A model generated the notes under the pieces. That model had not been told where the DNA came from. It worked only from the letters and a program-made list of their open reading frames with translations, and made no database searches. This document shows, one piece after another, positions 1-64,000 of a stretch of DNA of 64,000 nucleotides. How positions within the stretch are numbered: the first letter of the stretch is position 1; each line of letters starts with the position of its first letter. A program made the translations under genes and the position numbers. The DNA is from Parabacteroides sp. ZJ-118 (lineage in GTDB: Bacteria; Bacteroidota; Bacteroidia; Bacteroidales; Tannerellaceae): contig NZ_JAAKDT010000011.1 of the NCBI RefSeq assembly GCF_011038785.1, positions 1-64,000 on the forward strand, written 5' to 3'.

Positions 1-127
1 TTTAATGTGTGGTCGAATATCATTAAAGATACTGAAATTCAGCTACTTGACCTATTTTATTGAGCTAAACTTTGTTAACTAACTCATTTATTTTCAACGG
101 ATTGAATAAAAATTTAACGAAGTATTA
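1..127. repeat. Left arm of long inverted repeat (likely IS 5' end)
   Basis: Bases 1-127 are the reverse complement of 2330-2456 with one mismatch (base 86 against 2371). The arm is cut by the window edge, so it may extend further left. In the right arm the repeat stops just before the start of a transposase N-terminal fragment. By symmetry, a second inverted transposase copy may begin immediately left of this window. That is inference; an invertible segment is the other explanation. Confidence 0.85.
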
Positions 128-157
128 ATGATAGTATCTACATCCATAATCGTATTC

Positions 158-445
158 CTACAAGATTTCCTTTTGTGCTACTTCGATGGCCTCTCGCTTC
201 AGTCCATGGTCATCTTCATCCCCAACTGCATCAATCACCTTATCTGCAAGCCATAGCTTCAGCATCTCGTTCTCATCCTGATGCAATAGTTCTGCAAGCT
301 TGATGACTTGTTCACGCTTTGCTCGTCTGTCACCCCGTTCAATCTTGCTGAACATTGGAGTGTCAATTTCTAATGCAGCTGCTAACTGGCGTTGTAACAG
401 ACCTTGCTCGTCTCTGAGTTTTCTAATTTTGTTCCCGAATAACAT
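158..445 (-). CDS. Small XRE-family HTH transcriptional regulator
   Basis: This 95-residue protein has a Cro/CI-type helix-turn-helix over about residues 5-60, with the usual order of LGNKIRKLRDEQGL-like helix 1, QRQLAAALEID helix 2 and FSKIERGDRR recognition helix. The C-terminal third is acidic and has no recognised domain. It is probably a local repressor. It lies downstream of, and on the same strand as, the AlbA_2/RecG-like gene, separated by 167 bases that contain CGCTAT repeats which could be its operator. Both genes sit inside the 1-127/2330-2456 inverted repeat, so they travel as one cassette. The regulated target is inferred from context only. Confidence 0.8.
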   Translation of the reverse strand: MLFGNKIRKLRDEQGLLQRQLAAALEIDTPMFSKIERGDRRAKREQVIKLAELLHQDENEMLKLWLADKVIDAVGDEDDHGLKREAIEVAQKEIL

Positions 446-554
446 ATCTTTTATGTATTAAGTTTTGCATTTACTTACATTGAATTCATGATTCTGTCAT
501 CGTATTTCGATGGATTCGAACTCTTTTGACGGAACAGATAGTGTTTCTCGCCGT

Positions 555-618
555 AATTCGCTATAATTATAACGAATCCGCTATTTATTTCGCCATAAAA
601 TAGTCTTATCCGCTATAT
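555..618. promoter_or_regulatory. Cluster of CGCTAT repeats, candidate operator
   Basis: The hexamer CGCTAT occurs at 559, 579 and 611, with a near match (CGCCAT) at 591, each followed by an AT-rich stretch. The first two copies are exactly 20 bases apart, two helical turns. The cluster lies between the stop of the AlbA_2 gene and the start of the XRE gene, where an autoregulated HTH protein would bind. No protein-binding evidence is available from sequence alone. Confidence 0.35.
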
Positions 619-2304
619 TTGACATTCATACCAAGTTCTGCCCTTTGCTATTATTAAATTCTCTTCCTTCATGGCATTAAGAATATCACCTAACATACGC
701 AGTTGTTGCTCATGAGTTTTATTCTGCGGTAACACATCTCTGATATATTCATGGATGCTGTCCCTTTTCGCACCTTCATCACCTGCATTCTTAAGATATT
801 GAAGAATCATCTGACGAATTTTTTCCTTATCCAATCCTTTTGTTTTGGTATATAAAGGTAGTTGGTGCGTATTTTTAGCAACACCTAATGAGATGTTATA
901 ATTTGGAGCCTCTCCCTCTATCAATCCTCTACTCAGCAAATCTTTTGCCACATCTTCATGTATGAGTCTGCCTTTCTGTACAGCGTCAAGCGATATGCAA
1001 TCCCATAGTGAAAGGGCGTTGTTGGTTTTCAACAAGTCTGTATATCGCTTATTTATTTCGTTGCCATATATGCGTACTACGACTCTTTTCTTTGTCGCAT
1101 CAATCTCGTAATCCGGCATAGGGAAGTGTCTGCGCCGTTGCTCGTTAAACATCTTCTTGATACCTCGACTTACGGTGTCAATCATATTGAAGTCAACCAT
1201 TGCCTTGCATAGACACTCGTTGCGGAAATAACTCTGAGACTCTTCATTTCTCAATGCATTCTCCAGTGTACCGGGGATAAAAGTACCGGCATTGGAATAA
1301 TATAAGTAGCCGGGATTCTCCACAAAGTTTATACGTCGCTGTAGCGTATAGTCTTGATGTGCAATGCAATTATGGAGAGCTTCGCGTATAGTGTAGTCAT
1401 CGTATTGTTTCATAGTATCTGGGAAAAGTGTACCACCAGGCATCTCACGCAAAGTCAGGTTTTCAATCTTTGAGAGTATTTCATCCACGGTCAATATGAA
1501 CGGAACGGTAAAATGTTCGTAGTCAACCACGTCTTGATTTGCATTCCGCCGTGTCCAAGTTACCTGTGCAACCGCAGGACGTAGTTTGAAGACTGATTCA
1601 TATTTGCCTAATAAGATGATGGCAGCACGGGTAATGAGACCATTCCTCGTTAGTCCACACTTGCCGAGAAATGTCTGAACATCCCAAGCATTCACCTCTG
1701 CTACAGGAATGCGACTGTGAACCTTCTTAAACATCATACGAGCTTTTGCAATAGCAACCTCGTCAAGGTCATCAGCAGAAGCATCGAGAACTATTTCTGC
1801 CGACCAGTCTTTTGTTCCACTTATAGGTTCGTCCAGAATTACATTCATCCGTTCTGCTGTAAGCTCCACGAGAGAATCTTCAATTCTCTGCCAAGCTTTC
1901 TTGTGAGCCAACACAGGGCGGCGAGGCAGATGCTTAGGAATATGGATAATCCACACCCTCTTTTGAGTGTCATCTGTCACAAACTCTTCAATGGACAATC
2001 CTTCAGACGACAGGTATGTACACTGTTCCGTAAGTTTAAATGTTGCCGATTGTGGATTGGCAGGTTGTCCGTTGAAAGTAAGCCTTGAAATATCTGTCCC
2101 TGCAATTTCAAGGGTCTTGTCCTTTACACCTATCACAAGATGCCCTCCCTCCATGTTGGCGATTGCCGACACATAGGATATCACATCATCCTTCTCGTCC
2201 CCACAGAACGAGTTCTTCAGGTTTTTAAATTCCTTCCATTCACATCGGGTATTCTCTTGTGGATACTCGCGGAGGAGGTATTGTTGTAGTTCGAGTTCGG
2301 TCAT
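613..2304 (-). CDS. Schlafen AlbA_2 domain / RecG-like ATPase protein
   Basis: The protein is 563 residues if started at the Met of MTELELQQYL; an upstream in-frame Met at 2385 would place the start inside the inverted repeat and is less likely. Residues about 15-150 match the Schlafen AlbA_2 putative DNA-binding fold, with the E-WKEFKN and GGHLVIGVKD-type motifs. The middle contains the REALHNCIAHQDY and GYLYYSNAG signatures of the HATPase_c_4 ('ATP-dependent DNA helicase RecG C-terminal') family, and the C-terminus is winged-helix-like. Members of this family are usually regulators or defence-associated proteins. It is paired with an XRE regulator and bracketed by IS ends, which suggests a mobile accessory cassette. 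The function is not known. Confidence 0.8.
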   Translation of the reverse strand: MTELELQQYLLREYPQENTRCEWKEFKNLKNSFCGDEKDDVISYVSAIANMEGGHLVIGVKDKTLEIAGTDISRLTFNGQPANPQSATFKLTEQCTYLSSEGLSIEEFVTDDTQKRVWIIHIPKHLPRRPVLAHKKAWQRIEDSLVELTAERMNVILDEPISGTKDWSAEIVLDASADDLDEVAIAKARMMFKKVHSRIPVAEVNAWDVQTFLGKCGLTRNGLITRAAIILLGKYESVFKLRPAVAQVTWTRRNANQDVVDYEHFTVPFILTVDEILSKIENLTLREMPGGTLFPDTMKQYDDYTIREALHNCIAHQDYTLQRRINFVENPGYLYYSNAGTFIPGTLENALRNEESQSYFRNECLCKAMVDFNMIDTVSRGIKKMFNEQRRRHFPMPDYEIDATKKRVVVRIYGNEINKRYTDLLKTNNALSLWDCISLDAVQKGRLIHEDVAKDLLSRGLIEGEAPNYNISLGVAKNTHQLPLYTKTKGLDKEKIRQMILQYLKNAGDEGAKRDSIHEYIRDVLPQNKTHEQQLRMLGDILNAMKEENLIIAKGRTWYECQI

Positions 2305-2329
2305 ATATTTGTTTTTTATTATTCTTAAA

Positions 2330-2456
2330 TAATACTTCGTTAAATTTTTATTCAATCCGTTGAAAATAAACGAGTTAGTTAACAAAGTTTAGCTCAATAA
2401 AATAGGTCAAGTAGCTGAATTTCAGTATCTTTAATGATATTCGACCACACATTAAA
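2330..2456. repeat. Right arm of inverted repeat; IS 5' end with terminal repeat
   Basis: This is the partner of 1-127. Its outer 14 bases (AATACTTCGTTAAA, 2331-2344) match AATAGTCCGTTAAA at 2760-2773 at 12 of 14 positions; the latter lies just past the stop of a transposase C-terminal relic. That is what the two terminal inverted repeats of one IS family would look like. The arm ends at the start of a transposase reading frame (2460), so it reads as the 5' untranslated end of an insertion sequence. Confidence 0.7.
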
Positions 2457-2459
2457 GTG

Positions 2460-2675
2460 ATGCAGAAAACAGCACTTGACCGATATGAGGAAATCGTAAT
2501 CGAAGCCTTGAGATGTTGCTCGGCGAAGTTACGCAAAAGTTTTAAAACAGCCTTCATCCAGACGATGGTTTTGTATATGGTTTTCACGGCTCTTTCATTT
2601 AAAACTGCCTCGTCCTTTCGGAGAGGGTACTATTTTATAGCGGGCAACCCACGGGAAAGATGTGGCTTCTTGTAG
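2460..2675 (+). pseudogene. Truncated transposase, N-terminal fragment
   Basis: The frame opens with MQKTALDRYEEIVIEALR and continues CCSAKLRKSFKTAFIQTMV. This resembles the N-terminal region of DDE transposases of the IS4 superfamily common in Bacteroides. After about residue 45 the resemblance is lost and the frame stops at 2675, with no DDE catalytic region. The start lies three bases past the inverted repeat, consistent with an IS 5' end followed by its transposase. It is a relic, cut by a rearrangement. Confidence 0.6.
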
Positions 2676-2759
2676 TGGTGCTACATGGCTTCGAGTTGGA
2701 TCTAAGGGTATAGAAGTTTCCCGTCACAGGAAGCGTATATTCCTTATTTTCAAAGGAAC

Positions 2760-3075
2760 AATAGTCCGTTAAAAATATAATTATCGGCTAAGCGGCATCA
2801 GCCACAAGGCCAAAGAGTTCATTGACAAGTTTAGCATTTAAAGTTCTGTTCGGTCGCAGACCGGACCTCGCTAAAAATCGTCTGAGCATGTAAATATTGC
2901 CCATATAGGACTTTAGCAGGCCGATGGACAGCGTCGGGTAATATTCGCTTCGGATTACTTTTGCGACGTTGACCGATGCGAGCGAGGCATTGAAAGCGAA
3001 GTCGAGTTTGCGCAAGTCACGGGCCTGGCAATGGTTCAGCCCTGTAAACTGCTTGGAGTCCCGGAATACGTTATG
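2760..3075 (-). pseudogene. Transposase C-terminal relic with IS end
   Basis: On the minus strand an open frame from about 3075 to the stop at 2788 encodes FRDSKQFTGLNHCQARD, KLDFAFNASLASVNVAK and RPNRTLNAKLVNELFGLVA, the C-terminal tail typical of IS4-superfamily DDE transposases in Bacteroidetes. There is no N-terminal or DDE core. The IS terminal repeat AATAGTCCGTTAAA lies at 2760-2773, beyond the stop. The piece runs opposite to the N-terminal fragment at 2460, so the two cannot be halves of one element; they come from two insertions or from a rearrangement. Confidence 0.7.
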
Positions 3076-3091
3076 AGAAGCTTCTCATAAC
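3070..3091. repeat. 22-base perfect palindrome
   Basis: GTTATGAGAAG is followed directly by its reverse complement, CTTCTCATAAC. It sits at the edge of the transposase relic and about 130 bases before the Fic gene. A second perfect dyad, GATAAG-TAT-CTTATC, follows at 3101-3115. Either could be an operator or a remnant of mobile DNA; there is no T-run on the plus strand to suggest a terminator. Confidence 0.5.
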
Positions 3092-3132
3092 CTGTTTTAT
3101 GATAAGTATCTTATCTACCTCATCAATTGGAA

Positions 3133-3187
3133 TATCTGCATCATGATTTTACTTTGCGATGCAGATATTTTGCTTTTGATGCAGATA
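3133..3187. promoter_or_regulatory. Triple GATGCAGATA repeat upstream of fic, candidate operator
   Basis: TATCTGCATC (3133-3142) is the inverted copy of GATGCAGATA, which then occurs twice in direct orientation at 3158-3167 and 3178-3187, exactly 20 bases apart. The array ends 37 bases before the Fic start codon. Such spaced repeats are typical operators. The Fic protein carries a C-terminal winged-helix region that could bind them, but this is inference. Confidence 0.5.
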
Positions 3188-3224
3188 AAAGAAAAAAGAT
3201 GATTAACTTCGTCCTTACAAAACC

Positions 3225-4280
3225 ATGAACGTCATGCATGATTACGAATACATGGATACCCCCGGCAAACTGCTGACACCGGATATCGTCAATCTGCTCT
3301 CTGCCATACATGAATGCAAGGGCAGGCAGGAGTTGTATATCGAGGCACAAACCGATGTCCTGACTGCGCTGTTGAATATTGCAAAAGTCCAAAGCACGAA
3401 AGCGTCCAATAAGATAGAAGGCATATTCACCTCTGACGAGCGCTTGGAAGCGTTGGTGATGGAAAAAGCTGAGCCGCGAAACCGTTCGGAAGAAGAAATC
3501 GCAGGGTACAGGGAAGTGTTGGCTACGATACATGAAAGCCATGAGTATATCCCTGTCAGCACAAACAATATCCTGCAACTGCACCGTGATTTATACAGTT
3601 TCAGCGGCAGCAACAGCGGAGGCAAGTTCAAGAATTCGGATAACGTGATTGCGGAATCTGGAAAAGACGGAGCGCAGAAAGTGCGTTTTGTCCCGGTTCC
3701 GGCTTTCCAAACTGCGGAAGCGATGGAACGCCTTTGCGATAGGTTCCGGGCGGTGGCAGACAGCGGCAAATACGATGCGCTTCTGCTTGTCCCGATGTTT
3801 ATCCTTGACTTCCTTTGCATCCATCCGTTCAATGACGGCAACGGGCGCATGAGCCGTTTGCTCACGCTGCTGTTATTGTATCGGAGTGGTTATATCGTGG
3901 GGAAATACATCAGTATCGAAATGCTGGTGGAGAAGACGAAGGAAACCTATTACGAAGCCCTTCGGGAAAGCTCCGCCGGATGGCATGACAACGAAAACGA
4001 TTATGAACCGTTCGTCCGCTATTATTTGGGAATCATCTTAAAGGCGTACAAGGAGTTTCAGGAAAGAGTGGAGCACCTGCAATATCGCGGCCTATCCAAA
4101 GCCAAGAGAGTGAAAGCGGTGTTCGACAAGAAAATGGGCAGGCTCACAAAAGCCGATATTGCGGCATATTGTCCTGACATCAGCGAAACGACCATTGAAC
4201 GGACGCTGAAAGAGTTATTGGATGCCGGATATATAGAAAAGGTGGGCAAGGCAAGAGCTACGGGCTATATCAAAAAATAG
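3225..4280 (+). CDS. Fic family protein (AMP-transferase) with winged-helix C-terminus
   Basis: The protein is 351 residues. The catalytic Fic motif HPFNDGNGRMSR is intact at residues 200-211, so it should transfer AMP (or another nucleotide monophosphate) from a nucleoside triphosphate to a hydroxyl side chain of a target protein. An N-terminal inhibitory helix of the class II type is visible as SNKIEG at 61-66, matching [S/T]xxxE[G/N], so the enzyme should be self-inhibited. An N-terminal Fic_N-like region precedes it. The last 70 residues (LTKADIAAYCPDISETTIERTLKEL) look like a winged helix. No separate antitoxin gene is seen. It lies between transposase relics and a type I restriction system, a usual setting for such genes. 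Confidence 0.9.
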   Translation: MNVMHDYEYMDTPGKLLTPDIVNLLSAIHECKGRQELYIEAQTDVLTALLNIAKVQSTKASNKIEGIFTSDERLEALVMEKAEPRNRSEEEIAGYREVLATIHESHEYIPVSTNNILQLHRDLYSFSGSNSGGKFKNSDNVIAESGKDGAQKVRFVPVPAFQTAEAMERLCDRFRAVADSGKYDALLLVPMFILDFLCIHPFNDGNGRMSRLLTLLLLYRSGYIVGKYISIEMLVEKTKETYYEALRESSAGWHDNENDYEPFVRYYLGIILKAYKEFQERVEHLQYRGLSKAKRVKAVFDKKMGRLTKADIAAYCPDISETTIERTLKELLDAGYIEKVGKARATGYIKK

Positions 4281-4444
4281 CAAAAATTACCGTTCAAAAT
4301 ACAGATATTAGCGTTGTCAAGTACAATGAAGAAGACTACATCAGCCTGACGGACATGGCAAGAAGCCAACCGCAAGAGCATATTATCTTCCGTTGGCTCA
4401 GTCTGACAAATGGCTATAAGTATCGGACGTGTTTTTGCCAATAA
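4277..4444 (+). pseudogene. KilA-N domain relic
   Basis: An open frame overlapping the end of the Fic gene encodes AKITVQNTDISVVKYNEEDYISLTDMAR in effect (28 residues), which is the start of the KilA-N DNA-binding domain. It lacks an ATG (ATA stands where the Met would be) and stops after about 55 residues. In relatives the intact KilA-N gene is longer. This appears to be a deletion remnant left beside the restriction operon. Confidence 0.6.
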
Positions 4445-4468
4445 ATAGAGAATATCTCAATTTATTGC

Positions 4469-4476
4469 TATATTTG
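4469..4476 (+). promoter_or_regulatory. Bacteroidetes -7 box (TATATTTG) for the restriction operon
   Basis: TATATTTG matches the TAnnTTTG consensus 30 bases before the XRE start codon. No good TTTG -33 element is found at 19-21 bases, so the promoter may be weak or activator-dependent. Confidence 0.5.
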
Positions 4477-4505
4477 CCGTTATAAATAAGCAAAGACCAT
4501 CAGTA

Positions 4506-4712
4506 ATGGATAATAGAGACTTGAATCGCATCAAGGTCGTGCTGGTTGAGCATAAGCGCACAAACAAGTGGTTGGCAGAGCAACTGGGGAAAGACCCCGG
4601 CACTGTCAGCAAATGGTGTACGAATACTTCTCAACCGTCAATCGACATGTTTTTTAAGATAGCCGAACTTTTAGGTGTGGACTATACGGAATTGATTGTT
4701 AAACCGCAATAG
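4506..4712 (+). CDS. Small XRE HTH regulator of the restriction operon
   Basis: This 68-residue protein is almost entirely an XRE helix-turn-helix: NKWLAEQLGKDPGTVSKWCTN contains the two helices, and SIDMFFKIAELLGVDYTELI closes the fold. Its stop is 7 bases before the hsdM start, so it leads the operon. Small Cro-like proteins in this position commonly act as controller proteins that time methylase and nuclease expression after entry into a new cell. That role is inferred from position. Confidence 0.85.
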   Translation: MDNRDLNRIKVVLVEHKRTNKWLAEQLGKDPGTVSKWCTNTSQPSIDMFFKIAELLGVDYTELIVKPQ

Positions 4713-4719
4713 TAAAGCT

Positions 4720-6399
4720 ATGACAGACCAGGAACTCAAACAACTCAAAGATAACCTTTGGCACTCGGCTGATATGCTTCGCGCCAGTGCCCACCTTTCC
4801 GCCAGCAAGTACGGGCAGCCGATTCTCGGTCTGATTTTCTTGCGTTACGCCGATGTGCTTTTCAAACAGCATAAGGATAAGATTGAAGCGGAGTATAATA
4901 AGTATAAAGGCACCCGAATGGAGAAGACCTACAAAGATGTCGCCGTCGAAGAGTGTGGCTTCTTCCTACCAGAATGTGCCTATTTCGACTATCTCAACAA
5001 TGCTCCCGATGATGCCAACAAAGCCGTGCTTGTAAAAAAGGCGATGGAGGCTATCGAGAAAGAGAATCCGAGGATGGACGGTGTCCTGCCCAAAGAGGTA
5101 TATGGGCAGTTAGTTCCGGAGGAGGAACCGGAATTGCTTAGCAAAATCATTCGCACATTCAAGGATATCCCTGAAAATATAAGCATCGACATTTTCGGTG
5201 AAATATATGAATATTTCCTTGGCGAATTTGCATTGAGTGAAGGCCAAGGTGGTGGCGTTTTCTACACCCCTTCGTCTGTCGTGCAGTATATGGTGGAGGT
5301 ACTTCAACCCGTAAGCGGCGACAAAAAATTTCTCGACCCCGCCTGCGGTTCGGGCGGCATGTTCGTTCAGGCAGCCCGCTATATGCACCGGCACAATGCC
5401 ACAAACAGCGACCTGATGCGAATTCGCTGCTATGGTGTGGAGAAAGACCCCGATACCGTGAAACTCGCCAAAATGAACTTGCTGCTGAACAATGTGCGAG
5501 GCGATATTATCGAGGCAAACTCTTTCTACTCCGATCCGCACAACGAATTCGGGAATTTCGACTATGTAATGGCAAATCCGCCGTTCAATGTGGACGAGGT
5601 TGTGGTGGACAAGGTTATCGACGACCGTCGATTTAATACTTATGGCGTCCCCCGCAACAAAACCAAGTCGAGTAAAAAAGCATCCGATAAAAAGGAGACA
5701 GTCCCCAACGCCAACTATCTTTGGATTGGATTGTTTGCAACTTCGCTGAATGCCACCGGCAAGGCGGCATTGGTAATGGCGAACTCCGCCAGCGATGCAG
5801 GCGGCTCGGAGTTGGAAATCCGCAAAAAGATGATTGAGGGCGGCATTATCTCGCAGATGGTGACGCTGCCAAGCAATATGTTCTCGACAGTCACGCTACC
5901 GGCGACGCTTTGGTTCTTCAATAAGGAGCGAAAGAACAAAGATGAAATCCTGTTTATCGACGCGAGAAACATATTTACACAAGTAGACCGTGCACACCGC
6001 AAATTCAGCGATGAACAGATAAAGAATCTCGGCATTATCACCCGCCTTTACGAGGGAGACAGCGCCGCATTCTGGGCGCTTGTCGAGGAGTATCGAAACG
6101 AGGGCAAGCAGGAGCAGGTCGATTGGCTGTTGGAGCGTTGGCCCAAGGGTACTTATCGCGACATTATCGGTCTGTGCAAAGTCGCCACACTCGAAGGTGA
6201 GGACGGCATTATCGACCAAGATTATTCGCTCAATGCCGGACGTTATGTCGGTGTGGTGATTGAGGATGACGGTATGACTGCGGAAGAGTTTGCCGATACG
6301 ATGAAGGCTAACCACGCCGAACTCAAAGCCCTCAACGCCGAGGCAGAAACCCTTATGGCAGAGATAGAGAAGAATATGACGGAATTGTTTGGGGAATAA
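4720..6399 (+). CDS. hsdM: Type I restriction-modification system methyltransferase subunit M
   Basis: The product is 559 residues from the ATG of MTDQELKQL; an earlier non-ATG start at 4696 would overlap the XRE gene. An N-terminal HsdM_N helical region (residues about 5-140) precedes the N6-adenine methylase domain, with SAM-binding motif I DPACGSGG from residue 206 and the catalytic motif NPPF at 286-289. It methylates adenine in the host recognition site together with HsdS. A charged C-terminal helix (AELKALNAEAETLMAEI) fits contact with HsdS. The next gene starts 4 bases downstream. Confidence 0.95.
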   Translation: MTDQELKQLKDNLWHSADMLRASAHLSASKYGQPILGLIFLRYADVLFKQHKDKIEAEYNKYKGTRMEKTYKDVAVEECGFFLPECAYFDYLNNAPDDANKAVLVKKAMEAIEKENPRMDGVLPKEVYGQLVPEEEPELLSKIIRTFKDIPENISIDIFGEIYEYFLGEFALSEGQGGGVFYTPSSVVQYMVEVLQPVSGDKKFLDPACGSGGMFVQAARYMHRHNATNSDLMRIRCYGVEKDPDTVKLAKMNLLLNNVRGDIIEANSFYSDPHNEFGNFDYVMANPPFNVDEVVVDKVIDDRRFNTYGVPRNKTKSSKKASDKKETVPNANYLWIGLFATSLNATGKAALVMANSASDAGGSELEIRKKMIEGGIISQMVTLPSNMFSTVTLPATLWFFNKERKNKDEILFIDARNIFTQVDRAHRKFSDEQIKNLGIITRLYEGDSAAFWALVEEYRNEGKQEQVDWLLERWPKGTYRDIIGLCKVATLEGEDGIIDQDYSLNAGRYVGVVIEDDGMTAEEFADTMKANHAELKALNAEAETLMAEIEKNMTELFGE

Positions 6400-6403
6400 T
6401 AGC

Positions 6404-7615
6404 ATGGAGTATCTAATTAAACATATTGGGGATATTTGTCGAAAAGTTTGTAGTGGAGGCACTCCAACAAGTACAAATGCTTTGTATTATGAGGGAGGTA
6501 CTATTCCATGGGTAAACACAAATGAAGTAAACTTCTGCAATATATATGATACAAATAGGAAAATAACGGAGGAAGGACTTAATCATTCTGCTGCGAAATA
6601 TATTCCTGCAAATTCGATTATTGTAGCAATGTATGGTGTCACTGCGGGAAAATCAGCGATAGCAAAAATTCCTTTGACTACAAATCAAGCGTGTTGTAAT
6701 CTCATCATTGATGAAAGCCAAGCGGACTATCGTTATGTATATTATTTCTTACTGCAACAAAGTGAGAACCTGAATAGATTAGCAAACGGCGGTGCTCAAC
6801 AAAACTTAAATGCCTTTATCATTAAGAAATACAAAATAACTCTTCCTGTTCTTCCCATTCAACAGAAGATAGCCTCTATCCTATCCGCATACGATTCTTT
6901 GATAGAGAACAATACCAAGCGGATTCGTATGCTGGAACAAATGGCAGAGAATCTATACAAAGAATGGTTTGTCCGTTTCCGCTTTCCGGGACACGAGCAT
7001 ACAGAGTTTGTGGATGGTTTGCCCAAAGGGTGGAAAGTCTTGAAAATTAAAGACTGTTACAGGACTTGCTCTGGTGGCACCCCGAGCAGAGAAAAACCTG
7101 AATATTATATTAATGGCAGTATACCTTGGGTAAAAACAGGAGAGATTCAAGATTCGATAATTATTGACACGGAAGAAAAGATAACATCAGAAGCACTCAA
7201 ACATTCTTCTGCGAAATTATTGCCTCGTAACAGCCTATTAATGGCCATGTATGGAGTAAATATTGGCAAACTTGGAATATTGACAAAGCAGATGTCATGC
7301 AATCAAGCCGCATGTGCATTTCTACCCAATAACGAGAAAAAGACTTTCTACTATTTATTTTTCTATCTCAAGAGTATTAGGGAGTATCTCCTAATTATTG
7401 GATTTGGCGCGGCCCAACAAAATCTTAGTCAGTCAATAATTAATAATATACGGATTACTATACCATCAGAAATTATTTTGAACGACTTTGAACGAAACAT
7501 ATTTGTATTATACAAACAAATAGAACTTCTTCAGCGTCAATCCGCCCTCTTGGCTCGCCAGCGCGACTTGTTATTGCCTCGCTTGATGAGCGGAAAATTG
7601 GAAGTAAAAGCGTAA
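6404..7615 (+). CDS. hsdS: Type I restriction-modification specificity subunit S
   Basis: The protein has 403 residues if started at MEYLIKHIGD, just after the hsdM stop. Two target-recognition domains are visible, each opening with a CSGGTP motif (CRKVCSGGTP near residue 12 and CYRTCSGGTP near residue 220) and each followed by a conserved coiled-coil linker (QQKIASILSAYDSLIENNTKRI and the C-terminal QRQSALLARQRDLLLPRLMSG, given in part). The two halves read two half-sites of a split recognition sequence. Base composition is AT-richer than hsdM, as expected of swapped recognition domains. No recombinase or second hsdS fragment is present, so there is no sign of a shufflon here. Confidence 0.95.
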   Translation: MEYLIKHIGDICRKVCSGGTPTSTNALYYEGGTIPWVNTNEVNFCNIYDTNRKITEEGLNHSAAKYIPANSIIVAMYGVTAGKSAIAKIPLTTNQACCNLIIDESQADYRYVYYFLLQQSENLNRLANGGAQQNLNAFIIKKYKITLPVLPIQQKIASILSAYDSLIENNTKRIRMLEQMAENLYKEWFVRFRFPGHEHTEFVDGLPKGWKVLKIKDCYRTCSGGTPSREKPEYYINGSIPWVKTGEIQDSIIIDTEEKITSEALKHSSAKLLPRNSLLMAMYGVNIGKLGILTKQMSCNQAACAFLPNNEKKTFYYLFFYLKSIREYLLIIGFGAAQQNLSQSIINNIRITIPSEIILNDFERNIFVLYKQIELLQRQSALLARQRDLLLPRLMSGKLEVKA

Positions 7616-7634
7616 ATTTGAATGCTCTAAAAGA

Positions 7635-8747
7635 ATGGAAGATATGGAAAGCAAACCAACATTTGTATATCGGGATGGAATGCTGTCGGACGCCAGATAT
7701 GTGGAGTGGTTGTCCGATGTAAAAACTCGCTTCCGCCAAAGCCAGATAAAAGCCTCCGTCCGGGTCAATACCTCTATGCTGGAATTCTATTGGAGCATCG
7801 GGCGCGACTTGGTAGCACTGCGTGCAGAGGAGTGTTGGGGCGCAGGTGTGGTGAAGCAGTTCGCCCTCGATATGCGTCAGGCATTTCCGGATATAACAGG
7901 CTTCTCTGTCTCCAATGTCAAATACATGAAGCAGTGGTACTCGTTTTACTATGAGCGAGTTATAAAAAGCCACCAAGTTGGTGGCCAATTAGAAGATGAA
8001 AAAAGCCACCGAGTTAGTGGCTTTTTAGAAATGCCCGAAATTTTCGGTCGAGTGCCGTGGAAACATCACGTACTTATTATCTCCAAATGCCAATCCCTTG
8101 ACGAGGCCTTATTCTATATCAACAAAGCAGCAGACGAGGGGTGGAGTCGCAGCGCACTTGAAGCCAAGATTTCAGCCAAGTTGCTCCAAGCCCAAGGCTC
8201 TGCCGTTACAAACTTTGAGCAGACACTGCCTACCCCACAGAATATGTTGGCCAAAGAGATATTGAAAGATCCCTATCATTTTGATTTCTTATCAATGACG
8301 CCAAGATATGACGAACGTGATTTGGAAGAAGCACTCGTAGCCAACATTACGCAGTTTTTGTTGGAGTTGGGCAAAGGCTTCTCTTTCGTAGGGCGTCAGA
8401 TGGAGTTGCAGATGCTGGGCGGGCAGACCTTCTTCCCCGATTTGGTGTTTTACCATATCCCACAGCACAGGTATGTCATCATAGAGTTGAAAGCGGTAAA
8501 GTACATTCCCGAGTTTGCAGGCAAACTCAATTTCTATGTTACGGCTGCCGACGAACTGCTGCGAGGCGACGGCGACAATCCCTCCGTGGGGTTGATTATC
8601 TGCAAATCGACGGACAAAACCGTAGTGGAATGGTCGCTAAAAGACATCAATAAACCGTTGGGCGTGGCTACCTACCAATTGGAAGAGGTAGTTGACCGCA
8701 CGGTGGCCGAATTGGCATTGAGAGCAAAACGCGAAAAAGAGGAATAG
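7635..8747 (+). CDS. DUF1016 (YhcG-type) PD-(D/E)XK nuclease
   Basis: The protein is 370 residues. The N-terminal DUF1016 region (residues about 18-170; MLEFYWSIGRDLV, FSVSNVKYMKQWY) is followed by a PDDEXK nuclease domain, with Asp269 in FFPDLVF and Glu284-Leu-Lys286 in IIELKAV. The family is related to Holliday-junction resolvase-like nucleases and is often found inside type I restriction operons, where its role is unsettled. Here it stands between hsdS and hsdR, 2 bases before the latter. The linker at residues about 112-132 has an imperfect duplication (KSHQVGGQ, KSHRVSGF) whose DNA forms hairpins. Confidence 0.9.
   Translation: MEDMESKPTFVYRDGMLSDARYVEWLSDVKTRFRQSQIKASVRVNTSMLEFYWSIGRDLVALRAEECWGAGVVKQFALDMRQAFPDITGFSVSNVKYMKQWYSFYYERVIKSHQVGGQLEDEKSHRVSGFLEMPEIFGRVPWKHHVLIISKCQSLDEALFYINKAADEGWSRSALEAKISAKLLQAQGSAVTNFEQTLPTPQNMLAKEILKDPYHFDFLSMTPRYDERDLEEALVANITQFLLELGKGFSFVGRQMELQMLGGQTFFPDLVFYHIPQHRYVIIELKAVKYIPEFAGKLNFYVTAADELLRGDGDNPSVGLIICKSTDKTVVEWSLKDINKPLGVATYQLEEVVDRTVAELALRAKREKEE
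7970..8027. repeat. Duplicated hairpin inside the DUF1016 gene
   Basis: GCCACC-AAGTT-GGTGGC at 7970-7986 and a 10-base perfect stem AAAAAGCCAC (8001-8010) / GTGGCTTTTT (8018-8027) lie within the coding region. The second has the form of an intrinsic terminator, with a T-run on the plus strand, upstream of hsdR in the same operon. Confidence 0.7.
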
Positions 8748-8749
8748 TT

Positions 8750-11700
8750 ATGAAATCATTCATCAGCGAAGACAATATCGAACAGGCGATATGCAACCGA
8801 CTGTCGCAACCGGAATACGGGTGGCAGCGCATAGCGTGCGATCCCGGCGTCGAGGCGCAGAACGATGTGTCGAAGACGGGACGGTCGAGCGTGGGAGAGT
8901 GCATACTGCCCGAGGTATTCCGCAATGCGCTGCGGCGTATCAATCCTGAGATTGACTCGGATATACTCGATGGGATCGTGCGCGAATACCGGAAAGATTA
9001 TACCGGCACGGATATGGTGGACACGAACTACAAGTTCTACAACCAAATTCGCAACGGTATCAAGGTAAAGACCCGCAAACAGAATCGGGAAGATTTCGAT
9101 ATTGTACGACTGATTGATTTCGACAATCCGAAGGACAATGACTTCCACTGCGTGAATCAGATGTGGATAAAAGGCCGTTTCCGCTACCGCCGTCCGGATG
9201 TATTGCTTTTTGTCAATGGGCTGCCTTTGGTATTCATCGAGTTGAAGAATTCAACGGTAAAAATCGAGGAATCCTACAACAAAAACCTCGTTTCCTATCG
9301 GGCAGATATTCCCAATATCTTTGCCTTAAACCAAATCTGCGTTCTGTCAAATGGCTTGCAGACCAAGATCGGAGCGTGGAATGCCGGATATGAGTTTTTC
9401 TTCGAGTGGCTGCGCGTGGATGACGAGAAGGAGAAAGTAGACCGCAAACAAATTGAAGAACACGGGCTGAGCATCACGAACCTGATTGACGGTCTTTTCC
9501 GCAAAGAGCGTTTGCTCGACTACATAGAGAATTTCATCTTCTTCGACAACAAGCGCATAAAGATCATCGCCAAAAACCACCAGTATCTTGGCGTCAATAA
9601 TCTGATGAGGAGCGTTGAGAATCGGGAAGAGCTGAAAGGGAAATTAGGTGTATTCTGGCATACGCAAGGTTCGGGCAAGAGTTATTCGATGGTCATGTTC
9701 GTGCGCAAGGTGAAGCGCAAATTGCACGGGAACTTTACTTTCTTGGTGATTACCGACAGGGAAGATCTTGACACGCAGATACACAAGACCTTCGTGCGGT
9801 CAGAAGTGATTGGAGACAAGGAGGAGTGTCAGCCGAAGAATGCCGCGCAACTCCGAGAGTTCTTGTCGGGCAACAAGCCGATGGTATTCACACTCATTCA
9901 TAAGTTCCAATATGACAAGACGAAGAAATACCCCATACTCTCTGAACGAAACGACATCTTCGTGCTTGTAGACGAAGCGCATCGCACGCAATACAAGCAG
10001 TTGGCGGAAAATATGCACACGGGGCTGCCCAATGCGAACTATATCGCATTTACAGGGACTCCGCTTTTAGGCAGCAAGTGTCTGACAAACCAGTGGTTCG
10101 GCGACTATGTATCAGAGTATAATTTTGCGCAGGCAATCGAAGACGGCAGTACCGTTCCCTTGTTCTATAGTCGGCGCGTTCCAGAAGTCGGGCTTACCAA
10201 TGACTGGCTCGATACCGACATCGACCAAATAGTTGAGGACGAAAACCTGAATGACCGTGAAAAAGAGTTGCTTGAAAACGCCTCCTCTCGCATTCTGGAA
10301 GTAATAAAACGCGACGAGCGTTTAGACAGGATAGCGCAAGACATCGCGCATCATTTCCCGCGTCGTGGTTTCCTCGGTAAAGGAATGGTCGTGAGCGTAG
10401 ACAAGTACACTACGGTGAAGATGTACGACAAAGTACAGAAGTACTGGGTAGAGGAGAAGAAGAATCTTGTCAAGGAACGCAGCCACGCAACGACCCAAGA
10501 AGAGCGAGACCGCTTCACAACGATACTCAACCATATGAATAAGGTTGAAATGGCGGTGGTAATCAGCGAAGATGCCGATGAAGCAGAGAAATTCGCCGCG
10601 CAGGGACTTGACATTACACTTCACCGCAAGAAACTGAATGAGATAACGCCGGACGGCAAGGACATAGAAGACCGCTTTAAAGATCCGGACAATCCGTTGT
10701 GCCTCGTGTTCGTATGCGCCATGTGGCTGACGGGATTTGATATGCCCTCGCTCTCCACGCTCTATCTCGACAAACCGATGAAAGGCCATACGCTAATGCA
10801 GGCGATAGCCCGTGCAAACCGCGTATTTCCCGGTAAGAGTTGCGGTATCGTGGTCGATTATGTCAATGTGTTTAAGTATATGCAGCAAGCACTGAGCGAC
10901 TATGCGTCCAATGATAATGGCTCGGAATATCCGGCAAAAGACATCGAAACGCTTATCCGGAATATAGACGGATGTATTACGGAGTGCGAAATGTTCCTTA
11001 TGCAGTTGGGCATAAGCATAGAGAATATTATAGCAGAGACCAATACCCTTGACCAACTTGAACTCTTACGGCAGGCGTATGTGAAGATACTCGAAAAGGA
11101 TGAATGGAAAGACCGGTTTAAGGTGCTGAGCAATCTGCTGATGAACCTTTACGACGCAAGCAAACCGGAGATATTCGAAAGAGGGTGGGCAAACGATAAG
11201 TTTGCGCCTATAAGTTATCTTAATGGACTTTTTTGCAACCGGATAGATGACGAGAAGCTGAAGCGTGCCAAGGCAAGAATGGCATATACGCTTGACGACA
11301 GCGTGTCGGCTATTGTAGCAGAAGATCAAGCCCACTATGGCATATATAAAAGTAAGGTTATCGACCTTAGCAAACTTGATGTAGATGCGGTACGCAAAGT
11401 TATAAGCGAGTCTCCCTATAAGGCGCTGGAAATAGAGAGTTTACGTGAGTATATTGAAGGGACCTTAAAGCAACTCATCAATAAGAATTGTACTCGTATC
11501 AGGTTCTCTGAACGATACAAGAATATTATTGACAGATATAATGCCGGCGGCAGCGAAAATGAAGACTATTACGAGAAACTTCTCCAACTCATAGAGGATC
11601 TGAAGCGTGAGCAGAATCGTGCCACCGAGATGGACTTGGCGGAAGAAGAACTTGAAATCTTCGACCTGCTTATCAAGGATCGTAAACTGACGCAGAAAGA

Positions 11701-11950
11701 AGAGCAAAAGGTGAAATTAGCAGCGAAGAACCTATATAAGAAACTCTCCGAGGAGAAGAACAAGGTAATGGTTGTGGACTGGTACAAAGACGAGCAGCCC
11801 AGACAGAAGGTGATGACTATCATCAAAGTCTCCCTGGATAACGACCTGCCTGAATCATACGATCGGGAAGTCTTTGTATCCAAAACAAACCTGCTGATGA
11901 ATCACTTCATCGACATGGCAGTCCAAGGTTACGGTTGGCTTACGGCATAG
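8750..11950 (+). CDS. hsdR: Type I restriction endonuclease subunit R
   Basis: The protein has 1066 residues, a normal full length. The N-terminal nuclease domain shows RRPDVLLF and Glu164-Leu-Lys166 (VFIELKNS), a PD-(D/E)XK core that cuts DNA. The motor follows: Walker A GSGKS from residue 307, DEAH at 408-411, and superfamily 2 helicase motifs (TGTPLLG, TGFDMPSLSTLYLDKP, QAIARANRV). The C-terminal third is helical and should bind the HsdM/S methylase. It translocates DNA using ATP and cleaves unmethylated DNA at a distance. All catalytic parts appear intact, so the system should be functional. Confidence 0.95.
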   Translation: MKSFISEDNIEQAICNRLSQPEYGWQRIACDPGVEAQNDVSKTGRSSVGECILPEVFRNALRRINPEIDSDILDGIVREYRKDYTGTDMVDTNYKFYNQIRNGIKVKTRKQNREDFDIVRLIDFDNPKDNDFHCVNQMWIKGRFRYRRPDVLLFVNGLPLVFIELKNSTVKIEESYNKNLVSYRADIPNIFALNQICVLSNGLQTKIGAWNAGYEFFFEWLRVDDEKEKVDRKQIEEHGLSITNLIDGLFRKERLLDYIENFIFFDNKRIKIIAKNHQYLGVNNLMRSVENREELKGKLGVFWHTQGSGKSYSMVMFVRKVKRKLHGNFTFLVITDREDLDTQIHKTFVRSEVIGDKEECQPKNAAQLREFLSGNKPMVFTLIHKFQYDKTKKYPILSERNDIFVLVDEAHRTQYKQLAENMHTGLPNANYIAFTGTPLLGSKCLTNQWFGDYVSEYNFAQAIEDGSTVPLFYSRRVPEVGLTNDWLDTDIDQIVEDENLNDREKELLENASSRILEVIKRDERLDRIAQDIAHHFPRRGFLGKGMVVSVDKYTTVKMYDKVQKYWVEEKKNLVKERSHATTQEERDRFTTILNHMNKVEMAVVISEDADEAEKFAAQGLDITLHRKKLNEITPDGKDIEDRFKDPDNPLCLVFVCAMWLTGFDMPSLSTLYLDKPMKGHTLMQAIARANRVFPGKSCGIVVDYVNVFKYMQQALSDYASNDNGSEYPAKDIETLIRNIDGCITECEMFLMQLGISIENIIAETNTLDQLELLRQAYVKILEKDEWKDRFKVLSNLLMNLYDASKPEIFERGWANDKFAPISYLNGLFCNRIDDEKLKRAKARMAYTLDDSVSAIVAEDQAHYGIYKSKVIDLSKLDVDAVRKVISESPYKALEIESLREYIEGTLKQLINKNCTRIRFSERYKNIIDRYNAGGSENEDYYEKLLQLIEDLKREQNRATEMDLAEEELEIFDLLIKDRKLTQKEEQKVKLAAKNLYKKLSEEKNKVMVVDWYKDEQPRQKVMTIIKVSLDNDLPESYDREVFVSKTNLLMNHFIDMAVQGYGWLTA

Positions 11951-11981
11951 AAAGGGATTAATAAACTGTAAATAGGATAAC

Positions 11982-12228
11982 ATGGAAAATGCCCGCATCA
12001 TACATGTAACGACTCCGCCGGCTGATCAGCCATTATTCCGAAAGATATGAGCGGATGCTCGTGGGCACGGGCGATGTCCCTTCTACCGTCGGGTTTTACC
12101 TGCATTGCGGCTTTACCTATTCCCACCGTGTCGAAAACTTCTTCACGGACCACTACGACCACCCCATCATCGAAGACGGCATCCGGCTGAAAGACATGGT
12201 GTATCTGAAATATGCGATGAAAGACGGC
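11982..12228 (+). pseudogene. Decayed GNAT acetyltransferase (first of two)
   Basis: A frame starting [19 protein letters not shown] stops after about 20 codons. Another frame then carries [24 protein letters not shown] (given in part) and [15 protein letters not shown], the C-terminal half of a GNAT-fold acetyltransferase. The acetyl-CoA-binding middle is missing, so the gene is inactive. It has no stop codon of its own and reads into the next relic, which indicates a deletion at the junction. Confidence 0.65.
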
Positions 12229-12548
12229 ATGACCATCCGGACGGCCCGACAGTCGGACGCAGCCGAAGGGAAGGATTTATTCCGGGTTACTGGCTGTTGC
12301 CGGAGTATCAGCACCGGGGCATCGTGACGGAAAGCGTGAGGCTGCTGTGCCGATGGGCGGTGAAGGAACGTGACATCCGGCGCATACAGATACGTTGCGC
12401 CGTGGGCAACGTGGCAAGCAACCGCATACCCCAAAGACTCGGCTTTAAACATGAGGGTACGGAACGCGCCGGGCAACTGTTGGCTTCGGGCGAATATGCG
12501 GATATTAACGTGTACAGTATCTTAAAGGAAGAGGTGGTTGGGGAATAA
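12229..12548 (+). pseudogene. Decayed RimJ/RimL-type acetyltransferase (second of two)
   Basis: The frame begins [18 protein letters not shown] and then changes frame to [21 protein letters not shown] (given in part), NVASNRIPQRLGFKHEGTER and YADINVYSILKEE, which together are the ends of a GNAT protein of the RimJ/RimL family. Roughly 60 residues between the two parts are missing. It is a remnant of the accessory region and unlikely to make an active enzyme. Confidence 0.7.
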
Positions 12549-12615
12549 CCTATTCTTCATCGTGATATTTCCTGACTTCGTCATTGCGTCACCCTAAATC
12601 ATCTTTTTGGAAAGA

Positions 12616-14196
12616 TCACACTTCCACCACCCGGTACACATTCCCTTTCATCGTATGGATGCGCTCGCCGAGTTGCGGCAGCACACGGCTGAGGCTGTAA
12701 GCCGTCAACCCGCGCATGGCGGCTGGATGCGCCTGTTTCATCGCCTCGAATATTTGGGCGGCGTTGAGCGTCCGTACGTCCTCCTCCTTGTCGTCCGCCG
12801 TAGCGAAACGGAAGACACTGCCGAACAGCTCCTCCTCGGGGACGTGCTTGTAGAATAGGGAGTTGTTGCGCCGGATGGCGGCCTCCTCTTCCTTGCTGAA
12901 CCAGTGGCGCTCGCCTTGCAGCAGCTCCTCCTTGAGTTGGGCGTAAATCTGTGCGTGGTCGATGGGAGCGGCACAGTCGATGGGGTGCTCCAATTTCACG
13001 CAGAGGAAGCGGCGCGAGCCGGTGCGATCCGCCAGCAACGTCTCCAGATTGCTCGTGCCGATGAAGGAGGCGATGCGGCGCAACGGCTCGTGGCTTTGGC
13101 GGTACGCCTTGCGGATATTGAGGGCGGACATCTGCATCAGGTTTTTCAACAGGGGCATCTTCGAGGCGGGCAGGCGGTCGAACTCGTCCATGTTGATAAG
13201 GCCGAACGCAGCCAATTTCTGTTCGCAAGCGGAAGGGGCGTTGAGGTCGAAGCTGTCCGTGTAGTAATCCGCCAGTTCATTGGGCATCAGGGAGCGGCAG
13301 AAGGTGGATTTGCCCCAACCCTGTTCGTTGCTGACTATCAAAGGAGCCACGCTGTTGGCACGGAGTCCCGTACCGTGCTCCATCCATTGGGCGGCGACAC
13401 CGAGCATCCAGCGGTGGAAGCCCTGCAGCCACACGGGATTGTCGCTGACACGGGCGGCGAGTTCCGTCACGCGGTCTTTCCCGTCCCACCCGGGAAGGTG
13501 CTCCATATAATCGGTAAAGGGGTGGTAGGCGGTAATGCGCTTGGAGTGGACAAAGCGCTGCACGTCGCGGTCCCAGCACTCCACGCCGGCCTCAAGGGCA
13601 TCGAGGGAGAGGGCGTTGAGGGCTCGCTTATCCACTTTCCTGTATATACAAGTAAGGTGGGAGGCGGATTCTTCCGCCTGTTCCGTGCATGTTGCCCGTT
13701 CCATATACTCCGTCTGCTCGGTCAACACGTTGAAGCGGAAGAGGTATCGGCTTGTCAGGTAGTCTGTTACACGGCGAACCAGCCCCGTTATCTTGGAGGG
13801 GGATTCGGTGGCTTCTTCCCGGCGTACCGGCTTGCCACCCGTCACCGCACGTTTCCCTGCAAGGGCGGTGACACCTGCGTCCGCTTCATGTCCGCCCGCA
13901 TTCGTCTCATGTCCGCCCGTGGCGTCTATCACGAAGCGGTGTTTCCCAAAGTGTTTGCTTTCATTGGTGCGTGGAGTCCACGCCACGGCAATGACCATGC
14001 GCCCCTCTTCCACATCGATGCAGAAGCGGCTGCCGGGTATGAACGCGCAGATGCGTTGTATCTTGACCAGCGCAGGGGCAAAGAGTTCCTCGCCCTCGGT
14101 CTTCGGGGTGGAACAAGAGGCAGAGGCATACGTCCGGCTGCGCCGGCCAAACATCCGTTTTACGGTGGAAAGAAAGGGATTGTTTATCATAGTCAT
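12616..14196 (-). CDS. VirE/VapE-like P-loop ATPase (DUF3874-type C-terminus)
   Basis: The protein is 526 residues. The central and C-terminal part is a virulence-associated-protein-E helicase-like ATPase: Walker A NEQGWGKST around Lys296, LINMDEFDRL as Walker B, and an arginine-finger region FIGTSNLETLLADRTGSRRF (given in part). The last 120 residues match the winged-helix DUF3874-type tail. Such proteins are related to superfamily 3 helicase/primases of phages and mobile islands and are common next to tRNA genes in Bacteroides. The N-terminus has a small GGHETNAGGHEADAG duplication. GC content is higher than in the restriction genes. No integrase or primase partner is present. Confidence 0.85.
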   Translation of the reverse strand: MTMINNPFLSTVKRMFGRRSRTYASASCSTPKTEGEELFAPALVKIQRICAFIPGSRFCIDVEEGRMVIAVAWTPRTNESKHFGKHRFVIDATGGHETNAGGHEADAGVTALAGKRAVTGGKPVRREEATESPSKITGLVRRVTDYLTSRYLFRFNVLTEQTEYMERATCTEQAEESASHLTCIYRKVDKRALNALSLDALEAGVECWDRDVQRFVHSKRITAYHPFTDYMEHLPGWDGKDRVTELAARVSDNPVWLQGFHRWMLGVAAQWMEHGTGLRANSVAPLIVSNEQGWGKSTFCRSLMPNELADYYTDSFDLNAPSACEQKLAAFGLINMDEFDRLPASKMPLLKNLMQMSALNIRKAYRQSHEPLRRIASFIGTSNLETLLADRTGSRRFLCVKLEHPIDCAAPIDHAQIYAQLKEELLQGERHWFSKEEEAAIRRNNSLFYKHVPEEELFGSVFRFATADDKEEDVRTLNAAQIFEAMKQAHPAAMRGLTAYSLSRVLPQLGERIHTMKGNVYRVVEV

Positions 14197-14289
14197 TCAA
14201 GATTTGAGTTTTCTGCACACGCTTCTACAAATATACGACATCAAAAAGCCGTTGTCAAGTAAAAATGCAATTTTCTTCCGACAGTATAG

Positions 14290-14337
14290 ACCTCTTTAGC
14301 TCGCTAAAGTGGCGCTTTAGCAACACAATGTAGAGGT
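14290..14337. repeat. Nested hairpin upstream of the VirE-like gene
   Basis: The outer stem ACCTCT (14290-14295) pairs with AGAGGT (14332-14337), and the inner stem GCTAAAG (14303-14309) pairs with CTTTAGC (14315-14321). It lies 94 bases before the VirE-like start codon. It could be an RNA leader structure, an island end, or a terminator for something lost. Confidence 0.4.
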
Positions 14338-14663
14338 TTATGACGGCTCGACGCCCGGCATTTGACGACTCATAATTCAAAATTCATAATTCCCAATCCT
14401 CTTTCATCCCTTCATCGCTCCTTTTCGCGTAAATGAAAAACGTCTGAAAGGATATCTGAAAGGAGGGAATGCCAATGTACGTTCATCCGTAAACGATTAT
14501 TTATCAGCACTTCCAAACAGTCATGAAAGGATGAACGTAAAACTCGGCAAGCACATCCATGTAGCGATTTTTATAGGACGGTATGAACGGTAAGGCATGA
14601 AAGGGCGGTTGTTCCATCCATGCAGTTTGGCCTCCGGAAATGCCACACTTCAGCCTTCCCCGA

Positions 14664-14741
14664 GTGAGGCATTTTCCCCTGTGAAGTGAGGCATTTTCCC
14701 TTGCGAAGTGTGGTATTTTCCCTTGCGAAGTGTGGCATTGG
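14664..14741. repeat. 22-base tandem repeat, about 3.5 copies
   Basis: Units start at 14664, 14686, 14708 and 14730 with the form GTGwGGyATTTTCCCyTGyGAA. The period is not a multiple of three, so the array is not coding. Copies have no unique spacers, so it is not a CRISPR. It resembles the repeats often seen beside VirE-like genes in Bacteroides. Confidence 0.8.
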
Positions 14742-14854
14742 AATCGGTTTCTCCCGCACATCCGTGTCCTTACATTTGGCTCTGCCCGGGTGCAGTATGC
14801 CGAGAGACGAAAATCGCCAACAGTCTAAATATCTGACTATTAGCGATTTCTGCG

Positions 14855-14938
14855 TACCCAGAGCCGGGATCGAACCGGCATGGAAGTGAATCCACTGGTG
14901 TTTGAGACCAGCGCGTCTACCAATTCCGCCATCTGGGC
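14855..14938 (-). tRNA. tRNA-Leu (anticodon CAA)
   Basis: The minus strand folds as a class II tRNA: acceptor GCCCAGA/TCTGGGT, D-arm GGCGGAATTGGTAGAC, anticodon stem CTGGT/ACCAG with loop CTCAAAC (anticodon CAA, reading UUG), a long variable arm, and T-arm GGTTCGATCC. The CCA end is not encoded. Its 3' end faces the accessory DNA to the left, the usual orientation for an island integrated at a tRNA. Confidence 0.95.
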
Positions 14939-14993
14939 ATTTTTTGAACAACCTTTCCAGCTTTAACCGCAGGTTTGCCCCTCAAATGCGTTG

Positions 14994-15024
14994 CAAAGGT
15001 ACAGTTTCTTTTTAAACCTGCAAG
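14994..15024 (-). promoter_or_regulatory. Promoter of tRNA-Leu
   Basis: On the minus strand TACCTTTG (14994-15001) is a perfect -7 box, with CTTG (15021-15024) 19 bases upstream as a near -33 element. Transcription should start about 50 bases before the mature 5' end. Confidence 0.65.
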
Positions 15025-15080
15025 CGTTTGGATGAAAATTTTCAAATATTTTTCCCACGGAGGGAATATATATAGGTTTG

Positions 15081-15112
15081 TTTCGCATAGAAAGATTATT
15101 TCGTTACATTTG
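15081..15112 (+). promoter_or_regulatory. Promoter of the mannose-1-phosphate guanylyltransferase gene
   Basis: TACATTTG (15105-15112) is a perfect -7 box, and TTTC (15081-15084) lies 20 bases upstream as a near -33 box. The predicted start site is about 25 bases before the ATG at 15144. Confidence 0.6.
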
Positions 15113-15143
15113 TGAACGTATAATCATAATAACAGCCAATATC

Positions 15144-16226
15144 ATGAAAGATAACTATTGCGTCATCATGGGAGGCGGAATCGGTAGTCGTTTCTGGCCT
15201 TTCAGTAGAGAAAGTTACCCAAAGCAATTCCTTGATTTTTTTGGGAGCGGACGGTCTTTACTGCAAATGACATTTGATCGCTTCGCAAAAATCATCCCTA
15301 CTGAAAATATATACATCGTTACCAACGAATCTTACGCAGACTTAATCAAGAAGCAGTTGCCCGAATTAGCGGAAAGACAAATCCTTTTGGAACCGGCTCG
15401 CCGCAATACAGCTCCTTGTATCGCTTATGCGGCTTATCATATTAAGGCATGCAATCCGGAAGCGAATATTGTCGTAGCCCCTTCCGACCATCTGATCTTA
15501 AAAGAGGATATTTTCTTGAGGGACGTTCAAAAGGCGTTGGATTTCGTGAAAAGAAACCGTGCGTTGGTCACCTTGGGTATCAAGCCTAGCCGCCCAGAGA
15601 CAGGATACGGATATATTCAAAGCAGTGACACGGTAGTAGATGATTTCACCAAGGTGAAGACCTTTACGGAAAAACCAAACCTCGAGTTGGCAAAGGTGTT
15701 TATGGAAAGTGGAGAATTCTTCTGGAATTCCGGCTTGTTCGTCTGGAACGTGAATACGATCTTGGAAGCGTTCTCTAAATATCTCCCGGATATCAGCAGC
15801 CGTTTCGATCTGGGTAAGGATAAATTTAATACCCCGGAAGAAAAAACGTTCATTCAAGAGAATTTCCCCTATTGCCTAAATATATCCATTGACTACGGTA
15901 TCATGGAAAAAGCGCACAACGTATATATGCTATGCGCTGATTTCGGTTGGGCCGACCTCGGCAGCTGGGGATCTTTGTTCGACCTGGCGAATAAAGACGA
16001 GAATGAGAACGCCGTATTGAAAAATAACGAGGCAATGCTATACGAATGCTCCGGCAACGTGATCGCATTGAATAACCCGAAACGCTTGGCTGTTATCCAA
16101 GGGCTAAAAGATTGCATCGTAGCCGAGTCTGGAAACGTGTTATTGATTTGTAAGAAAGATGACGAACAACGTATCAAACAATTCGTAGCCGACGCTAAGA
16201 TTAAATACGGAAAAGAATACAACTGA
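15144..16226 (+). CDS. manC: Mannose-1-phosphate guanylyltransferase
   Basis: The protein has 360 residues from MKDNYCVIMGGG; an upstream start at 15078 would precede the promoter and is rejected. The nucleotidyltransferase signature GGGIGSRFWPFSR lies near residues 10-22 and is followed by YPKQF; the EKP sugar-binding motif and NSGLFVW follow. It makes GDP-mannose from GTP and mannose-1-phosphate, the precursor for mannose and fucose units of capsule and glycoproteins. It is the short form, without a phosphomannose isomerase domain. It stands alone, ending at a strong bidirectional hairpin. Confidence 0.93.
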   Translation: MKDNYCVIMGGGIGSRFWPFSRESYPKQFLDFFGSGRSLLQMTFDRFAKIIPTENIYIVTNESYADLIKKQLPELAERQILLEPARRNTAPCIAYAAYHIKACNPEANIVVAPSDHLILKEDIFLRDVQKALDFVKRNRALVTLGIKPSRPETGYGYIQSSDTVVDDFTKVKTFTEKPNLELAKVFMESGEFFWNSGLFVWNVNTILEAFSKYLPDISSRFDLGKDKFNTPEEKTFIQENFPYCLNISIDYGIMEKAHNVYMLCADFGWADLGSWGSLFDLANKDENENAVLKNNEAMLYECSGNVIALNNPKRLAVIQGLKDCIVAESGNVLLICKKDDEQRIKQFVADAKIKYGKEYN

Positions 16227-16229
16227 TTA

Positions 16230-16285
16230 AAAATTGAGAATTGAGAATTATCGGCAAGCGGTATTCACTCTCAATTCTCAATTTT
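16230..16285. terminator. Bidirectional terminator hairpin, 17-base perfect stem
   Basis: AAAATTGAGAATTGAGA (16230-16246) pairs perfectly with its complement at 16269-16285. It separates the converging manC and lolE-like genes. The stop codon of the lolE-like gene (16271-16273) lies inside the right arm, so the end of that gene is part of the terminator. Confidence 0.8.
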
Positions 16286-17500
16286 CAATTCCTTAGCAAG
16301 ATATCGCACAGGATACCACGCTGCCAAAAAGCCTATCGCCAACACCGTTACAAAGATCGTAATTATATCGGTTGGGACTACACGTACCGGATAAGCCTCT
16401 ATAACAAACGCACCGGCGGCTTCCCCTAGCTTTATAAAGCCAAACTCTTGTTGTAACAAGCAAAGCACAACTCCGATCAAGACTCCAATCAAAGCTCCAA
16501 AACCGGAGATCATCCAACCTTCAAACAAGAAAATCCGACGGATCAGACTGTCATCAGCCCCCATATTACGCAGCGTACTTACATCCTCCTGTTTCTCGAT
16601 CATCAACATGGATAAAGAGCCCACCACGTTGAATAAGGCGATCGCCAATATAAAAGAAAGAATCAAGAAGGTCATCCATTTCTCGACTTGCATCATCTTG
16701 AAAGAAGCCTCCTGCTGCTCAAAACGGTCTTGCACGATATATCGATCACCCAGGATTCGTTGAACCTCTTTCTTTACCGAAGCGATATCCCCGCCATCTT
16801 TCACCTTCAATTCTACCGCCGTCACTTCTTTATCATAATTAAATAAAGAACGGGCCAACGACAAAGGCACGATCATATATGAATCATCGTAAACCTGTTG
16901 GTCCGTTCGAAAAACAGCGCCGATATAAGCATACTCCAAATTAAAGGAAGAAGCCGGATTCGCCATGTTCACCTTCTCCTCCCGCTTCGGGGCGTAGATC
17001 TCCAGTGGAGAGACAAAGCCCGCGTTTATACCTAGGGACAAAGCCAATCCGATCCCCATATTCGCATAATTCGCCACCTCGTCATTCAGAAGGAACTTTC
17101 CATCGATCAAGATACTATCGATCTGCGCCAGTTTCTCATATTGATCGTCTACCCCTTTCAAGGTGGCGACACCCTGACGATCCCGATAACGAACCAAAGC
17201 ATTGTCTTGCAACACCTCACTAAAACAAACAATGCCGGGCAATTCCCGCACCTTTCGTATCTCTTCCGAGGTCGGATCGAAAACCTTCCCTTTCCGGGGC
17301 CTGATTTTCAACTGCGGATCAAAATTGCTGAAGAGCGAAGAGACCAAGTCGTTGAAACCATTATAGACCGACAGGGCGCATACCAAGGCGATCGTGGCGA
17401 CAACAACCCCGCATACCGATACCATCGATATGATATTTATGGCATTGTGCGACTTCCTCGAAAAGAGATATCGCTGGGCTATATAGAACGGAAGATTCAA
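16271..17500 (-). CDS. LolC/LolE-type ABC transporter permease (FtsX family)
   Basis: The protein is 409 residues with the FtsX/LolE layout: an N-terminal membrane segment (residues about 22-45) after SRKSHNAINIISMVSVCGV, a large periplasmic MacB_PCD-like domain (about 50-260), then three membrane segments (about 275-300, 320-350, 375-400). Relatives pull lipoproteins out of the inner membrane for transport to the outer membrane. No ATPase is adjacent. It is the last gene of a leftward operon with rbfA, an O-methyltransferase and pyk, 12 bases after rbfA. Confidence 0.9.
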   Translation of the reverse strand: MNLPFYIAQRYLFSRKSHNAINIISMVSVCGVVVATIALVCALSVYNGFNDLVSSLFSNFDPQLKIRPRKGKVFDPTSEEIRKVRELPGIVCFSEVLQDNALVRYRDRQGVATLKGVDDQYEKLAQIDSILIDGKFLLNDEVANYANMGIGLALSLGINAGFVSPLEIYAPKREEKVNMANPASSFNLEYAYIGAVFRTDQQVYDDSYMIVPLSLARSLFNYDKEVTAVELKVKDGGDIASVKKEVQRILGDRYIVQDRFEQQEASFKMMQVEKWMTFLILSFILAIALFNVVGSLSMLMIEKQEDVSTLRNMGADDSLIRRIFLFEGWMISGFGALIGVLIGVVLCLLQQEFGFIKLGEAAGAFVIEAYPVRVVPTDIITIFVTVLAIGFLAAWYPVRYLAKELKIEN

Positions 17501-17512
17501 GGCTCCTCTTGA

Positions 17513-17860
17513 TTACTTATGCAAAAGCTTGTCGATATTCTCGATATAATCCAATGAATCGTCTATAAAGAAGCTCAATTCCGGAATCTTGCGAACTTGC
17601 AAACGGATGCGTTGCCCCAAATCGAAACGGATCGCTTTCGTATTACTCCGTATAGCCTCCAATAGCCCTTGCGATTTCCCTGACGGGAAGATGCTTAAAT
17701 AGGCTTTTGCCACACTTAAATCCGGACTTACACGAACCACGCTGACAGAGATCAATACACCAGGCATCCCTTGCGTCTGCTTCTGAAATATATCACTCAA
17801 CTCCTTCTGAAGAAGGCGTTCGATCTTTTGTAATCTAGTACTTTCCATACGCTTTATCAT
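17513..17860 (-). CDS. rbfA: Ribosome-binding factor A
   Basis: The protein is 115 residues, the normal length, with the KH-like fold signature: ESTRLQKIERLLQKELSDIF, VSVVRVSPDLSVAKAYLSIF and LRKIPELSFFIDDSLDYI-type segments (LQVRKIPELSFFIDDS in this protein). It binds 16S rRNA during 30S maturation and is needed for growth in the cold. Its start abuts the stop of the O-methyltransferase gene with no gap, indicating translational coupling. Confidence 0.95.
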   Translation of the reverse strand: MIKRMESTRLQKIERLLQKELSDIFQKQTQGMPGVLISVSVVRVSPDLSVAKAYLSIFPSGKSQGLLEAIRSNTKAIRFDLGQRIRLQVRKIPELSFFIDDSLDYIENIDKLLHK

Positions 17861-18496
17861 TTACTTTTTCCAAACCATCGTCAAACCGTCGCGTAAAGGG
17901 AGGATCACCTTCTCTACCCGATCGTCTTGCTTGATCTTTTCATTAAAAAACAGTATTCCCTTCGTTTGTTTATCGGAAGGATGCACTTCTTCTACCACTT
18001 TACCGTCCCAAAGCGTATTATCCGCGAGAATCAAGCCGCCCGGGCGGATCATAGGGAATACCAAATCATAATACTCGGAATACAGACGTTTGTCGGCATC
18101 GATAAAAACCATATCGAACATCTCATCCAAACGGGGAATAATCTCCATCGCATCCCCGAAATGGACTTTTATCTTGTCCTTATGCGGCGAACGGGAAAGA
18201 TATTTCATGATAAAATCCTCCATCTCGTCATTGATCTCGATCGTATGGATCAACGCCCCCTCGTCCATGCCTTCCGCCATGCACAAAGTGGCATAAGACG
18301 TATACGTCCCGATCTCCAAGACTCTTCTCGGACGGATCATCCGGCAAAACATCTTCAATATCCTACCCTGCAAATGCCCGGATAGCATTCGCGGACGGAG
18401 AAGGTTTACATTGGCATCGCGATTCAACGCCGACAGCAAATCTCCTTCTTCGTCTATATGAGAGAGAATATACGCATCTATCTCGCCTGTGAACAT
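17861..18496 (-). CDS. Class I SAM-dependent O-methyltransferase
   Basis: The protein is 211 residues and belongs to the O-methyltransferase family 3 (catechol/caffeoyl-CoA type). SAM-binding motifs VLEIGTYTSYATL (residues about 80-92) and DMVFIDADKRLYSEYYD are clear, and GGLILADNTLWDGKV is the usual catalytic-loop region. The substrate cannot be told from sequence. It lies 5 bases after pyk and abuts rbfA, so it is expressed with core metabolism and ribosome genes. Confidence 0.9.
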   Translation of the reverse strand: MFTGEIDAYILSHIDEEGDLLSALNRDANVNLLRPRMLSGHLQGRILKMFCRMIRPRRVLEIGTYTSYATLCMAEGMDEGALIHTIEINDEMEDFIMKYLSRSPHKDKIKVHFGDAMEIIPRLDEMFDMVFIDADKRLYSEYYDLVFPMIRPGGLILADNTLWDGKVVEEVHPSDKQTKGILFFNEKIKQDDRVEKVILPLRDGLTMVWKK

Positions 18497-18501
18497 GCCT
18501 T

Positions 18502-19959
18502 TTACTCTTTAAAGGTAGGCAACTGGTATCGCGAGCCTGCATCCAGCACCTTTCCTACGTTATTAATCTCTAAAAAGCTGGTACCACCACCTTCGCCGAA
18601 GCTACCGCTCAAATAGGCTACCATATCGTTACAAGTGATACGTCCGCCATGAATCAACTGATTCAGCGCGTCATAAAAATATCCCCTACGGCTGTCGTTG
18701 TACGGTTGATGAACCGCCCATACGCCATAGGAAAGGCCCAACATACGCATCACACGAGGATTATAGCAGATAGCAAACACGGTAGAGGTTCCGCGGAAAG
18801 CGGCCAGATAACGTGCCGTACGACCGGTGTAACTATCTGTGATAATCGCCTTCACATGCAATTTGGAAGAGGACTTAACGGCTTGTTTCGCCAGGAAAGA
18901 GGTCACGTCTAAATCATTTCCCTCGATCGGTACACGGATATCATTCGCGGAAAGCTTGGTCTTCTCGGCCTCACAAGCCACTTTCGTCATGGTCTGTACC
19001 GCCTCGACCGGATATTTTCCATAAGCCGTCTCACCGCTTAACATCAAGGCATCCGTACGGTAATAGATAGCGTTGGCGATATCCGTAACCTCTGCACGGG
19101 TAGGACGAGGATTGTTAATCATGGAATGAAGCATTTGCGTAGCCACGATAACCGGCTTCTTCATCTCCACGCACTTACGGATTAACATGCGCTGAATACC
19201 CGGTATCTTCTCGGCCGGGACCTCGATACCCAGGTCTCCACGGGCGATCATGACACCATAGGCCACTTCCAAGATCTCGTCGATATTATCCACGCCCTCT
19301 TGATTCTCGATCTTAGCGATAATCTTGACCGGGCTGTTATATTCGTCCAAGATACGTTGAATATCCAATACGTCCTGTTTGTTGCGAACAAATGAGTGAG
19401 CGATAAAATCAAGATCGTGCTTGATCGCCCAACGGATATTATCACGGTCTCTCTCCGTTAATGAAGGCAGATTGATACGTACGCCCGGCACATTCACGCT
19501 CTTGCGGCTACCTAGCGTAGCGTCGTTCTGGATCTCGCAGAGCAAGCAGTCGCCGGATTTCCCGGTAACCCTCATTTCCAGATCACCGTCATCGATCAGG
19601 ATATCGCTGCCAACCACCAAGTCGTTCACGAAATTCTTATATGACACACAAATACAATCGCGCGAGGTTTCTTGATCGGGATTACCAATTACCTTCACGA
19701 TCTCTCCTGTCTTGAAAAGGATCGGCTCCTTGTTTATTGTTGTCGTGGTACGTACTTCCGGTCCTTTCGTATCCATCAAGATACCGATACGGTCGGATAC
19801 GGTACGGACGTTATTTACCACACGGGTCAACCCCTCTTCCATCATGTGAGCCGTATTCAGGCGCACCACGTTCATTCCCGCTTTATATAACGCCTCGATG
19901 AACGCGACGTCGCAGCGCTGGTCGGAAATTGTAGCAACAATCTTCGTATGCTTTAACAT
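18502..19959 (-). CDS. pyk: Pyruvate kinase
   Basis: The protein is 485 residues, with the TIM-barrel start MLKHTKIVATISDQ and AGMNVVRLNTAHM, the substrate region MDTKGPEVR, the catalytic lysine region KIIAKIENQEG, the Mg-binding MIARGDLGIEVP, and MLHSM..PRPTRAEVTDIANAI. The C-terminal allosteric domain is present. It converts phosphoenolpyruvate and ADP to pyruvate and ATP, the last step of glycolysis. It lies in the operon aroQ-pyk-O-methyltransferase-rbfA-lolE-like, about 60 bases after aroQ. Confidence 0.96.
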   Translation of the reverse strand: MLKHTKIVATISDQRCDVAFIEALYKAGMNVVRLNTAHMMEEGLTRVVNNVRTVSDRIGILMDTKGPEVRTTTTINKEPILFKTGEIVKVIGNPDQETSRDCICVSYKNFVNDLVVGSDILIDDGDLEMRVTGKSGDCLLCEIQNDATLGSRKSVNVPGVRINLPSLTERDRDNIRWAIKHDLDFIAHSFVRNKQDVLDIQRILDEYNSPVKIIAKIENQEGVDNIDEILEVAYGVMIARGDLGIEVPAEKIPGIQRMLIRKCVEMKKPVIVATQMLHSMINNPRPTRAEVTDIANAIYYRTDALMLSGETAYGKYPVEAVQTMTKVACEAEKTKLSANDIRVPIEGNDLDVTSFLAKQAVKSSSKLHVKAIITDSYTGRTARYLAAFRGTSTVFAICYNPRVMRMLGLSYGVWAVHQPYNDSRRGYFYDALNQLIHGGRITCNDMVAYLSGSFGEGGGTSFLEINNVGKVLDAGSRYQLPTFKE

Positions 19960-20019
19960 ATACCTTAAATTATTATAACCTAATCATTAATTCTATTTGA
20001 TAACCTGCTAAACCTTCTA

Positions 20020-20436
20020 TCACATAAACGATTCGATCGCCAATCGATACGAATCCAGCCCAAACCCGAGAATCACTCCCCGGCATGCCGCCGATAGCAT
20101 CGATACATGGCGAAACGATTCACGGGCATGCACATTCGAGATATGCACCTCCACCACCGGCGTAGCAACCGCCTTGATAGCATCGCGCAACGCTATGGAG
20201 GTATGGGTATAGGCGCCGGCATTCAACACGATACCGTCATACTCAAAACCCACCTCATGGATCTTGTTAATCATCTCACCTTCCACGTTACTTTGATAAT
20301 AAGATATCTCACACTGAGGGAAGCGGGCACGTAACCCACTCAAATAGCCCTCGAACGAGGCATTTCCGTATACTGTCGGCTCTCGCTTGCCCAACAGATT
20401 CAAATTGGGGCCATTGATGATCTGAATCTTCTTCAT
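20020..20436 (-). CDS. aroQ: 3-Dehydroquinate dehydratase, type II
   Basis: The protein is 138 residues, as usual for the type II dodecameric enzyme. IINGPNLNLLGKREPTVYG carries the catalytic lid with Arg18 and Tyr23, AYTHTSIALRDA is the active-site loop, and VEVHISNVHARESFRH holds the catalytic His. It converts 3-dehydroquinate to 3-dehydroshikimate in aromatic amino-acid synthesis. It heads the leftward operon and is divergent from xerD; a minus-strand TACCTTTG box at 20493-20500 fits its promoter. Confidence 0.95.
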   Translation of the reverse strand: MKKIQIINGPNLNLLGKREPTVYGNASFEGYLSGLRARFPQCEISYYQSNVEGEMINKIHEVGFEYDGIVLNAGAYTHTSIALRDAIKAVATPVVEVHISNVHARESFRHVSMLSAACRGVILGFGLDSYRLAIESFM

Positions 20437-20453
20437 TCTTATTCTAAGTTTAT

Positions 20454-20500
20454 TACCTTTGTACCACCCCCGTCGAGGCCGGAATCACTCGGCAAAGGTA
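20454..20500. promoter_or_regulatory. Overlapping divergent promoters of xerD and aroQ
   Basis: TACCTTTG on the plus strand (20454-20461) should serve xerD, and TACCTTTG on the minus strand (20493-20500) should serve aroQ. The boxes point across each other, so the two start sites lie within the same 40 bases and may interfere. No clear -33 element was found for either. Confidence 0.5.
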
Positions 20501-20538
20501 AGGATTTTATTTGACACATTCATAACGACATACTGACA

Positions 20539-21444
20539 ATGCGACAAGGAAAAGACATAATCAACCGATATAAGACCTATTTACGGCTGGAGAAATCGCT
20601 CTCAGGCAACTCGATCGACGCCTATTTGACAGATCTTGACAAATTGCTGCGTTTCGCGGAGGATGAGAAAAAGGACGTTAAGGAGATCACCTACGACGAC
20701 CTGCAGCAATTCATCGCCCAATTACGAGACATCGGTATCCATCCCCGATCGCAAGCACGCATCATCTCGGGAATCAAATCGTTCTATCGTTTCTTATTGC
20801 TTGACAATTATATAACAAATGATCCGACCGAATTGTTAGAATCTCCCAAGATCGGGCTGAAGCTACCGGAGGTTCTCACCGTCAACGAGATAAACAGCAT
20901 TCTCGATACGATAGACCTCACGCTTCCCGAAGGACAGCGCAACCGCGCGATGCTGGAAGTCTTATATAGCTGCGGACTGCGCGTATCGGAGCTTACCGGC
21001 CTGCGTTATTCGGATATCTATCCCAAGGAAGGTTTCATCCGGGTAGAGGGCAAGGGAAGCAAACAGCGGCTTGTCCCTATCTCCGAGATCGCTTTACGGG
21101 AAATCAAGAACTATCTCTATGACCGGAATTCGATCACGGTTAAAAAAGGCTTCGAGGATATTCTATTCCTAAGTCGGCGAGGGACGGCCCTCTCCCGTAT
21201 CATGGTATTTCACATCATCAAGCAACAGGCGGAGGCCGCCGGTATCCATAAGAACGTAAGCCCCCATACCTTCCGCCATTCTTTCGCCACCCACTTGCTG
21301 GAAGGCGGCGCCAACTTACGAGCCATCCAAGAGATGCTGGGGCATGAGAAAATCACCACCACCGAGATCTATACACATATCGACCGGGAATTCCTTCGCG
21401 AAGAGATACTGCGACATCATCCAAGGAGCAAGCCAAGGACTTAA
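20539..21444 (+). CDS. xerD: Site-specific tyrosine recombinase XerD
   Basis: The protein is 301 residues, with a SAM-like N-terminal DNA-binding domain (about 8-95) and a catalytic domain holding the Arg in YSCGLRVSE, HTFRHSFATHLL, MLGHEKITTTEIY with nucleophile Tyr278, and a Xer-type C-terminal tail. Length and the immediate neighbourhood of housekeeping genes point to the chromosome dimer-resolution recombinase and not a mobile integrase. With a XerC partner it acts at dif near the replication terminus. Confidence 0.92.
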   Translation: MRQGKDIINRYKTYLRLEKSLSGNSIDAYLTDLDKLLRFAEDEKKDVKEITYDDLQQFIAQLRDIGIHPRSQARIISGIKSFYRFLLLDNYITNDPTELLESPKIGLKLPEVLTVNEINSILDTIDLTLPEGQRNRAMLEVLYSCGLRVSELTGLRYSDIYPKEGFIRVEGKGSKQRLVPISEIALREIKNYLYDRNSITVKKGFEDILFLSRRGTALSRIMVFHIIKQQAEAAGIHKNVSPHTFRHSFATHLLEGGANLRAIQEMLGHEKITTTEIYTHIDREFLREEILRHHPRSKPRT

Positions 21445-21497
21445 AAAGGACAGAAGCAGAATGTTCCTCGGGCGGTATTGGCAACCCTGTGAACCCA

Positions 21498-22718
21498 TTA
21501 AAAGCTATAAATCAACACGCCCAATACACGATGGTTGGTTACCGAGTGCGTGTCGTGGATCCGTCCGCCATCCTGCAAGTCTACGTTACCGTACCAAGCG
21601 ATGGAGGGGCTGTATTCGACACCCAGTTTCCAGTGCGGGAGGTTGTACGAAAGTTGCAGGTTAGCCGTAAATACCTGATCTACGTCCAGGCCTACGCCAT
21701 AGGTCTCACCTACCAGCGCCTCGCTCGCGCCCAGGTTCTTCAAATAGCCCAGGAACAAACCCGGTTTCCATTTCTTGCCGTACACGATATTCAACCAAGA
21801 AGTCGAGAAGAGGTATGGCGCGTATTCCTGCTCGCCGGTACGCGGGTCGATCGAGGTGACGCCGTAACCGCCCAACATGCAGGCCTGCGTCAGGTTGGAG
21901 GCCAGCAAGGTTTTCGCCATCACCAACCAATTCGCGTCTTGGTATCTCGCATGCGCCTCGCCGGATACGGAAGTAACCCGCTCGCTGACTTTATAGGTCT
22001 TCCCATCCATCTCGCTCCGCGTTCTCGGCACCAACGACAAGATTTCCATACCGGCTCCTACCTGCCAACCGGGTTTCTTGTAATCCACCCCGAGATAGAC
22101 CTCCGGTACGCAACTGTTCTTGATATATTCCTCGCTTTTCCCATTCGGCCCGGCCGATAGATATTGCAACTGCCACAGGACCGACCCGGTCAGTTGCCAG
22201 CTGTTGCTCGCGTAACGATAACGGATTTGCGGGCTGCGATTAAAGGGCTGGAACGGGGCGCCCGTAGAAAGATTTAGCAGCTGCGGGAAGACCTCGCCGA
22301 ATAGCGGATGCCACGTCTGTCCGATCAAGACTGCGGACTTGCCCCAATCCAGATTCACGTAGGCATGGCGGACGCGAAGCACCGCCCAGTCGCTACCCGA
22401 GCCCCGGAAATCGCCCTCCAGTTTCAAGGAGGTCTTGGCCGAACCGACCTCCGGCCCTCGCACGTCAATCCCCAAACGGGAATAAAGCAGGTAGAAACTA
22501 CCGTTCGGACTCGCGTTCAAGTCCTTGCCATCCGCGTCCGGCGCCACGTCTTTCGGATACAGGTGGAACAAACCATCCACGATCTCGGCGTTCGCGCGGG
22601 AATTGTAGAACAGGTCTCCGCGTACCTGCCCGTAGAATTCGTAAGTGAAGTTTTTCTTTTGCGCTGTCGTAGAAAATAAGGCTAGCATCCCCACGAGCGA
22701 CAGGGTAATCCGTCTCAT
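21498..22718 (-). CDS. Outer-membrane beta-barrel (porin-like) protein
   Basis: The protein is 406 residues. A signal peptide is followed by repeated amphipathic strands from NFTYEFYGQVRGDLFYNSRA through to the terminal LGVLIYSF; the final Phe is the outer-membrane insertion signal. It resembles the Bacteroidetes porin/OprO-like DcaP family in layout (IGQTWHPLFGE, AWYGNVDL), but the substrate is not evident. It is monocistronic and convergent with xerD. Confidence 0.75.
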   Translation of the reverse strand: MRRITLSLVGMLALFSTTAQKKNFTYEFYGQVRGDLFYNSRANAEIVDGLFHLYPKDVAPDADGKDLNASPNGSFYLLYSRLGIDVRGPEVGSAKTSLKLEGDFRGSGSDWAVLRVRHAYVNLDWGKSAVLIGQTWHPLFGEVFPQLLNLSTGAPFQPFNRSPQIRYRYASNSWQLTGSVLWQLQYLSAGPNGKSEEYIKNSCVPEVYLGVDYKKPGWQVGAGMEILSLVPRTRSEMDGKTYKVSERVTSVSGEAHARYQDANWLVMAKTLLASNLTQACMLGGYGVTSIDPRTGEQEYAPYLFSTSWLNIVYGKKWKPGLFLGYLKNLGASEALVGETYGVGLDVDQVFTANLQLSYNLPHWKLGVEYSPSIAWYGNVDLQDGGRIHDTHSVTNHRVLGVLIYSF

Positions 22719-22782
22719 TGTAATTCAGTTGTTAGTTTTCTTACCTTGCGAGCCGCGAATGTATACATTTTTGGGGATTCCA

Positions 22783-22814
22783 TTTGAGGAAACGAATATT
22801 ATTTTGTTCCTTTG
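22783..22814 (+). promoter_or_regulatory. Promoter of the trpB2 gene
   Basis: TTTG (22783-22786), 20 bases, then TTCCTTTG (22807-22814) matches the Bacteroidetes -33/-7 pair with one change in the -7 box. The ATG at 22876 follows after a leader of about 55 bases. No Trp-codon leader peptide is seen in it. Confidence 0.6.
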
Positions 22815-22875
22815 CTTCCAAATTGTAAGCCTTAAAGAGCCAATCAAATTGACATTGTAAAACCAGATAAAGGAA

Positions 22876-24237
22876 ATGAGTACTAAAAAGTTTTTGCTAG
22901 AAGAAAAAGATATACCAACGGCATGGTATAATATCGTGGCGGACATGAAGAGCAAACCGCTGCCTATCTTGAACCCGCAAACCAAACAACCCCTGAAGGA
23001 GGAAGATCTGTATCCCCTGTTCTCGAAAGGCGTCTCGCATCAGGAAATGAACACGACAGACGCGTGGATCGAGATCCCCGACGAGGTACGCGAGCTCTAC
23101 AAGGTATGGCGGCCGACCCCGCTGGTCCGTGCCACCGGGTTGGAGAAAGCGCTGGATACGCCCGCTCATATCTATTTCAAGAACGAGAGCGTAAGCCCGA
23201 TCGGTTCACATAAGCTGAACTCGGCCCTGGCTCAGGCCTATTACTGCAAGCAAGAGGGCACGACAAATATCACAACCGAGACAGGCGCCGGGCAATGGGG
23301 CGCCGCGCTCTCCTACGCGGCAAAGGCTTTCGGCCTGGAGCTTGCCGTCTACATGGTAAAGGTCAGTTACCACCAGAAACCCTACCGCCGCTCGATCATG
23401 CAGACTTTCGGAGCGCAAGTGATCGCCTCCCCGAGCATGAGCACGAAAGCCGGACGCAAGATCCTGACAGACCATCCCAATTATCAAGGCAGCCTGGGCA
23501 CCGCCATCTCCGAGGCGGTAGAGCTGGCCATGCAGACACCGAACTGCAAATACACGTTGGGCAGCGTATTGAACCACGTCATGCTGCATCAGACCGTCAT
23601 CGGCCTGGAAGCCGAGAAACAAATGGAGATGGCGGGAGAGTATCCCGATGTCATCATCGGCTGTTTCGGCGGCGGTTCCAACTTCTCCGGTATCACGTTC
23701 CCATTCCTGCGCCATAAACTGACGGAAGGCAGGGATATCCGGGTCATCGCGGCGGAGCCGGCATCTTGCCCGAAACTCACGAGAGGGCAATTCCAATACG
23801 ACTTCGGCGATGAGGCCGGCTATACTCCGCTGATCCCGATGTTTACGCTGGGGCATAACTTCTCTCCGGCGAATATCCACGCGGGAGGCTTGCGTTATCA
23901 TGGCGCCGGCTCCATCGTCAGCCAGTTGATGAAAGACAAGTTGATGAGCGCCGTGGATATCGAACAATTGGATACCTTCAAGGCCGCCACCTTATTCGCA
24001 CAAGCGGAAGGGATCATACCGGCCCCGGAATCGTCTCACGCGATCGCCGCGGCGATCCGGGAAGCAGAGCAGGCCAAGATCGAGGGTAAACCTCGCACGA
24101 TCTTGTTCAACTTATCCGGCCACGGCTTGATCGATATGGCCGCCTACGACCAATATCTGGCCGGTGACCTGACGAACCATGAGGTGACGGACGAGGAGGT
24201 GGCGAACAACCTGAAAGATCTGGAGAAAATCATCTGA
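22876..24237 (+). CDS. trpB: Tryptophan synthase beta chain, TrpB2 type
   Basis: The protein is 453 residues, longer than the roughly 400 of TrpB1, and shows TrpB2 features. The PLP-binding Lys113 lies in GSHKLNSALAQAYY, the phosphate loop is CFGGGSNFSG, and ESSHAIAAAIREAE is near the end. It joins indole and L-serine to give tryptophan. No trpA or other trp gene is adjacent, so it may act as an indole-salvage enzyme; that is inference based on other isolated TrpB2 enzymes. A strong GC hairpin follows. Confidence 0.93.
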   Translation: MSTKKFLLEEKDIPTAWYNIVADMKSKPLPILNPQTKQPLKEEDLYPLFSKGVSHQEMNTTDAWIEIPDEVRELYKVWRPTPLVRATGLEKALDTPAHIYFKNESVSPIGSHKLNSALAQAYYCKQEGTTNITTETGAGQWGAALSYAAKAFGLELAVYMVKVSYHQKPYRRSIMQTFGAQVIASPSMSTKAGRKILTDHPNYQGSLGTAISEAVELAMQTPNCKYTLGSVLNHVMLHQTVIGLEAEKQMEMAGEYPDVIIGCFGGGSNFSGITFPFLRHKLTEGRDIRVIAAEPASCPKLTRGQFQYDFGDEAGYTPLIPMFTLGHNFSPANIHAGGLRYHGAGSIVSQLMKDKLMSAVDIEQLDTFKAATLFAQAEGIIPAPESSHAIAAAIREAEQAKIEGKPRTILFNLSGHGLIDMAAYDQYLAGDLTNHEVTDEEVANNLKDLEKII

Positions 24238-24261
24238 TAGGAATCGGGCAGGCGGATACGG

Positions 24262-24298
24262 CCGGGCTCGCCGGGGGCAAAAACCCCGTGGAGCCCGG
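24262..24298. terminator. Terminator hairpin after trpB
   Basis: CCGGGCTC (24262-24269) pairs with GAGCCCGG (24291-24298), and an inner GGGG/CCCC stem encloses CAAAAA. A second weaker dyad follows at 24331-24362 (GAAAAGG/CCTTTTC-like) with a T-rich tail. Confidence 0.65.
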
Positions 24299-24398
24299 GG
24301 GCCATGCCCCTTACCGGACCCATAATAGCGAGAAAAGGAGCGATACCCCATCGCCCCTTTTCCCTATTTGCCTATGAAAATCTTTGTTTAAGTATGTA

Positions 24399-24809
24399 TT
24401 ATGAGAAAATTTCTTCGTAATTGACACTCGGGATAACCATGTTCTGGACATTCAGGCTAAAGTCTTTCTTCTTCTTGTCCCACATGCCGTAACTGGTCTT
24501 TATCTCTCCACTTTGATCATCATATTGATAAGTGATCTGATAGAACGGGACCCACTCATCGTTCGCCCGATCCCAACGGAACGCTTTCTTCTCGGAAACC
24601 TTGCCGTTCTCGTTGTATTGGAACTCATATCTTACCTGTTTGCTCAACAGCCCGTTCTCCTGCAAGAACACCACTTTAGAGACAATCTTGCCATTCTCCT
24701 CTTTCGTATCATACAGATAATCCTTGGGAGACACCGCGCTCACCGCTAAACTACACATGAACATAAAAACAAGCGTAAGAATGCTTTTACTCCGAACTAA
24801 TGTTTTCAT
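24399..24809 (-). CDS. Small secreted DUF3836 family protein
   Basis: Starting at MKTLVRSKSIL (24809) the protein has 136 residues with a signal peptide ending near AVSAVSPKDY. The mature part repeats short beta segments (YDTKEENGKIVSKVVF, RYEFQYNENGKVSEKKAFRW, YQITYQYDDQSGEIKTSY), the pattern of DUF3836, a Bacteroidales-specific secreted family of unknown function. An upstream in-frame Met at 24878 would add 23 residues before the signal peptide and is rejected. It is monocistronic. Confidence 0.8.
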   Translation of the reverse strand: MKTLVRSKSILTLVFMFMCSLAVSAVSPKDYLYDTKEENGKIVSKVVFLQENGLLSKQVRYEFQYNENGKVSEKKAFRWDRANDEWVPFYQITYQYDDQSGEIKTSYGMWDKKKKDFSLNVQNMVIPSVNYEEIFS

Positions 24810-25125
24810 ACTATTTTGATTTATAAGGTTACTGTCATCTCGTACCACGAAGTAAGAAAGTTTCCCGATAACCGCCAAAATAAAATTGATAAATCGTTAG
24901 CGATATCACAATATTTAACACATTTAGAGCCTTCACATTCTCCGATTTTCCCTTATTTGTTGCCATATTGTAAACCAAATCGTAAGTTTCCCTGATTTTT
25001 AAATACCTATTATTTACCGCCGGCCGGGCGCAACTTTCAAAAGAGAACTTTAGCCAGCGCTTTTTTAATAAAATAAAAATATATTCTTACCTTCGCGATG
25101 GTGGAACGCAAATTGAATTCTTGAC
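24810..25125. other. Intergenic region between divergent DUF3836 and LruC genes
   Basis: This 316-base AT-rich gap shows no gene. Near its right end TTTA (25064-25067), 20 bases, TACCTTCG (25088-25095) is a plausible promoter for the LruC gene. No equivalent perfect box was found for the DUF3836 gene. Confidence 0.5.
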
Positions 25126-26322
25126 ATGCGACAAATCATGAAACTGTTTATCACATCCTTTCTTTTGATCCTATTCGCGGGGTGTACGAAGGATGTATAT
25201 GATCCTTCCGATAAGATCCCGGGAGAAGGTCCTAATCCATTCTCAAAGGTAACGGTCGCCTCCGATTTCGATTGGTCGATGATACAAACATCTCGCCTTA
25301 CCGTACGGTCTTTCGACCCTTATGATGGCGCCTATAATTATCTGGTGGAGGTATTTGATAAAAGCCCGGAAGATCCGGAGGCGAATCTTCTCGCCACCGG
25401 GGTCTGCTCAAAGAAAACACTTTTCGATAAGAAGATCATCTATCCCAAGGGAGAGCCGGGCCAAGTCTACGTACAATTGACGACCCCTACCGGCTATCGG
25501 GCTACCGCTCCTGTCGCCCTGACACCGGGTAACGACAATGTCTGCGCTTTCGACTCGCTGGCCGTATCGCGGGAAACAACCGCCACTCCGGTCAGCCGCA
25601 CCCCGACACGAAGCGTATCTTCCACCTACACGTTTATCGTAGAGGACTCTTTCCCCTATTATGGAGATTATGATTTTAACGATGTCGTGATAAAAGTGCA
25701 GCTGGAGACTTCCATGAAAGAGGATTACGTACAATCCGCCAATATAAAACTGACGTTCCGCGCGCTAGGCGGGAGCAAGCGGTCCGGAGCGTTCATCCAT
25801 TTCCCCGGCATGACTCCCGAGGAGATCCGGGAAGCCGAGTTAAATGGCTGGAGAACGACTCCGGAAACAGAAACCGAGACTCCGATTTATGTCCTATCGG
25901 ATGACATACATGGATTATTCTTTTTTCATGAAATGATCAATACCGATAACGACCTTCCCTATAGGGGAACGCAAGAACGTTTGATCACCTTTTCGTTCGC
26001 TGCCGGTGCCGTAAAAGATTTGACCATTGATGACATCGATCTTTTCACCACCGTACTAAAGCGGGAAGGCGACGTCTTACGCACGGAAATCCATCAACGC
26101 GATTATAGCTATACCCCAAAAGGTGTCAAATACCGCTCTTACTCAAATGACAATTGCGTATGGGCCTTAATGATACCGGGCGATTTCAAATACCCGGTGG
26201 AACAAGTTTTTATCGGTGATGCCTATCCGGATATATTGAAATGGGTAAGTGGAGGTAGCGAGCATGTACAATGGTATAAAAGCCAGAATACCGTTGACAA
26301 GTGGATTTATGCCCGAGAATAA
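25126..26322 (+). CDS. LruC domain-containing lipoprotein
   Basis: The protein is 398 residues with a lipoprotein signal, LILFAGC, with Cys20 as the lipidation site. Residues about 165-390 match the LruC (DUF4842) domain, first named in Leptospira and common in Bacteroidetes surface proteins, with the diagnostic DSFPYYGDYDFNDVVIKV stretch, whose acidic D-x-D-x-N-D-V pattern suggests calcium binding. It should be anchored in the outer membrane. The ligand and role are unknown, and it is not in an operon with a SusC/SusD pair. Confidence 0.85.
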   Translation: MRQIMKLFITSFLLILFAGCTKDVYDPSDKIPGEGPNPFSKVTVASDFDWSMIQTSRLTVRSFDPYDGAYNYLVEVFDKSPEDPEANLLATGVCSKKTLFDKKIIYPKGEPGQVYVQLTTPTGYRATAPVALTPGNDNVCAFDSLAVSRETTATPVSRTPTRSVSSTYTFIVEDSFPYYGDYDFNDVVIKVQLETSMKEDYVQSANIKLTFRALGGSKRSGAFIHFPGMTPEEIREAELNGWRTTPETETETPIYVLSDDIHGLFFFHEMINTDNDLPYRGTQERLITFSFAAGAVKDLTIDDIDLFTTVLKREGDVLRTEIHQRDYSYTPKGVKYRSYSNDNCVWALMIPGDFKYPVEQVFIGDAYPDILKWVSGGSEHVQWYKSQNTVDKWIYARE

Positions 26323-26326
26323 AGCC

Positions 26327-26346
26327 GGGAGGTTTTAAACCCTCCC
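26327..26346. terminator. Short bidirectional hairpin between converging genes
   Basis: GGGAGG (26327-26332) pairs with CCTCCC (26341-26346). The loop holds the stop codon of the leftward DUF2461 gene, and the LruC stop is just to the left. Confidence 0.45.
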
Positions 26347-27006
26347 CAGATATTCATCCACCGTATAGTTCAAGAAACGGTTGAACGGCAATAACAACTT
26401 AAAGTCATCCACCGCCTTGTCCATCCAATCCGTAGCGTAAAAGAAGCTGTCTGGCTTATAAGACATCACGCTGAAATCCTTATGCTTCACGATATAGCCG
26501 TAAGGGGAATCCATTGGATAGCCGGCGGGCATACGTTTCAGCGTCTCTCCAACTAGCACCGGGAATGTTTTTTTAAATGCGGGTTCCTCGATAATGGCCG
26601 TAAATTCCTCGATATGATCGTATATATCCTGACGGAGTCTCTTCAATAGCGCAGGCGGCGGGCACCACACGCCACCGGAAAGCAAGCAACCCTCCGGCTC
26701 CAGATGGATATAATAACCACCCCGTTCGCTGGCACGCCCCCCTTGGGAAATGTAAGCGGCGAAATGACATTTATAGGGAGTCTTGTCCGGAGAGAAACGG
26801 ATATCCCTGTATATCCGGAACAAACAATCTTTCGCCTCCAACCCGGCTACCTCGGGATCGAACAAGGAGATACGACCGATTAGATCCTGTACCTCATCGA
26901 TAAAAGCCCTACGTAGCGCGTCGTAACGATTTTTATTCTCTTGGAACCATTCCCGGTTGTTATGGCTCCTCAGCTCTGTCAAGAACTCTATGATCCGCTC
27001 ATTCAT
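26335..27006 (-). CDS. DUF2461 (TIGR02453) family protein
   Basis: The protein is 223 residues, the usual size, with the family signature ELRSHNNREWFQENKNRYD at the N-terminus, FRIYRDIRFSPDKTPYKCH in the middle and GGYYIHLEPEGCLLSGGVW after it. The family is widespread and its structure and function are not settled. The minus-strand box TACCTTTG (27030-27037) gives it its own promoter, so it is separate from the phospholipase gene upstream. Confidence 0.9.
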   Translation of the reverse strand: MNERIIEFLTELRSHNNREWFQENKNRYDALRRAFIDEVQDLIGRISLFDPEVAGLEAKDCLFRIYRDIRFSPDKTPYKCHFAAYISQGGRASERGGYYIHLEPEGCLLSGGVWCPPPALLKRLRQDIYDHIEEFTAIIEEPAFKKTFPVLVGETLKRMPAGYPMDSPYGYIVKHKDFSVMSYKPDSFFYATDWMDKAVDDFKLLLPFNRFLNYTVDEYLGRV

Positions 27007-27044
27007 AACTTTCCATTTTTTAATCCTTGCAAAGGTAAGAAATA

Positions 27045-29249
27045 TCAGAAACTGTAACCCAGATTCAGATAAAATTGCAGGTTATTATTCCGGTTCGACA
27101 ATCCGAAGTTCGTATTCATCGGGCCGAGCATACTATTGTAAGCATAACCGATGCTGCCTCCCCATACACTTTCTCCCTTGAACAGGTCGAAGAAATTATC
27201 CTCATGGATCGCATAGTTGGCTATCAACGAAATATAGTGCCGCTGCCCGATACGCTGACGCAAGTTCAAGCGAACGATCGCCACGGAATTATCGAATATC
27301 TCCATTCGGTTGATCCCCGCGAACGGTAACTGCTGGGGAAGGTATCTTTCCGGCATATCGCCACCGACGGCATTTAAGAACGGATAGGCGGGATCTTTCC
27401 CGATAAGCACACGACCGTCTATGGAAGGTAATAAACTCAGGTGAGAAGTCAAAGGCAATACGGATAAGAAACTCAGCTTCAAGGCGGAGAAGAAAGTATG
27501 TCCCTTATAGGTCACGAAATTATCCGTATAGATGGAATAATCCGCCTGCAAGGAGACGCCCCTGCTCGGGAAATAGCTGCGATCCAGCGTCTCCAGATGC
27601 GCTTGGGCGAAGTAACTGATAAAGCCTTCCGGCTTCACTTGATAATCATGGTTGTCATCCGTATAAAGAAAAGAGTTGTAATCAAAATACTCATACCTGG
27701 CCCCCAGTTTCAACTTAAAGTTCAGCCAATTCATATCCGAGTAACCCAATTCCACAAAATGATGGCGGTACGTCGTGTTCAGGATCTTATTCCCCCGATT
27801 GTACACGTCGAGATCATTATACGTGAACATATAAGACAAGTTGATGTTACGCAAGGGATTCCGTTCTATCGCATAATCCACCCTGCCATACATACGCTTT
27901 CCGATCCTTCCGGTCACGGAGAATTTGGAATGATACCGGGCACGGTTATCAAAGGTCGCGTTCAGCAACAAGGCCACGATATCCTCGCTATTGAAGTTCA
28001 GTCCAACGTTGATCGCGCTGCTGGATTTCTCTTGCACCGTAAGCACCAAATCCTCCTGTTTCTCCCCCACCAATTTATAACTGACATTCGAGTAGAGATT
28101 CGTCCCCACTACGATCGACATAGCCTTCCGCAACTTCTTTACGGTGATCAGGCTGTTCTCTCTCAAACCGCTGATTTGCGACAGCCATCGCTCGTCACGC
28201 GGGTCAACACCCTCAAACAAGATCCGATGGATATAGAATGTATCCGTATCCGCAACCGGATAAGAATGGGCCTGTCTTGACGCATATATCTCCGAACCAT
28301 CCGTCAAGCCAATCTTCTCTTTCAAGGCCAAGATCTCGTTCCATTGCTTACGGGCGACCTGTTCTCCCCGGTTAATCAGCGTGTCCAACGCCGTCTCACT
28401 AAAACTGGCGGAATTATACGGTTCCGTATTCGGGCGAAACAGCAAATCCGTCCGTTCCTTGTTCGGGCCATATTTCTCATAGCCATGCAAAGCAATGATC
28501 TGTCCGATGATATCCCAAGGGGTATTGATCTTCTCCAATTGCTTGAGATCACTGGTACCGAGATCCACGCCGATGATAATATCTGCCCCCATATCCCGGG
28601 CCACGTCCGCGGGGTAATTATTCTTGATGCCCCCATCCACCAGTACCATACTATCCAAACGCACCGGAGCGAAAACAGCAGGGATCGCCATACTGGCGCG
28701 CATCGCCAGAGGAAGACTACCCTGATGGAATACATATTCTTCCCCATCCACGACATTTAAGGCTACACAAGCGAAAGGTATGTTCAATTGGTTAAAATCC
28801 ACGGAATCATGATGGCCGATCGTCAGGTCAGAGAAAAGGTTTTGCAGGTTTTGTCCCTTAATCATCCCCTGTATCACCCGGTCTTTCTTGTTCCGGCCAA
28901 AAGGGAGGGAGAAGACATACCGCTCGGAGTTCTCTTTCTCCGGGAAAGTGAGGTTACTACGTTTCACACGGTCACTTAGCAACATGCTCCAATCTTGCAA
29001 CCGCACCATGCTGTCAATCTCCGCCGCGTCATACCCGATGGAATACAAACCACCCACGATCGCCCCCATACTGGTGCCGGCAATATAGTCGATCGGGATA
29101 CCTGCCTCCTCCAGCACCTTCAACACCCCGATATGAGCGACACCTTTCGCTCCACCGCCTCCTAATACCAAGCCAACCTTTTTCCGCTCAGCCATCACAG
29201 AAGGCACCAACATCAACCCAACCAACCACAATAAAAGGGACTTCCTCAT
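27045..29249 (-). CDS. Patatin-like phospholipase with Omp85-type barrel
   Basis: The protein is 734 residues, with signal peptide 1-20. The patatin domain (about 24-215) has the oxyanion loop GGGGAKG, nucleophile Ser60 in GTSMG and Asp205 in DGG, a serine-aspartate dyad for acyl hydrolysis. A POTRA-like domain (about 315-390) and a C-terminal 16-strand BamA/FhaC-like barrel (about 410-734, ending YLNLGYSF) follow. This arrangement matches PlpD-type autotransporting phospholipases, which place the lipase across the outer membrane. Relatives degrade phospholipids. Confidence 0.92.
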   Translation of the reverse strand: MRKSLLLWLVGLMLVPSVMAERKKVGLVLGGGGAKGVAHIGVLKVLEEAGIPIDYIAGTSMGAIVGGLYSIGYDAAEIDSMVRLQDWSMLLSDRVKRSNLTFPEKENSERYVFSLPFGRNKKDRVIQGMIKGQNLQNLFSDLTIGHHDSVDFNQLNIPFACVALNVVDGEEYVFHQGSLPLAMRASMAIPAVFAPVRLDSMVLVDGGIKNNYPADVARDMGADIIIGVDLGTSDLKQLEKINTPWDIIGQIIALHGYEKYGPNKERTDLLFRPNTEPYNSASFSETALDTLINRGEQVARKQWNEILALKEKIGLTDGSEIYASRQAHSYPVADTDTFYIHRILFEGVDPRDERWLSQISGLRENSLITVKKLRKAMSIVVGTNLYSNVSYKLVGEKQEDLVLTVQEKSSSAINVGLNFNSEDIVALLLNATFDNRARYHSKFSVTGRIGKRMYGRVDYAIERNPLRNINLSYMFTYNDLDVYNRGNKILNTTYRHHFVELGYSDMNWLNFKLKLGARYEYFDYNSFLYTDDNHDYQVKPEGFISYFAQAHLETLDRSYFPSRGVSLQADYSIYTDNFVTYKGHTFFSALKLSFLSVLPLTSHLSLLPSIDGRVLIGKDPAYPFLNAVGGDMPERYLPQQLPFAGINRMEIFDNSVAIVRLNLRQRIGQRHYISLIANYAIHEDNFFDLFKGESVWGGSIGYAYNSMLGPMNTNFGLSNRNNNLQFYLNLGYSF

Positions 29250-29276
29250 CTAGATATTCTTTCCGGCAAATATAGT

Positions 29277-29307
29277 AGGTTTACTCGAAAACGCAAACGG
29301 ATAGATA
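29277..29307 (-). promoter_or_regulatory. Promoter of the patatin-like phospholipase gene
   Basis: On the minus strand TTTG (29304-29307), 19 bases, TATATTTG (29277-29284) gives a perfect -33/-7 pair 28 bases before the start codon. Confidence 0.7.
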
Positions 29308-29475
29308 GCCAAATCCCGCTTTAGGCCCGGAACTCCATCTATCCTTAAATAAATCGCTGTCTGTTGGTTGAACTAAATTAACGCACGTATTTGAAGCCTT
29401 TTCCTTCCGTACTATTTCATGTGTCGGGGCACATGCCCTAACCTCTCCATTAATGCAGAAATATTTCTTTAATCG

Positions 29476-29507
29476 TTTGCGCGATATATGGATTTAGCAT
29501 ACCTTTG
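29476..29507 (+). promoter_or_regulatory. Promoter of the fumarate reductase operon
   Basis: TTTG (29476-29479), exactly 20 bases, then TACCTTTG (29500-29507) is a perfect Bacteroidetes -33/-7 pair. It leaves a leader of about 60 bases before the first ATG at 29573. The rest of the 323-base gap (29250-29572) holds nothing else recognised apart from the divergent phospholipase promoter. Confidence 0.8.
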
Positions 29508-29572
29508 CGTGATACTTACATAGTTTAAGTAGAAATTTCCAAACACAATTAAATAACTTAAATTACTATCTT

Positions 29573-30265
29573 ATGTGGTTACTTAATTCTTCTATCGGGA
29601 AGAAGCTGATAATGAGTATATCAGGCCTCTTTCTTGTTCTGTTCTTATTGTTCCACCTGTCGATGAACGTGACGGCCGTTTTCTCCGGAGAGGCTTATAA
29701 CATGGTTTGTTCGCTGTTGGGCTCTAATTGGTACGCCGTGGCAGCCACTCTCGTATTGGCCGCAGGCGTTGTGATCCACTTCGTGTACGCTATCATTCTT
29801 ACCTTGCAAAACCGTAAGGCACGTGGTAACGACCGTTACGCTATCAACGCTCGTCCGAAAGGCGTGGAATGGGCATCTCAGAACATGTTCGTTCTGGGTT
29901 TGATCGTCATCCTGTTCATGCTATTACACTTCAGCCAGTTCTGGTATAAGATGATGTTCGCCGAATTGATCGGTCATCACGAAATGGCATTGGGGTCAGC
30001 TATGGTATCTCCACAAGATGGAGCCGCTTTCATCAACTATTACTTCCACGGTAATGTCGTGATCACCGTTCTTTATTTGATCTGGTACGTGGCTTTGTGG
30101 TTCCACTTGACTCACGGATTCTGGAGCGCTATCCAAACAATCGGTTGGAATAATACGATCTGGATGAACCGTTGGGAATGTATCTCTAAGATCGTAGCTA
30201 CGGTTATTTGCGGACTTTTCGCAATCATCACTGTCATCTTCTTCTTAAACGGAGTAGGTGCTTAA
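29573..30265 (+). CDS. frdC: Succinate dehydrogenase/fumarate reductase cytochrome b subunit
   Basis: The protein is 230 residues with five membrane segments (about 12-30, 58-78, 98-118, 155-175, 203-225) and the haem-ligand histidines of the diheme B-type family (LFLLFHLSMN, VIHFVYAI, MLLHFSQFW, WFHLTHGFW). It anchors the FrdAB enzyme and passes electrons between menaquinone and fumarate. It is first in a three-gene operon; codon use is strongly biased, as in highly expressed genes. Confidence 0.95.
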   Translation: MWLLNSSIGKKLIMSISGLFLVLFLLFHLSMNVTAVFSGEAYNMVCSLLGSNWYAVAATLVLAAGVVIHFVYAIILTLQNRKARGNDRYAINARPKGVEWASQNMFVLGLIVILFMLLHFSQFWYKMMFAELIGHHEMALGSAMVSPQDGAAFINYYFHGNVVITVLYLIWYVALWFHLTHGFWSAIQTIGWNNTIWMNRWECISKIVATVICGLFAIITVIFFLNGVGA

Positions 30266-30313
30266 TAGCAAGCTACAGGTTTTATAATTAAGAACTTTTG
30301 AAATTAAATCATT

Positions 30314-32257
30314 ATGTCTGAAATAAATTCTAAAATACCTCAAGGCCCGTTGGCTGAGAAGTGGACTAATTATAAAAATCACCAGAAATTGGTGAACCCC
30401 GCTAACAAGCGTCGTTTGGATGTTATCGTAGTCGGTACAGGTTTGGCTGGAGCTTCCGCTGCCGCATCTCTGGCAGAGATGGGATTCAATGTATTGAACT
30501 TCTGTATCCAAGATTCTCCCCGCCGTGCGCACTCCATCGCAGCTCAAGGAGGTATCAATGCTGCTAAGAACTACCAGAATGACGGCGACTCTGTTTACCG
30601 TTTGTTCTACGATACGATCAAGGGAGGTGACTATCGTGCTCGTGAGGCTAACGTTTATCGTTTGGCTGAGGTTTCTAACTCAATCATTGACCAATGCGTG
30701 GCTCAAGGTGTTCCTTTCGCTCGCGAATATGGTGGCTTATTGGATAACCGTTCATTCGGTGGCGCTCAGGTATCTCGTACGTTCTACGCCCGTGGCCAGA
30801 CGGGTCAGCAGCTTTTGTTAGGTGCTTACTCAGCGTTGAGCCGTCAGATCGGTTTGGGTAAGGTTAAGATGTATACTCGCCATGAGATGTTGGATGTAGT
30901 TAAGGTAGACGGTCGTGCTCGCGGGATCATCGCCCGAAACTTGATTACAGGTAAGGTCGAGCGTTATGCCGCTCACGCTGTAGTTGTAGCCACGGGTGGT
31001 TATGTTAATACGTTTTTCTTGTCTACCAATGCTATGGCATCTAACGGTTCCGCCGCATGGCAATGCTACAAGAAAGGCGCTTACTTCGCTAATCCTTGTA
31101 TGGTTCAGATCCATCCGACTTGCGTACCGGTGAAAGGAGACTTCCAATCTAAATTGACTTTGATGTCCGAATCCTTACGGAATGACGGTCGCATCTGGGT
31201 TCCGAAGAAACTAGAGGATGCTAAAGCCTTACAGGCCGGGACGAAGAAAGGTAAAGATATTCCCGAGGCAGACCGTGATTATTATTTGGAGCGTCGTTAT
31301 CCGGCATTCGGAAACTTGGTACCTCGTGACGTGGCTTCTCGCGCCGCTAAAGAGCGTTGCGACGCAGGCTTCGGCGTGAACAGTACGGGCTTGGCCGTAT
31401 TTTTGGATTTCTCCGACGCAATCAACCGTTTAGGTAAAGAGGTCGTTAAACAGAAATATGGCAACTTGTTCGACATGTACGAAGAGATCACGAACGATAA
31501 TCCATACGAGACTCCGATGATGATCTACCCGGCATTGCACTACTCAATGGGGGGATTGTGGGTTGACTATGAGTTGATGACCTCTATTCCGGGCCTGTTC
31601 GCTATTGGTGAGGCTAACTTCTCCGATCACGGAGCGAACCGTTTAGGTGCTTCCGCTTTGATGCAGGGATTGGCCGATGGTTATTTCGTATTACCATACA
31701 CGATCCAGAACTATTTGTCCGACCAAATCCAAGTTCCGCGCTTCAGTACAGATCTGCCGGAGTTCGTCGAGGCAGAAAAGGCCATCAAGGATCGTATCCA
31801 AAATTTGATGAACGTCAAAGGTAAAGAAACCGTAGACACTATCCACCGCAAACTAGGTCATATCATGTGGGAACATATCGGTATGGCACGCGACGCAAAA
31901 GGTTTGCAAGAAGCTATCCAGATGCTGAAAGACTTGAAGAAAGAGTTCTGGAGCAACGTATTCATCCCGGGCAATGCGGACAGCTTGAATACAGAGTTAG
32001 AGAAAGCATTACGTGTAGCCGACTTTATCGAGATCGGTACATTGATGGCACACGATGCTTTGGATCGCGCTGAGTCTTGTGGTGGTCACTTCCGTACGGA
32101 GCACCAGACAGAAGAAGGTGAGGCCTTGCGTCATGACGATAAGTTCATGTACGTATCTTGCTGGGAGTACCAAGGCGAGGACAAAGAGCCTGTCATGTTG
32201 AAGGAGGATTTGAACTATGAGTTCGTTGTTCCTCAAACACGTAACTACAAGAAGTAA
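30314..32257 (+). CDS. frdA: Fumarate reductase/succinate dehydrogenase flavoprotein subunit
   Basis: The protein is 647 residues. The FAD-binding [17 protein letters not shown] lies near residue 42, the covalent-flavin His region is [16 protein letters not shown], and the active-site [19 protein letters not shown] and [18 protein letters not shown] follow. It reduces fumarate to succinate, a main end product of Bacteroidales fermentation. It lies 48 bases after frdC and 30 bases before frdB. The insert lengths match the B-type quinol:fumarate reductases of Bacteroidetes and Campylobacterota. Confidence 0.96.
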
Positions 32258-32287
32258 TAATCATCAATTTCAGAAAAAATTAGAATC

Positions 32288-33043
32288 ATGGATAAAGATA
32301 TAAGTGTAACACTTAAGGTTTGGCGTCAGAGAAGTCCGAAGGAGAAAGGACAGTTCGAGACATACAAAATTGAGAAGATCAATCAGAGTGTCTCTTTCTT
32401 GGAAATGTTGGATATCTTGAACGAACAGTTGGTCAACGAAGGTAAGGAACCGATCGTATTCGATCACGACTGCCGCGAGGGTATCTGTGGCATGTGTTCA
32501 TTGTATGTAAACGGACACCCGCACGGACCGGCGACCGGAGCTACGACTTGCCAGCTATATATGCGTCGTTTCAACGATGGAGAGACGATCACAATCGAAC
32601 CGTGGCGTTCCGCAGGTTTCCCTGTTATTCGCGACTTGATGGTAGACCGCTACGCCTACGACAAAATCATCCAAGCCGGTGGTTTCACATCTGTCAACAC
32701 AGGTGGTGTACCCGACGCTAACGCAATACCTATCCCAAAGGAGGATGCTGACTTAGCTATGGATGCCGCCGCTTGTATCGGTTGTGGTGCTTGTGCTGCC
32801 GCTTGTAAGAATGGTTCCGCTATGTTATTCGTATCCGCTAAGGTTAGCCAGCTGGCTTTGTTACCTCAAGGTAAAGTCGAGGCTGCTCGCCGTGCCAAAG
32901 CAATGGTTGCTAAGATGGATGAGCTTGGCTTCGGCAACTGTACAAACACACGCGCTTGCGAGATGGAATGTCCGAAGAACATCTCCGTTAGTAACATCGC
33001 TCGTTTGAACCGTGAGTTCATTTGCGCTAAATTACAAGACTAA
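32288..33043 (+). CDS. frdB: Fumarate reductase/succinate dehydrogenase iron-sulphur subunit
   Basis: The protein is 251 residues with the [2Fe-2S] cluster ligands in [12 protein letters not shown] and the later Cys of ATTCQLY, then ferredoxin-type motifs [14 protein letters not shown] and [16 protein letters not shown] for the [4Fe-4S] and [3Fe-4S] clusters. It relays electrons from the cytochrome subunit to FrdA. It ends the operon, with a textbook terminator 22 bases after its stop. Confidence 0.96.
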
Positions 33044-33065
33044 TATTTGATTAGTATATCATGGG

Positions 33066-33105
33066 AAGAGCGCCTTTCTCTAAAAGAAAGGCGCTCTTTT
33101 ATTTT
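33066..33105 (+). terminator. Intrinsic terminator of the fumarate reductase operon
   Basis: AAGAGCGCCTTTCT (33066-33079) and its perfect 14-base complement (33085-33098) with a 5-base loop are followed by TTATTTTTT. This is the strongest terminator in the window. Confidence 0.92.
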
Positions 33106-33118
33106 TTGTTATATATCG

Positions 33119-33174
33119 CAAAACATAATTTAGCATTACACCCTTTAACAAGAGTTGAGAACTTCGTACATTCG
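33119..33174 (+). promoter_or_regulatory. Promoter of element copy 1
   Basis: TTTA (33144-33147), 19 bases, TACATTCG (33167-33174). An upstream block CAAAACATAATTTAGCA (33119-33135) lies exactly 48 bases before the -7 box and is identical in sequence and spacing at copy 2, so it may be an activator site. Confidence 0.6.
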
Positions 33175-33175
33175 C

Positions 33176-33260
33176 ATTGTGATTTTTTCATAATAGTATT
33201 AGATTTAAGGTTAAAAAAATTGGGTTAGGGCTTGTCGGGAGACAAGCTTTAATTGTTTAT
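33176..33260 (+). ncRNA. Repeated transcribed element, copy 1 (candidate sRNA or leader)
   Basis: Immediately after the promoter comes a core shared with 36033 and 37996. It begins TTTTTTCATAATAGTATTAG, continues ATTTAAGGTTAA, and then GGGTTAGGGCTTGTC. The hairpin GCTTGTC (33230-33236), loop GGGA, GACAAGC (33241-33247) is perfectly paired here, whereas the other two copies have GACAGGC, which keeps pairing through a G-U. This copy precedes the radical SAM gene by about 200 bases and shows no obvious terminator of its own, so it may be a 5' leader. It may correspond to a known Bacteroidales RNA family. Confidence 0.6.
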
Positions 33261-33464
33261 GGGCCTACCTTTTAAATATGGATCACAAAATCCTGTAAAT
33301 AGAGATTGTTTAGCGTCATTTTATCATCGATCTTTGCCTTTAAAGATCATCGTATATGCTAATAAGTATTTTATTTGGCTTCTTATGTTATCTTCTCCGG
33401 GTGTTGATCAAACACAAGGGAAAAATCATGCGCCAGATAAGACAAATGATAAAACAAAAATAAA
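33261..33464. other. Region between RNA element copy 1 and the radical SAM gene
   Basis: No convincing gene is found. An open frame here (33253-33504) overlaps the radical SAM start and has no family features, so it is not called. A dyad GATCTTT/AAAGATC lies at 33329-33348 without a T-run. Confidence 0.5.
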
Positions 33465-34676
33465 ATGGACAAAAAACGAACCACCAGTTCTTTTAGGGCT
33501 ATGAGCACGGAAAGAAAACTCGAGTCGATCTTCCTTTTCGTAACAGGCCGATGCAATGCCAAATGTGCGATGTGCTTCTATGCCCAAGAAATGGATAAGA
33601 AGCAACCCGACCTCACGTTCGATGAAATCAAGAAGATATCAGAAACCGCCGGACAATTCAACCGATTATGGATATCCGGGGGAGAGCCTACCCTACGTGA
33701 GGATCTACCGGAAATATTGGAGTTGTTCTACAAAAACAACCATATTAAAGATGTAAACATCCCTACGAACGGCTTAAAACCAGACCGGATCGTGGAATGG
33801 ATAAAACGATTCCGCCAGAACTGTCCGGATTGCAATATTAACGTAAGCCTTTCCTTGGATGGCTTCGGCACGACCCATGATACACAGAGAGGCGTACCGG
33901 GAAACTTCTATAAGGCGCTAGAAGCCCTGCGTAAAATACAGGAGAATTTCGGAGACGATGGTAAAGTCTTAAAGAATATAGCAACCGTTATCACGAAATA
34001 CAACATAGACCAGATAGAGGACTTCATGGCTTGGGTATACGGGCGTTTCCATATCTCCACGCATACGATTGAGGCCGCCAGAGGCATGACTCGTGACGAT
34101 GGCGTGAAAATCCTAACCGAGTCAACGCTACGCAAAATACAAGACGACATATCCCCTATCTATTCAGCGTACGCAGAGCGGATGGTAGCGGATACCACTG
34201 GTTTAAGGAGACCGATCACACGCTTCTTCTATCTCGGTCTTATACGTACCTTGTATAATGTACGCGCCAGCAATATAGATCACCCGACCCCTTGGGGGAT
34301 GGATTGTACGGCCGGAGAGACTACCTTGGTAATCGACTACGACGGACGTTTTCGTGCCTGCGAATTACGGGAGCCGCTCGGGAATATAAAAGAGTATGGT
34401 TGCGATATAAGTAAAGTGATGAATGGCGAAGCGATGAAACAGGAAATAGCCGCTATCGGACATGGGTATAGAGCCAACTGTTGGTGTACGCACGGCTGCT
34501 GGATCACTTCATCCGTTATTTTCAATCCACGTAAGATGATTTGCTCCGTATATAAAGGATACCGGGAAACGAAGCGATTGAATCACCCCCTAGCCATCGA
34601 TGAGCAGAAATTACAAACAATAGAAGCCAAATATAATCTGGATATTGGACGTTTACATCAACTGAATATCCGGTGA
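33465..34676 (+). CDS. Radical SAM protein with C-terminal cysteine (SPASM-like) region
   Basis: The protein is 403 residues from MDKKRTTSS; a second Met at 33501 is also possible. The [4Fe-4S]-SAM motif CNAKCAMC lies near residues 30-37, followed by WISGGEPTLREDL. A C-terminal cysteine set (MDCTAGETTLVIDYDGRFRAC, split here, then CWCTHGCW and ICSVYKG) looks like a SPASM/twitch auxiliary cluster region. Such enzymes modify peptides or other small substrates by radical chemistry. The next gene, 33 bases on, is a GT1-type glycosyltransferase, so the pair may modify a common product. No precursor peptide is recognised nearby. Confidence 0.88.
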   Translation: MDKKRTTSSFRAMSTERKLESIFLFVTGRCNAKCAMCFYAQEMDKKQPDLTFDEIKKISETAGQFNRLWISGGEPTLREDLPEILELFYKNNHIKDVNIPTNGLKPDRIVEWIKRFRQNCPDCNINVSLSLDGFGTTHDTQRGVPGNFYKALEALRKIQENFGDDGKVLKNIATVITKYNIDQIEDFMAWVYGRFHISTHTIEAARGMTRDDGVKILTESTLRKIQDDISPIYSAYAERMVADTTGLRRPITRFFYLGLIRTLYNVRASNIDHPTPWGMDCTAGETTLVIDYDGRFRACELREPLGNIKEYGCDISKVMNGEAMKQEIAAIGHGYRANCWCTHGCWITSSVIFNPRKMICSVYKGYRETKRLNHPLAIDEQKLQTIEAKYNLDIGRLHQLNIR

Positions 34677-34709
34677 ACAAATCCCTCATAGCCCATAAAT
34701 AAACATCGC

Positions 34710-35942
34710 ATGAAAATACTATTAGTAACCAGAGGCTCACAAGGCGACGTCCTTCCTTATTTGGCCATAGCGGCCGAATTGGAAAGACGCGGCCATGAGG
34801 TGACCATCAATCTCCCTCAAATATTCGAGGATACCGTTAAACCCTACGGATTCAAATACGTATTACAGCAGTTTGACGATATCGGCGGCATGATCGATAG
34901 CGCAGCGCAAAACTCACATAAATTCCGGCCATTCCTTAAATGGATGCGGGATGTAATCGATAAACAATTTGATCAATTGATTCCCCTACTAAGAGAGCAT
35001 GATATCTTAGTGTCGACCAACTCGGAATTCGCGGTCGCAAGTATCGCCGAATATTGGAAGAAACCCTTGATACGTACCGCTTACGCCCCATTCTTGCCGG
35101 GTAAGAAGATTCCCCCCGCCGTATTGCCATTTCCCAAACCCAACCCGATCATCACTCCTGCGATCCTATGGAAGTTGATGAACCGGATGACTAATTTCAT
35201 GGTCAAAGACACGATCAACAAGAACCGGGCTAAATACGGACTCGCACCGATCCGAAATTTTGGTTACCATGCGGGAGAGCATTCATATAATTATTTGCTT
35301 TTCAGTCAGCACCTGGGGAACGTAGATCCAGATTGGACGTTCGAATGGGCGATCGGAGGTTATTGCTTCAATGATACTTTTCAATATGATGAGAAAGTTT
35401 ACGAGGAAATGATGTCATTCGTCAACAGCGCTCAAAGCCCTATTCTCTTTTTTACCCTCGGGAGTTGTAGTTCCAAGGATGGTAACCGTTTCAGTAAAGC
35501 CTTGGCCGATATTTGCAAAAAACATGACTATCGGCTCATCATCGGTTCCGGTTGGGCAAAGACAGGAATTACCTTACAAGCGGATAAACATTTATTCTTA
35601 ATGAAACAGCCCGTTCCTCATAATTTGATATTTCCACACTGCGACGGTGTTATCCATCATGGCGGTTGCGGTACGACTCATAGCGCAGGAAGGGCAGGAA
35701 AGCCCCAATTAATCACTCCGTTGATTATCGATCAGCCCTATTGGTCCTATCGAATCCAGCAATTGGGGTTAGGACCGGATGGGCTTAAGGTAGCGAAAGC
35801 AAGCGAGCAGGAGATCGAACGCAAGGTTTGCGACCTAGTCACCAATCCGCTTTATAAGAAAAATGCCGCTCATATCGGCAAGATGATCCAAAAAGAGGAG
35901 GGTATAAAGAATATATGCGACTCTATCGAAAGTTTTAAATGA
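34710..35942 (+). CDS. GT1/UGT-type glycosyltransferase (sterol/macrolide glucosyltransferase-like)
   Basis: The protein is 410 residues with the GT-B fold. The N-terminal acceptor domain opens with KILLVTRGSQGDVLPYLAIA and LERRGHEVTI. The C-terminal donor domain has LFFTLGSCSSKDGNRF, and the UDP-sugar signature HHGGCGTTHSAGRAGKPQLI (as HHGG...GKPQ) near residues 315-335. Relatives glycosylate lipids or small hydrophobic molecules. It is co-directional with, and close to, the radical SAM gene. The acceptor is unknown. Confidence 0.9.
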   Translation: MKILLVTRGSQGDVLPYLAIAAELERRGHEVTINLPQIFEDTVKPYGFKYVLQQFDDIGGMIDSAAQNSHKFRPFLKWMRDVIDKQFDQLIPLLREHDILVSTNSEFAVASIAEYWKKPLIRTAYAPFLPGKKIPPAVLPFPKPNPIITPAILWKLMNRMTNFMVKDTINKNRAKYGLAPIRNFGYHAGEHSYNYLLFSQHLGNVDPDWTFEWAIGGYCFNDTFQYDEKVYEEMMSFVNSAQSPILFFTLGSCSSKDGNRFSKALADICKKHDYRLIIGSGWAKTGITLQADKHLFLMKQPVPHNLIFPHCDGVIHHGGCGTTHSAGRAGKPQLITPLIIDQPYWSYRIQQLGLGPDGLKVAKASEQEIERKVCDLVTNPLYKKNAAHIGKMIQKEEGIKNICDSIESFK

Positions 35943-36024
35943 ATCCAAAATTCCTATTAGACTTTATTACATGTTACAAAACATAATTTAGCACTTATAC
36001 TATTGCAAAATAACGGTAACTCCG
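35943..36024 (+). promoter_or_regulatory. Upstream block and promoter of element copy 2
   Basis: CAAAACATAATTTAGCA (35977-35993) is repeated from copy 1 at the same distance (48 bases) from the -7 box, which is TACATTTG at 36025-36032. TTG at 36003-36005, 19 bases upstream of the -7 box, fits a -33 element. Confidence 0.6.
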
Positions 36025-36032
36025 TACATTTG

Positions 36033-36157
36033 CACCGTGGTTTTTTCATAATAGTATTAGATTTAAGGTTAACAAAGTTGGGTTAGGGCTTGTCGGGAGA
36101 CAGGCTTTAATTGTTTTATAAGGTCTGCTTCCCATAAGGCCTTGATTATTTAATCGG
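36033..36157 (+). ncRNA. Repeated transcribed element, copy 2 (candidate sRNA)
   Basis: The core (36033-36117) matches copies 1 and 3, with hairpin GCTTGTC (36088-36094), GGGA, GACAGGC (36099-36105). After it a weaker hairpin AAGGTC/GGCCTT near 36120-36144 precedes GATTATTT and could end the transcript. The LiaF-like gene has its own promoter downstream at 36206, so this RNA need not be its leader. Confidence 0.6.
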
Positions 36158-36205
36158 GATTATTCGGTTATTTACCGATAGCGGTATGGAAATCAGCGGT
36201 ATTTA

Positions 36206-36237
36206 TTTGTGTATAGAATAACAAACCTGTACATTTG
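36206..36237 (+). promoter_or_regulatory. Promoter of the LiaF-like/LytTR operon
   Basis: TTTG (36206-36209), exactly 20 bases, TACATTTG (36230-36237) is a perfect -33/-7 pair only 15 bases before the first ATG, leaving a leader of less than 10-25 bases depending on which ATG is used. The mRNA would be nearly leaderless. Confidence 0.75.
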
Positions 36238-36251
36238 GTGAAAATAAAAAA

Positions 36252-37028
36252 ATGAGACTTATGGATATGAAAGATTATGACAACGATTTTAAAAAGAAGA
36301 AGACAAACGGGTATCTGATCGCTACGTTATTTATCATCGTCGGTATATTATTTTTACTGCGGAATCTAGGAATGATAGATCCATCCTTATTTGACTTGCT
36401 TGTATCTTGGCCGATGCTGCTTGTCGTGTTGGGCATCTTTACGATTTTCCACCGTAATCCGGTAGGGGGCATGCTCCTTGTGGGCGTGGGAGTCTATTTT
36501 CTTTTCCCGCAGTTAAATTGGATCACGAACGATTTCTTACGTATATATTGGCCATTAGGATTAATCCTGTTAGGATTGGTCATCATACTGAAGCGCAAAG
36601 ATTCTATCCGTTCGAAAAAGCATAAACGTCCTTTTAACCATCCCCCTTTCGGGAACGGAAAGCCTAACGATGAGATCAACAATGAGACTGATAACGGTTT
36701 CGTATCGGTTAACGCCACATTCAACTCGGTAAGACACATCGTGCTGGATCCCGTATTCAAGGGGGCGGACATAGACGTATCTTTCGGCAACGTGATTCTT
36801 GATCTTAAAAAAACAACATTAGAGGCCGATGAAACCATCATAAACATAGATAGTTCCTTCAGCGGCGTAGTAATATACGTCCCTAAAGGATGGTTGGTTC
36901 GTCTGAAGGTTGGTTCTTTCTTGGCTGGATGCCAAGATATGAGGGAACTGACAGAAGCAACTGATATGACGCATACACTATGCGTATGTGGAGACCTGTC
37001 ATTCAGCGGCCTTGAACTAAGGGACTAA
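36252..37028 (+). CDS. LiaF-like / DUF5668 membrane protein
   Basis: The protein is 258 residues (250-255 if one of the internal ATGs at 36261 or 36267 is used, which the promoter position makes plausible). Four membrane segments (about 19-37, 42-60, 65-82, 93-112) carry the DUF5668/LiaF_TM pattern. Residues about 150-258 form a beta-rich cytoplasmic domain (VSVNATFNSVRHIVLDPVF, DVSFGNVILDL) like the LiaF/VraT C-terminal domain. LiaF proteins restrain cell-envelope stress responses in Firmicutes. It ends 7 bases before a LytTR regulator, so the pair may be a regulator with its membrane modulator. Confidence 0.85.
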   Translation: MRLMDMKDYDNDFKKKKTNGYLIATLFIIVGILFLLRNLGMIDPSLFDLLVSWPMLLVVLGIFTIFHRNPVGGMLLVGVGVYFLFPQLNWITNDFLRIYWPLGLILLGLVIILKRKDSIRSKKHKRPFNHPPFGNGKPNDEINNETDNGFVSVNATFNSVRHIVLDPVFKGADIDVSFGNVILDLKKTTLEADETIINIDSSFSGVVIYVPKGWLVRLKVGSFLAGCQDMRELTEATDMTHTLCVCGDLSFSGLELRD

Positions 37029-37035
37029 ACTCATC

Positions 37036-37833
37036 ATGCAAGAACATCCTATTACAACATCCATATTACATAAAGGACTAGGAAGCCTATTACTACTTTT
37101 AGCCATAGTGATCCAATGCGCGTTATTAACTCTTTACGGCGATCTTCCGTTGAGCATCACGTTGGTCGACAGCCTGCTTTCCATCGCATTGTTCGCCGTA
37201 GCGGGATATTACCTTTGGTATGTACAATGTACGTTGCATATCATGCAAGCACGAGTGGCTTTCGCCGTACTCGTACAAATCGCCTGCATAGCCGGATGCT
37301 CGGTCTTGCTACAAATATTCGAATGGGAAGATTGGGAGGAATTCTCGATCACGATTCCTTTCCGGTTCCTGTTCGGCCTAATGGCATGGACCATTCTATC
37401 CCAATGGTATGCCAGCCGGGAAAGAAAGAGCGAGGCGGAGTCTATCGTGAGACAAATGGAAGAAGATACGGCATCTCCTCCGCCGGCTACCATTCCGGAG
37501 GAGATGCTGGACCGTATATCCGTAAAAGACGGGACACGTATTCACATCATCCCGATAAAGGAGATATTCTATTTACAAGCATGTGGCGACTATGTGACCT
37601 TATTCACCACCTCCGGTCAGCACGTGAAGGAACAAACCATGAAGTATTTCGAACGAAGCCTACCTTCTCCGGAGTTCGTACGTATCCATCGCTCCTATAT
37701 TGTAAATACAGAACAGATATTGCGAGTGGAATTATTCGGAAAAGAAACCTATCAAGTACGGTTAAAAGATGGAACCTATCTTCGCGCCAGTAGCGCAGGA
37801 TATAAGCTGCTCAAAGAGCGTCTTTCCCTTTAG
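37036..37833 (+). CDS. Membrane-anchored LytTR transcriptional regulator
   Basis: The protein is 265 residues. The first 120 residues hold four membrane segments (about 12-31, 38-56, 70-88, 105-122). After a charged linker, residues about 163-262 form a LytTR DNA-binding domain: VKDGTRIHIIPIKEIFYLQACGDY (given in part), the ERSLPSPEFVRIHRSYIVN core, and VRLKDGTYLRASSAG. There is no receiver domain, so signalling must come through the membrane part or the LiaF-like partner. A DNA-binding domain tethered to the membrane implies direct control of promoters from the envelope. Confidence 0.88.
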   Translation: MQEHPITTSILHKGLGSLLLLLAIVIQCALLTLYGDLPLSITLVDSLLSIALFAVAGYYLWYVQCTLHIMQARVAFAVLVQIACIAGCSVLLQIFEWEDWEEFSITIPFRFLFGLMAWTILSQWYASRERKSEAESIVRQMEEDTASPPPATIPEEMLDRISVKDGTRIHIIPIKEIFYLQACGDYVTLFTTSGQHVKEQTMKYFERSLPSPEFVRIHRSYIVNTEQILRVELFGKETYQVRLKDGTYLRASSAGYKLLKERLSL

Positions 37834-37987
37834 CACTCCTATAAAAGGGATCTAATCATCATTAAAATTAGAAGATTTTGATCATAATATATAGAGTTTT
37901 GTATTACGTAACACTTTTTGGCAAGCATCAATATGTTACTTAACATATATTAGCCGCAAAAGACTTGACAAAAGGTCTTGACGAGCG
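37834..37987. other. Intergenic region before RNA element copy 3
   Basis: There is no gene here. The end holds CTTG (37964-37967), 20 bases, TACCTTTG (37988-37995), the promoter of copy 3. The CAAAACATAATTTAGCA block of copies 1 and 2 is absent and is replaced by a partly similar CATATATTAGCCGCAAA. Confidence 0.5.
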
Positions 37988-37995
37988 TACCTTTG

Positions 37996-38158
37996 CATTG
38001 TGGTTTTTTCATAATAGTATTAGATTTAAGGTTAACAAAGTTTGGTTAGGGCTTGTCGGGAGACAGGCTTTAATTGTTTATATAGGATGCTCTTATTTCC
38101 ATCCGCAAGAGTCCAGAAGCGGCCACCTCTTGAACCAAGAGGCAGCCGCTTTTTATTA
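37996..38158 (+). ncRNA. Repeated transcribed element, copy 3 with its own terminator (candidate sRNA)
   Basis: The core 37996-38081 matches copies 1 and 2, with hairpin GCTTGTC (38051-38057), GGGA, GACAGGC (38062-38068). About 50 bases later a strong intrinsic terminator follows: AGCGGC (38118-38123)/GCCGCT (38145-38150) outside CCTCTT (38126-38131)/AAGAGG (38137-38142), then TTTTTATT. The next gene is on the other strand, so the transcript of about 150 bases is freestanding. An open frame crossing it (37965-38159) is not credible. Confidence 0.72.
38118..38158 (+). terminator. Intrinsic terminator of element copy 3
   Basis: The two-part GC-rich stem AGCGGC/GCCGCT plus CCTCTT/AAGAGG has a GAACC loop and is followed directly by TTTTTATT. 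Confidence 0.85.
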
Positions 38159-38234
38159 ATAGAGGCACTAACATATCCTTGATTTTATCATTCCATAAAT
38201 CATTAAATAAACTCATAGAATGCAAGGGAACCAT

Positions 38235-38756
38235 TCACTCTTCAATAATTCTTACTACCTCTATCTCATAGATTAAAGTTGTATAAGGCTTAATTATCAC
38301 ATCGCCTCTCTTATCACCAGCAGAGCCATATCCAAGTTGCTGAGGTATCCAAACCTCCCAACAATCTCCTGGATGCATATTTTGCAAAGCCGTAGAAAAA
38401 CCATCAATAAATTCAAAAACGCCTTCTTTCGTTGTATATGGAGCTCCAGCTTCATATGATTTATCTTGAAAAACTGTTCCATCAATAAAAGAGGCTTTAT
38501 AGTAAAGCTCCACCTTACTCGTATAATAAATCGGCTCCTTACTCTCCCCTGTCTTCAAGACCTTGTAAAGAATAAATCCGGCGTTACTTTGAGATTTCAA
38601 CTGCTCGAAACCTGGAACCAGCATCTGGGCTTGAAAAGCCTCCTCGTTCTGGACCTTCCAAACCTCATCCACCTCTAGTGTCTCTTCATCATCCCCACAA
38701 GAGGTGATCATGAGCACGCAAAACAACATCAACGCAATGTACCAGTACTTCTTCAT
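38235..38756 (-). CDS. FKBP-type peptidyl-prolyl isomerase lipoprotein
   Basis: The protein is 173 residues with a lipobox LMITSC (Cys20). The FKBP domain occupies about residues 75-170: VELYYKASFIDGTVFQDKS, FEFIDGFSTALQNMHPGDCWEVWIPQQLGYG (given in part as IDGFSTALQNMHPGD and WIPQQLGYG) and TTLIYEIEVVRI. It should help fold periplasmic or outer-membrane proteins by proline isomerisation. It lies 4 bases after glyS in a leftward pair, an arrangement seen in other Bacteroidales. Confidence 0.92.
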   Translation of the reverse strand: MKKYWYIALMLFCVLMITSCGDDEETLEVDEVWKVQNEEAFQAQMLVPGFEQLKSQSNAGFILYKVLKTGESKEPIYYTSKVELYYKASFIDGTVFQDKSYEAGAPYTTKEGVFEFIDGFSTALQNMHPGDCWEVWIPQQLGYGSAGDKRGDVIIKPYTTLIYEIEVVRIIEE

Positions 38757-38760
38757 CCGT

Positions 38761-40305
38761 TTACTCTATTACCTTTTTCAATAAATTCTTCAGACTCACC
38801 TTCTCCGTGATAATGTCGTGAAGCTTATCGATGCTTACACGCTCTTGCTCCATCGTGTCACGGAAACGGATCGTTACGCAATTATCCTTCAAGGTGTCAT
38901 GATCTACCGTAATACAATACGGGGTACCGATCGCATCTTGACGGCGATAACGCTTACCGATAGAATCCTTCTCGTCGTATTGGCAACGGAAGTCGAAACG
39001 CAACCTATTCATAATCTCCTCCGCTTTCTCAGGCAGGCCATCCTTCTTTACCAGTGGCAATACAGCCAACTTGATCGGAGCCAAGGCTGCGGGCAATTTC
39101 AATACCACGCGGTTCTCGCCATTCGCCAATGTCTCCTCGCAGTAAGAACCTGCCATGATACTCAAGAATACACGATCTACCCCGATCGAGGTCTCGATTA
39201 CATATGGCGTATAGCTCTGGTTCAATTCCGGATCGAAATACTGTATCTTCTTGCCGGAGAATTTCTCATGCTGGCTTAGGTCGAAGTTCGTACGGCTGTG
39301 AATACCTTCCACTTCCTTGAATCCGAACGGCATCTCGAACTCGATATCCGTGGCCGCGTTAGCATAGTGAGCCAATTTCTCATGATCGTGATAGCGATAC
39401 TTCTCATCGCCCAAACCAAGAGCTTTATGCCACTTCAAGCGAGTAGACTTCCATTTCTTAAACCACTCGATCTCCTCTCCCGGACGAACAAAGAATTGCA
39501 TCTCCATTTGCTCGAACTCGCGCATGCGGAAGATAAACTGACGAGCCACGATCTCATTACGGAACGCCTTACCGATCTGAGCGATACCAAACGGGATCTT
39601 CATACGGCCGGTCTTCTGCACGTTCAAGAAATTCACGAAAATACCTTGAGCTGTCTCCGGACGAAGATAAACCTTCATCGCACCATCAGCGGTAGAACCC
39701 ATATCCGTAGAGAACATCAAGTTGAACTGGCGGACCTCCGTCCAGTTACGAGTCCCGGAAATCGGGCAAACAATCTCGCAATCCAAGATCAATTGGCGAA
39801 GATCCTCGAAGTTAGACTCGTTCATCGCCTTGCTATAACGCTCATGGATCTCGTTCCATTTCGCTTGCTGCTCCAACACGCGAGGATTCGTCTCACGGAA
39901 CTTCGCCTCATCGAAAGCGTCGCCAAACTTCTTGGCGGCTTTCGCCACTTCCTTATTCATTTTCTCCTCGATCTTGCCCAAATGGTCCTCGATCAAGACG
40001 TCCGCACGGTAACGTTTCTTCGAGTCCTTGTTATCGATCAACGGATCATTAAAAGCGTCAACATGGCCGGAAGCTTTCCAGATAGTAGGGTGCATAAAAA
40101 TAGCGGAATCGATACCCACCACATTCTCATGCAGCAGCGTCATGCTATCCCACCAATATTTCTTTATATTATTCTTTAACTCAACACCATACTGGCCGTA
40201 ATCGTATACCGCTCCCAGTCCGTCATAAATCTCCGAGGAGGGAAATACGAAACCATACTCCTTACAGTGTGAAACTAATTTCTTAAATACATCTTCTTGT
40301 GCCAT
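38761..40305 (-). CDS. glyS: Glycine--tRNA ligase (alpha2 type)
   Basis: The protein is 514 residues. Class II synthetase motifs are seen: the KLVSHCKEYGFVFPSSEIYDG start, motif 2 region FRNEIVARQFIFRMREFEQME (as RQFIFRMREFEQ), the glycine-enzyme FVRPGE insert, and motif 3 IETSIGVDRVFLS. The C-terminal anticodon-binding domain (about 410-510) is present. This is the single-chain dimeric form and not the two-subunit glyQS. It charges tRNA-Gly and is followed by an FKBP lipoprotein gene. Confidence 0.95.
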   Translation of the reverse strand: MAQEDVFKKLVSHCKEYGFVFPSSEIYDGLGAVYDYGQYGVELKNNIKKYWWDSMTLLHENVVGIDSAIFMHPTIWKASGHVDAFNDPLIDNKDSKKRYRADVLIEDHLGKIEEKMNKEVAKAAKKFGDAFDEAKFRETNPRVLEQQAKWNEIHERYSKAMNESNFEDLRQLILDCEIVCPISGTRNWTEVRQFNLMFSTDMGSTADGAMKVYLRPETAQGIFVNFLNVQKTGRMKIPFGIAQIGKAFRNEIVARQFIFRMREFEQMEMQFFVRPGEEIEWFKKWKSTRLKWHKALGLGDEKYRYHDHEKLAHYANAATDIEFEMPFGFKEVEGIHSRTNFDLSQHEKFSGKKIQYFDPELNQSYTPYVIETSIGVDRVFLSIMAGSYCEETLANGENRVVLKLPAALAPIKLAVLPLVKKDGLPEKAEEIMNRLRFDFRCQYDEKDSIGKRYRRQDAIGTPYCITVDHDTLKDNCVTIRFRDTMEQERVSIDKLHDIITEKVSLKNLLKKVIE

Positions 40306-40385
40306 ACTATACTAATTTGCTATTGATCCATCATTAAGGCCACAAAGTAAGTAATTTTTTCCGTAACTATAGAAAGTTTTGTATA

Positions 40386-40398
40386 TTTACGACGTAAA
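40386..40398. promoter_or_regulatory. TTTACG-A-CGTAAA dyad before the Gfo/Idh gene
   Basis: This perfect inverted repeat with a one-base centre overlaps a TATATTTA near -7 box (40382-40389) for the rightward gene starting at 40444. It may be an operator for a sugar-responsive regulator; this is inference. Confidence 0.35.
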
Positions 40399-40443
40399 TC
40401 GTTAGTGTCTGCGCAAACAGTATAATTTAAACAAGATAATACC

Positions 40444-41880
40444 ATGAAATCAGAAGAAATCTCACGCCGCTCGTTCTTGAAGCGAGCGTTAACCTTATCG
40501 GCGGTATCGGCTATCCCGTCATTCTGGACACCCGCGCACGGACATGTCCTACCTACTTCCCCGCTAATCAGCGCCAATGACCGGGTAAATATAGCGTTCA
40601 TCGGCATCGGACAACGAGGGGGCGAGATCGCCAAGGAATTGTATAACACAGGCCTATGTAACGTAGTAGCTCTCTGCGACGTGGACATGGGAGCCCCGCA
40701 CACGCAAGAGCTTATCAACATGTTCCCGAAAGCGGCCCGTTTTCAGGACTTCCGCACAATGTTCGACCGGATGGCGGACAAGATCGATGCCGTAAGCGTA
40801 GGCGTACCGGATCATTCCCACTTCCCGATCACGATCGAGGCGATGGCACACGGCAAACATGTATATGTAGAGAAACCGATGGCCCGCACGTTCCAAGAAA
40901 TAGAGATCATGATGCGTGGGGCCAAGAAATACGGCGTTGTCACCCAAATGGGTAACCAAGGACATTCCGAGGCGAACTATTTCCAATTCAAGGCATGGAA
41001 AGAAGCTGGTATCATCAAGGACGTGACAGCGATCACCGCTCACATGAACAACTCCCGCCGCTGGCACGGCTGGAACCCGAACATTAGGCATATGCCTATG
41101 GGAGAGCCGGTTCCCGCCACGATGGATTGGGATACTTGGATCGGTGTGGCTCAATATCACGATTACAACCATGATTATCATCTGGGGCAATGGCGTTGCT
41201 GGTATGATTTCGGAATGGGTGCGTTAGGGGACTGGGGCGCTCATATTCTGGATACGGCGCATGAGTTTCTGGATCTGGGGTTACCTACGGAGGTAAATCC
41301 GCTCTATTTGAAAGATCATAACCCGTTCTTCTTCCCGATGTCGTCCACCCTTTTGTTTAGATTCCCGGAAAGAGGGAATATGCCGGCCGTGGATATCACT
41401 TGGTACGATGGGCTGGACAATATCCCCGCCGTACCGGAAGGTTACGGCGTATCGGAGCTTGATCCGAACATCCCGACCGTAGCCGGCGGCAAGATCCAAC
41501 CGGCGAAGTTGAACCCGGGTAAGGAAATCTACTCGAAAGAATTAACCTTCAAGGGGGGATCTCACGGGAGCACCTTATCTATCATCCCGGATGAGAAAGC
41601 GAAAGAGATGGAATCCCGCTTACCGGAAGTACCGAAAAGCCCGTCTAACCATTTCGCGAACTTTTTGCTAAGTTGTATGGGTAAGGAGAAAACCCGCTCG
41701 CCGTTCTCTATCGCCGGCCCATTGAGTCAGGTATTCTGTCTCGGCGTATTGGCTCAGCGTTTGAACCGCAAGCTCGTCTTCGACCGTGACACGAAACAGA
41801 TCACGAACGATCCGGAGGCGAATAAGATGCTGTGCGGAGTACCACCTCGCAAAGGATGGGAACAATACTATACCATTTAA
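40444..41880 (+). CDS. Gfo/Idh/MocA family oxidoreductase, Tat-exported
   Basis: The protein is 478 residues. A twin-arginine signal, SRRSFLKRA at residues 7-15, followed by a hydrophobic stretch, sends the folded cofactor-bound enzyme to the periplasm. The Rossmann fold starts at VNIAFIGIGQRGGEIAKEL, and EKPMARTF is the family's catalytic Lys motif. The C-terminal domain matches the secreted Bacteroidetes/Planctomycetes group. It should oxidise or reduce a sugar or inositol derivative with NAD(P), possibly glycoside cleavage like the GH109 relatives. It is alone, between glyS and parC. Confidence 0.9.
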   Translation: MKSEEISRRSFLKRALTLSAVSAIPSFWTPAHGHVLPTSPLISANDRVNIAFIGIGQRGGEIAKELYNTGLCNVVALCDVDMGAPHTQELINMFPKAARFQDFRTMFDRMADKIDAVSVGVPDHSHFPITIEAMAHGKHVYVEKPMARTFQEIEIMMRGAKKYGVVTQMGNQGHSEANYFQFKAWKEAGIIKDVTAITAHMNNSRRWHGWNPNIRHMPMGEPVPATMDWDTWIGVAQYHDYNHDYHLGQWRCWYDFGMGALGDWGAHILDTAHEFLDLGLPTEVNPLYLKDHNPFFFPMSSTLLFRFPERGNMPAVDITWYDGLDNIPAVPEGYGVSELDPNIPTVAGGKIQPAKLNPGKEIYSKELTFKGGSHGSTLSIIPDEKAKEMESRLPEVPKSPSNHFANFLLSCMGKEKTRSPFSIAGPLSQVFCLGVLAQRLNRKLVFDRDTKQITNDPEANKMLCGVPPRKGWEQYYTI

Positions 41881-41889
41881 TTCAAACCT

Positions 41890-41935
41890 GGAGAATTGAA
41901 AGTTATTTGTTTATCGCTTTAGCTTTCAATTCTCC
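41890..41935 (+). terminator. Hairpin after the Gfo/Idh gene
   Basis: GGAGAATTGAAAG (41890-41902) pairs perfectly with its complement at 41923-41935 ten bases after the stop codon. There is no T-run, so it could be a transcript-stabilising end and not a true terminator. Confidence 0.55.
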
Positions 41936-42570
41936 CCTATGATCTAGTCACCCAAATCGCCCTATTCCTTTCTTTCTGATTCTTTTTATGGGTAAATCGT
42001 GACAACGACATCCCCAAGATCGGCCAAACCAGAAGCCAAGAGGAGCCATGAAACGCGCTTTTAGGTGGAAATATCCCCACTTTCAGGCGCAAAAGGTGGC
42101 AAAAGCCTACACATTTAGTCGCGTTGAGCAACTTCCAACGCTGCCGTTGGGCATTGTAAACCATCATGAATAGGGTTGTCAACAGCCGTGAATGGGCATT
42201 GTAACCTCGTTAGAACCCAGTCGTAACCCAATGGAATCGCCCAAAGAAGTCAATGGATACGCTTTCGGATGAATGATTTTCGCTAGAATGAAAGGGCGCT
42301 TTTCCGTATATGATTAAAGATGAATTGATTAAATATATTTTAACGTGAATTTGAAGAGTCCCTGTCCCTTGGCCCGGAATAATCGATTCTCCGGGACTTT
42401 CGTTTACAAAATGTCAAAACCTAGTCGACATAGCTAATCATCATGGAAAAGTGAGGCGCCGTTCGTATGTTGTCAGCCAAATTATCAAAGAAATAAAATA
42501 GAATTTGCTATATTTACACCCTGTTAGCAATCTGTCGCAATAGCGTTGTGTAGAAAGAACTGGATTTTTT
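41936..42570. other. Long non-coding gap upstream of the topoisomerase IV operon
   Basis: No supported gene lies in these 635 bases. A minus-strand frame (41937-42182) has no family features. Visible structure includes near repeats GCGCTTTTAGGTGG and GCGCAAAAGGTGG (42055-42100), GGGCATTGTAA repeated near 42147 and 42195, and a GC hairpin with AGTCCC (42357-42362) and GGGACT (42393-42398). It may be a genome-wide intergenic repeat or an RNA gene. TATATTTA at 42512 is the only promoter-like box before parC. Confidence 0.5.
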
Positions 42571-45213
42571 ATGAGACCGGAAGATAAAGAAGACGATTAT
42601 ATCGAGGATAAGGGAAAAGGGGACGCACGTGTCACGACCTATCATTTGTCTGGGATGTACCAGAACTGGTTCCTGGACTACGCTTCCTACGTGATCTTGG
42701 AACGGGCCGTTCCGCATATCAACGATGGACTGAAGCCCGTACAACGACGTATCCTGCACTCCATGAGAAGGTTGGATGACGGGCGGTATAACAAGGTAGC
42801 GAATATCGTGGGTCACACTATGCAGTTCCACCCTCACGGAGACGCCTCTATCGGAGATGCCTTGGTGCAATTGGGACAAAAGGATCTATTGATCGATTGC
42901 CAAGGGAACTGGGGTAATATCCTGACGGGAGACGGAGCCGCAGCTCCCCGTTATATAGAGGCTCGCCTTTCCAAGTTTGCCTTGGAGACCGTATTCAATC
43001 CCAAGACAACCCTTTGGCAGCTTTCTTACGACGGACGTAATAAGGAACCGGTTACCTTGCCGGTAAAATTCCCTCTATTGCTGGCACAGGGTGTGGAAGG
43101 TATCGCCGTAGGCCTGTCTTCCAAGATACTTCCTCATAATTTCAATGAGTTATTAGACGCTTCCATCGCCTACCTACGGGGAGAGGAATTCGCGTTATAC
43201 CCGGATTTCCAGACAGGCGGCTCTATCGACATAGCCAAATATAATGATGGAGAACGAGGCGGATCGGTAAAAGTCCGCGCGAAAATCAGCAAGCTCGATA
43301 ATAAGACATTGGCGATCTCGGAGATCCCGTATGGAAAAACGACCTCTATCGTGATCGAGTCCATCCTAAAAGCGAACGATAAGGGGAAGATCAAGATCAA
43401 GAAGGTAGACGATAATACCGCCAAGGATGTTGAGATCTTGGTGCATCTCGCTCCGGGAGTCTCTTCAGACAAGACCATCGATGCCCTATACGCCTTTACG
43501 GATTGTGAGATCAGTATCTCCCCGAACTGCTGTGTGATCAAGGAGGGCAAGCCGCATTTCCTTACGGTCAGCGATGTGCTCCGCCACTCCACGGATCGTA
43601 CGCTGGAGCTTTTACGGGAAGAACTCAAGATCCAGAAACAAGAGCAAGAGGAGGCCCTGTTCTTCGCCTCCCTGGAAAAGATATTTATCGAGGAACGCAT
43701 TTATAAGGATCCGGAGTTCGAGAACGCTAAAGACATGGACGAGGCGGTATCTCATATCGATCTTCGTTTGGAGCCGTTCAAGCCTCAATTTATCCGTGAA
43801 GTCACCCGGGACGATATCTTGAAACTCATGGAGATCAAGATGGGACGCATCTTAAAGTTCAACTCCGACAAGAGTAACGAGTTCATCGCCCAGACCCTGG
43901 AACAAATCGCCAAGATCAATGATAAGCTGGAACATATCGTCGACTATACCATCGATTGGTTTGCTATGCTGAAAGAGAAATATGGCAAGGCTTACCCTCG
44001 CCATACCGTGATACGCAATTTCGACACGATCGAGGCGACCAAGGTCGCGGAGGCGAACGAGAAATTGTATATCAACCGTCAAGAAGGTTTCATCGGCATG
44101 GGACTGAAAAAGGACGAGTTCATATGCAACTGCTCGGATATAGACGACGTCATCATCTTCTATCGCAACGGTACTTATAAGATCGTTAAGGTAGCGGATA
44201 AGATCTTTATCGGTAAAGATACTCTATATGTCAACATATTTGAGCGTAATGACAACCGCACCATCTACAATGTCGTATACCGGGACGGCAAGTTCGGATA
44301 TAATTACATCAAACGCTTCGCCGTCACAGGCGCTACACGCGACCGGGAATACGACCTGACCAAAGGTACGGAAAACTCCCGTGTCCTTTACTTCAGCGCA
44401 AACCCGAACGGAGAGGCGGAGACCGTCAAGGTAATCCTGAAACCCAAACCTCGGCAGAAACTACTCGTCTTCGAGAAGAACTTCAGCGAGATAGCCATCA
44501 AGGGACGCGGTTCTCAAGGTAATATCCTGACGAAAGCGGAAGTACACAAGATCAGCCTCAAGCAGAAAGGCTCTTCCACCTTGGGCGGACGGGAAGTATG
44601 GTTCGACTGGGACGTACTCCGGTTGAATTACGATGGACGGGGAGAAGAGCTAGGCGAGTTCCACAGCAACGATCAAATATTAGTGATCCTGCCGAACGGC
44701 GATTTCTACGCCACGAATTTCGATCTTAGCAATCACTACGAGTCCAATATTATGGTCATCGAGAAATACCGGCCGAGCAAGATATGGACTGCCGTATTAT
44801 ACGACGCAGATCAGAAATATTATTACATCAAGCGATTCCTGTTGGAGGTAAACACACGGAAGCAGAATTTCCTGGGAGAGAATCCGAAGAACCGCTTGAT
44901 GTTGCTTACGGATGAGGTCTACCCTCGTATCGAGGTGATCTTCGGAGGCCATGATGCCTTCCGGGAAGCGCTTGTCCTCGATGCTGACGAATTTATCGCG
45001 GTGAAAGGCTTCAAAGCCAAAGGTAAACGAATCTCCACATTTGAGATTGAGACCATCAATGAGCTGGAACCAAATCGCTTCGTCCCTTCCGAAAACGCAC
45101 CAGAATCAGGCGATGCCGAAGCCAATGAGGCCGGCAGCGATACTGACGACGGGCAGAGCGACACGGATATTATCGATGAAATTACGGGACAGATGAAATT
45201 GTTTGACAAATAA
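42571..45213 (+). CDS. parC: DNA topoisomerase IV subunit A (GyrA/ParC family)
   Basis: The protein is 880 residues. The breakage-reunion domain has HINDGLKPVQRRIL, the catalytic Tyr128 in PRYIEARLSKF, and HPHGDASIGDALV. The C-terminal half has degenerate beta-pinwheel blades without the GQRGG GyrA box, which fits topoisomerase IV more than gyrase. The tail is acidic (SDTDDGQSDTDIID). It separates linked daughter chromosomes; the ATPase subunit ParE must be encoded elsewhere. It leads an operon with a DUF3316 protein 3 bases on and an S41 protease. Confidence 0.92.
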   Translation: MRPEDKEDDYIEDKGKGDARVTTYHLSGMYQNWFLDYASYVILERAVPHINDGLKPVQRRILHSMRRLDDGRYNKVANIVGHTMQFHPHGDASIGDALVQLGQKDLLIDCQGNWGNILTGDGAAAPRYIEARLSKFALETVFNPKTTLWQLSYDGRNKEPVTLPVKFPLLLAQGVEGIAVGLSSKILPHNFNELLDASIAYLRGEEFALYPDFQTGGSIDIAKYNDGERGGSVKVRAKISKLDNKTLAISEIPYGKTTSIVIESILKANDKGKIKIKKVDDNTAKDVEILVHLAPGVSSDKTIDALYAFTDCEISISPNCCVIKEGKPHFLTVSDVLRHSTDRTLELLREELKIQKQEQEEALFFASLEKIFIEERIYKDPEFENAKDMDEAVSHIDLRLEPFKPQFIREVTRDDILKLMEIKMGRILKFNSDKSNEFIAQTLEQIAKINDKLEHIVDYTIDWFAMLKEKYGKAYPRHTVIRNFDTIEATKVAEANEKLYINRQEGFIGMGLKKDEFICNCSDIDDVIIFYRNGTYKIVKVADKIFIGKDTLYVNIFERNDNRTIYNVVYRDGKFGYNYIKRFAVTGATRDREYDLTKGTENSRVLYFSANPNGEAETVKVILKPKPRQKLLVFEKNFSEIAIKGRGSQGNILTKAEVHKISLKQKGSSTLGGREVWFDWDVLRLNYDGRGEELGEFHSNDQILVILPNGDFYATNFDLSNHYESNIMVIEKYRPSKIWTAVLYDADQKYYYIKRFLLEVNTRKQNFLGENPKNRLMLLTDEVYPRIEVIFGGHDAFREALVLDADEFIAVKGFKAKGKRISTFEIETINELEPNRFVPSENAPESGDAEANEAGSDTDDGQSDTDIIDEITGQMKLFDK

Positions 45214-45216
45214 CCT

Positions 45217-46086
45217 ATGAAAGCTATTACCTGTTTAATCGGTTTGCTCCTGCTGTTTATCGCGTCACCGGCCAAGGCCCAGTCCGGTGGAAGCGAGATC
45301 CCTTGGTCTATCAACAGCGGGACGATGATCGGTATAGGAAGTTACAACCTAATGGACACCTACTTGTCTCCCAGCATGGAAGATAAGAACTATACAGGCC
45401 CCGGATTACGGGTAATGAATGAACGGATGAAAAGGGTCCGGCTGGCAAACTATCAGGTATCCAGGCAGCAAATCATAAGTGTCGATCTGGCGAACACGGA
45501 TAATGCAGCCTCTACCGCTACGGATCTCGCGGGTTTTATTGATTATACGCTGGGATACCATTATCATTTGCCCGCGGTATTGCCGGATTTAAAGCTTCTG
45601 GCGGGTGGTGCCGTGCATGGCATGGGTGGTTTTATTTACAATACCCGCAACGGGAATAACCCGGCCTCGGCGAAAGCGGATATCGATTTGAACATCTCCG
45701 CCATGGCGATCTATAAGTTATGCGTCAAGGAATATCTCATGACGCTACGCTACCAGTTCACGATCCCCTTCGCCGGTATTTTATTTTCCCCCCATTACGG
45801 GCAATCGTATTATGAGATCTTCAATCTGGGGAACGCCTCGGGAGTGGTACAATTCAACTCCTTCCATAATAAATTCGCCATGAAGAACTTTTTCACGGTT
45901 GATTTCCCGGTTTGTGATTTCACGATACGGGCAGGTTATCTAAACAGCTCTTATCGTACGGATGTCAATGGGATACAGTCTCATATGATCTCTCACTCTT
46001 TTATGATCGGCCTCGTGAAAGAATTTATCGCTTTCGGAGGAAAGCGCCTAAAGAATACCCAGCAGGCCAGAAGCGCTTATTATTAA
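45217..46086 (+). CDS. DUF3316 family exported protein
   Basis: The protein is 289 residues with a signal peptide ending in AKAQSGG. The mature part has the beta-strand pattern and MIGIGSYNLMDTYLSP start of DUF3316, a Bacteroidales family predicted to form an outer-membrane barrel. GYHYHLPAVLPDLKLLAGG and PFAGILFSPHYGQSYYEIF are typical segments. No function is known. It is translationally close to parC (3-base gap), with a protease 11 bases downstream; the link with topoisomerase is probably only operonic. Confidence 0.8.
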   Translation: MKAITCLIGLLLLFIASPAKAQSGGSEIPWSINSGTMIGIGSYNLMDTYLSPSMEDKNYTGPGLRVMNERMKRVRLANYQVSRQQIISVDLANTDNAASTATDLAGFIDYTLGYHYHLPAVLPDLKLLAGGAVHGMGGFIYNTRNGNNPASAKADIDLNISAMAIYKLCVKEYLMTLRYQFTIPFAGILFSPHYGQSYYEIFNLGNASGVVQFNSFHNKFAMKNFFTVDFPVCDFTIRAGYLNSSYRTDVNGIQSHMISHSFMIGLVKEFIAFGGKRLKNTQQARSAYY

Positions 46087-46097
46087 AAGGAAATCAA

Positions 46098-47114
46098 ATG
46101 AAACGATACCTTACATATATATGTATATCTCTCGGATTCCTGTTTGCCGGATGTGAGAAATCAGACGAATACGTAGCCTCCCCACAGGAGAATTTTGAGG
46201 CACTCTGGAAAATATTGGATGAGAATTACTGCTTCTTCGAATACAAGGAGATGGATTGGAACGAGGTTCACGACCGCTATAAAACGCAGATAAGCGATAC
46301 GATGAGCCAATACGTCTTATTCGACGTATTAGGCAACATGCTAAACGAGCTGAAAGACGGGCATACCAATTTGATATCTACCTTCAATATGTCCCGCTAT
46401 TGGGATTGGTACCTCGATTATCCGGAAAACTTCGACTCGGACATACAAGAGAATTATCTCGGAAGGGACTACTCAATCGCCGGAGGACTTAAATACACGA
46501 CATTGTGTGACGGGCAGATCGGGTATATTTACTACGGTAGCTTTTCCAGTTCGGCCGGCGAGAGCGGTTTGGATCATATATTCTATCAATTCAAGGATTG
46601 CAAAGGCTTGATCTTCGATATCCGGGATAATGGCGGAGGTATGTTATCAAACGCCGATCGCATCGCTTCCCGTTTCTTGGAGGAAAAGATACTGACCGGC
46701 TATATCCGGCATAAGACAGGTAAAGGACACCATGACTTTTCCGAACCTTATCCCCTCTATCTCTCACCTTCCGAGCGTATCCGCTGGTTGCGTCCTGTCG
46801 TGGTCTTAACAAACCGCCATTGCTACAGCGCCGCCAACGATTTCGTACAGAAAGTACGCATGATGCCTTATGTAACGACGATGGGGGATCGTACCGGAGG
46901 CGGTAGTGGTTTCCCCTTCAACTCCGAGTTGCCCAACGGCTGGGGTGTCCGTTTCTCCGCATCTCCCATGCTGGACGTAAACAAACAGCATACAGAATTC
47001 GGTATCGACCCCACACACAAGGTATCTATGACCCAAGAAGATATCGAGAAAGGTAAAGATACGATTATCGAGGCGGCGATCGCCTACCTCTTGTCAAAGA
47101 CTGAGGAGGGATAA
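46098..47114 (+). CDS. S41 family (tail-specific) peptidase lipoprotein
   Basis: The protein is 338 residues with lipobox LFAGC (Cys19). An N-terminal helical region (LWKILDENYCFFEYKEMDWNEVH, given in part) precedes the S41 catalytic core: GLIFDIRDNGGGMLSNADRI, nucleophile Ser244 in CYSAAND, and DRTGGGSGFPF. No PDZ domain is evident, as in several Bacteroides S41 lipoproteins. It should cleave proteins or peptides in the periplasm or at the outer membrane. It ends the parC operon. Confidence 0.9.
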   Translation: MKRYLTYICISLGFLFAGCEKSDEYVASPQENFEALWKILDENYCFFEYKEMDWNEVHDRYKTQISDTMSQYVLFDVLGNMLNELKDGHTNLISTFNMSRYWDWYLDYPENFDSDIQENYLGRDYSIAGGLKYTTLCDGQIGYIYYGSFSSSAGESGLDHIFYQFKDCKGLIFDIRDNGGGMLSNADRIASRFLEEKILTGYIRHKTGKGHHDFSEPYPLYLSPSERIRWLRPVVVLTNRHCYSAANDFVQKVRMMPYVTTMGDRTGGGSGFPFNSELPNGWGVRFSASPMLDVNKQHTEFGIDPTHKVSMTQEDIEKGKDTIIEAAIAYLLSKTEEG

Positions 47115-47238
47115 GGATAAGGCTTCGCTAAAAAACAGTATTTTTATCCAGCCCGCATAAAAGTCGCCGTTTTTATGTAATTTTGCCCCGTAGACAGATC
47201 TAGATTCGATGAGAGAATTTATAGATAAGTTCAACGCC

Positions 47239-47874
47239 ATGGCCAAGAATAAGTTTTATGTCGTATGGAAAGGGTTAAACCCGGGAATCTATGATAACTG
47301 GGCGGAATGCAAGGCACAGGTAGAGGGGCAAGAGGGGGCCAAGTATAAATCCTTCGAGAACCGGGAGGAGGCCGCCAAAGCCTTCGAGGCCGGCTATACC
47401 CGTTACCTGAAGACTGCCTCTTCTCCGAGAGCCGCGGCCCGTCTCGCGCCGGGAGCCCCGATCGGGAGGCCCATCAATGAGAGTCTTGCCGTAGACGCCG
47501 CCTGTAGCGGCAATCCTGGGAATATGGAGTACAGAGGTGTTTATACCGCTACCGGACAAGAGATCTTCCATATCGGCCCGCTGCAGGAGGGTACGAACAA
47601 TGTCGGGGAATTCCTCGCCTTGGTACACGGCCTCGCCTTGCTGCAGCAAAAAGGAAGCGACCTACCGATCTATTCGGATAGCCGCAACGCCATCAACTGG
47701 GTCAAGAAAAAGAAATGCAAAACGCTATTGGAGCGTAAACCGATCAACGAACCGATCTTCGACCTCATCGAGCGGGCCGAGAAATGGTTGAACACCCACA
47801 CCTATACCACCCGGATCCTCAAATGGGAGACATCCGTATGGGGAGAGATCCCGGCAGATTTCGGAAGGAAATGA
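47239..47874 (+). CDS. rnhA: Ribonuclease HI with N-terminal hybrid-binding domain
   Basis: The protein is 211 residues from MAKNKFYVVWKG; an in-frame Met at 47209 adds ten residues. Residues about 3-50 form the caulimovirus-VI-type RNase H hybrid-binding domain (FYVVWKGLNPGIYDNW, KYKSFENREEAAKAF). The catalytic domain follows, with the acidic residues in AVDAACSG, NVGEFLALVHGL and IYSDSRNAI. It removes RNA from RNA-DNA hybrids. This two-domain layout is the usual form in Bacteroidetes. It has its own transcription unit, convergent with the next gene. Confidence 0.93.
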   Translation: MAKNKFYVVWKGLNPGIYDNWAECKAQVEGQEGAKYKSFENREEAAKAFEAGYTRYLKTASSPRAAARLAPGAPIGRPINESLAVDAACSGNPGNMEYRGVYTATGQEIFHIGPLQEGTNNVGEFLALVHGLALLQQKGSDLPIYSDSRNAINWVKKKKCKTLLERKPINEPIFDLIERAEKWLNTHTYTTRILKWETSVWGEIPADFGRK

Positions 47875-47881
47875 TTACCTG

Positions 47882-48730
47882 TCAAAAACAACGGGTATAA
47901 GCCAAGGAAAAGCTATCATACAAATAATCTTGTATTCCATGCTTATAACCAAACGAAAGGATGTTCTTCTTTATCTCATAGCTTAACGTAGAACGTAAAA
48001 CAATCGGTCGATCCCCATTGCCTTTATACCCTCGGATACCGGAGCAATCCCAACTCAGCGAAAGTCCTTTGAAACAACCGCTCAGACCAATCCCATAGCA
48101 AAAGGCATCATTTTGACGATGTATCAAATCATTGGTCATCCAGCAGTAAAAGCCTGCCAGCCCCTGCAAACGGACCCAGGCAGATCGAGACGTATCTTCC
48201 CACAACATCCGGCCAGCCTCAGCCGTAAACCAATAAGCGGCCGCATCCGTAAATCGAGCGTCACATAAACGCCCGCCACTCGCCGTCTTCAAATTCACAC
48301 TCACGACGACATCCGCCCAGCGCTTGTTTCGCAACACTTGGTAATAACAATTGACGATTACATCGCCGAAACAACGAATAGGCGAACTTGTCTCCACCGC
48401 ATTACGCTCGTCGCGCACAGCCTCCGAAGTCTTATACCATTCCTGTATCACGCCGCTCACCACCACACCCGCACGTCCCTGCGCGATAGGTACATAAACA
48501 CGAGCGAAAATATCTTTTGTCTGATCGCCCGGCATCGTATGATACTCGCCGCGCAACTCCAGCTCCCAACGGTCGGACAAATCCCCCCCCGTCAGCACCG
48601 GAAGCGGAAAAGCGTTCGCCCCGAAATAACGAGGTGAATAAACCAGCAGAGCGGTCTTATCCCGCCAACTTTCCGCCCCCGCGGGGAAAGATATATATAG
48701 GCTTAAAATAAACAAAAGGACAATCCTCAT
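47882..48730 (-). CDS. Exported protein of unknown function, probable outer-membrane barrel
   Basis: Starting at MRIVLLFILSLY (48730) the protein is 282 residues; an alternative Met lies at 48745. A signal peptide ends near FPAGAES. The rest is rich in alternating hydrophobic strands (RWELELRGEYHTM, ADVVVSVNLKTA, LSLSWDCSGIRGY) and ends SLAYTRCF, with a terminal Phe like outer-membrane proteins. I do not recognise a family. It is monocistronic. Upstream, near 48780-48830, is an imperfect CACACCAAAA/TTTTGGGTGTG dyad that might be regulatory. Confidence 0.6.
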   Translation of the reverse strand: MRIVLLFILSLYISFPAGAESWRDKTALLVYSPRYFGANAFPLPVLTGGDLSDRWELELRGEYHTMPGDQTKDIFARVYVPIAQGRAGVVVSGVIQEWYKTSEAVRDERNAVETSSPIRCFGDVIVNCYYQVLRNKRWADVVVSVNLKTASGGRLCDARFTDAAAYWFTAEAGRMLWEDTSRSAWVRLQGLAGFYCWMTNDLIHRQNDAFCYGIGLSGCFKGLSLSWDCSGIRGYKGNGDRPIVLRSTLSYEIKKNILSFGYKHGIQDYLYDSFSLAYTRCF

Positions 48731-48944
48731 CCACATAACAAGCACCCTCTTTTAAATTATCGCCTCAACAAGGCAAAACGCACACCAAAAATCAGATGAC
48801 TCAGCTATCGCTCCACTTTTGGGTGTGTAAAAGTAAACATAAAAATCTTAAATCAAAATTTTCTCAAGCCTAGCCATAAGAAAATTAATGTTTTTAGTTA
48901 TGTTTGTTCCCCACAAAGATATTCTATTCAATATACAAGGTAAC

Positions 48945-49751
48945 GTGAGTTTAGTAAAAGTAGTCATACCGATTTATAAGGCGACCTTTTCAAAAGAAGA
49001 AAGGCTCTCTCTCTCACAAGCATACAAAATCTTAAAGGCATATCCTTTGGTAGTTGTCAAACCAGAGTCACTGGATTTGTCGGAGCTGGCGAATACACAT
49101 CCGGCCATTACGTTCGTCTCATTTCCCGACTTCTACTTTAAGGGGATCAGTGGCTACAACCGATTGATGTTATCAAGCGATTTCTATGAGCGTTTTCTCG
49201 ATAGCGACTATATCCTCATATATCAACTGGACGCCTATGTCTTCTATGACGCTCTGACGGATTGGTGCGGACAGGGGTATGATTATATCGGAGCTCCTTG
49301 GTTACAACGTAAAATATACCAATACCCGATCTTATCCGGTATCATGCGCCTGATACACGCTTATCATAAATTCCGGGGAGAGCCATCCAAGCAAGATTTA
49401 TACAACAAAATAGGGAATGGAGGATTATCCCTCCGGAAAACAGCCAGCCATTACCGTGTGACACAGGAGCAAAAAGAGCGTATCCGCTTTTATCTGGCAC
49501 AAAAGCGTCATCACCTATATAATGAGGATGCATTTTGGGCCACAGAAGCCGAAAGGTTCCTGTATCCATCGGTCCAAGAAGCACTCCGCTTTGCCTTCGA
49601 CAAATACCCGGACTTATGTTTCAAAATGAATAACAAGCAATTGCCATTCGGATGCCATGCTTGGTATAAACGAAAAATGAGAAATTTTTGGACACGTTTC
49701 ATCCCTTTTCAACCAAGTATTATGCGCGCAAAGAGACGGTCATCAAGCTAG
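48945..49751 (+). CDS. DUF5672 family protein (putative glycosyltransferase)
   Basis: The family domain begins with KVVIPIYKATFSKEER, and a GTG at 48945 gives a 268-residue protein. An ATG at 48888 would add 19 residues but lies before a TATGTTTG box (48899-48906) that could be the -7 element. DUF5672 signatures are FYFKGISGYNRLMLSSDFYE (given as SGYNRLMLS), ILIYQLDAYVF, WCGQGYDYIGAPW and GNGGLSLRKT, the last two resembling GT-A donor loops. The family is usually found in LPS or capsule clusters; here it is beside an LPS core operon. Activity is inferred. Confidence 0.8.
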   Translation: MSLVKVVIPIYKATFSKEERLSLSQAYKILKAYPLVVVKPESLDLSELANTHPAITFVSFPDFYFKGISGYNRLMLSSDFYERFLDSDYILIYQLDAYVFYDALTDWCGQGYDYIGAPWLQRKIYQYPILSGIMRLIHAYHKFRGEPSKQDLYNKIGNGGLSLRKTASHYRVTQEQKERIRFYLAQKRHHLYNEDAFWATEAERFLYPSVQEALRFAFDKYPDLCFKMNNKQLPFGCHAWYKRKMRNFWTRFIPFQPSIMRAKRRSSS

Positions 49752-49811
49752 AAAGCGATCGCCCGCACATCACCGAATGGAGTTCCCGGTCGAAAAAAGC
49801 ACGTTAAACGC

Positions 49812-50552
49812 CTACATCTCGAACTTCACGGGATGTTTTCTAGCGTACCGATGCCAAAACGTTTTCCGATAACGGAGCACGAGCCTTACGCATCTTTCCC
49901 TATCTACCCGTAAGGTATCCGCATAACTTTCCGCCAAGATGCGGAAAGCGGCTTCCCGTCCCCATATACGGGCGAAATTAGCACACCCTCGCCTCAAAGA
50001 GACAGCGCCAAATGACATCCGGTTTATGTCGATCAGGACAAAACGAACTCCTTTACAGTCCCTACGATATAAGATATTTCCCGGAGAGTAGTCTTTATGA
50101 TAAACCCCTTTTTGGTGCAAATGGGCTGTATACCCCCCCAAAGCCTGAAAAACATCCTCATTTTCTACCAGCGGACCTTGACTGATCTCATACAAGGTAT
50201 GGTAAGAGGCCGGAACCTGGATACTGATAAAATAACTCCATCCCAACACCCCTCCCTCCTTACATAGGATATAAGCGACCGGCTCCGGGGTCTCTATTCC
50301 CTTCTCCAACAATCGCAAGGCATAGGTATAGGCCCGCCTCGCCTTCGAGGGACGAAACAGGGTATATACCAAGCGATTCAAAGGATGAGGCCTCTTAAAC
50401 CGCTTGACATTTAAGACCTGCCCCTCGACATCAAAAGTTTTTATCAAATTCCTGCCCACATAAATGATCGTGCCTTCCTGCTCAAAGAGGCTCGGAATAC
50501 GATGTATGAAATCGCTTAGATACGCATATTTCGGATGGATCACAATCTTCAT
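49812..50552 (-). CDS. Lipopolysaccharide kinase (Kdo/InaA-like)
   Basis: The protein is 246 residues with a small protein-kinase-like fold: the Lys in VLNVKRFKRPHPLN, the catalytic loop HKDYSPGNIL and the metal-binding VLIDINRMSF. It probably phosphorylates a Kdo or heptose residue of the LPS core. Its start overlaps the end of the GT9 gene by 4 bases, and the operon DUF4254-GT9-kinase is compact, supporting a shared role in LPS core assembly. Confidence 0.88.
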   Translation of the reverse strand: MKIVIHPKYAYLSDFIHRIPSLFEQEGTIIYVGRNLIKTFDVEGQVLNVKRFKRPHPLNRLVYTLFRPSKARRAYTYALRLLEKGIETPEPVAYILCKEGGVLGWSYFISIQVPASYHTLYEISQGPLVENEDVFQALGGYTAHLHQKGVYHKDYSPGNILYRRDCKGVRFVLIDINRMSFGAVSLRRGCANFARIWGREAAFRILAESYADTLRVDRERCVRLVLRYRKTFWHRYARKHPVKFEM

Positions 50553-51577
50553 AAAGAAAGTTCTATCTTTTCAACGATCTGCTCCGGCGTGATCTCGGAC
50601 ATACAGGCCCAATCTCCCCGGTAACAGGGCTTTTGGCCGAATACGGAACAAGGGCGACAAGGCAGATCCAACTGCTGGATACAATCTTTCGGATCTTGAT
50701 GATATCCGTAAAATCCAGCATAAGGATGGGTAGCGCCCCAAATAGAAAGTACCCGCGTACCGACCAAGGAGGCGAAATGCATATTGGCAGAATCCATACA
50801 AAGCAACAGATCCAACCGGCTGATCAAGGCCAGCTCATGATCCAAGGCATATTTACCCGCCACGCTTTTTACCCGGGGATGTTCAAAAGCCCATTGCTCC
50901 AGGACAGCCTCCTCGTAACCGCGACCACCAAACAGAAAGATCGTAAGATCCTCTCTCTCTGAAAGCTTGGCCACGACTTGCTCCATCTCATCGACCGGAT
51001 AAATCTTTCCCCGGTGCTTGGCGAAAGGGGCGATGCCGATCCATTTTCCGGTCTTCATTCCCGCAAGAGGTTCCAAGGCGGATAAATCCGGCGCGGAGGA
51101 CTCAAACAGCGACGTAAATGTCTCCATATAATTAAGTCCGGCGTTACGGAAAACATCCGCATAACATTCAATCACCGGGCGAAGTTGTTTAAATTGCTTA
51201 TGCTCCGCGTCGGTCAACCGCGCGCGGTCTTTCCGGGCCTTATCCACGACAAATACCCGCTTGCCGTTCAAGCGGAAAAACGTGCGGATGATCATGGTTC
51301 GCAATACGTCATGCAAATCCAGTACCAAGTCGAAATCGTACTTTACCAGCGCAGAGGTAAAACGGAGCAACCCCGCCAAATTCTTCTCCGTGGTCTTCGT
51401 ATTAATACCGATCACGTTCACGTTCCCAGGCCGATTCATAAATACCGGGACCAAGAAAGCTTGTGTCAATACCGTAAAAGAGTCCTCCGGGTTCGCCTTG
51501 GCAGCGGAATAGATAACAGGAACGGTCATCGCCACATCCCCGATAGCGGAAAGTCGTATTACTAATATGTCTGCCAT
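50549..51577 (-). CDS. Glycosyltransferase family 9 (heptosyltransferase-like)
   Basis: The protein is 342 residues. It has the GT9 start ILVIRLSAIGDVAMTVPVI, the N-terminal acceptor domain, and a C-terminal donor domain with WIGIAPFAKHRGKIYPVDEM (given in part), LFGGRGYEE and LLCMDSANMHFASLVGTRVLSIWGATHPYAG (as CMDSANMHFASLVGT and WGATHPYAG). It should transfer a heptose or related sugar to the LPS inner core. It overlaps the DUF4254 gene by one base and the kinase gene by four. Confidence 0.92.
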   Translation of the reverse strand: MADILVIRLSAIGDVAMTVPVIYSAAKANPEDSFTVLTQAFLVPVFMNRPGNVNVIGINTKTTEKNLAGLLRFTSALVKYDFDLVLDLHDVLRTMIIRTFFRLNGKRVFVVDKARKDRARLTDAEHKQFKQLRPVIECYADVFRNAGLNYMETFTSLFESSAPDLSALEPLAGMKTGKWIGIAPFAKHRGKIYPVDEMEQVVAKLSEREDLTIFLFGGRGYEEAVLEQWAFEHPRVKSVAGKYALDHELALISRLDLLLCMDSANMHFASLVGTRVLSIWGATHPYAGFYGYHQDPKDCIQQLDLPCRPCSVFGQKPCYRGDWACMSEITPEQIVEKIELSL

Positions 51578-52182
51578 TATTTCTTACCGTACAATACCGG
51601 ATTCAAAGCCGGGTCGTTATACATCTTCATTTGCTTATATACTTTCATGTATTTCTTACCGTCACGAATATCAGACAGTAATTGATCCAACGCCGAAGAC
51701 AAGTCCTGTTTTTGCTCCACCAGCACCGCTAGTTTCTGCTCGCAACGGGCCTTATGCTCGGTTGTGGCATCCGAACGGTTTGCCTCCTCGCGCATATGAT
51801 AGATCTTTAGCGTAAGGATAGACAGACGGTCAATCGCCCAAGCCGGGCTTTCCGTATTAATCGTAGCGTCCGGCAATACTTTTACGCCCTTGTACGTATC
51901 CAGAAAGAAACTATCAATTAGCTCCACCAAATCTGTACGATCTTGATTCGATTTATCGATGTGGCGTTTGATAGCCAGCGCTTCCACCGGATCGATCTCC
52001 GGATTCCGGATAATGTCCTCCAAATGCCATTGCACGGCATCGATCCAATTCTTTAGATAAAGGTAAAACTCAATGCTTTTTACCGCATACGGGTTATGCA
52101 CCGTGGAGTCTACGTCATCGGTCACGTGATAAGCTTCCGTAGCTTGCTCAAAAATCCGGAAACATTGTTCGCTGAAGTTCAT
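51577..52182 (-). CDS. DUF4254 family protein
   Basis: The protein is 201 residues and largely alpha-helical; it opens MNFSEQCFRIFEQATEAYH, with WHLEDIIRNPEIDP and DQLLSDIRDGKKYMKVYKQM as family-type helices. DUF4254 genes in Bacteroidetes regularly precede a GT9 heptosyltransferase, as here. The function is unknown. It is first in the LPS core operon; a minus-strand TATCTTTG box (52221-52228) 39 bases upstream fits its promoter. Confidence 0.85.
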   Translation of the reverse strand: MNFSEQCFRIFEQATEAYHVTDDVDSTVHNPYAVKSIEFYLYLKNWIDAVQWHLEDIIRNPEIDPVEALAIKRHIDKSNQDRTDLVELIDSFFLDTYKGVKVLPDATINTESPAWAIDRLSILTLKIYHMREEANRSDATTEHKARCEQKLAVLVEQKQDLSSALDQLLSDIRDGKKYMKVYKQMKMYNDPALNPVLYGKK

Positions 52183-52220
52183 AAGTTCAATTATTTTCTT
52201 TCGGTAACTACTTTGTGTGG

Positions 52221-52259
52221 CAAAGATAAAGATTCATTCAATAAATTCACCTAACTTCG
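52221..52259. promoter_or_regulatory. Divergent -7 boxes for the LPS operon and the MFS gene
   Basis: TATCTTTG on the minus strand (52221-52228) fits the DUF4254-GT9-kinase operon, and TAACTTCG on the plus strand (52252-52259) fits the MFS gene. Both lie in a 102-base gap. -33 elements are not clear. Confidence 0.45.
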
Positions 52260-52284
52260 CACGATTTATAAACGATACGTCCCC

Positions 52285-53484
52285 ATGCATACTGATAAGA
52301 TCGTCACATCCAGCTTTTGCTATGTATTAGCGGCGAATTTCCTGCTTTTTTTCGCATTTTATCTAATCCTGCCAATCTTGCCCTTTTATCTAAAGGAAGA
52401 ATTCATGATCGGGAGGTCCATGATCGGGTTTATCTTATCGTGCTATACGCTGGCGGCGCTCTGTATCCGTCCATTCGCCGGATATTTGCTGGATACTTTC
52501 GCCCGCCGTCCCTTATATCTGGTAGCTTATTTCATTTTCACCGCCATATTCGGCGGGTACATGGTAGCCACGGCACTTACCCTCTTTATCGCCTTACGCA
52601 TCGTACACGGTTTCGCCTTCGGCATGGTGACAGTGGCCGGAAATACGATACTGATCGATATCCTGCCCTCCTCCCGCCGCGGGGAAGGCATTGGCTATTA
52701 TGGCCTAGCCAATAACATCGCTATGAGTTTCGGGCCGATGATCGGGCTGTTCCTGCAAGGGAACTTCACATACGACGTGATCTTTTCCTGCTCGCTGCTA
52801 TCCGGAAGCCTTGGCTTTATCATGGCCTATATGGTCAAGACGCCTTATAAGCAACCGGTCAAACGAGAACCGATCTCCCTTGACCGTTTTTTCTTGGTGA
52901 AGGGAACTTGGGCGGGGATCTCCCTACTATTGCTTTCCATCCCCTACGGAATGACGACCTCCTATGTGGCCATGTATGCCGCCGAGATCGGGATCAGCAT
53001 AAACTCCGGGCTCTATTTCACCTTCATGGCGATCGGGCTGGCTGTGTCTCGCCTGTTCTCCGGACGGCAAGTGGATAAAGGGCGGATCACGCTTGTTATC
53101 TCCCTCGGGATGTATTTGGCGGCGGCCACATTCTTTCTTCTCGCGGCGCTCAAGGAATTGATGCATTGGAATCCGGTATTTTCTTCTTACCTCTACATAG
53201 GTATAGCCCTCTCGCAAGGCGTGGCGTTCGGAACCATGTTCCCGGCTTTCAACACGCTTTTCGTAAATCTGGCGCCCAACAACCAACGGGGTACGGCCAC
53301 TTCTACCTATCTAACTAGTTGGGACATAGGTATCGGTATTGGGCTGATGGCCGGGGGCGCCATCGCACAAGAATTGGGTGGGTTCAACCACGCCTACCTG
53401 TCCGGCGCTTGCCTTACGGTATTGTCCACCTTGTTCTTCTTACTAAAGGCGGGTCCCCATTTCAATCGGCACAAGTTAAGATAG
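52285..53484 (+). CDS. Major facilitator superfamily transporter
   Basis: The protein is 399 residues with twelve membrane segments and the MFS motif around the 2-3 loop (GYLLDTFARRPLYLVAY). The middle loop is basic (YMVKTPYKQPVKREPISLDRF, in part), and the second half repeats the pattern (SRLFSGRQVDKGRIT). It resembles drug or sugar efflux members (YfcJ/AraJ-like), but the substrate cannot be assigned. It is followed by pdxB after 106 bases, in the same direction. Confidence 0.9.
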   Translation: MHTDKIVTSSFCYVLAANFLLFFAFYLILPILPFYLKEEFMIGRSMIGFILSCYTLAALCIRPFAGYLLDTFARRPLYLVAYFIFTAIFGGYMVATALTLFIALRIVHGFAFGMVTVAGNTILIDILPSSRRGEGIGYYGLANNIAMSFGPMIGLFLQGNFTYDVIFSCSLLSGSLGFIMAYMVKTPYKQPVKREPISLDRFFLVKGTWAGISLLLLSIPYGMTTSYVAMYAAEIGISINSGLYFTFMAIGLAVSRLFSGRQVDKGRITLVISLGMYLAAATFFLLAALKELMHWNPVFSSYLYIGIALSQGVAFGTMFPAFNTLFVNLAPNNQRGTATSTYLTSWDIGIGIGLMAGGAIAQELGGFNHAYLSGACLTVLSTLFFLLKAGPHFNRHKLR

Positions 53485-53590
53485 ACACCCTATTGTTAGT
53501 ACATTACAGTTTCTACTAGGAGAAACTCCCTTCACTTGTATATCCCCTGTTTTTTACTTAATATCGCGTAACGATAATCAAGCGAATAAG

Positions 53591-54718
53591 ATGAAAATAA
53601 TAGCAGATAACACGGTCCCTTATCTAAAAGGGATCTTGGAGCCGATAGCGGACGTATCTTATTTGGAATCCAAGGATTTCACACCCGAGAACGTACGAGA
53701 TGCTGATGCCTTGATCGTCCGCAGTATCGACAAATGTACACGCCACTTGCTGGAGGGCAGCCGTGTGCGTTTGATCACCACCGCCACGATCGGTTTCGAT
53801 CATATCGATACCCGTTATTGCGAGGAGGTAGGCATTATCTGGAAAAACGCTCCGGGATGCAATGCCGTATCGGTCGGGCAGTACGTATTATCTTCCTTGA
53901 TCCACACAGCATTACAACGAGGCGAGAGCCTAAAGGGCAAAACGATCGGGATCGTGGGAATAGGTCATGTAGGCCGTGTCGTGGAAAGGTTTTGCGGTGC
54001 CATGGGTATGCGGATACTCCGAAATGACCCTCCCCGGGCAGAGCGAGAAGGAGTGGAAGGATTCGTCCCACTGGACACGATCGCCGCAGAGGCGGATATC
54101 ATCACCCTGCACGTCCCGCTGACCCAAGAGGGGAAATACCCGACCTATCATCTCGCCAATACGACCTTCTTCGGTAAACTTAAGCGAAAACCATGGTTCA
54201 TCAACAGTTGCCGAGGAGCCGTATGCGATACCCTTGCTCTACTACAAGCCAAACAAATTGGGCTTGTGAGCGATCTGATTATCGATTGCTGGGAAAATGA
54301 GCCGGACATAGATCGCACGCTATTGTCCGAGGCCACGATAGCCACCCCGCATATAGCCGGCTTCTCCGCCGACGGAAAAGCCAACGGCACACGGATGTGC
54401 CTAGAACAGATTGAACGCCATCTAGGCTTACGGATCGAGGAGATAGGGCAAGTGGCTCCTCCCGCTCCTTCCAACGAGCAGATCGACCTCGACCAATTTC
54501 AAGGCCTCCGGATCGAACAGGCTGTCTTATCCACCTTCAATCCCATAGCGGTAGACCGGGCCTTGAGAGAGTCACCAGAACGGTTCGAATGGTTCAGGTC
54601 TCATTACAACCATCCTCGAGAGTTTAAAGCCTACCGGGTTTTACATGCCCGACCGGAAGAAATTCAAAAACTGAACGCACTCGGTTTTGGACTTAGTATA
54701 ACACCCGAGACTATTTGA
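53591..54718 (+). CDS. pdxB: 4-Phosphoerythronate dehydrogenase
   Basis: The protein is 375 residues. The NAD-binding GIVGIGHVGRVVERF lies near 119-133, the D-2-hydroxyacid dehydrogenase signatures ITLHVPLTQEGK and WFINSCRGAVCDTLAL follow, and the catalytic His is in ATPHIAGFSADGK. The C-terminal PdxB dimerisation domain (about 290-375) sets it apart from SerA and other relatives. It oxidises 4-phosphoerythronate in the DXP-independent pyridoxal phosphate pathway. Confidence 0.93.
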   Translation: MKIIADNTVPYLKGILEPIADVSYLESKDFTPENVRDADALIVRSIDKCTRHLLEGSRVRLITTATIGFDHIDTRYCEEVGIIWKNAPGCNAVSVGQYVLSSLIHTALQRGESLKGKTIGIVGIGHVGRVVERFCGAMGMRILRNDPPRAEREGVEGFVPLDTIAAEADIITLHVPLTQEGKYPTYHLANTTFFGKLKRKPWFINSCRGAVCDTLALLQAKQIGLVSDLIIDCWENEPDIDRTLLSEATIATPHIAGFSADGKANGTRMCLEQIERHLGLRIEEIGQVAPPAPSNEQIDLDQFQGLRIEQAVLSTFNPIAVDRALRESPERFEWFRSHYNHPREFKAYRVLHARPEEIQKLNALGFGLSITPETI

Positions 54719-54786
54719 CATAGCGACGAGGACGTTTTAATATAAAAACGTACAGGAACAAGGAAGATGTTTATTAAAAAACTCGC

Positions 54787-54794
54787 TATCTTTG
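54787..54794 (+). promoter_or_regulatory. -7 box (TATCTTTG) of the signalling operon
   Basis: TATCTTTG lies 41 bases before the first ATG (54836) of the six-gene signalling operon. There is no TTTG at the right distance upstream, so the promoter may need an activator. Confidence 0.55.
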
Positions 54795-54835
54795 TGATTC
54801 AATTATAACTCTTTACAAATGAAACAACAAGCGAT

Positions 54836-56005
54836 ATGGCGATAAAAATATTAAGCGTAGACGATGAGCAGGATTTGGAAGTATTGTTAACCCACTACTT
54901 TAGACGGAAAATCCGGAAAGGAGAATACGAATTCACATTTGCCCATAATGGACTAGAGGCATTGAAGTTGATGGTAGAAAATCCCGACTTCGATATTATC
55001 CTTAGCGACATCAATATGCCTGAGATGGATGGTCTCACCCTGCTCTCCAAAATCAACGAGCTTCGGAATCCCGCCCAAAAATGCATCATGGTATCTGCCT
55101 ATGGCGACATGAAGAATATTCGTACAGCGATGAACCGGGGGGCTTTCGATTTCGCAACCAAGCCCATCGACTTGGACGATCTCTCCACGACCATCGAAAA
55201 AGCGGTCGAGCAAATCAAATATATCAAGGAGACGCAAAAAGAGCATTACCAGTTGCAATCCTTGCAAACCGATCTGGCTACGGCCGGAGAGATCCAAAAA
55301 GCGATCTTACCATGCAAGTTCCCGCCTTTCCCAGAATTAGAGAAGAGGTTGGATATTTATGCATCCATGACACCGGCGAAAGATATCGGCGGAGATTTTT
55401 ATGATTTCTTCCGCATCAACGAGGACAAGATCGGTTTTGTCATGGCGGACGTCTCCGGAAAAGGAATCCCCGCGGCGCTTTTCATGGCGGTAAGCAACAC
55501 CCTGCTCCGTTCCGTGGCCATGTCCGCGGAGACGACCAACGAGTGCATGAACGAGGTAAACCGGCTTTTATGCAAAGCGAGCGTAAACTCCATGTTCGTC
55601 ACGATGCTATACGGTATCTTAAATCATAAAACCGGCGATATAGACTTTACCAACGCCGGACATAACCCCTCTTATATCTTGCGAGACAACGGAACAGTGG
55701 AACAAGTACCGCAACACACCAATTTCGTAGCGGGCGGGCTGGAGGGATTCGTGTATAAGAATGACTCTGCACATCTAAATCCCGGCGAGGCGATCGTATT
55801 ATACACAGACGGAATAACCGAGGCGTTTAATACGAAAAACGAAGCCTTCGGCGAGGAACGCCTAGCAGACTCGCTCGCAGAATTGTATTACGAGGACTCC
55901 AAAACTATCATCGAGGAAGTTCATAACGATTTAGGCGATTTCATCGGTGATACGACCCAATCCGACGACATGACGATGCTTGTGATCAAACGTAAGAAAA
56001 ACTAA
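54836..56005 (+). CDS. Response regulator fused to PP2C-type (SpoIIE/RsbU) phosphatase
   Basis: The protein is 389 residues. The receiver domain (1-125) has the acidic pocket DDE at 9-11, phospho-acceptor Asp58 in LSDINMPEMDG and Lys in ATKPID. A short coiled coil (about 125-160) links to a PPM/SpoIIE serine phosphatase domain with metal-binding motifs DIGGDFYDF, MADVSGKGIPAALFMA, GHNPSYIL, LYTDGITEA and QSDDMTML. Phosphorylation should switch the phosphatase, which in related systems acts on anti-sigma-factor antagonists; no STAS protein is seen here. It is first in the operon, 3 bases before the WD40 gene. Confidence 0.93.
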   Translation: MAIKILSVDDEQDLEVLLTHYFRRKIRKGEYEFTFAHNGLEALKLMVENPDFDIILSDINMPEMDGLTLLSKINELRNPAQKCIMVSAYGDMKNIRTAMNRGAFDFATKPIDLDDLSTTIEKAVEQIKYIKETQKEHYQLQSLQTDLATAGEIQKAILPCKFPPFPELEKRLDIYASMTPAKDIGGDFYDFFRINEDKIGFVMADVSGKGIPAALFMAVSNTLLRSVAMSAETTNECMNEVNRLLCKASVNSMFVTMLYGILNHKTGDIDFTNAGHNPSYILRDNGTVEQVPQHTNFVAGGLEGFVYKNDSAHLNPGEAIVLYTDGITEAFNTKNEAFGEERLADSLAELYYEDSKTIIEEVHNDLGDFIGDTTQSDDMTMLVIKRKKN

Positions 56006-56008
56006 CAC

Positions 56009-57577
56009 ATGCCTTTCCTAAAGCGACATATCGGACTCACGCTATTCCTTTTGCTTTTATTGGCGGGAGGAGGGGTATCTGTGTATTCGCTTTGGAAAGA
56101 GAACCTGCGGCATAAACAAGAACGAGCCACCTTGATTGAGCAATTACGGCAAGCCACCGAGAGCCAGAAAGAAGCGACCATCACTCGCCGTATCAGTACA
56201 CAATTGGAAGAAATAGCCTACCAGCAAAAGGAGATATCCGACATACAACGGCAAGAAGCGGTCAACCAAACCAAGATCGCCGAGGAGATGCGCAACCACG
56301 CCGAACTAGAGAAGGAAAAAGCAGTCATGGCTCAAGAAGCTGCTCTAGAAGCCTACAATCAGATGGAGGAGCAGAAGAAACTGGCGGAGATCCGTCGGAA
56401 AGAGGCGGTAGAGGCCCGGATGAAAGCGGACACATTGGCTCGATTGGCCTTGGGACGTTCGTTGGGCTCACAGGCCTCTACACAATATACGATCGGGAAT
56501 AAGGAATTGGCCACCTTATTAAGTTACTCCGCATGGAAATTCACGTCTGAAAACAAAGGAGATATCTACCAACCGGCTATTTTCGATGCGTTGTCTCAAA
56601 TTAGCGACCTATCCAAGCGCTGGAGGCTCCATGCCGGAGCGATCCGGGACATACAGGTTTTCCAAGATGCCCAAGGCTCGCATCTGCTCTCCGCCAGTCA
56701 ATATGGAGAGTTATATGTATGGAAAATAGAAGGGAATCATTTATCGCAAGAACATTTTCTCGTGAGTAATTCCACTTATGATTTCCGGAAGGTCGTGGTA
56801 GATTCGGAGCACAAACAATATATCGCGCTCTCTTATCCGGACCTATTACTCGTCGTAAATAACGCCAATAAAAAGATAGAGCTTCCTTTGGGCATGAAAG
56901 AGCCAGTCGGTATGGAACAAATCGAGAACCAACTATTCATCGCCTATAAAAAAGGGGAGATCCAAAAGGCGAAAATCAATGACTGGAAATTTACGACGGT
57001 CTGCAAGCACCCACACCGTATCACGGCTTTTACCAAAAATGGGCTTGACATCATTTGGGGCGATGAGGAAGGTGGGGTTTATCAACTTGACAAGCAAGGA
57101 AACATTCGCTTGCTATGGGATTTGATCAAGCAACCGATCTCTTGTATGCGAATCGGCAAACAGACCGAGAGGTTAACAATCGGTTATAAAAACGGATTAG
57201 TGGCTATCGTAAATACCGCAACCAAAAACTATAAAGAGCTAGTCGGACATATCTCGCCCGTGACCGAGATCCGATTCTCCGGAGGGAAATTATTTACGAG
57301 CAGTTACGACGGCACGGTTCGTCTATGGAGCATCGATAATGAGAGTAAGATCGTCTCATCCATCGTGTACCAGCCTTCCGAGTGGATACATACATTCGTG
57401 ATCAGAGAAAGCGGAGACTGGATCTTTACCGGCGACGAGAAAGGAAACCTCAGCTTGGTCTCTATCTCCCCAGACTATATGGCGGCGCAAATCCGGCAAC
57501 ATATATCCCGGAACTTCACGAGGGAGGAATGGGATTATTATATCGGTGAGTTAAATCAATATGAGACGTATAAATAA
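56009..57577 (+). CDS. Membrane-anchored coiled-coil WD40 repeat protein
   Basis: The protein is 522 residues. One membrane segment (about 8-26) is followed by a long Glu/Lys/Gln-rich coiled coil (about 30-150; LEEIAYQQKEISDIQRQEAV and similar), then LARLALGRSLGSQASTQY and a WD40-like propeller (about 205-500) with SHLLSASQYGELYVWKIEG and KLFTSSYDGTVRLWSID as the clearest blades. It is probably a sensory or scaffolding partner; there is no enzymatic domain. The gene overlaps the next by 17 bases. Confidence 0.85.
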   Translation: MPFLKRHIGLTLFLLLLLAGGGVSVYSLWKENLRHKQERATLIEQLRQATESQKEATITRRISTQLEEIAYQQKEISDIQRQEAVNQTKIAEEMRNHAELEKEKAVMAQEAALEAYNQMEEQKKLAEIRRKEAVEARMKADTLARLALGRSLGSQASTQYTIGNKELATLLSYSAWKFTSENKGDIYQPAIFDALSQISDLSKRWRLHAGAIRDIQVFQDAQGSHLLSASQYGELYVWKIEGNHLSQEHFLVSNSTYDFRKVVVDSEHKQYIALSYPDLLLVVNNANKKIELPLGMKEPVGMEQIENQLFIAYKKGEIQKAKINDWKFTTVCKHPHRITAFTKNGLDIIWGDEEGGVYQLDKQGNIRLLWDLIKQPISCMRIGKQTERLTIGYKNGLVAIVNTATKNYKELVGHISPVTEIRFSGGKLFTSSYDGTVRLWSIDNESKIVSSIVYQPSEWIHTFVIRESGDWIFTGDEKGNLSLVSISPDYMAAQIRQHISRNFTREEWDYYIGELNQYETYK

Positions 57578-60560
57578 TATATCGACACCCAAGTACACGA
57601 TCATCCTATGGATCGTGTGGATAGGGACGCTCTTGCCGGCCCTGTCGCAAGAAGGTGTACCGTTTTTCCGGAATTATACCACCTCGGACTATCAGGCTCA
57701 CAACCGAAACTTCGATGTAGTTTGCGACTCCTCCGGAATCGTTTATTTCGCCAATTTCGAGGGAATTCTTTATTTCAACGGGGAGGAGTGGAATAAGATT
57801 TTCACGCCCGGGATCTCACGAATCACATGCCTATATGTAGACCGGGAGAATCAAGTCTGGGTAGGCGGGCATAACTACATCGGTAAGATCACGAGATCCG
57901 AGAAGGGAAAACCGGTATTGAAGACCTATCTATCCGATCAAGAAACAGGCAATCAGCATCTCCGTATAGGTGAGGTAAGCCATATCGAAGAGGCCGAAGA
58001 CTCCCTCTACTTTCTCACGCAAAGTTATCAGATCACGATCCGGAAAGATTCCCTCCTGTCCGCCCACCCTTTCGACGGTGCTACCCGCCTAGAGCCTACG
58101 GCCAAGCGGATCCGCCTATCCACTCAAACATGGGTGAGCACGAATGGCAATAACGGACTCATTTTCACGGATAACCACGGGAACACGCTATCCACCCTCA
58201 TGGAAGAGAACGGATTGTGCAGCAATACGATCAACGATATAGAGACCGATCATAGAGGTTCCCTTTGGGGAGTGACCGACAACGGAATCTTCCGGGTAAA
58301 CACACCCTCTTTCTATTCCAAATTCACCGAGAAAGAGGGCTTGAAAGGAGAGGTTACCACCCTATACCGATATAAAGGAGATTTCTACGCTGGAACCTTG
58401 CACGGGCTTTTCCGATACAATAAGGCTACCGACCGATTCGAGAAACAGCCCGCTATTGCCCAGTCCTGCTGGCAGCTGAAAGAGAGTCCGGGCGGAAGCC
58501 TGTTCGCCGCCACGAGCAACGGACTTTTCAAAATCAACGGACAACGAATCATACAGCTCAACGATTACAACACATTCAGCCTCGTATTCGATCCTACGGA
58601 CCCGCAAACGATCTATACCGGAGAGATCGATGGAATCTTTCGTTTAAAAGGAGAACATAGAGAGGAAGCCGCAGATATAGAGAAAGCGATGAAACTGGAA
58701 GTCTCGGACCATTCTTTCTGGGCAGAGACTCTCTATGGAGAGATTTACTGGTTCGGGCCGGAACTGCCTGGTCCCGTTCTGCTGGATTCCTTACAAGGTT
58801 TAAAGGCGATCGGAGGTAATAAGCTATATCGTATCAACGGACATGTAGATGTGTTCTCCCAATATGGAATCCAACGCTGGAACCCATCCAACCAACAGTT
58901 CGAGGAGACACCCGCCCTTTTGGATTCCCTCATGGAGACGAATCACTGGTGGCCGGGTATTTACGCCTCCAGCCCGTCCGGACATGAGGAATGGATCACG
59001 AGAGGAGACGGCAAGGGCCTGGTGTCTTTCAATAACAAACAGATTGACCGGACAAAGAACCTGATGTTGGTACCGATCAAAGATCATATCATCCGTACAC
59101 TTTACTTGGAGGAGAACGGTATCTCTTGGATCGGCGGAGATTTCGGGTTGATCAAGTTCGATCCGAATGAGCTGGACGGGGACTTCTCGCACCTGCCGAA
59201 GATACATATCCGTGGGATCCGCCTAGGAAATGACTCCACGTATTTTGAGGGCTATAACGGAGATATCCGGCAAATGACGACACTGCCGGTTCCCCGCTTC
59301 GGAAGTTCTATGAAAAACTTTGAGTTCTTGTTTACCTCCGATGCCAACGATCTGATCACCGAGGTGGAATACGCCTATTACCTAGAGGGATACGAAAGCA
59401 GTTGGAGCCCGTGGCAGACCGCCTGCAAAAAGGAATACACGAACCTATCATTCGGGACCTATACGCTCCACGTGAAGGCAAAAGATGCATTCGGCCGGGA
59501 AAGCGAGGAGGCGAGTTTTACCTTTACGATCCTGAAACCATTTTACCTAAAATGGTACAGCTTATTGGCGTATCTAGCCGCTTTGATAGTACTGATCTTA
59601 CTATTCTCCAAATGGCGTACCCGCAAGTTATTGCAGGAGAAAATGCGTTTGGAGGAGACCGTGGAGCAACGTACACGCCAGATCCGCGAGCAAAGGGACG
59701 AGATCGCCGAGAAATCACAAAAGCTGGAGGTAGCCTTGCGGGAATTGGGTGAGGCGCAAGACCAATTGATCCGCCAAGAAAAGATGGCTACCGTAGCCAA
59801 GCTGACGCAAGGATTGATAGACCGCATCTTAAACCCGCTGAATTATATCATCAATTTCTCCCATCTTTCTACCGTCTTACTCAAAGACATGAAAGAAGAC
59901 GTGGAGGACGAGGAGGAAAATATCGCGGAAGATAATTACGAGGATATGCAAGATATCCTGCGAATGCTGCATACGCACCTCACGAAAATAGAGGAGCACG
60001 GCAATAGTACCTCACGCATATTAAAGGCCATGGAGGAAATGCTATCTGAGCATAACTGCCATTTCCGTAAGACGGATATCAATAAGCTCATAAAGGACAA
60101 TTTAGACACATTAAGGCAGTATTGCCAAAAGGAATTGCAGACATCCGAGATACAAATCGACTTCAGGCCACTGGAAACGCCATTGCCCATGGACGTAGAC
60201 CCGTTGCTATTGGGCAAGGTATTGACGAGCATGATGCTAAACAGCGTTCATGCGCTTCGTAAAAAGAAGGAGAGAAGCGATTATAAAGCCCAAATGGAGA
60301 TCCGTATAGAGCGCCAGGAAGACCATGCGCTGATCTATTTGCGCGACAATGGCATCGGTATAGAGGAAAACATATTGGATAAAATATTCGACCCGTTCTT
60401 TACGACGAAAACCACCTCGGAAGCCGCAGGCGTGGGCTTATACCTAAGCCGGGAGATTATCTTTAGCCATAATGGTTCCATACAAGTAAAATCGGAAAAA
60501 GACGAATACACGGAATTCATTCTGTCTCTTCCTACACATCAATCCTTAAAAATCAAGTAA
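57561..60560 (+). CDS. Propeller-type sensor kinase with degenerate phospho-acceptor site
   Basis: The protein is 999 residues: signal peptide or anchor (about 11-30), Reg_prop beta-propeller (about 35-590), Y_Y_Y domain (about 600-690), membrane segment (about 697-718), coiled coil, a DHp-like helix, and a HATPase domain (about 880-995) with N-box MMLNSVHAL, DNGIGIEENILDKIFDPFF (in part) and AGVGLYLSREI. The usual H-E-x-x-N-P-L-N of the His box reads D-R-I-L-N-P-L-N, so the phospho-acceptor His is Asp754. It probably cannot phosphorylate itself in the normal way. It may sense a ligand and act on the canonical kinase encoded 2 bases downstream. Confidence 0.88.
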   Translation: MRRINNISTPKYTIILWIVWIGTLLPALSQEGVPFFRNYTTSDYQAHNRNFDVVCDSSGIVYFANFEGILYFNGEEWNKIFTPGISRITCLYVDRENQVWVGGHNYIGKITRSEKGKPVLKTYLSDQETGNQHLRIGEVSHIEEAEDSLYFLTQSYQITIRKDSLLSAHPFDGATRLEPTAKRIRLSTQTWVSTNGNNGLIFTDNHGNTLSTLMEENGLCSNTINDIETDHRGSLWGVTDNGIFRVNTPSFYSKFTEKEGLKGEVTTLYRYKGDFYAGTLHGLFRYNKATDRFEKQPAIAQSCWQLKESPGGSLFAATSNGLFKINGQRIIQLNDYNTFSLVFDPTDPQTIYTGEIDGIFRLKGEHREEAADIEKAMKLEVSDHSFWAETLYGEIYWFGPELPGPVLLDSLQGLKAIGGNKLYRINGHVDVFSQYGIQRWNPSNQQFEETPALLDSLMETNHWWPGIYASSPSGHEEWITRGDGKGLVSFNNKQIDRTKNLMLVPIKDHIIRTLYLEENGISWIGGDFGLIKFDPNELDGDFSHLPKIHIRGIRLGNDSTYFEGYNGDIRQMTTLPVPRFGSSMKNFEFLFTSDANDLITEVEYAYYLEGYESSWSPWQTACKKEYTNLSFGTYTLHVKAKDAFGRESEEASFTFTILKPFYLKWYSLLAYLAALIVLILLFSKWRTRKLLQEKMRLEETVEQRTRQIREQRDEIAEKSQKLEVALRELGEAQDQLIRQEKMATVAKLTQGLIDRILNPLNYIINFSHLSTVLLKDMKEDVEDEEENIAEDNYEDMQDILRMLHTHLTKIEEHGNSTSRILKAMEEMLSEHNCHFRKTDINKLIKDNLDTLRQYCQKELQTSEIQIDFRPLETPLPMDVDPLLLGKVLTSMMLNSVHALRKKKERSDYKAQMEIRIERQEDHALIYLRDNGIGIEENILDKIFDPFFTTKTTSEAAGVGLYLSREIIFSHNGSIQVKSEKDEYTEFILSLPTHQSLKIK

Positions 60561-60562
60561 TT

Positions 60563-61402
60563 ATGAGTGATATGAAAGAATTAGAGCAACAAATCCAAGA
60601 CTTGCGAACACAGATTCAGAAGTCCGAGAAGCTATCGTCATTAGGAATATTGAGTGCAGGTATCGCTCACGAGATACAGAACCCGCTGAACTTTGTCATA
60701 AATTTCAGCCAGATAGCAAATGATATGGTGGATGACCTGACAGATATCCTCGACGAGAAGGGTTTTGACCTGGAAGATGAGGAGAACAAGGAATTGGCAG
60801 ACACGATCGCCACTTTGCGTTCTTATTTGGCCAAGATCGCCGAGCATGGGAACCGGGCTACCGACATCATTCAAGGAATCTTATTGTACTCACGCGGAAA
60901 GTCCGATGAGTTTATCGCCACCTCCATCCAGAAATTGCTGAAGGAGTACGTATGGCTATCCTTCCATGCCATGCGTGCCAACCTCACGGATTTCAACGTG
61001 ACGATCAAGGAGGAGTATGACCCGACGATCCCGGAGGTGAAAATAATTCCCCAAGACATCAGCCGTGCCATTATCAACTTGATGAACAACGCTTGTTATG
61101 CCGTTTGGAAAAGACAACAAAACACCGATAGTTCCTATGTCCCTACAGTCACAGTCAAAGCGTACCGACAAGGAGAGCACCTCTACATCAGCGTAGAGGA
61201 CAATGGTATGGGCATGTCAGACGAGGTAAAGCAGAAGCTTTTCAACGCTTTCTTCACCACCAAACCTATCGGGGAAGGGACCGGCTTAGGCCTCTCCATC
61301 ACCCGTAACATTATCGAGGAGAAACATCACGGCAAAATAGTGTTCGAGTCTGAGGAGAACCGATATACCCGTTTCACGATCTCCATACCCATGAACCCAT
61401 GA
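60563..61402 (+). CDS. Soluble histidine kinase
   Basis: The protein is 279 residues with no membrane segment or sensor domain. A short coiled coil (4-24) leads into a DHp domain with the intact box SAGIAHEIQNPLN, phospho-acceptor His36. The HATPase domain has N-box MNNACYAV, DNGMGMSD, FFTTKP and GTGLGLSITRNI. It is the only complete kinase in the operon and the likely donor for the receiver of the first gene. Similarity to the C-terminal part of the preceding protein (N-F-S-x-I spacing after NPLN) suggests the two kinase modules share an origin. Its stop overlaps the start of the TonB receptor gene (ATGA). Confidence 0.92.
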   Translation: MSDMKELEQQIQDLRTQIQKSEKLSSLGILSAGIAHEIQNPLNFVINFSQIANDMVDDLTDILDEKGFDLEDEENKELADTIATLRSYLAKIAEHGNRATDIIQGILLYSRGKSDEFIATSIQKLLKEYVWLSFHAMRANLTDFNVTIKEEYDPTIPEVKIIPQDISRAIINLMNNACYAVWKRQQNTDSSYVPTVTVKAYRQGEHLYISVEDNGMGMSDEVKQKLFNAFFTTKPIGEGTGLGLSITRNIIEEKHHGKIVFESEENRYTRFTISIPMNP

Positions 61403-63771
61403 GAAAACTGATCTACTTGCTAACCATTTTTTGTCTGTCCGTCCCGACCTTTCTTTTAGCGCAACAAGGCGAGATGGATAACAGGCAACAATTTGCCTTG
61501 GCCGAATCCGAGTATCAAGTAGGCCATATTGATAATGCCATCGACATACTCAATCAACAGATCAGCACTTACAATGGCACACTAAAAGTCAGCGCTTATC
61601 GCCTATTGGCCCTTTGCAGCCTGGCTCAAGACGATTTGACAAACGCAAATAAATATGTAGATCTACTCTTGCGGGAAGATCCCTACTACAGCGTCACCAT
61701 CAATGACCCGGAAAGATTCGCCGAATTAATCCGCGACAAAAAAGAAGGCAAAACCACCCTCGTAACCGCCTCCCAACAAGCGGAAACACTAGAGGAGGCA
61801 CCCGTTCCGGTGACGCTGATTACGGAAGAGATGATTAAGGCGATAGGAGCACGTACCCTGAAAGATGTATTGATAACTTATGTACCGGGTATGACCTCTG
61901 TAGAAAGTCCCAACGAGACAAATGTTGCCATGCACGGAGTCTATTCTGCCGGTCAAGAAAAGATTTTAATCATGCTGAACAGCCAACGCATGAACGCAAG
62001 AATCACGAATAAAGCAGCTCCGGATTATAGTATCGATCTTGAAAAAATCAAGCAAATAGAAGTGCTCCGAGGACCAGCCTCATCATTGTATGGCAACGTA
62101 GCCCTCGTCGCTGTTGTCAATCTAATCACTAAAGAAGGAATAGATGTTGAGGGCATAGAAGTATCCGCAGGTATAGGTAATTTCGGTCAGAAAAAAGCGA
62201 ATTTTCTTTTAGGAAAACGTCTCATGAACATAGACTTCATGGGGTGGGGATCATTCTATGCTTCCGATGGGCAAAAACGTTCTATCTCGAAAGAGGAAGC
62301 TGTTGGAGTATACCCTCACGATGGTTTCGCATGGGTAGAAGCCTACAACCATCTTCCCTCCTATGATATTGGATTTACATTTAAACTAAATGCGCTTTCC
62401 TTGATATTTAATCAGAGATATGGGAAAAAAGTTCCAACTTTCGCCGACATTCATTCTTCGATGGGAGCCTTATATGACTACGACAAATATCGGACGGTGA
62501 ATGGAGAAAGAGCAGGCCATGGCATGTCTTTCACACATGCCGGAGTAAATTATTCCAGCAAGATACAAAATGTAAAATTAGATGTAAATACATATTTCGA
62601 CCTAAACACGAGTAATCAATACTCATTAATGGGAGATTCCGTAAGCGGATTCTTAGAAGGAGCTGAGCGTTACTCCTGTTTTCAAATTATGAACTGGAAA
62701 GAGTATGCGCTAGGAGGAACTTTCCTGTTAAATTATATTTACCCTGAATTAGATGGAATAGGAAGAGGAAATTTGCTCATAGGCGCACAGTTGGAACATA
62801 CTAAATTGTATGCGGCAGAGGGAGAGGTCGCGGAAGACTATACAAATGTATTTATACATTGGCCCAATGCTCCGATTCGTTTGGGAGCTGAAACATCCTA
62901 CTCGCCTTTTCTACAGCTCAAACATTCGTTTAGCTCACACTGGATACTAAATGCCGGAGTAAGATATGATATAAAGAGGCGTGTAAATACTAAACACATA
63001 ACCTCCTTATCTCCTAGAGCCTCTTTGATCTATTTACCAAACGAAAGATTCAACTTAAAAATAAATTACGCACGCTCATTCGTAGATGCTCCTTATTTTT
63101 ATCGCTATAATGAATCACCCTCTTATAGCGGTAGCGAGAACCTGCAACCCGAATATATGCAAACGACCCAATTAAGTTTTTCATATACACCCAACTCTAC
63201 GTTTTTATACAATGGAGTAATTGCTTATAACGATCTTTTCGGATTCATTTACCGAGATCCGAATGCTTCCGGCGAACAACCTCGTTATATCAATGCCGGA
63301 GAGTTGAAAACATTTTGTGTAGAAAACGCCTTGCAATATCAGACCTCTCGTTTTTTCGCCAACTTCAATGTTACTTATCAAACCATCTTAGATGGCGCTA
63401 ATTATACCTATACCGGACACCAGATACACAATGTTCCAAACTGGTTCGCTAATATATCCCTGAACGGTAATCTATTAAAACATAAAGAACATGAGCTATG
63501 GCTTTATGGTAACGGAAGATTGACAGGGACACAATTATCTCCAATTGAAAACATCTTGATAGGAGGAGTTCCGGTCACAAACCTAAAGAATGAATTACCT
63601 GCCCTATATACGATGAACGCAGGATTAAGATATAAATATCAAAGACTTGAAAGCAGTGTACATTTTTACAACCTGTTAGACAAACTCTATTATCAAGGGG
63701 GTAGCGTACCAACCCCTTATATTCAACAAGGATTTAGCATGATGTTTTCATTAAAATATAAGATTTGGTAA
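61399..63771 (+). CDS. TonB-dependent receptor with TPR-like N-terminal extension
   Basis: The protein is 790 residues. Signal peptide 1-22. Residues about 27-110 look like TPR helices (FALAESEYQVGHIDNAIDIL, ALCSLAQDDLTNANKYVDLL) in place of the CarboxypepD or STN domain usual in this phylum. The plug (about 130-245) has APVPVTLITEEMIKA and VLRGPASSLYGNVALVAVVNLITKEG (as RGPASSLYG and VVNLITKEG); the 22-strand barrel follows, to the terminal SLKYKIW. It should import a large or metal-bound ligand through TonB energy. The second half is AT-richer than its neighbours. No SusD partner is present, and the downstream gene is condensation-domain-like. Confidence 0.9.
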   Translation: MRKLIYLLTIFCLSVPTFLLAQQGEMDNRQQFALAESEYQVGHIDNAIDILNQQISTYNGTLKVSAYRLLALCSLAQDDLTNANKYVDLLLREDPYYSVTINDPERFAELIRDKKEGKTTLVTASQQAETLEEAPVPVTLITEEMIKAIGARTLKDVLITYVPGMTSVESPNETNVAMHGVYSAGQEKILIMLNSQRMNARITNKAAPDYSIDLEKIKQIEVLRGPASSLYGNVALVAVVNLITKEGIDVEGIEVSAGIGNFGQKKANFLLGKRLMNIDFMGWGSFYASDGQKRSISKEEAVGVYPHDGFAWVEAYNHLPSYDIGFTFKLNALSLIFNQRYGKKVPTFADIHSSMGALYDYDKYRTVNGERAGHGMSFTHAGVNYSSKIQNVKLDVNTYFDLNTSNQYSLMGDSVSGFLEGAERYSCFQIMNWKEYALGGTFLLNYIYPELDGIGRGNLLIGAQLEHTKLYAAEGEVAEDYTNVFIHWPNAPIRLGAETSYSPFLQLKHSFSSHWILNAGVRYDIKRRVNTKHITSLSPRASLIYLPNERFNLKINYARSFVDAPYFYRYNESPSYSGSENLQPEYMQTTQLSFSYTPNSTFLYNGVIAYNDLFGFIYRDPNASGEQPRYINAGELKTFCVENALQYQTSRFFANFNVTYQTILDGANYTYTGHQIHNVPNWFANISLNGNLLKHKEHELWLYGNGRLTGTQLSPIENILIGGVPVTNLKNELPALYTMNAGLRYKYQRLESSVHFYNLLDKLYYQGGSVPTPYIQQGFSMMFSLKYKIW

Positions 63772-63773
63772 TC

Positions 63774-64000
63774 ATGAGACAAATGAAAATCAAACTAAAC
63801 AAATACCAAAGGCTCCTTTGGAAATATGCCAGTTTATATCCTGCCCACTTTTATAACCTTGGACTTAGTTTTAGGTTCACGGAGACATTAGATCCTATTC
63901 TTTTAAAAGATTCTTTCTATTATTTAGTTAACTCCGTAGATATCTTGCACAGTTTATTAATTGAGAACGAAAACGATCTTTATTTCGAAACTCAAAGCGA
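63774..64000 (+). CDS. Condensation-domain-like protein, 5' part only
   Basis: The first 75 codons are visible, starting MRQMKIKLNKYQRLLWKYAS two bases after the TonB receptor stop and running off the window. The pattern LNKYQRLLW, then LSFRFTETLDPILLKDSF and a VDILHSLLIE stretch matches the N-terminus of condensation domains of non-ribosomal peptide synthetases and of related acyltransferases (LSxxQxxLW ... LD...L...H..LR). Whether it is a full synthetase module or a stand-alone acyltransferase cannot be told. It extends the signalling/TonB operon. Confidence 0.55.
   Translation, partial: MRQMKIKLNKYQRLLWKYASLYPAHFYNLGLSFRFTETLDPILLKDSFYYLVNSVDILHSLLIENENDLYFETQS

Follow-up and report, generated by a model that had tools for sequence, protein, structure and literature searches.

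Three short repeats within 5 kb of the genome of Parabacteroides sp. ZJ-118 are, at a probability of about 0.8, independent small RNA genes of the FopS family, belonging to a sub-type B, silencing SusC transporters and behaving as recombining tandem repeats. The copies, each of ~84 nt, start at 33179, 36037 and 38000 of the window, the whole 64,000-nucleotide stretch of DNA that was analysed. In Bacteroides thetaiotaomicron, FopS RNAs are repressors of SusC glycan transporters, and the family is described as conserved within the Bacteroidaceae, without strong sub-diversification save for a few seed changes in four members (PMC11697453). The main text of that paper makes no mention of Parabacteroides, and a literature search for FopS or related sRNAs in this genus gave none by title among the matches listed. 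The features of the locus are given below.

33122..33132, + strand: copy 1 upstream box AACATAATTTA, candidate activator site (motif search)
33145..33174, + strand: copy 1 promoter, TTAACA -33 box at 33145 and TACATTCG -7 box at 33167, N19 gap
33179..33262, + strand: copy 1, FopS type B sRNA (RF04319, 54.9 bits), predicted 5' end at GTG, putative 3' end
33223..33254, + strand: copy 1 14-bp GNRA hairpin (fold)
33465..35942, + strand: radical SAM protein and glycosyltransferase genes, the cassette that separates copies 1 and 2
35980..35990, + strand: copy 2 upstream box AACATAATTTA (motif search)
36003..36032, + strand: copy 2 promoter, TTGCAA -33 box at 36003 and TACATTTG -7 box at 36025, N19 gap
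36037..36120, + strand: copy 2, FopS type B sRNA (RF04319, 57.2 bits, over the cut-off of 56)
36081..36112, + strand: copy 2 14-bp GNRA hairpin, terminator-like (fold and terminator scan)
36252..37833, + strand: LiaF-like membrane protein and LytTR regulator genes, the cassette that separates copies 2 and 3
37942..37952, + strand: copy 3 upstream box AACATATATTA (motif search)
37965..37995, + strand: copy 3 promoter, TTGACA -33 box at 37965 and TACCTTTG -7 box at 37988, N20 gap
38000..38082, + strand: copy 3, FopS type B sRNA, core (RF04319, 53.9 bits)
38044..38075, + strand: copy 3 14-bp GNRA hairpin, terminator-like (fold and terminator scan)
38115..38154, + strand: second strong hairpin 3' of copy 3, T-run 38150-38154 partly within the stem (fold)

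Membership of the FopS family

The initial annotation had reported three copies of one element within 5 kb, and an exact pattern search agrees, placing TTTTTTCATAATAGTATTAG at 33183, 36041 and 38004, with ATTTAAGGTTAA downstream of it in each copy. The whole-genome search for further copies that was then proposed located a fourth exact TTTTTTCATAATAGTATTAG outside the window, at C36:22331 of the same genome; reversing the pattern as a control gave 0 matches. The suggestion that the element might represent a known Bacteroidales RNA family, to be sought with the covariance models of Rfam, proved correct: RF04319 (FopS) aligns full-length, over model positions 1-71, with all three copies, and its R1/R1' seed region is matched by each of them. 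Copy 2 exceeds the gathering cut-off; copies 1 and 3 lie 1-2 bits under it, with E values of 3e-6 and 5e-6, so that two of the window's three FopS copies go undetected at the Rfam threshold. A type B model built here scores copy 1 at 103 bits and copy 3 at 113 bits, both copies being part of its training set.

The window copies have in common with the FopS RNAs of B. thetaiotaomicron, as described in PMC11697453, the seed GUAUUAGAUUUAAGGUUAA, an unpaired 5' part followed by a single hairpin, a TAnnTTTG promoter, many paralogues per genome and predicted pairing with SusC starts. Type B differs from the Rfam FopS consensus by two insertions in the 5' part (GUGguUUUUUCAuaaUAG), and from known FopS by its 14-bp stem, in which the U-rich 3' arm is paired, by its frequent occurrence in clusters and by a promoter that usually carries a TTGACA-like -33 box and an upstream AACATAWWTTA box rather than an ATGTT-N-AACAT dyad. 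Columns 5-36 are invariant in the 45 distinct type B copies, columns 5-16 being so by definition of the set, which demands the exact letters TTTTTTCATAAT and leaves out L084, a plainly related copy with small changes. The most conserved region of the type B set is the 5' part and not the hairpin, a pattern that stems partly from the way in which the set was chosen. Nucleotides 1-40 of the three core sequences have a predicted unpaired probability of 0.59-0.74.

Promoters and two FopS sub-types in Parabacteroides

Each copy stands behind its own TAnnTTTG-like box, as had been claimed, the box of copy 1 (TACATTCG) having one mismatch. A sigma-ABfr-type promoter is found at a fixed place in type B copies: among those with ≤2 substitutions from each 36- or 31-letter start, the set used for all promoter counts, the -7 box starts at -12 in 63/63. 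The degenerate copies of the ZJ-118 genome (L007, L011-L013) lie outside these counts. A TTGACA-like -33 box with ≤1 mismatch is present in 53/63, separated from the -7 box by N19 or N20 in 51 of the 53; the TTGCAA of copy 2, with >1 mismatch to TTGACA, was read from the sequence. An AACATAWWTTA box (≤2 mismatches) occurs near -57 in 58/63, and its spacing to the -33 box is exactly 23 bp in 48 of the 50 type B copies in which both were placed. Type A copies of the genus, in contrast, have a TTGACA-like -33 box in 1/31 and the upstream box in 0/31, and carry an ATGTT-N-AACAT dyad near -27 in 25/31. Parabacteroides has two FopS sub-types; the window copies are of type B, which is distinguished by a lengthened seed, a 14-bp GNRA hairpin and a promoter design of its own. 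Because of this separate design, sub-type B probably answers to another signal than classic FopS.

A broader and tentative reading, at slightly worse than even odds, is that of a second Tannerellaceae FopS regulon, in which the TTGACA-type type B promoter with its activator box, as against the type A dyad, would bring two signals to bear on SusC translation by way of a single seed family, and in which tandem copies would act as seams for cassette swapping. A second sub-type with a separate promoter would tie one SusC-silencing seed to two or more signals. Two concrete DNA sites, the box near -57 and the dyad near -27, offer a way to hunt for the regulators, and the one suspected to underlie bile-salt induction may be among them.

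Hairpin and 3' end

The shared hairpin with one A-U to G-U change, described in the initial annotation, is present, with a 14-bp stem that is longer than first reported and a GGGA (GNRA) loop; the variable pair, U-A in copy 1, is U-G in the other two copies. Taken alone, a single wobble change is weak evidence for structure. Across the 45 distinct type B relatives, 99.7% of 630 cells in the stem are paired. Two-sided changes occur at 2 of the 14 stem pairs, 21 of the 22 two-sided cells falling at one pair, and two of five covariation measures are weak, the two-sided pairs being equalled in 8/500 shuffles and the pair types in 460/500.

The 3' end of the copies is uncertain, because the hairpin is followed by a poor, interrupted U-tract, TTTAATTGTTT, and because a simple terminator scan flagged copies 2 and 3 and not copy 1; the scan gave 8 terminator-like sites in the region against 4.4 in shuffles. 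From its predicted fold, the hairpin at 38115..38154 may act as a read-through terminator and might also serve the FKBP gene that converges on copy 3; it is unflagged by the terminator scan and lies beyond the 60-nt range within which second hairpins were counted. Within that range, a second terminator-like hairpin follows 17/54 type B and 1/31 type A copies, compared with 4.9% in shuffles. A 3' extension like that of GibS or BTnc231 for all type B copies was rejected, since just those 17 of 54 have the second hairpin.

Pairing with SusC start regions

Predicted pairing of the seed is stronger for 13 SusC starts than for 207 AT-matched controls (p = 1.6e-5), as judged by duplex energies, which leave target accessibility out of account, and from first-ATG starts, of which at least that of L157 is probably wrong. 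The difference between SusC and controls, measured on 80 of the 207 controls, was reached by 0/200 shuffled seeds. Six of the 13 SusC starts lie beyond the controls' 5% point; pairing is about average for the SusC gene L164 and below average for L168. Fourteen other TonB receptors were without clear excess in seed pairing (p = 0.14). The core motif TTAAYCTTAAA (≤2 mismatches) is found in 5/13 SusC starts and in 21/207 of the AT-matched controls. The ZJ-118 genome encodes one RRM-1 protein (C43, 74.6 bits).

Pairing with SusC, the ribosome block and the part played by RbpB were established in B. thetaiotaomicron, according to PMC11697453. A type B RNA would start at GTG, ~12 nt past the start of the TAnnTTTG box, and would end at or just beyond the 14-bp hairpin, or in some copies at a second hairpin downstream. 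By analogy, its pairing with a SusC start would block ribosome loading and lower glycan uptake, presumably under RbpB-like control. Tandem duplication would provide dosage, and recombination between the repeats would lead to the loss or gain of the cassettes between copies.

Alternative explanations and recombination at the repeats

The copies might instead be orthologues of GibS or BTnc231, longer sRNAs with the same seed, which is improbable. GibS (RF04182; PMC7366714) resembles the window copies in its R1 seed and acts on start-codon regions, and the BTnc231 model (RF04180) starts UUUUUUUCAUAG...UUUAGAUUUAAGGUUAG and contains a GUCGUGAGAC hairpin and, further on, a terminator. Copy 3 can be aligned end to end with both models, its second hairpin falling at the matching place, and the second hairpins ≤60 nt downstream of some type B copies point the same way. 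At E ≤ 1e-4, below the cut-offs, GibS matches 30/37 genus genomes (best 58.1 bits) and BTnc231 7/37 (best 35.6 bits). However, these cut-offs are reached in 0/37 genus genomes each, the ZJ-118 genome is not among the matches at E ≤ 1e-4, and copy 3 scores 31.4 bits with GibS (cut-off 115) and 25.2 bits with BTnc231 (cut-off 80.4); membership of either family was rejected on these scores. Among those listed, many GibS matches begin or end at FopS sites and are therefore FopS seen through a related model. GibS is further set apart by its 142-nt model, second seed, middle hairpins and PM2 promoter type (PMC7366714), and BTnc231 by its 154-nt model. Still less likely is a role as 5' leaders or attenuators of the next genes (radical SAM, LiaF), with the hairpin as a conditional terminator. 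Copies 1 and 2 do have a same-strand gene ~200 and ~130 nt downstream, an ORF downstream was called for 57 type B copies and lies on the same strand in 21 of them, and the T-run behind the hairpin is weak. Against this, the downstream ORF is on the opposite strand in 36/57, copy 3 included, in a count based on ORFs of ≥100 aa from a simple script and with one copy overlapping an ORF of >150 aa; the counterparts of copy 2 in G394 and in P. distasonis, a species with the same locus, also have a convergent gene next, and conservation is greatest in the 5' part, partly from the choice of set, and not in the hairpin. The leader reading was rejected on this orientation. Of the initial proposal of a multi-copy non-coding RNA or leader family, it is thus the non-coding RNA that stands. 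Also weighing against a leader, a terminator-like hairpin with a T-run lies at 33064-33100, between copy 1 and the preceding gene. The TTG-started 83-aa frame at 33253-33504, running from copy 1 towards the radical SAM gene, was dismissed as a gene after inspection by eye, having a stop in its G394 counterpart (L123).

Two relatives, G395 and G413, lack the radical SAM/glycosyltransferase cassette at this locus and have a single hybrid FopS copy at the joint; the repeats are therefore recombination seams, and multicopy sRNA genes can, as repeats, shape gene content. Such cassette differences with joints inside FopS copies, together with related stretches in viral contigs and a phage sequence that matches in part, would also suit repeats devoid of RNA function, that is, a miniature mobile element or a recombination seam with a promoter aboard. 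This is very improbable, as the conserved hairpin pairing, fixed promoter spacing and seed-to-SusC pairing are unexpected for a functionless repeat, and the downstream flanks of the three window copies share just 30-59% mutual identity.

Distribution of FopS

At E ≤ 0.01, RF04319 matches 38/38 genus genomes, with 3 to 14 matches per genome and 8 in ZJ-118, and 108/393 genomes of the order; of 14 control genomes, only that of Bacteroides ihuae was matched. Copy 2 has a strong match in 37/38 genus genomes. The exact hairpin GGCTTGTCGGGAGACARGC occurs in 13 stretches of named genomes. Its occurrences in Muribaculaceae, Prevotella and Porphyromonadaceae contigs, with no FopS core (≤3 mismatches) nearby among the matches listed, were set aside as chance. 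Among the same matches, it accompanies a FopS core in P. faecis, P. chinchillae and one uncultured Parabacteroides contig. The type B core was found in 0 viral contigs, and the type A core in 8 stretches of viral contigs.

FopS copies in the window

The element that the initial annotation had reported in three copies is real, with the 20-mer TTTTTTCATAATAGTATTAG found at 33183, 36041 and 38004. A genome-wide pattern search returned a fourth exact occurrence elsewhere (C36:22331, on another contig) and 0 matches to a reversed control pattern. Its suspected match to a known Bacteroidales RNA family is supported, with all three copies aligning at full length to Rfam RF04319 (BTncRNA_FopS) at 54.9, 57.2 and 53.9 bits for copies 1 to 3; since the cut-off is 56 bits, a default search reports copy 2 only. 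The copies measure about 84 nt, and each has, as proposed, its own -7 box. The hairpin is likewise present, but its reported extent was too short, the stem having 14 pairs and the loop being GGGA.

33064-33100: terminator-like hairpin and T-run, closing the succinate dehydrogenase operon ahead of copy 1
33167: -7 box of copy 1, TACATTCG
33179 (+): start of copy 1
36025: -7 box of copy 2, TACATTTG
36037 (+): start of copy 2
37988: -7 box of copy 3, TACCTTTG
38000 (+): start of copy 3
38115-38154: strong hairpin ending in a T-run, downstream of copy 3, from fold prediction

At E <= 10, RF04319 matches 15 places in this genome (4 above the cut-off) and 8 of 14 control genomes (1 above it), which leaves the 8 matches at E <= 0.01 in this genome as the ones worth counting. 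Three weak FopS-like places (C51:40554, C114:11688 and C36:210624; 29.6 to 37.6 bits) have altered seeds, and are possibly decaying or diverging paralogues, or partly chance. At E <= 0.01 the model matches all 38 genomes of the genus Parabacteroides, with 3 to 14 copies each, and, under stricter filters, 108 of 393 in the order, 76 above the cut-off. Named records that share the hairpin and the FopS core come from P. faecis, P. chinchillae and one uncultured Parabacteroides.

B. thetaiotaomicron has 14 FopS RNAs, with 12-15 per genome across the Bacteroides species compared, and the available text of that study describes conservation in Bacteroidaceae with no strong sub-diversification, bar a few seed changes in four members (PMC11697453). 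Of the related longer sRNAs, GibS is described and BTnc231 named in the part of PMC7366714 available. No account of FopS in Parabacteroides was found in the literature searched, supplementary material lying outside that search. What is already known covers membership of the family, the type of -7 promoter and the core seed; the sub-type of the window copies, its promoter class and its role at seams between gene cassettes are, as far as seen, new.

Two sub-types within the genus

Side-by-side comparison of copies revealed two forms of FopS within the genus. The classic form, type A, starts with GTGTTTTTCATGGTATTAG and closes with a hairpin and then a T-run. The window copies are of type B, which starts with GTGGTTTTTTCATAATAGTATTAG, the extra letters being insertions relative to the Rfam model, and whose 14-bp GNRA hairpin has TTTAATTGTTTATA or a closely similar sequence after it. 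Type B was defined by the exact letters TTTTTTCATAAT, so no variation could arise in columns 5-16 of the alignment (45 distinct copies of 54 in total); columns 17-36 do not vary in these 45 either, though up to five substitutions were permitted. Standard pairs fill 99.7% of 630 stem cells. Both sides differ from the commonest pair in 22 cells, but 21 of these lie at one position (C-G versus G-C or G-U) and may reflect few events. Of 500 shuffles, none reached the observed pairing, two-sided cells or covariation score, 8 reached the observed number of two-sided pairs and 460 that of pair types; six slid versions of the stem gave no two-sided changes.

The promoters also differ. Among 63 distinct type B upstream contexts, a few from beyond the genus, every one has a -7 box beginning at -12; 53 have a -33 box within one mismatch of TTGACA (6.5 expected by shuffling) and 58 an AACATAWWTTA box with at most two mismatches (6.2 expected), although copies are related by descent and such promoter counts are not independent events. 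The two boxes are exactly 23 bp apart in 48 of the 50 copies with both placed. In the window, TTGACA is replaced by TTAACA in copy 1 and TTGCAA in copy 2. Type A in the genus has TTGACA in 1/31 and the upstream box in 0/31, and instead carries a dyad, ATGTT-N3-5-AACAT (at most two mismatches), in 25/31 (4.3 expected), which is found in 1/63 type B contexts. The dyad centre lies between -31 and -26, most commonly at -27, in 48 of 49 dyad-bearing copies. Elsewhere in the order, type A has the dyad in 24/35 (5.0 expected), TTGACA in 10/35 (3.8) and the upstream box in 5/35 (4.4), making the contrast sharper within the genus than beyond. FopS promoters are described as canonical sigma-ABfr, with a regulator of unknown identity suspected, in the available text of PMC11697453; the motifs suggest that two regulators may bind the AACATAWWTTA box and the dyad, respectively.

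Taxonomic range

A DNA search with copy 2 gave hits at E <= 5.4e-20 in 37 of the 38 genomes of the genus; in the other one, G418, the best E was 9.4e-6. In a search of 393 genomes, the type B covariance model scores at least 94 bits in 5/5 sampled genomes of the bacterial family and in G011, an incomplete genome (61% complete) of another family; 21 genomes match at E <= 1e-6, the remaining 15 scoring at most 84.4. Among the loci read outside the family, four (L147-L150) have the long seed with different stems, as does L153 with a degenerate core, and five (L151, L152, L154-L156) have the short seed; this survey suggests that the long seed probably predates the family and that complete type B is mainly a family feature. 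The long-seed copies of G280, G230 and G193 (L148-L150), from other families, keep a GUGA tetraloop on stems unlike those of the window, L148 and L150 having one stem in common. The FopS stem sequence seems free to vary, the loop and seed not.

Exact type A cores were seen in eight stretches of viral contigs (IMG/VR, L205-L212), where no type B core was found. A phage-borne copy is mentioned in the available text of PMC11697453, and Bacteroides phage BX-TP2 (PQ571285.1) gave a partial match over 40% of the query.

Gene order, orientation and recombination

The window, G394 and P. distasonis share the order succinate dehydrogenase, copy 1, radical SAM and glycosyltransferase, copy 2, LiaF and LytTR, copy 3, FKBP, with an extra convergent gene between copy 2 and LiaF in the latter two. 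The initial annotation had allowed for a leader family. A downstream ORF was called for 57 of the 58 type B copies with sufficient flank; it is on the same strand in 21 but on the opposite strand in 36, and on this orientation the leader reading was rejected. Copy 3 is convergent with the FKBP gene. In both G394 and P. distasonis, a convergent gene comes after the counterpart of copy 2; the P. distasonis gene carries an ATP-binding protein annotation. Termination at the type B hairpin is less clear: a terminator scan (8 sites in the region versus 4.4 in shuffles) flagged copies 2 and 3 and not copy 1. A second terminator-like hairpin lies within 60 nt in 17/54 type B and 1/31 type A copies (shuffles 4.9%).

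Across 12 further genomes including G394, picked for several copies each, the succinate dehydrogenase iron-sulfur gene is followed by a type B copy in 8 and the LiaF-LytTR pair in 10 (36-53% protein identity in 9 of these 10), and the genes between copies differ. G413 lacks the radical SAM and glycosyltransferase genes at the locus and has one remaining copy there, whose upstream flank agrees with G394 copy 1 at 80/90 informative sites and whose downstream flank agrees with copy 2 at 112/118. A G395 copy agrees upstream with copy 1 at 99/101 sites and is copy 2-like inside and just past the RNA; further difference then blurs the signal (34 to 36 when all of the downstream flank is counted). 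Such hybrid flanks are the mark that recombination between a pair of FopS repeats leaves, and both joints may be one common event. The cassette may have been either lost or gained: a radical SAM gene (76% identical) lies between two copies in G399, G403 and G427, but none does in G289 or G393.

An opposite-strand gene of ~1045 aa, an ATP-binding protein by its P. distasonis annotation, adjoins a FopS copy in G394, G413 and P. distasonis (L123, L134, L213) and is absent from the window; it is another variable cassette, between copies 2 and 3. NZ_OY725749.1, a P. distasonis plasmid per PLSDB, has succinate dehydrogenase and glycine-tRNA ligase genes and looks like a chromosome piece under a plasmid label.

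Predicted SusC targets

B. thetaiotaomicron FopS represses SusC translation by pairing at the start regions, and the RRM-1 protein RbpB works against it (PMC11697453, available text). The 13 SusC genes scoring over the TIGR04056 cut-off, out of 27 matches, were compared with 392 other genes, drawn from the window and from roughly 15% of the genome, over -60 to +40 around the first ATG, by duplex energy, target accessibility being outside the model. The type B seed averaged -17.4 kcal/mol on SusC versus -13.3 on 207 AT-matched controls (p = 1.6e-5), with 6/13 beyond the controls' 5% point; 0/200 dinucleotide-shuffled seeds reached the difference (80 of the 207 controls), and dinucleotide-shuffled SusC regions gave -13.6. 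The type A seed gave -16.4 versus -13.5 (p = 0.0013). Fourteen other TonB receptors averaged -14.6 with the type B seed (p = 0.14; type A seed, p = 0.41). Counting against SusC targeting, L164 is about average and L168 below average, and at least one SusC start (L157) is probably mis-called. Long runs of pairs lie upstream of the start in L158, L159 and L162, and a short core motif occurs at 5/13 SusC starts versus 21/207 AT-matched controls. One RRM-1 protein is encoded in the genome.
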